Positions 1-23,543 of a stretch of 23,543 bases of DNA are shown here, one piece after another. The notes under the pieces are model-generated. The model was not told the origin of the DNA, searched no databases, and saw only the letters and a program-made list of their open reading frames with translations. The stretch spans positions 1-23,543 of the IMG/VR virus record IMGVR_UViG_3300029258_001880, one strand, 5' to 3'. This DNA is from a virus. Both the position numbers and the translations under genes were made by a program. How positions within the stretch are numbered: the first letter of the stretch is position 1; each line of letters begins with the position of its first letter.

Positions 1-701
1 CCGGTGTCGATGTCGGGCAGGTGGTCGACCCCAAGCCTGCGATACCCCTCGTGCGCTTCGAGGCGCGGCGAGCGCCTGCCTGTGACTGCATCCCACAGCT
101 CGCCCTGCACCACGACGTCGTTGGGGTCGGTGATGCTGATCCATCGCCAGGGCCGCTCGAGCGCAAGCTCTTCGGGCAGCGCGGCGAGCACGTCGGCGCG
201 GTCGGTGAAGCCAAGCGCATCGATGAGCGGCACGTCAATACCAAGCGGCGAGCCGATGGTCACGAGGCCGGCAATGGGCCACGTCTCAGGCGCACCGGCG
301 AAGCGCCCCTCGATCAGCCACTTGGTAACGAGGTCGATCGCGATGACGCTGCCGAGCGAGTGCGCGATCATCGGGCGACCGGGGCCCAGGGAGAGCACCT
401 GCGCCTCACAGTGCATCATGATCTCCCGGCGATTGCGGGCGTACGTGACGACGTCGACGAGGTAGTCTACCACCATCTTAGCGACATCGGGCAGCGAGGA
501 CAGCGGCGGCGCCAGCTTCTGGGCGAGCCCCGCCCAGATGACCTCGTCGATCTCCACATCCCACGGCGTCTCATCGTCCATCATGGGCGCGGCCCACGAC
601 TTGAGCGCGCCGCAAAACTCGTCGCTGAACCCCATGCGACCCACCCGGCCGCCCTCGCTGATCCCGTGGATCGCGATGCCCTTGCGCTTGCACATGCTCA
701 T
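1..701 (-). CDS. alpha/beta hydrolase (lipase/esterase-like), 3' end cut by window edge
   Basis: The reading frame is open from an ATG at 701 to the left window edge (233 codons, no stop), so the protein is partial. Residues 8-15 (GIAIHGIS) look like the first beta strand and oxyanion-hole turn of an alpha/beta hydrolase. Residues 113-117 (AHSLG, followed by SVIAIDL) form the nucleophile elbow with Ser115 as the likely nucleophile. Residues 147-154 (VTIGSPLG) and the loop ITDPNDVV (190-197) fit the later strands, with Asp192 or Asp195 as acid candidates; the catalytic His may be His226 or lie beyond the edge. Its ATG overlaps the stop of the upstream coiled-coil gene as ATGA, suggesting translational coupling. 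No signal peptide is visible. The substrate is unknown: it could be a lysis-related esterase or a cytoplasmic accessory enzyme. The fold is fairly certain, the role is not. Confidence 0.8.
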   Translation of the reverse strand, partial: MSMCKRKGIAIHGISEGGRVGRMGFSDEFCGALKSWAAPMMDDETPWDVEIDEVIWAGLAQKLAPPLSSLPDVAKMVVDYLVDVVTYARNRREIMMHCEAQVLSLGPGRPMIAHSLGSVIAIDLVTKWLIEGRFAGAPETWPIAGLVTIGSPLGIDVPLIDALGFTDRADVLAALPEELALERPWRWISITDPNDVVVQGELWDAVTGRRSPRLEAHEGYRRLGVDHLPDIDT

Positions 702-958
702 AGCTGCTCGACCTCCGCGTCATCTGCCGTGTAGCGCTCGGTGTCGACGGCGAAGCGCCTGAGCGCCTCGTGCATATCGGCGATCGCCCGGGAGCGGGAG
801 CGCTCGAGCCCAGCGATGCGCCCTTCGAGCTCGGCGACGCGCTCGCGCAGCTCTCGGTTCTCCCGCGTCACCCGATCCCAGGGCGTCTCGAATCCTCGCT
901 CGGCGAGCCGGGCGAGCTGTGCCCGATTGATATTGCTTACCACCTGTCGACCCCTCAT
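698..958 (-). CDS. small coiled-coil protein, function unknown
   Basis: An 86-residue ORF. Residues from about 30 to 72 form a heptad-rich, strongly charged helix (VTRENRELRERVAELEGRI and onward), typical of a dimeric coiled coil. The N-terminus (NINRAQLARLAERG) could be a short helical DNA- or protein-binding segment. The ATG at 958 has only a poor ribosome site. An internal GTG five or six codons later has AGGGG at good spacing, so the true start may be there. The stop overlaps the next gene's ATG (ATGA), so it is co-translated with the alpha/beta hydrolase. It may be a partner or chaperone of that enzyme, but nothing in the sequence proves it. I do not recognise the family. Confidence 0.65.
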   Translation of the reverse strand: MRGRQVVSNINRAQLARLAERGFETPWDRVTRENRELRERVAELEGRIAGLERSRSRAIADMHEALRRFAVDTERYTADDAEVEQL

Positions 959-970
959 GCTTTAGACGCA

Positions 971-981
971 CCTGTCACAGG
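971..981. promoter_or_regulatory. short palindrome between divergent starts
   Basis: CCTGT-C-ACAGG is a perfect 5-bp-arm palindrome in the 39-bp gap between the leftward gene starting at 958 and the rightward gene starting at 998. Its position suits a shared operator, but it is short enough to be chance. Confidence 0.25.
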
Positions 982-997
982 CAAACGGAGGGCCGAC

Positions 998-1249
998 ATG
1001 CAGAGATCACAAGCAATTGACCGGGTCATGGGCGTCATGATGCGCACCCATGGGGGTGCGTACAGCCGCGCGGCGGCGATCATCGACGAGCTCGAGCGGA
1101 TGGGGCTCGTCGCGTTTCCCGACTCGCCCGACAGGAAGGGTCGAGTGCGCCGGGGCCCCGGGCCAGGTGGTCGCCGAGAGATGATCAGCGCGATCGCCGA
1201 GGGTGTCGCGCAGGGCGCTGAGGCTGCGGTGACGCGTCGGAAGGGGTGA
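998..1249 (+). CDS. small basic protein, unknown; only rightward gene in the left arm
   Basis: An 83-residue protein starting at an ATG preceded by GGAGGG with good spacing, which fixes the start well inside the longer open frame. Codon third positions are strongly G/C like the neighbouring genes. The first half is helical (AYSRAAAIIDELERMGL), reminiscent of a winged-helix or small DNA-binding helix. The middle is Arg/Gly/Pro-rich (RKGRVRRGPGPGGRR) and the C-terminus is helical and basic. It points against the surrounding leftward genes, and its last 65 bases overlap the 3' end of the convergent regulator gene. The family is not recognised; a nucleic-acid-binding role is plausible from the charge only. 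Confidence 0.55.
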   Translation: MQRSQAIDRVMGVMMRTHGGAYSRAAAIIDELERMGLVAFPDSPDRKGRVRRGPGPGGRREMISAIAEGVAQGAEAAVTRRKG

Positions 1250-2102
1250 TCTTCGGGCCCGCCCCAGAGAAGAGCCACCGCGGCGAGATTCCATGGTGGG
1301 TCGCAAATACGAGCAGGGCGCGAAGCAGGTTGGCGTCGATCGTCTCCGGTGGCGATGTGCGCCACGACTGCACGGCCCTGTAGTCGTAATGCGTGATGCC
1401 GTGGTCGCGGACTGACAGCCTGCTGGTGCGCACCATGGCCGTTGACGCGATCACCTTGTATACGCGCTTGGCGGTGCCCACGGGGCTTGCGATTTGGCGA
1501 TAGGCCATCCAGGCGCACGATATCGCGTCCACAGCGGCCTTGTACTGATCTGCACGGCCGTTGGTGACGGGTACCGACCCGGACTCGATCACCCTCACGC
1601 GGTTTCGCTTGACGCCCAGGTGCGGCGCGATCTCCTTTGCCTTGACGGCGTGGGCCGTCCGATACTCACGCAGCGGAGGCCCGTCATACTGCTGGTGTTC
1701 CCATTTGGCGCTTGCGGTCGCGGTCGCCTTGCTCGTGGTGGGCGTGGGTGGCTCGCAGCGGATCACTCCCCCGGCGTCGATCAGCTCGATCAGGTTCGGG
1801 TGCCTGCGCTTGATCAGGCTGGTGGCGCGCGCCTCCACGAGCCTGATGTATTCGCGCGACACGCCGAGCACATCGCCGCACTCTTCGAGGGTCAGTCCGC
1901 CTTCGTCGGCGAGGTCAAGCGAGCAGGGGCGCTTGATGATGAGCGGATCGTCGAAGTGCGCCGCGAGCTCTGGCGCGTTCCGCCGCATGGCCCGATATAT
2001 GTCGATCCATGTGTGATGCCTGCATGAGATCCACGGGCATCGCCTGCGCCCATCGGCATCCTTTGGCGGGCAGTCGGCGCGCGTGGTGGGTCGCTCGGTC
2101 AT
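1185..2102 (-). CDS. multi-helix-turn-helix regulator with sigma-70 region-4-like domain
   Basis: A 305-residue protein. The N-terminus carries a Cys-rich segment (Cys11, Cys22, Cys27 in RCPWISCRHH), a pattern I associate with sigma-factor-like DNA-binding proteins of deltaproteobacterial genomes. Residues 60-98 (Cys-Ser-Leu-Asp-Leu-Ala, GLTLEECGDVLGVSREYIRL) closely resemble sigma-70 region 4: a helix-turn-helix that contacts -35 elements or DNA generally. Residues 143-175 (LREYRTAHAVKAKEIAPHLG) look like a Cro/CI-type HTH. Residues about 222-282 look like a second Cro-like module ending in ISPRWLFSG. It starts at an ATG overlapping the upstream stop (ATGA). It is probably a phage transcription regulator of the early operon. 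The C-terminal tail is low complexity and overlaps a convergent gene by 65 bp, so the extreme end is less sure. Confidence 0.75.
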   Translation of the reverse strand: MTERPTTRADCPPKDADGRRRCPWISCRHHTWIDIYRAMRRNAPELAAHFDDPLIIKRPCSLDLADEGGLTLEECGDVLGVSREYIRLVEARATSLIKRRHPNLIELIDAGGVIRCEPPTPTTSKATATASAKWEHQQYDGPPLREYRTAHAVKAKEIAPHLGVKRNRVRVIESGSVPVTNGRADQYKAAVDAISCAWMAYRQIASPVGTAKRVYKVIASTAMVRTSRLSVRDHGITHYDYRAVQSWRTSPPETIDANLLRALLVFATHHGISPRWLFSGAGPKITPSDASPQPQRPARHPRRSR

Positions 2103-2440
2103 GATGCACCCTCCGCGTCGTCAGCCCATTCAAGCCGCTTAAGCCCAGCCGCCAGATCACCCCTTGGTTCGTAGATGTGGACGCGCCACGCCTCCATGAA
2201 GTGACCGATGATGAGCGGGCTCGACTCGGTGTATACATCGCCGCCCATGCTTTCTTGCAGCGCATGCACCGCGTCAAATGCATAGCCCCATTCGGCTCGG
2301 CTCCATATCTCAACAAACACCAGTTCGTTGGTGCTCTTCGACCTCCTTACCGCTGCGGAGATGCATCGGTAAATCTCCATCTGCGTGCGATCTTTGCGCG
2401 CTGGCGCTTTCTGCTGTCGTCGCCTTGGTGCTCGTCTCAC
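2099..2440 (-). CDS. small protein of unknown function
   Basis: I place the start at a GTG at 2440 because it overlaps the upstream stop as GTGA and follows a strong GAAGGGGGG ribosome site. That gives 113 residues with a basic, Arg/Lys-rich first 20 residues. An ATG at 2380 (reading MEIYRCISAAVRRS) is the alternative and gives 93 residues. The core (NELVFVEIWSRAEWGYAFDA, then a segment with HIYEPRGDLAAGLKRLEW) reads like a small alpha/beta domain. The stop overlaps the next gene's ATG (ATGA). The family is not recognised; membership of the coupled early operon suggests a host-takeover or regulatory accessory role, which is inference. Confidence 0.6.
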   Translation of the reverse strand: MRRAPRRRQQKAPARKDRTQMEIYRCISAAVRRSKSTNELVFVEIWSRAEWGYAFDAVHALQESMGGDVYTESSPLIIGHFMEAWRVHIYEPRGDLAAGLKRLEWADDAEGAS

Positions 2441-2787
2441 GCTCGCCCCCCTTCCCCCATCACGTACTTGCCGATAGCTTCGCGCAGTGTGAGAACGCCC
2501 TTTGCGCCCCACACGAGCGTGTCTGGCCCCCACCCCTCGTCGCCATTCACGTAATCTAGGATCACCCTGATCAACCGCTCGTCTTGCTTGGTGACCTTGA
2601 ATGCGATTGTGTGCGGCGTGAGGAACTCGTACTCGTGCCCCATAAGGCCACTGTTTGAGCACTCATCATCCCAGTCTACGGCGTTGATGGCATCGCGGCT
2701 TGTCTCCGCGACGGCGTATGCCGTGACCTCGCAGTAGAGGTCATCGCTATCGAACTCAAGTTCGCATCTGTAAAGGCTCAGCATCAC
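2437..2787 (-). CDS. acidic early protein, unknown function
   Basis: The protein is 116 residues from a GTG at 2787 that overlaps the upstream stop (GTGA), or 115 from the ATG immediately after it. GGAGGTG lies 5-8 bases upstream and serves either start. The sequence is acidic, with Asp/Glu clusters (LEFDSDDLYCEV, DWDDECS, YVNGDEGWG) and two to three Cys. No transmembrane segment or known motif is seen. Small acidic phage proteins are sometimes DNA mimics or inhibitors of host enzymes, but here that is a guess. Its stop overlaps the next start, so it belongs to the same coupled operon. Confidence 0.6.
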   Translation of the reverse strand: MMLSLYRCELEFDSDDLYCEVTAYAVAETSRDAINAVDWDDECSNSGLMGHEYEFLTPHTIAFKVTKQDERLIRVILDYVNGDEGWGPDTLVWGAKGVLTLREAIGKYVMGEGGRA

Positions 2788-2966
2788 TGCCCACCTCCGC
2801 TCTTGATCGCCTCGACGGACACCTCGCCGCCAAGCAGCGCCGTCATGCTCGCGGCGCTCGGGTAGCCAAAGGATGCAGCAAAGACCTCGATGTTACGGTC
2901 GTGCTCTTCCTGGGTGACGCTTTTCTTCGAACTGCACCCCACAAAGACGATGTGCTGGCTGCTCAT
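2784..2966 (-). CDS. 60-residue early protein, unknown function
   Basis: The start is set at the ATG at 2966 by three facts: it overlaps the upstream stop as ATGA, AAGGAG lies 8 bases upstream, and the longer open frame above it reads like a shadow of the upstream gene. The N-terminus (SSQHIVFVGCSSKKS) looks like a hydrophobic strand followed by a Gly/Ser-rich turn, as at the start of a Rossmann-like fold, but the protein is too short for a full one. The rest is one or two helices. The end overlaps the next gene's GTG. No family is recognised. Confidence 0.55.
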   Translation of the reverse strand: MSSQHIVFVGCSSKKSVTQEEHDRNIEVFAASFGYPSAASMTALLGGEVSVEAIKSGGGQ

Positions 2967-3628
2967 TGGCTTTGCTCCTTGCGGCGTTCGATTTCCCACC
3001 ACTGGTGGCTGGGGTGACTGCGGTTTGGGTGGCGTATTCCAAGGCGGGCACACCAGACGGTCACTGTGGAGTGATCCGCAGCGACCGCGGCGGCTACTTC
3101 GTTCATCGAGGCGGCGCGAGAGACGATGCGCGCGAGCTGCTTTCGCGCGTATGGCACGGGCCGGATGCGTTGCTTCCGGGCGGGGTCGATCCATTCCTTG
3201 TCTGCGATCCAGTAGTGGGTGATCAGCGCGGGTATGTAGCCCCTCATGTGCACATGAGGGATGCAGGCGTCGCGCAGCGCGGCGAAAGTCTGGCTGCGTC
3301 TGAGGATCGCGATGGCTTCAGGTCGCGAGGGCCATCGCCAGACCTCGTGGACCGTGGGGCGACCTCGGGGTGTGCTCGGCTTCTGGGGCTCGGGGGTCGA
3401 TGCCTTCTCGGTGCGCTGGGGGTGGTCGATGCAGGCTCGCTGGCTGTGGATGAGTGCGTTGAGGCTGCTGACGCACTGAGCCTGGGCCTTGACGCGGTCT
3501 TCGAGTTCGCTCACGCGCTCGGTGAGTTTCTTGATCAGCAGGGCGTAGTCCCCGACCCGGCGCAATGCCTGGCGGGCGAGGTATTCTTCTACGAGCTGTG
3601 GGCTGGCCTGGGGGTGCTGCTTCATCAC
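2963..3628 (-). CDS. coiled-coil protein with C-terminal helix-turn-helix
   Basis: The protein is 221 residues from a GTG at 3628 (GTGA overlap with the RHH gene), or 220 from the following ATG; GAGGAGGGG precedes both. Residues about 8-60 form a long charged helix (LIKKLTERVSELEDRVKAQA) likely to dimerise. After a Pro-rich linker, residues about 95-145 form a small domain containing WRWPSRPEAIAILRR. Residues about 165-200 (ARIVSRAASMNEVAAAVAAD, then STVTVWCARLG) have helix-turn-helix character, the second helix resembling a recognition helix. A sequence-specific DNA-binding protein of the early operon is the best reading. The family name is unknown. Confidence 0.65.
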   Translation of the reverse strand: MMKQHPQASPQLVEEYLARQALRRVGDYALLIKKLTERVSELEDRVKAQAQCVSSLNALIHSQRACIDHPQRTEKASTPEPQKPSTPRGRPTVHEVWRWPSRPEAIAILRRSQTFAALRDACIPHVHMRGYIPALITHYWIADKEWIDPARKQRIRPVPYARKQLARIVSRAASMNEVAAAVAADHSTVTVWCARLGIRHPNRSHPSHQWWEIERRKEQSQ

Positions 3629-3834
3629 ACCCCCTCCTCGAGCCTTCCGGCCGCTTTGAGACCACGGCGGATCAAGCGCCGCGCGAGGCTGGACATCGTG
3701 ATCCCGCTGCTCTTCGCGTATGCGCGCAGAGCTTCGCGTTCGGGTACGGTGATCTTGACGCCCAGGTGCGCTGTGCGGCGCACCTCTCCACGAGGCCCGC
3801 TTGAGCCCCTTGCTTTCTTATCGCTGTCGGCCAT
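3625..3834 (-). CDS. ribbon-helix-helix DNA-binding protein
   Basis: A 69-residue protein. Residues about 20-60 follow the ribbon-helix-helix pattern: a short basic strand (AHLGVKITV), helix A (PEREALRAYAKSSG) and helix B (TMSSLARRLIRRGLKA), as in Arc/MetJ/CopG-type repressors, which bind DNA as dimers with the strand in the major groove. The first 18 residues are a basic flexible arm. It starts at an ATG with AGGAG 8 bases upstream and ends in a GTGA overlap with the coiled-coil/HTH gene. It is a good candidate for a repressor acting on one of the palindromes in this window; the target is not shown by sequence. Confidence 0.75.
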   Translation of the reverse strand: MADSDKKARGSSGPRGEVRRTAHLGVKITVPEREALRAYAKSSGITMSSLARRLIRRGLKAAGRLEEGV

Positions 3835-3855
3835 ATTGGCGACTCCTGTTTGCTT

Positions 3856-3890
3856 GACGCCCCGGTGAGATTCGGCACTCCCGGGGCGTC
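3856..3890. repeat. 10-bp-stem inverted repeat between early genes
   Basis: GACGCCCCGG (3856-3865) and CCGGGGCGTC (3881-3890) are perfect complements around a 15-base loop. The element lies in the 99-bp gap between the 61-residue ORF and the RHH gene. No T-run follows on either strand, so it is not a classic terminator. It may be an RNA structure that tunes expression between the two genes. Confidence 0.5.
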
Positions 3891-3933
3891 GTGCGTTATG
3901 CGGTGAGTTTGGCGATCACGCGGGCGCACGCCT

Positions 3934-4119
3934 TCACTTGATCGCCCTCATGCCCTCGATCGTGGGGAAGATGAAGTCTTCGCCCACCCAATCAGCGAGC
4001 CCCTCGGCGACGAGGTAGTCGGCCATCGCTTCGTTGGCATCGGTGACGGGTGCGCCGTCACTGGCGTGGGCGAGCTGCAAGAGCAGCAGTGCGGCTGCGG
4101 GCATGATGCGGCAGTTCAT
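3934..4119 (-). CDS. first gene of leftward early operon; short protein with hydrophobic N-terminus
   Basis: A 61-residue ORF with its start at an ATG that has AGGA about 7 bases upstream. The longer open frame above it runs through the control region and is not credible. Residues 5-18 (IMPAAALLLLQLAHA) form a short hydrophobic stretch that may be a signal-like or membrane-associated segment. The rest is acidic (DANEAMADYLVAEGLADWVG). It is the first gene downstream of the predicted leftward promoter at 4190-4217, about 64 bases from the expected transcription start. First genes of early phage operons are often small host-directed proteins; there is no direct evidence of that here. Confidence 0.55.
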   Translation of the reverse strand: MNCRIMPAAALLLLQLAHASDGAPVTDANEAMADYLVAEGLADWVGEDFIFPTIEGMRAIK

Positions 4120-4189
4120 GGTGTGTCCTGTGGTGCAGGGTGTGGCGCGCCCCGAGCTGGCGGTGGGCATGTGCGCCGTGGATGACCAT

Positions 4190-4217
4190 ATTCTATTTAA
4201 CAGAATGCAGAACGCAA
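4190..4217 (-). promoter_or_regulatory. predicted leftward sigma-70-type promoter
   Basis: On the minus strand TTGCGT (4217-4212) is followed after 16 bases by TAGAAT (4195-4190), five of six matches to the -10 consensus. It points toward the 61-residue first gene of the leftward operon. The -10 lies inside the operator-like element at 4190-4206, so a bound repressor would block it. Confidence 0.45.
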
Positions 4218-4236
4218 CCCTTTTATTTAACAAAAT
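4190..4236. promoter_or_regulatory. two near-identical operator-like elements in the divergent control region
   Basis: ATTCT-ATTTAAC-AGAAT (4190-4206) and TTTT-ATTTAAC-AAAA (4221-4235) share the core TATTTAACARAAT in direct orientation, 30 bp apart, about three helical turns. Each core is flanked by perfect 5- or 4-bp inverted arms. The AT-rich composition contrasts sharply with the surrounding GC-rich DNA. The first overlaps the leftward -10. The second lies just upstream of TACTAT (4244-4249), a weak candidate rightward -10. This is the layout expected for a repressor controlling divergent phage promoters. Confidence 0.55.
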
Positions 4237-4259
4237 ATGGTTGTACTATGCACAAAAGA

Positions 4260-4293
4260 AGAGGGGGGCCCACCGCCAAGCGAGCCCCCCTCT
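4260..4293. terminator. strong GC hairpin in the activator leader; terminator-like on the minus strand
   Basis: AGAGGGGGGC (4260-4269) pairs perfectly with GCCCCCCTCT (4284-4293) around a 14-base loop. Read leftward, the stem is followed by TTCTTTT, like a rho-independent terminator that would stop antisense transcription before the control region. Read rightward no T-run follows, and the hairpin would lie in the 5' leader of the AAA+ gene, where it could affect translation. Which role applies is not decided by sequence. Confidence 0.5.
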
Positions 4294-4330
4294 CCCTGCA
4301 CCATACCCACACCAAACGATGGGTTCGCAC

Positions 4331-5242
4331 ATGATATCAAAAGAGAGCTTCGCGCGCCTCAAGCGCCTGTATTCAGTCGTCCCCATCCTGCTCCTGGGCG
4401 AGCCTGGGGTCGGCAAGACGCACACGGCGCGCGCCCTTTGGGAGGCCAACGGTTGCCCCGGGGGTCGGACGGGTGGCTTCGTCCACGTCAACTGTGCGGC
4501 GATCTCGCCCGAGCTGATCGACAGCGAGCTCTTCGGGCACGTGCGGGGTGCGTTCACCGGCGCGGCATCCTCGCGTCAAGGCTTGGTGCGCGCGGCGGGC
4601 GTCGGCTGCCTGTTCCTCGACGAGGTGGGCGAGCTGCCCACGCACACCCAGGGACGCCTGCTTCGCCTGCTCTCCGAGCGCGAGCTTCGGCCCGTGGGTG
4701 ATGACAAGTCGCACTCGGTGCGGTGCTCGGTGATTGCGGCCACCAACCGAGACCTCAAAGCGGACATGCGCGCCGGTCGATTTCGGGCGGACCTGTTTAG
4801 CAGGTTCGGCGAGGTGGCGACGATACCGCCGCTTCGGGAGTCTGCGGGGGAGATGGATGCACTGGTGCTCGACCGGGGCGCCTTCCTCGACGCGGGAGGG
4901 CGAGCGCTCGTCAAGCGCCAGCCTTGGCGAGACACCAACGTCCGGGGCTTGCTGCAATTCCTCACCAAGCTCGAAAGGCTGGGCGCGCGTACCGAAGCAG
5001 ACGTCGCGCGTGAGCTGGATCTACTCCCCGCCGTCGCCATCCAGGGCCCCTACGATGCGACGGTCGCCGAGGCCGCGAGACGCCTCACGGCAGAGCACGG
5101 TGACGCGGAGGGGTGGTGGCCGATGTCGGAGCTTGCCTCGCTGGTGGGTGCATCCGTCGTGTGGACCCGCAAGCGGCTCGCGGCGGTTCCGGGCGTCGAG
5201 ACGGATGGCAGTGGCAGGGGCAAGGTCTACAGGCTCAAATAA
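4331..5242 (+). CDS. sigma-54-activator-type AAA+ ATPase with C-terminal winged-helix-like domain
   Basis: A 303-residue protein. It has a Walker A motif GEPGVGKT (23-30), the sigma-54-contacting loop GAFTGA (73-78) in the family context ELFGHVRGAFTGA, Walker B CLFLDE (93-98), sensor I AATNRDL (136-142) and arginine-finger context FRADLFSR (151-158). In bacterial enhancer-binding proteins these remodel sigma-54 RNA polymerase using ATP. No N-terminal sensory domain is present, so it would be constitutively active unless controlled by level. The C-terminus (about 255-303) looks like a winged helix rather than the usual Fis-type HTH. The start is uncertain: ATG 4331 or in-frame ATG 4319, neither with a good ribosome site. 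It is the first rightward gene after the divergent control region. No convincing -24/-12 promoter was found in the intergenic regions here. Confidence 0.85.
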   Translation: MISKESFARLKRLYSVVPILLLGEPGVGKTHTARALWEANGCPGGRTGGFVHVNCAAISPELIDSELFGHVRGAFTGAASSRQGLVRAAGVGCLFLDEVGELPTHTQGRLLRLLSERELRPVGDDKSHSVRCSVIAATNRDLKADMRAGRFRADLFSRFGEVATIPPLRESAGEMDALVLDRGAFLDAGGRALVKRQPWRDTNVRGLLQFLTKLERLGARTEADVARELDLLPAVAIQGPYDATVAEAARRLTAEHGDAEGWWPMSELASLVGASVVWTRKRLAAVPGVETDGSGRGKVYRLK

Positions 5243-5256
5243 GCGTATAGGGCGGC

Positions 5257-5302
5257 TTTAGCGATCGTGCGCTATGTCGCTAAATGTGAACAGTGGTTCA
5301 CA
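5257..5302. promoter_or_regulatory. two adjacent inverted repeats upstream of the cassette array
   Basis: TTTAGCGA (5257-5264) and TCGCTAAA (5277-5284) are perfect 8-bp arms around 12 bases. Immediately after, TGTGAAC (5285-5291) and GTTCACA (5296-5302) are perfect 7-bp arms around 4 bases. Both lie in the 78-bp gap before the first array gene, ahead of its AAGGGGG ribosome site. They may be operators or a leader RNA that folds into two hairpins. No convincing sigma-70 promoter is seen beside them. Confidence 0.55.
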
Positions 5303-5320
5303 CTTCAAAGGGGGTAAGTG

Positions 5321-5716
5321 ATGAACGTTGACTCGAGGCGATCGGAGCAAGAGCGCGTGCGATGGATGCGACGGCGGGGCATGGATCCCCATGCGCGATG
5401 CATCGGCGTCGGCGAGGGCAGGTGCCAGGGTATCGATTCACTGGGCGAGTCCCTTGTCGGCAGCGAGCCGTGGTTTGATTCGATGAATGCGTATGGCTTC
5501 AACATGCCGATAAGTGCGATCGCACTCCCGAAGATCGCGCAGGGTCGGTGCGATTATGCGTGGCTGAGGCCCTGGCATCGTCATCGATGTTGGTGCCCCG
5601 AGCTGATTGAGCAGGAAAAGCGCGACCGCGAAGAGCAAGAGGAGATCAACAGGGTGCTTGAGCTGTCGGGCGTCATCACGCGCCTCGGGCCGCGTCGGAG
5701 GTCTGGCAATGAGTGA
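5321..5716 (+). CDS. array protein 0: divergent member of a small Cys/Arg-rich paralogue family
   Basis: A 131-residue protein starting at an ATG preceded by AAGGGGG (6 bases); a GTG one codon upstream is the alternative. The N-terminus SRRSEQERVRWMRRRGMD matches, loosely, the LRRM-PEER-R...RRG pattern of the next three genes and is followed by a similar Cys pair (Cys28 and Cys36). A second Cys cluster (RHRCWCPELI) sits near residue 90, and a charged helix (EQEKRDREEQEEINRV) follows. The paired Cys suggest metal binding, but spacing is not that of a known zinc finger. Its stop codon lies inside the next gene's start (ATGAGTGA). Function unknown. Confidence 0.65.
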   Translation: MNVDSRRSEQERVRWMRRRGMDPHARCIGVGEGRCQGIDSLGESLVGSEPWFDSMNAYGFNMPISAIALPKIAQGRCDYAWLRPWHRHRCWCPELIEQEKRDREEQEEINRVLELSGVITRLGPRRRSGNE

Positions 5717-6149
5717 CCTTCGACGGATGACTCCCGAGGAGCGGGCGCGCCACCTCGCTCGCCGCAACGCCCTGGCGCCTCCTGACGTCGACCTGCCGTT
5801 GCCCGGCGGGCTGTGTGCTGGTCGGCTGAGCCCCGCCCGCTGTGAAGGCGAGCTGCTGTTTCTCGATGAGGATGATCCGAGCCTGAGCGATCTCGAGGCG
5901 TATCACTGGGAACGCCTGGGCGTCTGGTGCAGCTGGGCGCGCCCTGGCCTGAATTGCTGGACAGAGGCCGAGTGGGTGCTCGAACAAGCACGGCGCATCG
6001 AGCGCGAGGTCCGGCGCCTCATGGCCGAGACCGAGGCGCGTCGCGCGCTCAGGATAGGCCCCGAGTCGCTGCGCGAACGTGTCAGGCGCGGCGTGCGCGT
6101 CTCAATCCCAATCACCTCGATCTTCTCAGGAGCATATGACGATGAGTGA
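5709..6149 (+). CDS. array protein 1: MSDLRRM-family small protein
   Basis: A 146-residue protein starting at an ATG with GGAGG 7 bases upstream. It begins MSDLRRMTPEERARHLARR, shared with the two following genes, then a Pro/Leu segment ending GGLC with a second Cys about 8 residues on (ARCEG), an acidic middle, a GVWC...NCW motif near residues 75-85, and a long charged helix (EQARRIEREVRRLMAETEAR) that could dimerise. The first 8 bases overlap the previous gene, and the last 8 are the start of the next gene. No transmembrane segment is visible. The family is not recognised. Position just upstream of the replication gene suggests an early role, by inference. Confidence 0.65.
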   Translation: MSDLRRMTPEERARHLARRNALAPPDVDLPLPGGLCAGRLSPARCEGELLFLDEDDPSLSDLEAYHWERLGVWCSWARPGLNCWTEAEWVLEQARRIEREVRRLMAETEARRALRIGPESLRERVRRGVRVSIPITSIFSGAYDDE

Positions 6150-6579
6150 CCTTCGGCGAATGAGCCCAGAAGAGCGCACGCGAGACCTAGTCCGTCGGGG
6201 CCTCCCCTTGCCGCTGGCCGGCCAGCTGTGCGAGCCGGAGTCTTGCGCCGTTCCTGACCTGCAGCGGTGCCCGTGGCCATTCACAACGTCGTGGTTGCTG
6301 CGCGACGGTTGGGGCGTCTGGGTGTGCCCGGAGCGCCCGCTTCAGCACCCTGACGAAGCGGCGCCGCTGTGTAGACATACGCCCGTTGACCATTACAGCC
6401 GGTCGCCGGGCGGCCGACATGCATATAGCTTGGCTTACGCACGGTATCTGCTGACCATCAAGGGCGAGCGGAGAACGGTGCGACCGTGGTGGGCAGATAG
6501 CTTGGCTTACGCACGGTATCTGCTGACCATCAAGGGCGAGCGGAGAACGGTGCGACCGTGGTGGGCAGATCATGAGTGA
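6142..6579 (+). CDS. array protein 2: MSDLRRM-family protein with a duplicated 24-residue unit
   Basis: A 145-residue protein. I choose the ATG at 6142 over the in-frame ATG at 6136 because AGGAG (6128-6132) is 9 bases from the former but only 3 from the latter, and because 6142 gives the family start MSDLRRMSPEERTRDL. Next comes LPLPLAGQLC with a second Cys five residues on, then GVWVCPERP and another Cys. The C-terminal 50 residues consist of an exact duplication of a 24-residue unit (SLAYARYLLTIKGERR through PWWAD) produced by a 72-bp perfect DNA repeat. The tail HE-stop is encoded by the start of the next gene. Function unknown. Confidence 0.65.
   Translation: MSDLRRMSPEERTRDLVRRGLPLPLAGQLCEPESCAVPDLQRCPWPFTTSWLLRDGWGVWVCPERPLQHPDEAAPLCRHTPVDHYSRSPGGRHAYSLAYARYLLTIKGERRTVRPWWADSLAYARYLLTIKGERRTVRPWWADHE
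6425..6568 (+). repeat. perfect 72-bp tandem duplication inside array gene 2
   Basis: Two exact 72-bp copies (6425-6496 and 6497-6568) lie head to tail, in frame, ending three bases before the next gene's ATG. Identity over the whole unit implies a very recent duplication. It doubles a 24-residue protein segment and also the sequence just upstream of gene 3's start. Confidence 0.95.
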
Positions 6580-6970
6580 CCTCCGACGCATGACCCCCGA
6601 GGCGCGCGCCAGGTACCGCGCTCGCATGGGCCTCCCGCAGCCGCTCGCGGGGGCGCTGTGTGGCAATGGGGGGTGCGCCGCGCACGACCTGGTGACGATG
6701 CCGCTCTCGGGGTGCTGGCCTAGTCTGATAGATGCCGTGCTCGGGCCGACATGGCAGGTGTGCTCTGGCCTGCGCTCGTGGGATGTGGCCTGCCTACCCC
6801 GTTGCCGTCACTGCCCAGGTAGGTGCTGCCCCGACACGGGCGAGCGCAAGAGCCTGCGCGAATATCTGTGCGGCCAGATCACCCTGAATCTCGCATACAG
6901 TAACGACAGTGACGCCAGCCAGTTCTTCAACCAGCTCATTGCTTACCGATTCGGCGCTGACGATGACTGA
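6572..6970 (+). CDS. array protein 3: MSDLRRM-family Cys-rich protein
   Basis: A 132-residue protein beginning MSDLRRMTPEARARYRARMG, then LPQPLAGALC with a second Cys five residues on, as in array protein 2. It is the most Cys-rich member: a QVCSG motif and a cluster CLPRCRHCPGRCC near residues 75-86 look like a metal-binding site, though not a standard zinc-finger spacing. The C-terminus is acidic (FGADDD). The ribosome site is weak (GGTGGG), so translation probably depends on coupling to gene 2 through the 8-bp ATGAGTGA overlap. The end again overlaps a short ATGACTGA start. Function unknown. Confidence 0.65.
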   Translation: MSDLRRMTPEARARYRARMGLPQPLAGALCGNGGCAAHDLVTMPLSGCWPSLIDAVLGPTWQVCSGLRSWDVACLPRCRHCPGRCCPDTGERKSLREYLCGQITLNLAYSNDSDASQFFNQLIAYRFGADDD

Positions 6971-7004
6971 CCGCAAGAACGACAACACCCGCGCTGACCG
7001 CTAA
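6963..7004 (+). pseudogene. 13-codon ORF, possible remnant of a further array cassette
   Basis: ATGACTGACCGC at 6963 reads MTDRK, parallel to the MSDLR starts of the array, and overlaps the stop of gene 3 by the same 8-base geometry (ATGACTGA). It stops after 13 codons at TAA. It could be a decayed cassette start or a chance ORF; the identical junction geometry favours the former. Confidence 0.3.
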
Positions 7005-7029
7005 GGGGGTGGTCGTGTGGCGCGGGTGT
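6985..7029 (+). terminator. long hairpin at the end of the array
   Basis: ACACCCGCGC (6985-6994) pairs perfectly with GCGCGGGTGT (7020-7029); the 25-base loop holds a further GACC/GGTC stem. It follows the last array gene. No T-run follows, so it may be a U-less terminator or an RNA stabiliser rather than a standard terminator. Confidence 0.45.
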
Positions 7030-7070
7030 GGTCTGGTTGAATCCATCAGAGGATAGACCAGGCCAGTTTA

Positions 7071-7084
7071 CGCGCGCGCGCGCG
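7071..7084. repeat. (CG)7 alternating tract
   Basis: Seven uninterrupted CG dinucleotides, in the 200-bp gap before the primase-helicase gene. Such tracts can adopt left-handed DNA or mutate by slippage. Confidence 0.7.
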
Positions 7085-7098
7085 ATCGTCAAGCCCCC

Positions 7099-7127
7099 TT
7101 GCGTCATCTGTTTGAGGTGTGCATGAT
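7099..7127 (+). promoter_or_regulatory. weak candidate promoter for the primase-helicase gene
   Basis: TTGCGT (7099-7104), 17 bases, then CATGAT (7122-7127). The -35 hexamer is the same as in the predicted leftward promoter near 4.2 kb, which slightly supports it. The -10 matches only four of six consensus bases. Confidence 0.25.
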
Positions 7128-7204
7128 GGCTGGTGGTTTGATGCTCGAGATGGGGGTCTCTGGCACTGAACCTGAACCTGGTTGAATCAACATCAGAGGA
7201 ACCA

Positions 7205-9892
7205 ATGACCGACAAACGACCTGTGTTTGATCCCGCAGAGGTGCGCCGTACGCTGCGCACCTTCACGCGTCCTGGCGACGTGTTTGACATTCAGTGCCGC
7301 AGTGTGACGCTCAGGGGATGGAAGCACCCGGGGCTTTACCAGGGCTGGTTTGACGACATCGATGCGGCCATTCGGCAGCTCCAGCGCGTGGTGGCCCACA
7401 AGGGCACGGCGGTACAGTTCAACGCCCACACGCTCAACCCTGAGCTGTTGCACCGCGGCGCCAATGTCCTGGAGCGCGTACAACGGGGCGATGAATCGAC
7501 ATCAGAGGCCGATGTCCAGCGGCGCCGCTGGATCATGGTCGACCTCGACCCGAAGCGGGTGAGCGGGATCAGCTCGAGCGACGAAGAGCTCGAGCTTGCG
7601 GCGGCCAAGGCCCGCGAGATCATCAATCACCTCGCCGATCACAACTTCCCCGCGCCCTTCGTTTGCCGCTCTGGCAACGGAATCCACATCCTTTACGCGT
7701 GCGACCTCGCAAACACCAACGCCGTGCGCGACGTGCTCAAAGATCTGCTCGCCGAGCTGCACGAGCGCTTCGATGACGAGCACGTCGAGGTCGACCGCGG
7801 GGTGTATACGGCAGACACGCGGCTGAAGGTCTACGGCACGATCACCTGCAAGGGCGCCGATAGCGAGGAAAGGCCGCACCGATACTCGCGTATACTGAGC
7901 GGGCCAGCGGAGGTCGAGATAGTCGGGCTCGAAGACCTTGAAGCGTACATCGCGCCGCGCCGCGCGCAGGCCGTGACGCGATCCAAGGCGCGCTGGCGCA
8001 AGCCCATCGATGAGGCTGGCGAGGGGGCGTTTGATCTTGTTCGGGACATCATCGGGCACCCCGACGTGGCCTCGAACATCTTGAAGACGAAGCGCGCGCA
8101 GGGGGGCGACTTCGACACCACGTGGGTGCTCAAGACGTGCCCCGCGTGCCAGGCCAAAAAGAAGGGGATCGCGAGCATTTCGCTGATGGCCTCGGGCGCC
8201 TACACGGCAGCTTGCAAGCGGAGCAGCTGCACCCTGGACGGCGACTGGATACGCGACCGCTACGCGCCCCGATCCTACTCCCGCGCGTCAAATCATCCGG
8301 CCCTCCGCGGGGTGGGTAATGGCGAGCGACGCGAAGAGCGGCCGAGCGGGCCCCCGGTCGCCGACGTGCCCGAGGACTCGAGCACCGAGCAGCTTGAGGC
8401 GATGAGCCAAGAGAGGCGGCAGCGCGAGCAGGCACGGTGGACCGAGAGGCCCACTCAGCTGCAGGTCGCAGAGCGCGTGCTACGGGAGATTGATGGCGCG
8501 GGGACTGGCGTCGTGTTCGACGAGGGCGGCCTGTGGCGATACCACGCCGGCGCGGGATGCTGGCGCCAGGTCAGCGATGACGCGTTCAAGCGCGTCATTC
8601 TCAAGTGGGACCGCGAAGAGTGCGGAAGCGGTCGCGGGGGGAGGCCAGAGCGATTTGAGGCGAGCGTCCAGATATGCCGAGACGCCCTCAAGACCGCGCA
8701 CACGCTCACCGGGCACCCCGGATTCTTTGAGCGCGAAAGGCGCGGTTTTGCGGTGCGCGGGAGCTTCATCCACGCCGATGTTGAGTCGGGCGAGGTGTAC
8801 GTGATCGACGGCTCGCACGAGCACCGCGCCCGAGCTGCAATCGATTGCGAGTACGTGCCATGGCCGAAGGGTGAAGAGGAGCCCGACCCACGGCTCAAGA
8901 TGGACCTGTTGAGCCAGTACCTGTCGACCGTTCATGGCTCGGCGGCGCCGGAGTACCCAGAGGACGCCACCGACGCGCAGAAGGTCGCGGAGGATGAGCG
9001 CGTCAAGGACGTCAAGGCGAAGATCCGCCTGATGGGCGAGGTGATCTTCAGCGCGCTGTGCGGGCTCGGGCCCTACTACAACAAGGCGTTTCTGGCTTAC
9101 GGGCCCCAGGGCACCGGCAAGTCGCAGTGGCTCGCGATGCTTTCGCACCTGATCCCCGAAGAGGTGCAGGCGCACATCCAGCCGCACTCGATCGGCCAGG
9201 AATATTACGCCGCAAAGCTCGCCGGTAAGCGGCTGAACGTGGTCACCGAGTGCGACGAGGGCTCGGTCATGAAAGAAGCCGGTTTCAAGGCGGTCGTTTC
9301 CGGCGAGCCGATCAGCGCGCGCCACATCAGAGACAGCGTCTTCGACTTCCGCCCCGTCGCCTTGCACCTCTTCGCAGGCAACTCACTCCCACCCGCACCG
9401 GGCGCGACTGACGCCATGTGGATCAGGTGGCTGCCGGTCGGTTTCACGCATCGCTTCAGGGGCACTGGCAAGCAGGTCAAAGACATCGGGCGCAAGATCG
9501 CCACCCGAGAGACCGAGGCGCTCGTCTCGTGGGCTATCGAGTGCGGCAAGGGGCTGCTCGCGCGGGGGTCGTACACGATACCGCCGAGCACCGAGGCGCT
9601 CTTCGCTGAATGGCGCATCGCAAGCGACAACGTCGCCGTGTGGCTGGACTCCGCCGAAGGGGTCAGTGTGGGCAACGAGGACGCCCGCTCGGCGTGGCCC
9701 AAGGCGTCGGTTTGTTACAAGCGTTACCGTGAATGGTGCAGTGATAACGGATTCCGCCCCGTCAACTCGCGCACTTTCACCAGGCGCCTGCTGTCGATCG
9801 AGCCGCCGCCAGGTGGCACCCCGGTTGAGATCGCCGCGAAGGTCGCTGGATATCGCCGCATCAATCTCGTGATGCCCGAGTTCGCGCTCTGA
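7205..9892 (+). CDS. primase-polymerase / SF3 helicase replication protein
   Basis: An 895-residue protein. The N-terminal part has archaeo-eukaryotic primase motifs: DLD (113-115) in WIMVDLDPKR, the SGNGIHILY motif (156-164) with His161, and KVYGTITCKG (208-217). A Cys4 zinc-binding site follows (Cys312, 315, 337, 342). The C-terminal third is a superfamily 3 helicase: Walker A GPQGTGKS (633-640), Walker B LNVVTECDE (677-685), motif C LFAGNSLP (722-729) and a downstream Arg (741 or 750) as finger candidate. Such fusions prime and unwind phage or plasmid DNA at the origin. The start is set by AGAGGA just upstream. The neighbouring G-run inverted repeat is the obvious candidate substrate. Family assignment is firm; origin recognition is inferred. 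Confidence 0.93.
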   Translation: MTDKRPVFDPAEVRRTLRTFTRPGDVFDIQCRSVTLRGWKHPGLYQGWFDDIDAAIRQLQRVVAHKGTAVQFNAHTLNPELLHRGANVLERVQRGDESTSEADVQRRRWIMVDLDPKRVSGISSSDEELELAAAKAREIINHLADHNFPAPFVCRSGNGIHILYACDLANTNAVRDVLKDLLAELHERFDDEHVEVDRGVYTADTRLKVYGTITCKGADSEERPHRYSRILSGPAEVEIVGLEDLEAYIAPRRAQAVTRSKARWRKPIDEAGEGAFDLVRDIIGHPDVASNILKTKRAQGGDFDTTWVLKTCPACQAKKKGIASISLMASGAYTAACKRSSCTLDGDWIRDRYAPRSYSRASNHPALRGVGNGERREERPSGPPVADVPEDSSTEQLEAMSQERRQREQARWTERPTQLQVAERVLREIDGAGTGVVFDEGGLWRYHAGAGCWRQVSDDAFKRVILKWDREECGSGRGGRPERFEASVQICRDALKTAHTLTGHPGFFERERRGFAVRGSFIHADVESGEVYVIDGSHEHRARAAIDCEYVPWPKGEEEPDPRLKMDLLSQYLSTVHGSAAPEYPEDATDAQKVAEDERVKDVKAKIRLMGEVIFSALCGLGPYYNKAFLAYGPQGTGKSQWLAMLSHLIPEEVQAHIQPHSIGQEYYAAKLAGKRLNVVTECDEGSVMKEAGFKAVVSGEPISARHIRDSVFDFRPVALHLFAGNSLPPAPGATDAMWIRWLPVGFTHRFRGTGKQVKDIGRKIATRETEALVSWAIECGKGLLARGSYTIPPSTEALFAEWRIASDNVAVWLDSAEGVSVGNEDARSAWPKASVCYKRYREWCSDNGFRPVNSRTFTRRLLSIEPPPGGTPVEIAAKVAGYRRINLVMPEFAL

Positions 9893-9915
9893 GCTTCGGC
9901 GCGGTCGGTTCTGAT

Positions 9916-9950
9916 GGGCGCTTCCGGGCAGGTCTCGGTGGGCGCCCTTT
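9916..9950 (+). terminator. candidate terminator after the primase-helicase gene
   Basis: GGGCGC (9916-9921) and GCGCCC (9942-9947) can pair around a 20-base loop and are followed by TTTGCGGTTCTT. Stem and T-run are both modest, so this is a tentative call. Confidence 0.35.
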
Positions 9951-9993
9951 GCGGTTCTTGACGCGAGGGGGAGTGATACGTGCGTTCGCCGCT

Positions 9994-10236
9994 GGGGAGT
10001 CTCTGGGGAGTCTTTGGGGGGTTATTTGGGGAATGCAGGTTGTTGATATTTAACCGTTTGGGGAGGTTGGGGAGGTAAATGTCTTCATAGTACCGCAGCG
10101 CGCCACGCATACATCGTGCACATGTATTTTCTTGATTCAAAACTACCTCCCCAACCTCCCCAAACCCAATGATTACAAGCACCTGCATTCCCCAAAACTT
10201 CCCCAAGAACTCCCCCAGAAGTTCCCCAGAACCCCC
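9994..10236. other. candidate replication origin: inverted repeat with helically phased G4/C4 runs
   Basis: This fills most of the 363-bp non-coding gap after the primase-helicase gene. Perfect 22-bp arms lie at 10056-10077 and 10144-10165. Outside them, at equal distance, a 16-bp match pairs 10025-10040 with 10181-10196, giving aligned 53-bp arms with about 43 matches. Further out, G-runs start at 9994, 10005, 10016 and 10028 on the left. C-runs on the right start at 10190, 10201, 10212, 10224 and 10232. Most spacings are 11-12 bp, about one helical turn. The left G-runs also fit a G-quadruplex pattern. The 66-bp centre is AT-richer and holds the palindrome ATACAT-N7-ATGTAT (10109-10127). 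Iterons beside a replicase suggest an origin; a transcriptional control site is the alternative. Confidence 0.6.
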
Positions 10237-10255
10237 ACTCTCAAAGGTGAGACCA

Positions 10256-10657
10256 ATGAATGATACTGTGCAACTGACACTGCAACACTTCTCGATGGAC
10301 CTGCCCCGGGTGCTCATCACCGGCTCGCGTCAATACAAGCGCACCGCTCGCGTGCAAGAATGGGTCTCATGCTTCGCCAAGCCGTTCATGCTGGTGGGAA
10401 GTCGCAGGGCTGGCGTCGAGGTGGCTGCGGAGCGTGCTGCGCGCGTCCGGGGGGCGCAGGTGCTCGTGTACCAGGAATGCGATCGGTGGCAGGTGTGGGA
10501 TGCTGCGGATCGGATCGTGGTTTTCTGGGATGAGGTGGACCGCGACGGGCTCGGGATGATCAGGGAGGCCGCGCGGCTGTCGAAGCTGTGGCTGGCTTAC
10601 GGGGCGTCAGGGCACCGAATCAGCAGGCAACGCATCGCTGAACTGGTGGGCGGGTAG
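10256..10657 (+). CDS. SLOG-superfamily (DprA/YspA-like) nucleotide-binding protein
   Basis: A 133-residue protein. Residues 18-25 (RVLITGSR) are the first Rossmann strand and Gly/Ser-rich loop typical of small SLOG proteins (YspA/DUF2493-like). A second Gly-Ser-Arg (VGSRRAGVEV) and then ADRIVVFWDEVDRDGLGM match the later strand and ligand loop. SLOG proteins bind nucleotides or nucleotide-derived ligands; some sense signals in anti-phage systems, others sit in phages with unknown role. The start follows AAGGTGAG at good spacing, directly after the origin-like repeat. The last 61 bases overlap a convergent leftward gene. The superfamily call is from pattern, and the ligand is unknown. Confidence 0.65.
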   Translation: MNDTVQLTLQHFSMDLPRVLITGSRQYKRTARVQEWVSCFAKPFMLVGSRRAGVEVAAERAARVRGAQVLVYQECDRWQVWDAADRIVVFWDEVDRDGLGMIREAARLSKLWLAYGASGHRISRQRIAELVGG

Positions 10658-10899
10658 GCCCCTTCGCGCCATCCCCAAGCCCTCGCGATTGATATGATGC
10701 CCACGCTCGCGAAGTCGACACCCTGCCGCATCAGCGCGCTCATGATTTCGCGGCGCGCCCGGTGCGGGTCATGGGCCTCGACGTTGCCCCACATCATCCC
10801 GGCGCCGTTGTCTGACGTCATCCGCACCCCCCGACTTTGCGTCGCCATGTCCTCGAGCCTGCTCTCTTCGTCCAGCTGTCTGATCCATCCGAAGCGCAA
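10597..10899 (-). CDS. small protein, last gene of the leftward thyA operon; start uncertain
   Basis: The open frame gives up to 100 residues from a TTG at 10899, with later ATG options at 10848 and 10821 (the last reading MTSDNGAGMMWGNVEAHD). No option has a clearly superior ribosome site. The sequence is protein-like: helix (RREIMSALMRQG) then VDFASVGIISIARAWGW. It shares its frame with the upstream 73-residue gene, separated by a TAG at 11019-11017 and a TAA at 10932-10930. The 3' end overlaps the convergent SLOG-like gene by 61 bp. No family is recognised, and I am only moderately sure it is translated. Confidence 0.45.
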   Translation of the reverse strand: MRFGWIRQLDEESRLEDMATQSRGVRMTSDNGAGMMWGNVEAHDPHRARREIMSALMRQGVDFASVGIISIARAWGWREGAYPPTSSAMRCLLIRCPDAP

Positions 10900-11016
10900 G
10901 ACCTGGCCGCAATTTTCGCGGCCTGACCGTTACTGTGTAGGGGGATCGACCGCCGAGCCCCACAGGGCGCATGCGAGGCGCGACCTCGCTGCGGGCGCCG
11001 TGGCCCCGATGCGCCG

Positions 11017-11238
11017 CTACTTGAGCCACCGGTCGCGCTCGAACACACTTGCAAGCTCTGCCCCTTTGAGGCGCGGCTCCTTGACGTCGCACTCGTGCAG
11101 GATCTCGGCGAACCCGAGGCCGAAGTCGCACGACCCAGCGACAGCGAGCTTTGCACGCTCGATGGCTTTGGGCGTGCTCTCTGCGTCGACCTCGACCACG
11201 ATGGGCACCATGAGCCCGACTCGGTATCGCTCAGTCAT
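11017..11238 (-). CDS. 73-residue protein coupled to thymidylate synthase, unknown
   Basis: The start is set at the ATG overlapping the thymidylate synthase stop (ATGA). The sequence begins with a beta strand (TERYRVGLMVPIVVEVDAES) followed by a helix (PKAIERAKLAVAG) and a short acidic/basic tail. This strand-helix plan resembles small phage alpha/beta proteins of unknown role. Coupling to thyA suggests a role near nucleotide metabolism or just shared timing. It has no catalytic motif and no membrane segment. Confidence 0.55.
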   Translation of the reverse strand: MTERYRVGLMVPIVVEVDAESTPKAIERAKLAVAGSCDFGLGFAEILHECDVKEPRLKGAELASVFERDRWLK

Positions 11239-12143
11239 GGAATCAGCTCCGCCCCGATCTTGGGGCCTGGGGTGTATTGGGTGAGCACGAGCACATCGCT
11301 GATCGGCTCGCCTGCGCGCAGCCTCTCGCCGAGCGCGTCGCGCAGGGCGTCGATGTCCCGTGGCATGCCAGGGTTGATGTGAAGCCACGGATCCTCGGCG
11401 GGGGCGGCCTGGTCGAGCAGCTCCCGCGCCGCGCCGAGGTGGGTTTCGTACAGGTGCGCGTCGCCGATCATGATGTGCATTGTGCCGAGCGGAACGCTCA
11501 GGCAGTGCGCCACCATCCTTGCGAGCAGGGCGTACGAGGCGATGTTGACGGGCAGCCCGAGGAACACGTCAGCACTCCTCTGCGTCATCATCAGATCAAG
11601 GCGACCCGCAGCGAGCGAGAACTGGCAGTGGATGCCATGGCACGGCGGGAGCGCCATACAGGGCACATCAGGCAGGTGCCACATCGACCACAGCGCGCGG
11701 CGCGAGGCGGGCTCGTCTCGAAGCGTCTTGAGCACGTATGCGAGCTGGTCGAACTCGGCGTCATCTTCGCCCCATTCGTCACGCCCAAGGCAACCGCGAA
11801 GCTGCTGCCCATAAACAGGGCCGAGCCTGTAGCGGCCCCCGCTCGACTTGGCCGCACCCTCCCACGCATCCCACCAGCGACAGCCCATCGCTTGCAGGTC
11901 GCGCAGATCGGTCGATCCGCTCAGGAACCACACGAGCTCGCCCACGGTCCACCGCCACGCCATGCGCCTGCGCTGCAGCAGTGGGAACGCCTGCGCCAGG
12001 TCGAACTTGAGGTGCCTGCCGAAGAGTTGCCGTGTGGGCGCGTTCCTTGTCTCGACGCGCCGACCCTTGTGTAGAAGGTCGAAGACGAGGTCGAGGTAGG
12101 GGCCCATGATGCCCCCGAATCGTGCGATCAACTCAGCCTTCAT
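11235..12143 (-). CDS. thyA: thymidylate synthase (ThyA type)
   Basis: A 302-residue protein, in the usual range for ThyA. It carries the catalytic motif LPPCH with nucleophile Cys168 followed by GIHCQF, then TQRSADVFLGLPVN (187-200), which supplies the phosphate-binding Arg-Ser and the folate/dUMP Asn, and GDAHLY (227-232). The enzyme methylates dUMP to dTMP with methylene-tetrahydrofolate, supporting phage DNA synthesis in the cytoplasm. The segment ADVFLGLPVN differs from the common PFN by Val for Phe. The start ATG lies inside the end of the RHH gene (11-bp overlap), and its stop overlaps the next gene. It is transcribed toward the SLOG-like gene and away from the late genes. Confidence 0.95.
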   Translation of the reverse strand: MKAELIARFGGIMGPYLDLVFDLLHKGRRVETRNAPTRQLFGRHLKFDLAQAFPLLQRRRMAWRWTVGELVWFLSGSTDLRDLQAMGCRWWDAWEGAAKSSGGRYRLGPVYGQQLRGCLGRDEWGEDDAEFDQLAYVLKTLRDEPASRRALWSMWHLPDVPCMALPPCHGIHCQFSLAAGRLDLMMTQRSADVFLGLPVNIASYALLARMVAHCLSVPLGTMHIMIGDAHLYETHLGAARELLDQAAPAEDPWLHINPGMPRDIDALRDALGERLRAGEPISDVLVLTQYTPGPKIGAELIP

Positions 12144-12384
12144 TGCTGCGGCCCACGTTGGCGAGGCTCGCGACGACCACGGGCCCCATCTGCTGCGTCT
12201 CAGGGTGGACGAACACGATCTCAGCGCCCTGCATGCGGGCCTGCAGCGCCACGTCGTACAGCTGCAGGGAGTGCCTGATCAGTTCGGATAGCGAGCGACA
12301 CTCTGAAAGCTCGACCATCCGAAGCGCGCGCCGGTGCTCACTCTGCGTCATCTTCAGGTGAACGGGTTTGGGTTTATTGCCCAT
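12133..12384 (-). CDS. ribbon-helix-helix-like protein upstream of thyA
   Basis: An 83-residue protein. Residues about 7-48 fit a ribbon-helix-helix: basic strand (KPVHLKMTQ), helix (SEHRRALRMVELSE) and second helix (SLSELIRHSLQLYDVALQ). The remainder is a strand-rich tail (AEIVFVHPETQQMGPVVVAS). The start has AAGGGG 4 bases upstream. As first gene of the leftward thyA operon it may autoregulate the promoter in the 12385-12473 gap. It is distinct from the RHH protein at 3625-3834, with no obvious recent kinship. Confidence 0.65.
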   Translation of the reverse strand: MGNKPKPVHLKMTQSEHRRALRMVELSECRSLSELIRHSLQLYDVALQARMQGAEIVFVHPETQQMGPVVVASLANVGRSNEG

Positions 12385-12473
12385 GCTGCCCCTTGTGTTG
12401 TGTTGCTTTGATGCGTATCATCGTCAACGCATTGCCTACCGGCAGTGTAGATATTAGCAACACGGGGCGCAAG
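12385..12473. promoter_or_regulatory. divergent spacer between RHH/thyA operon and rightward small genes
   Basis: Both directions are expected to be driven from this AT-richer 89-bp gap. It holds the near-palindrome TGATGCGTATCA (12409-12420), which could be an operator for the adjacent ribbon-helix-helix protein. No convincing -35/-10 pair was found for either strand. Confidence 0.3.
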
Positions 12474-12827
12474 ATGCAGCCAATAAAACCGCACCGACCG
12501 ATCGACGCACTGGTGGCCTCAAAGCAGCGAGAGGATTCGCGCATCACGCAGTGGGTTGACTCGATCAACCGCAGGCTCGAGCAGGCACTGCGCGAGCCTG
12601 ATGGCTTTCCGCTGGTGGTCAGGGAGGCCACGCACCTCGACACACACGTCAATTTCGTGGTGAAGAAGGCTGACCGCTACCAGTACCTCGGCGAGCTGTA
12701 CCGCGCGCAGGGCTGGGAGGTGGAGACCTTCGACGAGCTTGCTGTGGGCCGGGGCATGCAGCACCACGTCACCGCTCCCGTCAACGTCTTGATATTCACG
12801 CGGCGCCCAGATGGACTGGAAGCGTGA
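12474..12827 (+). CDS. small phage protein, paralogue of the gene at 13035
   Basis: 117 residues from an ATG preceded by GGGGCG. In-frame ATG 12411 would add 21 residues but has no ribosome site. The layout is a basic N-terminus, a helix (ITQWVDSINRRLEQALRE), a strand, then KADRYQYLGELYRAQGWEVE and a C-terminal strand (PVNVLIFTRRPDG). The same plan (helix with INR-L-Q-L, later strand, DY...L..L+...GW.V, terminal ...VFTP/T+) recurs in the gene at 13035, which I take as a diverged duplicate. Small phage proteins with a GW-V motif are common but uncharacterised. The end overlaps the next gene by 17 bp. The 89-bp gap upstream holds the near-palindrome TGATGCGTATCA (12409-12420). Confidence 0.6.
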   Translation: MQPIKPHRPIDALVASKQREDSRITQWVDSINRRLEQALREPDGFPLVVREATHLDTHVNFVVKKADRYQYLGELYRAQGWEVETFDELAVGRGMQHHVTAPVNVLIFTRRPDGLEA

Positions 12828-13107
12828 AGCGGCATGGCTTGCGGTCGAGATGATCGGCGAGGGCGACGTTGCGCTTGAGCTGATCGAGCGGCAGGCAGAC
12901 CTTGCGAGCGCGTCGATCAGGGCGATCCGGCACACCGTCAACCGCGAAATCGGACGCTGGCTGCTGCTCGTGGCATTTTATCTTGCAGTGACAGCAGCTT
13001 ATGTGATTGCACACAAAATGGAGAGTGAGCACCAATGGCCAAAAAGAAGAGCGAAGAGAAGCAAGGGAAGCGGCCCGCCTCCGAGCTGGACTGGACGCGG
13101 CCAATGA
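12811..13107 (+). CDS. small single-pass membrane protein, unknown
   Basis: A 98-residue ORF. Residues about 50-67 (WLLLVAFYLAVTAAYVIA) form one clear transmembrane helix preceded by an amphipathic helical region (ALELIERQADLASASIRAIR) and followed by a basic tail. The basic tail suggests it is cytoplasmic. The start has a weak ribosome site and overlaps the previous gene by 17 bp. The C-terminal 25 codons overlap the next gene if that begins at 13035, but only by 4 bases (ATGA) if it begins at 13104. Small one-helix membrane proteins in phages include holins and spanin-like proteins, but nothing here identifies lysis. Confidence 0.5.
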   Translation: MDWKREAAWLAVEMIGEGDVALELIERQADLASASIRAIRHTVNREIGRWLLLVAFYLAVTAAYVIAHKMESEHQWPKRRAKRSKGSGPPPSWTGRGQ

Positions 13108-13412
13108 CGCCGAGCGAGGCGCTCGACCAGGGCGAGCGCCTCTTTGACGCGGCGGTGGACAGATCGGTCGCGCACATCAACAGGTCGCTCGCGCAAAGCC
13201 TGGAGACCCTGCAGCGGGGCGCCTCGATCGAGGTGGGTGAAGAGGTCGTCTTGACGCAGGCAGCATGCCTTGGGGATGCGCGGTCGCTGCTGTTCAATCG
13301 ATCGGATTACAGGCAAGCGCTGGTCGACCTCTTCGCGGCGTCAGGGTGGTCTGTCTCGCTCATCAACAAGGGGCCGGGGATGGCTTTCGTCTTCACCCCG
13401 AAGGGCGATTAA
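13035..13412 (+). CDS. small phage protein, paralogue of the gene at 12474
   Basis: 125 residues from ATG 13035. The Lys-rich, A-rich start (MAKKKSEEKQGKR) is typical of a true N-terminus. ATG 13104 overlaps the previous stop as ATGA and would give 102 residues; both are possible. The core has a helix (AHINRSLAQSLETLQRG), a strand, then DYRQALVDLFAASGWSVSL and a terminal FVFTPKGD, echoing the gene at 12474. The pair is separated by the membrane-protein gene, so duplication was not simple tandem. Role unknown. Ends in TAATG with the next gene. Confidence 0.6.
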   Translation: MAKKKSEEKQGKRPASELDWTRPMTPSEALDQGERLFDAAVDRSVAHINRSLAQSLETLQRGASIEVGEEVVLTQAACLGDARSLLFNRSDYRQALVDLFAASGWSVSLINKGPGMAFVFTPKGD

Positions 13413-13549
13413 TGAGACTGCTCAGCGAGCGCACAGGGGCGCTCGTCGCGCTCGCCTGCATGCCCGCGCTCTTCGTTGCGGGGTGGGCGTATGCGATGGC
13501 CGCATCATGGCGCCTGGCGCGCCGTACACACGGCAAGCGGAGGCGGTGA
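13412..13549 (+). CDS. 45-residue membrane peptide
   Basis: The ATG overlaps the previous stop by one base (TAATG), with AAGGG at usable spacing. Residues about 9-31 (TGALVALACMPALFVAGWAY, continuing AMA) form one transmembrane helix, and the C-terminus is very basic (RRTHGKRRR), consistent with a cytoplasmic tail. It lies in a run of four small membrane proteins between 12.8 and 14.2 kb, which could hold the holin, but there is no endolysin beside it in this window. Confidence 0.45.
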   Translation: MRLLSERTGALVALACMPALFVAGWAYAMAASWRLARRTHGKRRR

Positions 13550-13550
13550 C

Positions 13551-13838
13551 ATGTCAGACGGTGCCATAGGCGTCATATCAGTCACTGTCATTCTGTCATT
13601 ACTGGCGCTGCATCCCGTGTTTTTGACGTGGCGCGGGCGACAGTTGAGGCGACGCAAGTTGATCTGCGCGTTGCTGATCCAGGCAGGCAAGGATATCGAC
13701 CCCGCAAAATGGCACCGGGAGCTGTCATTTCATGAGGAAAATGAACACATTAGACGGAGTGACAAATACTCTGCCCCCAATCAACTCGATTACGACATCA
13801 CCGAGAAGGGGGCGTCGTGGATCAGGTGGGAGAAATGA
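13551..13838 (+). CDS. membrane-anchored small protein A of a related pair
   Basis: 95 residues from an ATG with GGAGG 8 bases upstream. An N-terminal transmembrane helix (about 5-25, IGVISVTVILSLLALHPVF) is followed by a basic stretch (RGRQLRRRKLI) and a soluble domain ending LDYDITEKGASWI. That ending resembles the wing of a winged-helix fold (compare LTRKGKAYI in the next gene). The stop overlaps the next start (ATGA). It looks like an inner-membrane protein with a cytoplasmic domain; function unknown. Confidence 0.6.
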   Translation: MSDGAIGVISVTVILSLLALHPVFLTWRGRQLRRRKLICALLIQAGKDIDPAKWHRELSFHEENEHIRRSDKYSAPNQLDYDITEKGASWIRWEK

Positions 13839-14239
13839 CCGAGCTTGCGCAGATGTGGATTGACGGGATGTGGAGCCTGCTGGCGCTCATGCGTGCATGG
13901 GTGCCAGTGATCACCGCCATTTGCGTAGGCGTGGCCTGGATGCTGTCGCCGATCGCCGCTGCGTATGTCGTGGCGATGCTGGTGCGCTGGCGCAGTGGCG
14001 CGCCGGCCATGGCTTCGGAGGCCCACAACCCCAGCCGGAGGCAAGTTGCTCAGGATCTGCTCTTGCTCGCGAATCGCATGGACTTCCAGTGTAAGCCAGG
14101 CGCACGCGAGGAGATGGTCAAATACGGCGCCCTGGGGCTGCTTGACCTGAGCGCCACCGGATCGTGCGAGACCATCCTGCAGGCCAGACTCACCAGGAAG
14201 GGCAAGGCGTATATCGCCGAGCACCTGGGGGTGCCATGA
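13835..14239 (+). CDS. membrane-anchored small protein B of a related pair
   Basis: 134 residues from the ATG in the ATGA overlap, with AGGTGGG upstream; a GTG at 13817 is less likely. One or two N-terminal transmembrane segments (about 15-60, including WVPVITAICVGVAWML and IAAAYVVAMLV) precede a soluble domain (RRQVAQDLLLLANRMDF) that ends LQARLTRKGKAYIAEHLG. Membrane helix, then an RR-helix, then a T-KG-(S/A)-(W/Y)-I ending is the plan shared with protein A, so they are probably paralogues. The role of tethering a winged-helix-like domain to the membrane is unknown. The stop overlaps the nuclease start. Confidence 0.6.
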   Translation: MTELAQMWIDGMWSLLALMRAWVPVITAICVGVAWMLSPIAAAYVVAMLVRWRSGAPAMASEAHNPSRRQVAQDLLLLANRMDFQCKPGAREEMVKYGALGLLDLSATGSCETILQARLTRKGKAYIAEHLGVP

Positions 14240-14733
14240 AGGTTGCCACGGCAGCGGACCACGCGAGGCTCATCGAGCCCCGTCTCGAGCGCGCGTTCGC
14301 TAAGTGGGAGCGCATCGGTAAGCCCCTCGCAGGCTCGCGGCGAGAGTTCCCCGAGACATGCAAATACGCCGATTACCTGCGTTCAAGACGTGATCTCTCG
14401 CGGCTCGACTGGTGGCATACGCCCAACGAACTCGCGACCCCGGGCAGGGGCGCGGACCCCAAGTGGCGCGCGCGGCGTGGTGGGCAAAACAAGGACGCGG
14501 GCGTGCTCTCGGGCGTCAGCGACTTCATCATCGCCGTTCCGGTGATCGCCGATGACGTCATCTTCCACGGGCTTTGCCTCGAGATGAAGCGCGAGAACGC
14601 AACGGCTGCGCGCCTGTCGAACTCGCAGCGCGCCTTTCTCTTCCGGCGTCGAGAGATGGGGTGGATCGTGGCGTGGGCTCGCGGGGGATTCGAGGCGCAG
14701 TTGATACACGAGGCGATTTATGGGCAGGGGTAG
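14236..14733 (+). CDS. VRR-NUC family nuclease
   Basis: A 165-residue protein. The catalytic signature of the VRR-NUC branch of PD-(D/E)XK nucleases is visible: GVSDF with Asp96, CLEMKRE with Glu116 and Lys118, then LSNSQRAF with Gln131, and a final strand MGWIVAWARG. The upstream WHTPNE segment is also typical of phage members. These enzymes cut DNA, often flaps or junctions, and in phages may process replication or recombination intermediates before packaging. It starts in an ATGA overlap and its end overlaps the small terminase start by 14 bp, so it is expressed with the packaging genes. Confidence 0.8.
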   Translation: MKVATAADHARLIEPRLERAFAKWERIGKPLAGSRREFPETCKYADYLRSRRDLSRLDWWHTPNELATPGRGADPKWRARRGGQNKDAGVLSGVSDFIIAVPVIADDVIFHGLCLEMKRENATAARLSNSQRAFLFRRREMGWIVAWARGGFEAQLIHEAIYGQG

Positions 14734-15310
14734 AAAGCGACGCGTGCTCACCAAGCGCCACCCGCGAGACCCGTGGGAGAGGATGCCAGGGGAGACTGAT
14801 CGGGCGTGGGCTGCGTTCATGGCGTACAGGGATGCGGGCCCGCTGCGGCGCAAGGTCGACGTCGCGCGCGCGCTCAAGGGCGACAGCACGCTCACCCGCG
14901 CGCCGACTTCGTGGGGCACGTGGTCCAAGAAGTACGACTGGCCGGGGCGACTCGAAGCGTATGACGCGTTCCTCGTGCAAGCCGCACGTGATCGGCAGGA
15001 CGCGATCTCGACGGCGATCAAAGACATGATCATCATGCGCGCAGCAGACATCGCCCAGACCGTCATCGACACCGCGACCCGCGAGGCCGAAGAGACCACA
15101 CGCACGCAGCTCGATGCGGCGAAATACTGCCTTCAAACGCTCGGCGTATCGGCGCCGAAGCAGCTCGAATTGAGCGGACCCAAAGGCGAACCCGTACAAC
15201 TCGCGACCCAGCTTCAAATGCTCGTCTCGCAGGCCAAGAATCTCGACGACGCCGATCTTGAGCGCACTGAAGAGCTACTGCTGAACATGGATATCGAGGG
15301 CGACGATTGA
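14720..15310 (+). CDS. terS: terminase small subunit
   Basis: A 196-residue protein. The N-terminal region (MPGETDRAWAAFMAYRDAGP, then RRKVDVARAL, TWSKKYDWPGRLEAYDAF) follows the DNA-binding domain pattern of phage small terminases, where an HTH recognises the packaging start. A helical oligomerisation region (about 90-140) and an acidic tail (LLLNMDIEGDD), probably contacting the large subunit, complete it. The start has GAGGCG upstream and overlaps the nuclease gene. The end overlaps the large subunit's TTG start (TTGA). Position before TerL supports the assignment. Confidence 0.8.
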   Translation: MGRGRKRRVLTKRHPRDPWERMPGETDRAWAAFMAYRDAGPLRRKVDVARALKGDSTLTRAPTSWGTWSKKYDWPGRLEAYDAFLVQAARDRQDAISTAIKDMIIMRAADIAQTVIDTATREAEETTRTQLDAAKYCLQTLGVSAPKQLELSGPKGEPVQLATQLQMLVSQAKNLDDADLERTEELLLNMDIEGDD

Positions 15311-16719
15311 CCCCACGCGAGAGAAAGGAGCAACTGCTGCTCGCGGTGCGCGCGGCCAAAGCGCACCGATCGCTGCTCGGGCTGACGCAAGCGACGGTGC
15401 CAGGCTACCAGACGGCGTGGTTTCATCGCCTATTGGCCCGCAAGTTTGAGGAGGTCTCGGAGCGCGTTCGCGCGCGCGACAGCCCGAAGCTGGCGATCAC
15501 ACTCCCCCCGCGTCATGGAAAGTCCTGCCTGGCCGAGCGCCTGGGCGCGTGGCACCTCGCCCATGATCCGCAGGCGCGGGTGGTGTTCACGTCGTATAAC
15601 AGCGAACTCGCAAGCGACCGCAGCGTCGAGACCCGCAAGTGCTTCCTATCGAGGCCCTACCAGCTCGCTTACCCGAACCTGTCGCTCGACCCCGAGACGC
15701 GACAGAAAATCCACTGGAAGATACAGGACACTGACGGGTGGGGTGGTGGGTCCGTGTACGGCGTCGGTGTGCGTGGCGGCATCACGGGCAAGGGCGTCGA
15801 TCTGCTCATCATCGACGACCCGTTGAAGGGCTGGAAGGATGCCACCAGCGCGGCCGCCAAGCGCGAGTCGTGGGAGCAGTACCAGGCCGACATCAGCACG
15901 CGCCTGCAACCGGGTGCGGGGCAGATCCTGATCCAGACGCGGTGGGCCGCTGATGATCTCTGGGGTCGCATCATGCAGGTACAGGGCGACGCGTGGGAGG
16001 TGATCCACATTCCCGCCATTGCCACCGAAGGTGACGAGTACCGCAAGAAGGGCGAGGCCCTGCACCCCGAGCGCTACTCGCTCGAGTTCCTCGAAGACCA
16101 GCGCGCGCTGATGGGCCCCCGTAAGTTCAACGCCCTCTATCAGGGATCACCCATCGCCGAAGAGGTCTCGATCTGGCGCCGAAGCGCGTTCGGCCTCTAC
16201 ACCGACCCGCCCGACCCGCCCGACATCCGGCAGTGCATCACCTCGACCGACGCGACATTTGGCGGCAAGTCGAGCCAGGCGAGCTGGACGACCACGCAGT
16301 GCTGGGCGAAGACGAAGCACGGCGACTTCTACCTGATCGACGAGGCGCGCGGGCGCTGGAGCTTCCCTGAGATGCTCACCAACTTAAAGCGCTTCATCGC
16401 CAAGCACCGCCACATCGCCAAGCGGCACCTCATCGAGAAAGCTGCGTATGGCGGCGCGATCCTCGAGACGCTAAAACGGGAGATCCCGGGCATGCTCGCC
16501 GTGCGCCCGGACGGCTCAAAGATTGCAAGAGCCGAGGCTGTCTCACCGCTGATCGAGCGCGGGTGCGTATACCTCCCGCAGCGCGCGCGGTGGCTGACCG
16601 ACTTCCTCGACGAGTGCGCCGCGTTCCCCGCGGGGGCGGCGAATGACCGAGTTGACGCAGCGAGCCAGGGGCTTCGCTACCTCAACAGAGATCGGAAACT
16701 CGTTGTGTTCTCGATATGA
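15307..16719 (+). CDS. terL: terminase large subunit (packaging ATPase/nuclease)
   Basis: A 470-residue protein. Walker A is PPRHGKS (67-73), Walker B LLIIDDP (166-172), and coupling motif region QTRWAADDLWGR follows. The C-terminal RNase H-like nuclease has a first Asp in TSTDATFGG (about 314) and a last pair in NDRVDAASQGL (446-456). It pumps DNA into the prohead and cuts the concatemer. The start is TTG in a TTGA overlap with GAGGG 6 bases upstream. Other starts would remove the N-terminal helix but not the ATPase. No inteins or breaks were seen. Confidence 0.93.
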   Translation: MTPRERKEQLLLAVRAAKAHRSLLGLTQATVPGYQTAWFHRLLARKFEEVSERVRARDSPKLAITLPPRHGKSCLAERLGAWHLAHDPQARVVFTSYNSELASDRSVETRKCFLSRPYQLAYPNLSLDPETRQKIHWKIQDTDGWGGGSVYGVGVRGGITGKGVDLLIIDDPLKGWKDATSAAAKRESWEQYQADISTRLQPGAGQILIQTRWAADDLWGRIMQVQGDAWEVIHIPAIATEGDEYRKKGEALHPERYSLEFLEDQRALMGPRKFNALYQGSPIAEEVSIWRRSAFGLYTDPPDPPDIRQCITSTDATFGGKSSQASWTTTQCWAKTKHGDFYLIDEARGRWSFPEMLTNLKRFIAKHRHIAKRHLIEKAAYGGAILETLKREIPGMLAVRPDGSKIARAEAVSPLIERGCVYLPQRARWLTDFLDECAAFPAGAANDRVDAASQGLRYLNRDRKLVVFSI

Positions 16720-16731
16720 GCACGCCCGCCG

Positions 16732-18189
16732 ATGCCGCTACTGCTGGTCGACAGAACGAAGAGCCTGCTCGGGCGCATCCGTCGCGTGTTCCGCGGGTCG
16801 AGCAACAGCCTCCCCGCGCCGACCTCGGCGAAGTCGATCACGACCGGCTCGGATGATGACCCGCCGTGGGTGTTCTACCCCTCCGCGTCAATCAGAGGGG
16901 CCTATGACGGCACGGGCGCACTGTCAAAAGAGCTTGCGAGCGTCTGGGTGTATGCGTGCGCGTCGCTGATCGCGCGCAGCGTTGCCGCAATCCCGCTCAA
17001 AGTCCTGCGCGATGGCGAAGAGGTCGACCCCAAAACCGACCCGCTCGCACGCCTGCTCAACAAGCCCGCGCCGAACTGGACAGGCACCAGGCTTCGCGAG
17101 GCGATGGTGCTCTACATGGAGCTGACCGGCTCGGTCTACCTGCAAAAGGTCAGGTCACGCGCCCGCGGTGAGTCGCAGTGGGCCGAGCATCGCGCAGCAC
17201 TGAGACGCCTGGGCATCGACACCCTTGGCCTGCCCGTCCAGCTCTGGCCGTTCGGCGAGGACAGCTACGAGACCTATATCAACGAATCTCAGGCTGTCCC
17301 CTCCACCGGCTTCATCCCGCCATACGTGCGCTACTACAGCGACGCCAACGGCCGCCGCCAGGAGATCTGGGATGTGGTACAGGTGCTGTATCACCGCGTG
17401 GGCGATGGCAACGAGGGCGAGGGCCTGGCACCGGTGGAGGGTGCCCGGCTCGAAATCGGCAGTGACGCCGAGGCGGCGTCATGGCAGGCGCAGTCGTTCC
17501 AAAATCGCGCAGTGCCCGATGGCGTGCTGACCATCATGAACGACATGGCCGAAAATCAGTGGCAGGCGGTGCAGGACCACATCCAGGCGCAGTGGGCAGG
17601 CCCCGCCAACGCACACCGCACGGTCGTCATCGGCGCGCAGAAGTCGAGCTATATGGCGCTCGCCCGTAACGCCGTCGAGCTGGATTTCGCCAACGGTCGC
17701 AAGCTGACGCGCGAGGGTATCTGCGGGGGCATGGGAACGCCGCCCGTCCTGGTGGGCATCCTCGACCGCGCCACCTATTCGAACCTCAAGCAAGCCGAGC
17801 TCGTCTTCTACCGCAGCACCGTGCTGCCCAAGGCTCGGCTGCAGCTCGACGCCATCAACCGCGAGATCGCCCCCGAGTTTGGCGCCGACTACGAGGTCGT
17901 GCTCGATACGAGCGGCGTCGATGCCCTGCTGCAGATTACCTCGGAGCGGTGGGATCTGGCTGACAAGATGTGGGCGAAGGGTGTGCCGATGTCGCAAATC
18001 AACGACTTGCTCGGGCTCGGCCTCGAAGAGTACCCCGGCTGGGATCGCTCATACCTGCCGACCAGCGTGCAAGCGGTAGGCGAGACCGTTGCAGAGGCGG
18101 TCGCCGAGCAGTCGGACGGACCACGCAGAACATTCGCCCCGCGCCAAAGGGGCCCCAGATTGATCGCCCGCGGAGGGGATGACGAATGA
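16732..18189 (+). CDS. portal protein (HK97-type)
   Basis: A 485-residue protein, usual for the HK97-type portal family. Recognisable parts are a short basic N-terminus, the SVWVYACASLIARSVAAIPL segment (about 70-90), the LLNKPAPNWTG loop, the GSVYLQKVR strand, and the LTREGICGGMGTPPVLVGI region followed by TYSNLKQAELVFYRSTVLP, which corresponds to the conserved wing/stem part. The protein forms the dodecameric ring through which DNA passes. It begins 12 bases after terL and overlaps the protease gene (ATGA). The Gly/Arg-rich C-terminus is likely flexible. Confidence 0.92.
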   Translation: MPLLLVDRTKSLLGRIRRVFRGSSNSLPAPTSAKSITTGSDDDPPWVFYPSASIRGAYDGTGALSKELASVWVYACASLIARSVAAIPLKVLRDGEEVDPKTDPLARLLNKPAPNWTGTRLREAMVLYMELTGSVYLQKVRSRARGESQWAEHRAALRRLGIDTLGLPVQLWPFGEDSYETYINESQAVPSTGFIPPYVRYYSDANGRRQEIWDVVQVLYHRVGDGNEGEGLAPVEGARLEIGSDAEAASWQAQSFQNRAVPDGVLTIMNDMAENQWQAVQDHIQAQWAGPANAHRTVVIGAQKSSYMALARNAVELDFANGRKLTREGICGGMGTPPVLVGILDRATYSNLKQAELVFYRSTVLPKARLQLDAINREIAPEFGADYEVVLDTSGVDALLQITSERWDLADKMWAKGVPMSQINDLLGLGLEEYPGWDRSYLPTSVQAVGETVAEAVAEQSDGPRRTFAPRQRGPRLIARGGDDE

Positions 18190-19271
18190 AGATCGAGCGA
18201 CGGAGCAAGGCGCTCCGCTTCAAGGCGGGCGTGGATGCGCAGGGGCGCAAGACGCTAAAAGGCTTCGCGAGCACCTTTGAGCCCCCGGAGAACCACGACA
18301 GCCACGGCGAGATCATCGGCGAGCGTGCGTATGACGATTTCGTCAAGGCGTTCTCCGCCGGCGATGCGCAGCTTCTGATGATGGACCACCACGACATGAC
18401 CAAGCCGGTCGGCCGCTGGACTGTCGCGGAGATCCGCGAGGTCGATGGCAAGAAGGGCTTGTGGGTCGAGGGGTACCTCACCCGCGCGTCAGACGGCAAA
18501 GACATGGCGCTCAAGATCGAAGACGAGGTCGTGACCGGCCTGTCGGTTCACTTCGACGCCTTCGAGAAAGACGCACAGGTGCTCGAGCACAAGACCGCCT
18601 GGGGCGCGCCCGTTGTCCAGTGGAACAGGGTGCGCCCGTTCGAGGTGTCGCCGGTGGGCATCGGGTCGAATCACGAGGCGCTCATCAGCTCATTCAAGTC
18701 GCGCGCCGGTGGCGCAACCCGCCGCGCGCTGAGGGCGCCCATGAGGTCGAAGAGCGTGGAGCTTTTGCAGGCGCTGATTGACGTGCTCTCAGATGCGATC
18801 GCCAGCGAAGACAGCCTCGATATGCCCGATCCGATCGAGGCCGAAGAGTCCAAAGCCGATGAGCCTGTCGACGAGGCCAAGGGTGCAATGCTCGGGATGA
18901 AGCTGACCGAGCGCATCGCCGAGATCCTCGAAGACGAAGAGGATGTTGAGCGCGAAGAGATCATCGAGGCGCTTGTCGATGCCACCGAGCTTGAAGCCGA
19001 GACGGTCGAAGCTGTCATTGCAGGCGAAGAGCTTGAAGTGTCGCTCGACCACGTCGTAACGATGGCAGAAGTGCTCGGCACAGACGTTGCGTGGCTGGTC
19101 AAGGGCGCGCTCGAAGATGGCCTGATGTATGAGGGTCTCGATGTCGAGATGAGCGAAGAGGAGATCGCCGAGGCGCTCGCCATGATGGACGGCGACGCCA
19201 GCGAGGCCGACGTCGCGCAAGCCAAAATGCTTGGATCGTTCGCCCGACTGCGCCGCGCGCTGCAGGGCTGA
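18186..19271 (+). CDS. prohead maturation protease with C-terminal acidic/HTH-like extension
   Basis: A 361-residue protein. Residues 1-170 are a U35-type prohead protease: core (TLKGFASTFE), a catalytic His in MMDHHDMTKPVG (His68 or His69) and the Ser in GLSVHF (Ser120). It cleaves the capsid delta domain and itself. The remaining 190 residues are very acidic. They contain a segment (about 238-306: KLTERIAEILED, EEIIEALVDATELEAETVEA, then SLDHVVTMAEVLGTDVAWLV) that resembles a Cro/CI-type HTH fold without basic recognition residues. The acidic tail probably acts as an internal scaffold. Start in the ATGA overlap with the portal gene. Confidence 0.88.
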   Translation: MKIERRSKALRFKAGVDAQGRKTLKGFASTFEPPENHDSHGEIIGERAYDDFVKAFSAGDAQLLMMDHHDMTKPVGRWTVAEIREVDGKKGLWVEGYLTRASDGKDMALKIEDEVVTGLSVHFDAFEKDAQVLEHKTAWGAPVVQWNRVRPFEVSPVGIGSNHEALISSFKSRAGGATRRALRAPMRSKSVELLQALIDVLSDAIASEDSLDMPDPIEAEESKADEPVDEAKGAMLGMKLTERIAEILEDEEDVEREEIIEALVDATELEAETVEAVIAGEELEVSLDHVVTMAEVLGTDVAWLVKGALEDGLMYEGLDVEMSEEEIAEALAMMDGDASEADVAQAKMLGSFARLRRALQG

Positions 19272-19329
19272 CAGCATATAGCTCAGACCGCCTCAATCTG
19301 GGGGCAGACCAACACCGAAGGAGGGCGAC

Positions 19330-20829
19330 ATGCCCGGACGTTTTGACTCGACCAAGAAGAAGGCGGTCGAGAAGGCACTGGCAGAGCTTCAGACCGACAT
19401 TCAGAAGGCGCTCGAAGGCGTCGAAAAGAAACGCATCGGCGACTTTGAAGTTGTCCAGGCCAACACCGAAGAGCTGCGCGCGCTCCACGCCAAGCAGGCA
19501 GAGCTGACCAAGCTGTGTAATCGGCTGCAGGGCGTCGTCGAGGACGTCGAGAGCGGCGCCGTCGGTGGCCACGCGAAGAGCGCCAGCCCCCGCGGCAACA
19601 CGATTCGGCAGATCCTCGGCAGCGACAACCTCAAGGAATGGCGCGAGAAGAGCATCTTGCGCGCGACGCCTTACTCGATCCCCGTCGAGAAGGGCACGCT
19701 GATCCGCGGGCGCAAGTCGGTCGACAGCGACTTCACCTTCGACGACCCCAACAACCCCGGAGTGGTGAAACCGTGGTACAAGCCGGAGATCGTCGACCTC
19801 CGGCAGGCTGCGGTGCGCGTTTTCGATCTGTTCCCCCGTATCCCGGTGGACTCGAACAGCGTCGAGTACGACAAGGAAACGGCCGAGTTTCCCTGGGTTG
19901 GCCGCCTGACCGCCGACATCCTCGCCGCGGCCACGAGCATCCCCCTCAACACGGTCATCGGCCTCGGCACGACCGCGCCTTACAACCAGATCACGCTCGA
20001 CGACGGCACGAACTCGGAGACGCTGACCATCAGCGCCATCGACTCGGCGACCAACACCGTCACCACCAACGCGGCCGCCAACGCTTACGCCGCAGCCGAC
20101 ACCAAGGTCACGGCGCAGTATTTCCAGTGCACGCCCGAGTCTCAGCTCAAACCCCGCGCGTCGCACACCATCACGCCGATTCAGAAGAGCGTCTGTACCA
20201 TGGCCGTCTGGGAGGACGCCTCGGTTCAGGTGCTGATGGACGATAATCGCCTGGAGCGCTTCCTGCGCCTCAAGCTGATGGACCTGGTCGCGCGCAAGAG
20301 CGAGACCGCCATCTTCTACGGCGACGGCGTCGGCTCGAACATCCGGGGCATCTGGGTTGACCCTGAGGTGCCCCAGTTCCTGTGGAGTGGTGGCGTCGCA
20401 GGGTCGTCGCGCTCGCAGCACCTGTTGCGCACCGCGTTCGAGGTGATCCGCCAGAACTACACGCCGACCGACGTGCTGCTCGCCCCCGGCGACCTGCTCG
20501 AGATCTTCCTCGAGACCGATGACGAGAACGCGTATCTCTTCATTCGCGACCTGTCGCAGCCGATGCCCTCCAACTTCTTCGGCCTCACGATCACGTGGAG
20601 CAACCAGCTGCGCTACCAGGAGGGCGCCAACGTCGGCGGCGACTTCCTGGTCGGTGACTTCGACGCCTTCGCCGTCATCTACGACCGCGAGTCGATGAGC
20701 CTGCAGATCGGCACCAAGAACGACGACTTCGTCAAGAATCGCCGCACGATGCTCGCCGAGATGCGCTTCGCGTTCTGCATCGAGCGCCCCCTGGCTGCTG
20801 CGCGCGGCACCTTCGATACGGCACCCTGA
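19330..20829 (+). CDS. major capsid protein (HK97 fold) with N-terminal delta domain and an inserted domain
   Basis: A 499-residue protein, longer than typical mature HK97 capsids. Residues 1 to about 85 form a charged coiled coil (delta domain/scaffold), likely cut off by the protease. HK97 landmarks include the AAVRVFDLFPRIPVDSNSVEY strand region, SASVQV-like EDASVQVLMDD, FLRLKLMDLVARKSETAIFYGDG, the DVLLAPGDLLEIF helix, and the C-terminal FVKNRRTMLAEMRFAFC region. Between VGRL and AQYFQ (about 192-262) lies an extra Thr/Ala/Asn-rich beta domain (TSIPLNTVIGLGTT..TLTISAIDSATNTVTT) that interrupts the usual strand pair and may be surface exposed. The start has a perfect AAGGAGG. A 58-bp gap separates it from the protease gene. 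Confidence 0.92.
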   Translation: MPGRFDSTKKKAVEKALAELQTDIQKALEGVEKKRIGDFEVVQANTEELRALHAKQAELTKLCNRLQGVVEDVESGAVGGHAKSASPRGNTIRQILGSDNLKEWREKSILRATPYSIPVEKGTLIRGRKSVDSDFTFDDPNNPGVVKPWYKPEIVDLRQAAVRVFDLFPRIPVDSNSVEYDKETAEFPWVGRLTADILAAATSIPLNTVIGLGTTAPYNQITLDDGTNSETLTISAIDSATNTVTTNAAANAYAAADTKVTAQYFQCTPESQLKPRASHTITPIQKSVCTMAVWEDASVQVLMDDNRLERFLRLKLMDLVARKSETAIFYGDGVGSNIRGIWVDPEVPQFLWSGGVAGSSRSQHLLRTAFEVIRQNYTPTDVLLAPGDLLEIFLETDDENAYLFIRDLSQPMPSNFFGLTITWSNQLRYQEGANVGGDFLVGDFDAFAVIYDRESMSLQIGTKNDDFVKNRRTMLAEMRFAFCIERPLAAARGTFDTAP

Positions 20830-20835
20830 TCGACT

Positions 20836-20853
20836 GGCGCGGGCCCCCGCGCC
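20836..20853. terminator. GC hairpin just after the capsid gene
   Basis: GGCGCGGG (20836-20843) is complementary to CCCGCGCC (20846-20853), 7 bases after the capsid stop. A physically possible hairpin uses 7-bp arms and a 4-base loop. No T-run follows. It may reduce read-through or protect the abundant capsid message from 3' decay. Confidence 0.45.
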
Positions 20854-20888
20854 ACGCAAGCAACCAGCGCGGCCCCATCGGGGGGCTT

Positions 20889-20907
20889 GGCGGGTTCAAC
20901 TCCCGCC
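20889..20907 (+). other. tRNA T-arm-like hairpin in the capsid-connector gap
   Basis: GGCGGG, loop TTCAACT, CCCGCC: a 6-bp stem whose 7-base loop fits the tRNA T-loop rule TTCRANY exactly. It sits in the 138-bp non-coding gap between capsid and connector genes. No complete tRNA can be folded around it. Nearby AGCGCGG (20866-20872) could pair with CCGCGTT (20907-20913), with a small CCCC-ATC-GGGG hairpin between. It may be coincidence in GC-rich DNA. Confidence 0.35.
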
Positions 20908-20967
20908 CGCGTTCTGCGCCACGCTGCGCACCCTCGGCCCACCCTCGACCCACACCCCCCGCGTCAA

Positions 20968-21357
20968 ATGTCCTTCCTCCGCGATGGCGTCACGTTCGCG
21001 CTCTACGGTGACGACCTCAAGACATACCTTGGCATACCGACGGCCGACGCGAGCGAAGATTTCTTCCTCAACGGCTGGTTGCTGGCGGCGTGCTCAGCGG
21101 GGGACACGTTCATGAAGAACCCGTTTGATGGCTCGCCAACCCCTGACCAGTACCCGCAAGAGGTGCTCTTCGGCGTCTACGAGTGGGTGCGTGTCGTGCG
21201 CGAGTACTTCCTCGACGGCGCGATCGATGGCGCAGGGAACGTCAAGACCGGCGATCTGTCGCAGGGCTTCGGCGGCGGGGGTTTGAGCGTGGCCGACGCG
21301 GCGAGAAATGCGGCCAAGAAGTACTGGTATCGTTACGACTGCCTGCCGGTCTACTGA
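20968..21357 (+). CDS. head-tail connector / DNA packaging adaptor (gp6-like)
   Basis: 129 residues from ATG 20968. The frame is open from 20887 but the upstream part reads through the T-arm-like hairpin and C-rich spacer and is not credible. The sequence plan (DLKTYLGIPTADASEDFFLN, then helix LLAACSAGDTFMKN, then EVLFGVYEWVRVVREYF) matches the all-helical gp6-like adaptor family that docks under the portal. A Gly-rich loop (FGGGGLS) and a final helix (AARNAAKKYWYRYDC) complete it. There is no ribosome site before the ATG, unusual here. Position after the capsid supports the call. Confidence 0.7.
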   Translation: MSFLRDGVTFALYGDDLKTYLGIPTADASEDFFLNGWLLAACSAGDTFMKNPFDGSPTPDQYPQEVLFGVYEWVRVVREYFLDGAIDGAGNVKTGDLSQGFGGGGLSVADAARNAAKKYWYRYDCLPVY

Positions 21358-21367
21358 GGAGGGCACC

Positions 21368-21820
21368 ATGCCGCGCGCACGAGTCACAAGCAGGACGGTC
21401 GACCGAGACCTCGGATACAAGCGCATCAGGCAGGCCATCGCAGCCATGGGCGACCTCGACGCGAAGATTGGGTTCTTCACCCCCGACAACGCCGCGAAGG
21501 CTGCTTTCGCCGAGTTCGGCAGCGCCAACGTGCCCGCGCGCCCGTTCATGTCGAGCGCCCTCGACAACAGCAGCCTAGCGATCTTCGCGCGGTGGGCAGA
21601 GCTGCTCGGGCAGGTCGTCGATGGCACCCTGCCCGAAGCCCGCGCGCTGCAGCTGCTCGCCGACGAGATCAAGGCGATGATCCAAGCGAGCATTACCAAC
21701 GGGCAATGGGCCCCCAACACCCCCAGCACCATCGACGATAAGAAGAGCTCCAAGCCGCTGATCGACTCGGGCGAGATGCTGGACGGTGTCGAAGTGCGCA
21801 TCGAGAGGGGGCGCGGCTGA
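21368..21820 (+). CDS. neck/tail-completion protein (HK97 gp10-like)
   Basis: A 150-residue protein, start set by GAGGAGGG 5 bases upstream. The segment LDAKIGFFTPDNAAKAAFAE followed by FGSANVPARPFMSSALD is the signature of the gp10-like/minor tail completion family, where the EFG...PARPF motif is conserved. The rest is helical with a final strand (LDGVEVRIERGRG). It likely joins head and tail or completes the tail tube end. One-base overlap with the next start (TGATG). Confidence 0.75.
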   Translation: MPRARVTSRTVDRDLGYKRIRQAIAAMGDLDAKIGFFTPDNAAKAAFAEFGSANVPARPFMSSALDNSSLAIFARWAELLGQVVDGTLPEARALQLLADEIKAMIQASITNGQWAPNTPSTIDDKKSSKPLIDSGEMLDGVEVRIERGRG

Positions 21821-22188
21821 TGGCGATTCTTCTAGGTGCGACGACGATGACCGTGGAGCGCCGCAGCGGTGGGTATGTCGATGGCGTGTGGACCCCCGCG
21901 GTCACCGAGACCTTCGACATCCGCGCGTCATGGCAGCCCATCAACGGCCGCGAGCGCCAGAACCTGCCCGAGGGCTACCGCACGCGACAGACGTCCAAGC
22001 TCTATACGCAGCCCGCCGATGTCCTGCGCGGTGCGAGGCCGGGCCCAGGTGGGTACCCCGGAGACATCGTCATCTACAAGGGGCGGCGGTTCGAGGTCAT
22101 CAGCGTCGAGGACTGGCGCGACCACAATGCAAACACGCGCCACAACAAGTACTTACTGGCTGAAATCGGCAGCGATGGGGAGATCTGA
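21820..22188 (+). CDS. head closure / head-tail joining protein
   Basis: A 122-residue beta-rich protein: TMTVERRSGGYVDGVWTPAV, then FDIRASWQPINGRERQNLPE, KLYTQPADV, and VIYKGRRFEVISVEDWRDH. The pattern of an N-terminal epitope-binding strand, a 'W-P..G.....LPEG' turn and a C-terminal 'G..yeV......W' strand resembles head completion (stopper) proteins of tailed phages. The start is in a TGATG overlap and the end in another. The family assignment rests on order and fold pattern. Confidence 0.65.
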   Translation: MAILLGATTMTVERRSGGYVDGVWTPAVTETFDIRASWQPINGRERQNLPEGYRTRQTSKLYTQPADVLRGARPGPGGYPGDIVIYKGRRFEVISVEDWRDHNANTRHNKYLLAEIGSDGEI

Positions 22189-22694
22189 TGGCCCGGTCGT
22201 TTGACGAGATCGCGGTGCGCGCCTGGGTGCTGGCGGCACTCGCCCCATACGCACCCGCAGCCGAGGTCATCTACTCAGATCAGCGCGGCGAGCGTCCCGA
22301 GAAGCCCTATGTGACGGTGCTCAAAGTCAGCGCCCCAGGGTACGGCGAAAAGGAGCGATCCTACACGCCACAGGACGCCCCAAGCGTCGACGCCGACTTC
22401 ACGATCAAACAGCGCCGCCTTGCCACCTTCCGCGTCACAGTCTACGGCGACGACCACGACCAGCTCGCCATGCTCATCGATGACAGCACCGACGACGACG
22501 TCATCAGCGACGCCAACCGCGCGAGCGGCATAACCGTTGCGTACGCTCTGAGCGGACCCATCCGGCTCTCTCGCAACACCAACGGCGTCACCGAGGACCG
22601 GACCACGACAGACTACGCCGTCCGTCTGATCACCTCGCGCACGAGGACGCAGACCGACCTGATAGATAAGGCCATCGCCACACCGGAGGAGTGA
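22188..22694 (+). CDS. tail terminator-like neck protein (LIC_12616-type)
   Basis: A 168-residue protein. The opening (FDEIAVRAWVLAALAPYAPA, then VIYSDQRGERPEKPYVTVLK) matches the phage neck/tail terminator family seen in contractile-tailed phages near DUF3383 sheath genes, where V-Y-DQ...RP..PYVT is conserved. Strands and an acidic patch follow (LATFRVTVYGDDHDQL, DDSTDDDV). It probably caps the tail tube or sheath. Start in TGATG overlap. The sheath gene begins 4 bases after its stop. Moderately sure. Confidence 0.65.
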   Translation: MARSFDEIAVRAWVLAALAPYAPAAEVIYSDQRGERPEKPYVTVLKVSAPGYGEKERSYTPQDAPSVDADFTIKQRRLATFRVTVYGDDHDQLAMLIDDSTDDDVISDANRASGITVAYALSGPIRLSRNTNGVTEDRTTTDYAVRLITSRTRTQTDLIDKAIATPEE

Positions 22695-22698
22695 CCGC

Positions 22699-23543
22699 AT
22701 GGGCGCGCTCGATCGCAACATCTCAGTGCAAGTGCTGATTCAGAATCCGCCCGTCCAGGGCACCAACTTCGGCGTGCCGATGTACCTCGGCGCTCCCTCA
22801 TCCTTTGGTGTGGGCTTTACCGAGCGCGTGCGCGCCTACGCCACTGCCGACGCGGTGGATACGGACGTCGACGCGGGGGACATCACGGCGGCGTTTGGTG
22901 ACCGGCTCAAGCTGGGCCTCACGCAGACTCCCCGCGTCGACCAGATCCTGGCGGGCCGCCTCGCTCCCGGCGCCAACGCGCTCGAGGTCGAGATCACCTG
23001 GACCGGCAACACGACGGCCGCAGGCGAAGCCTTCACCGTGCGCTGCGGCACGGCGGAGTTCACCTACACGAGCCTCGCCGCTGCCGAGACCCCCGCCGCC
23101 ATCAGCGCCGCGATCGCCGCAGGACTGGCCCCGCTGCTCGTCTCCGAGGGCGTGCCCGCGACGGTCACCGACAACACGGGCTCGATCAGCCTCGAAGGCG
23201 CGACCGTCAACGACAGCTTCGGCTACAGCGCCACTGCCGCCAGCCCGAGCGTCACCGTGGCTACCGCGATCACTGATCCGGGCGTTGACATTCCGACGAA
23301 CCTCGCCGCGATCCGCGCGGAAAACGACAGCTGGTACGGGCTCGCCACCGAGCTCCGCGCCCGCGTCAGCCTCGAGGCCATCGCTGCGAACATCGAGGCC
23401 CTCGGCGCGGCGCCGACCGCGCCCGTCTACAAGCTTTTTCTTCCGCAGTCTTCAGACGCCGACTTGCTCGTCGCGGGCATCAGCACCGACCTCGCGTCGT
23501 TCTTCCAGTCGCTGAACTACAAGCGCACCAACCTGATGTACCG
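22699..23543 (+). CDS. tail sheath-like protein (DUF3383-type), 3' end cut by window edge
   Basis: The frame is open from an ATG at 22699, after GGAGGAG 8 bases upstream, to the right window edge (281 codons). The start ALDRNISVQVLIQNPPVQGT and the following NFGVPMYLGAPSS resemble DUF3383/tail-sheath proteins. The 'RVDQILAGRLAPGANALEVEI' segment corresponds to the strand where many sheaths name a protein chain. An Ala/Thr-rich beta insertion (about 95-190: EAFTVRCGTAEFTYTS and on) precedes a Rossmann-like stretch (DSWYGLATELRARVSLEAIA). It would form the contractile sheath. The C-terminal polymerisation domain lies outside the window. Confidence 0.75.
   Translation, partial: MGALDRNISVQVLIQNPPVQGTNFGVPMYLGAPSSFGVGFTERVRAYATADAVDTDVDAGDITAAFGDRLKLGLTQTPRVDQILAGRLAPGANALEVEITWTGNTTAAGEAFTVRCGTAEFTYTSLAAAETPAAISAAIAAGLAPLLVSEGVPATVTDNTGSISLEGATVNDSFGYSATAASPSVTVATAITDPGVDIPTNLAAIRAENDSWYGLATELRARVSLEAIAANIEALGAAPTAPVYKLFLPQSSDADLLVAGISTDLASFFQSLNYKRTNLMY

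Follow-up and report, generated by a model that had tools for sequence, protein, structure and literature searches.

Genes and features of the locus

The window, by which we mean the whole stretch of DNA analyzed, is a 23,543-base IMG/VR virus record and probably represents a fragment of a tailed phage. Its terminase, portal, protease, major head and tail-connector genes rule out that the contig is a phage-inducible chromosomal island (PICI). Profile and structure matches identify a replicase gene whose 895-residue product combines a PrimPol-like N-terminal part with an SF3 helicase of the D5/P4 family. The protein matches DUF5906 (3.5e-10) and Pox_D5 (2.2e-4) in Pfam and DNA primase in PHROG (6.6e-37); TIGR01613 gives a domain value of 6e-29 and, at 100.9 bits, falls slightly below its cut-off of 108.7. 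The C-terminal 305 residues were modelled with AlphaFold (mean pLDDT 82), and the best Foldseek match of this part is the SaPI5 primase-helicase (7OLA, E 2.5e-12), the other top PDB matches being primase-helicases of ASFV and poxviruses. At the C-terminus there is a candidate winged-helix domain of the Pox_D5 type. Three sets of peptides retrieved no close relatives of the replicase from IMG/VR.

Several other genes of the contig deserve mention. A sigma-54-activator-type AAA+ ATPase (4346-5242; Pfam 1.7e-48) is encoded upstream of the replicase, and a protein with a sigma-70 region 4 match and a helix-turn-helix domain is encoded on the minus strand (1185-2102). Three consecutive small ORFs (5607-6970) share the start MSDLRRM[TS]PEERxR, making up a gene family in three copies, of which the second (6079-6579) contains a tandem duplication of ADSLAYARYLLTIKGERRTVRPWW.

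Between the replicase stop codon and the next plausible ORF, the DNA is non-coding as judged from context; mechanically called ORFs do cross it. This stretch is occupied by a long inverted repeat that begins at 9992, just 3' of the stop at 9892. The features of the locus are as follows.

7205..9892, plus strand: replicase, PrimPol-like N-terminal part and D5/P4-family SF3 helicase (DUF5906)
9993..10032, plus strand: left outer array, four TGGGG-type units 11, 11 and 12 bp apart
10025..10040, plus strand: left copy of a second 16-bp inverted match, TTTGGGGAATGCAGGT (mate at 10181-10196)
10056..10077, plus strand: left inner arm, two TTGGGGAGG iterons with a 9-bp step, GGGAGGT at 10061 and 10070
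10078..10143, no strand: core, 66 bp, 44% GC, of a length that fits the relatives; probable melting/loading region
10115..10127, no strand: alternating purine-pyrimidine tract CGTGCACATGTAT, 13 nt, inside the core
10144..10165, minus strand: right inner arm, mirror of 10056-10077
10181..10196, minus strand: right copy of the 16-bp match
10190..10236, minus strand: right outer array, C-runs at 10190, 10201, 10212, 10224 and 10232
10256..10657, plus strand: next downstream ORF, without a family match, which bounds the non-coding stretch

Anatomy of the inverted repeat

A repeat finder delimits an imperfect inverted repeat with arms of 86 nt (9992-10077 and 10144-10229), 73% complementary and 66 nt apart. 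Within it the inner arms are perfect over 22 bp; moving outward from either arm, 15 bp separate it from the second 16-bp match. No longer perfect inverted repeat was found in the contig (the best other 364-nt window reaches 13 bp), and 300 mononucleotide shuffles of the intergenic stretch yielded perfect inverted repeats of at most 13 bp. Folded as single-stranded DNA, the repeat gives z values of -9.8 and -9.7, none of 200 shuffles being as stable. The arms and the second match described by the first-pass annotation are thus real, and its description of the segment as non-coding, AT-richer in the center (against about 65% GC for the contig) and adjacent to a primase-helicase gene holds as well. 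A search of Rfam with the repeat and a literature search for its letters both returned no match.

The repeat is built of TGGGGAGGT and TGGGGA-type units. Successive G-runs of the left arm start 11, 11, 12, 32 and 9 bp apart, and the C-runs of the right arm 9, 32, 11, 11, 12 and 8 bp apart. From a spacing of mostly 11-12 bp, the runs had been proposed to lie on one face of the helix. That spacing is confined to the outer arrays, the step between the inner units being 9 bp. Moreover, phasing at about 10.5 bp is not kept in the relatives described below, in which a 9-bp step separates 103 of 160 same-strand neighboring units, so helical phasing has to be abandoned as a principle of the element.

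Recurrence of the mirrored arrays

To look for the layout elsewhere, 2.9 million IMG/VR contigs were scanned with a DNA-only pattern, GGGAGGNNNGGGAGGN{48,78}CCTCCCNNNCCTCCC, which specifies 24 bases: two GGGAGG motifs 9 bp apart, a core of 48-78 bp, and the mirror image. This inverted pattern matched 36 contigs, four of them previously known; the non-redundant set comprises 29 repeats, including that of the window, with cores of 50-77 bp. In every contig with enough flank (32/32), the 3' end of a large ORF faces the repeat. Four loci (L084, L094, L095 and L102) have too little flank to be judged, and L099 duplicates L085. When 33 neighboring proteins, that of the window included, were scanned, 26 matched the P4-family primase model and six proved to be replicases of the phrog_10537 type. 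The only neighbor matching neither model is the second ORF flanking L109, the other neighbor of this repeat being a D5 replicase. The phrog_10537-type loci with a mirrored GGGAGG array are L051, L055, L082, L085, L098 and L100; in several of them the ORF runs through the repeat. Comparison did not demonstrate homology of the D5 helicases to the helicase of this type.

Other searches gave a consistent picture. An exact 20-base piece of the repeat matched one unrelated contig, which carries the whole mirrored layout. A tandem GGGAGGTNN pattern gave 26 matches, and the clearly inverted ones examined, together with one from an inverted pattern, adjoin primase-helicase genes; matches in coding sequence (for example L004, L016, L019, L020 and L021) are not inverted and were set aside. 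BLAST of the repeat against phages and plasmids returned only chance-like or half-site matches. Caulobacter phage DMCA has a single half-site, ACTACCTCCCCAACCTCCCCA, in a gap between two structural-region genes (L030, 6001-6021); the annotation shows no replicase in the surrounding 12 kb. Among 150 Gemmatimonadota genomes, a stricter pattern was found in the seed genome and in none of the other 149. The seed genome, a Gemmatimonadetes MAG (G005, locus L029), has at least 13 GGGAGGTNNGGGAGGT arrays dispersed genome-wide, which are perhaps a separate chromosomal repeat family.

The array does not accompany every replicase of this kind. Among the phages with D5 primases that were sampled, roughly half have no comparable array by a k-mer score. 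In Lumi, fJoAci04 and Achromobacter 2-1, which encode distant relatives of the window's replicase, the DNA directly downstream of the gene contains no mirrored GGGAGG array; in Lumi, G-runs at intervals of about 12 bp form a one-sided array at this place.

Iterons of different sequence can make up the same layout. Acidithiobacillus phage AcaML1 carries mirrored TCTGACGGG iterons, again downstream of a replicase of this kind, around a core with a 20-nt alternating tract. Microcystis phage Mae-JY28 and a plasmid of Methylobacterium currus have the layout downstream of the replicase with GGAAGGATG and CCCTCGAAA, respectively. The gene table of the plasmid, which is incomplete, lists ParA and a P4-family primase and no other replication gene. 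Listeria B025 has a same-layout element with the iteron AACTATCCACC. In the 8.5-kb plasmid of Thermaerobacter sp. FW80 (L112, 2798-2903), mirrored GTGAAC arrays with a 9-bp step, their unit closely resembling the P4 iteron, lie upstream of a P4-family primase.

Common ancestry of all copies of the GGGAGG array is not supported: the trait is scattered over the D5 tree and requires nine Fitch changes. By our own estimate, GGGAGG would occur, in some register and on either strand, in about 0.4% of random 9-bp iterons, so that convergent cases, too, are to be expected from a scan of 2.9 million contigs. The simplest explanation for the motif being shared by scattered replicases, and by a second replicase type, is convergence under ascertainment; exchange of a module is the more interesting one.

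Alternating purine-pyrimidine tracts in the cores

Alternating purine-pyrimidine tracts are prone to adopt the Z-DNA form. Tracts of 18-30 nt lie in the cores of eight loci (L079, L081, L082, L085, L087, L088, L089 and L051), and the longest alternating run averages 13.2 nt over the cores compared with 6.4 in mononucleotide shuffles. The 13-nt tract of the window is unusual against mononucleotide shuffles (p 0.004-0.006) but not against dinucleotide shuffles (p 0.096).

Discussion

A close parallel to the element is found in phage P4. In the P4 record, crr (4291-4590), annotated as required in cis for replication, directly follows the alpha gene (4636-6969, minus strand), and its type 1 repeats recur with a 9-bp step in both orientations. 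Both thus have short iterons in two orientations with a 9-bp step, placed just after the 3' end of primase-helicase genes that belong to one family. P4 differs in its iteron, GGTGAACA instead of GGGAGG; its crr is made up of a 120-bp unit present twice, the inverted pairs are separated by about 35 bp, and there is no core of alternating purines and pyrimidines. The P4 iteron is not found here, which excludes P4 itself only, the iterons of members being different. P4 has, in addition, a separate annotated origin (9086-9809). As to the cognate replicase, the PHROG primase, DUF5906, TIGR01613 and 7OLA matches all place the protein of the window in the P4/D5/SaPI family, and the position immediately 3' of the replicase gene, typical of crr and of PICI origins, is that of the repeat in the window and of all the relatives with flank.

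The element also resembles the origins of PICIs, which lie immediately 3' of rep and consist of two sets of iterons flanking an AT-rich region; for EcCICFT073, a pri-rep-ori segment was shown to maintain a plasmid (PMC6092414). Here, too, two mirrored iteron sets surround an AT-richer core 3' of the replicase gene, and the modelled part of the replicase is closest to the SaPI5 primase-helicase. The difference is that the window is a 23.5-kb tailed-phage fragment and not a satellite; the likeness is one of layout. A third point of comparison is the pRN1 family; in pRN1 itself the PrimPol-SF3 replicase gene is followed by a stem-loop that is essential and must be intact, no specific Rep binding having been seen and the plasmid being stated to have no iteron structure (PMC4234260). 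An origin has been proposed for phages BPP-1/BIP-1 in the same work (PMC4234260). These replicons have in common with the window a PrimPol-SF3 helicase replicase and a large inverted repeat directly downstream of its gene. BPP-1 differs in having only an imperfect 23-bp inverted repeat (78%) without tandem units. We rejected a pRN1-type stem-loop origin for the window: a stem-loop can form (z -9.8) but consists of iterons.

What the data establish is the anatomy of the element, the fact that it recurs, its constant position and orientation with respect to replicases of this family, and the layout in common with P4 crr. On the strength of the parallels with P4 crr, the PICI origins and the pRN1 stem-loop, we infer, with a probability of about 80%, that the element (approximately 9992-10237) is the cis-acting initiation site, an origin or a crr-like cis-required region bound by the replicase, for the primase-helicase whose gene lies immediately before it. 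This protein would bind the G-rich units, as iterons, most likely through its C-terminal winged-helix domain. The two head-to-head arrays would load two SF3 hexamers, one on each side of the 66-bp core; the AT-richer, partly alternating core would be melted and primed by the primase domain, and replication would proceed in both directions. The suggestion of the first-pass annotation that a replication origin lies beside the replicase gene is thus supported by the 32 loci, by P4 crr and by the PICI origins tested experimentally (PMC6092414); the idea of a new origin type was overstated, the kind being known from P4 crr and the PICI origins. Because the annotated origin of P4 is separate from crr, the word "origin" in its strict sense may prove wrong. 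GC skew, proposed initially as a check, shows no switch at the locus in the contig (0.045 / 0.042). The average shift for 24 loci is small, +0.024 (s.e. 0.009), and has the sign that forks moving outward would produce.

An unlikely alternative is that the repeat controls transcription of the replicase operon as its operator or terminator. It does follow the stop codon closely and could form a long hairpin, two terminator-like sites were reported in the region, and a terminator is annotated in P4 between alpha and crr. However, no promoter-like site is present in 9700-10500, the terminator-like sites are near shuffle level, and an operator is usually found in front of the gene under its control. 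A terminator has no need for tandem 9-bp units mirrored at 50-77 bp and conserved over divergent replicases.

Still less probable is an element in which a DNA structure, a G-quadruplex or a cruciform, is recognized instead of the iteron sequence. Both arms of the window satisfy a four-tract G-quadruplex pattern, as originally pointed out, and fold strongly; the dependence of pRN1 on an intact stem-loop without observed specific Rep binding would provide a precedent. As a general principle, however, G-quadruplex formation fails: both arms are compatible with it in only 12 of the 29 loci, and the iterons of P4 (GGTGAACA) and Listeria B025 cannot form such a structure in elements of the same layout. 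Finally, a partition (parS-like), packaging or attachment site placed next to the replicase by chance seems hardly credible, for while inverted repeat arrays are known in such sites too, and a ParB-like protein is encoded two genes away in one related contig, the constant neighbor across unrelated phages is the 3' end of the replicase gene and not a partition, terminase or integrase gene.

Returning to an initiation site served by the adjacent replicase, what is new here is the occurrence of the layout in full-size phages, with long alternating purine-pyrimidine tracts in many cores, and probably its occurrence in a plasmid, that of M. currus. Full-size phages or plasmids having this layout with GGGAGG iterons and alternating cores are undescribed in the literature searched, most subscription journals lying outside it. 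The presence of the layout in phages contradicts the published statement that PICIs are the only known bacterial replicons to have it (PMC6092414). One could go further and envision a modular, as yet unreported class of tailed-phage origins, consisting of mirrored 9-bp GGGAGG arrays and a 50-77 bp core in which a Z-DNA-prone tract of up to 30 nt would act as a superhelix-driven opener. The same cassette would serve two helicase types, with recognition either exchanged as a module or made outside the SF3 core. We regard this extension as speculative and rather doubtful. The long alternating cores do raise the question of how SF3 helicases open GC-rich origins.

To our knowledge, few phages with D5/P4-type primases have had their origins mapped. 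If the proposed role of the element is correct, the specificity of replicases for their iterons becomes testable, and a simple rule, namely to look for mirrored 9-bp iterons 3' of the primase-helicase gene, would locate the origins of many phages and prophages and of some plasmids.
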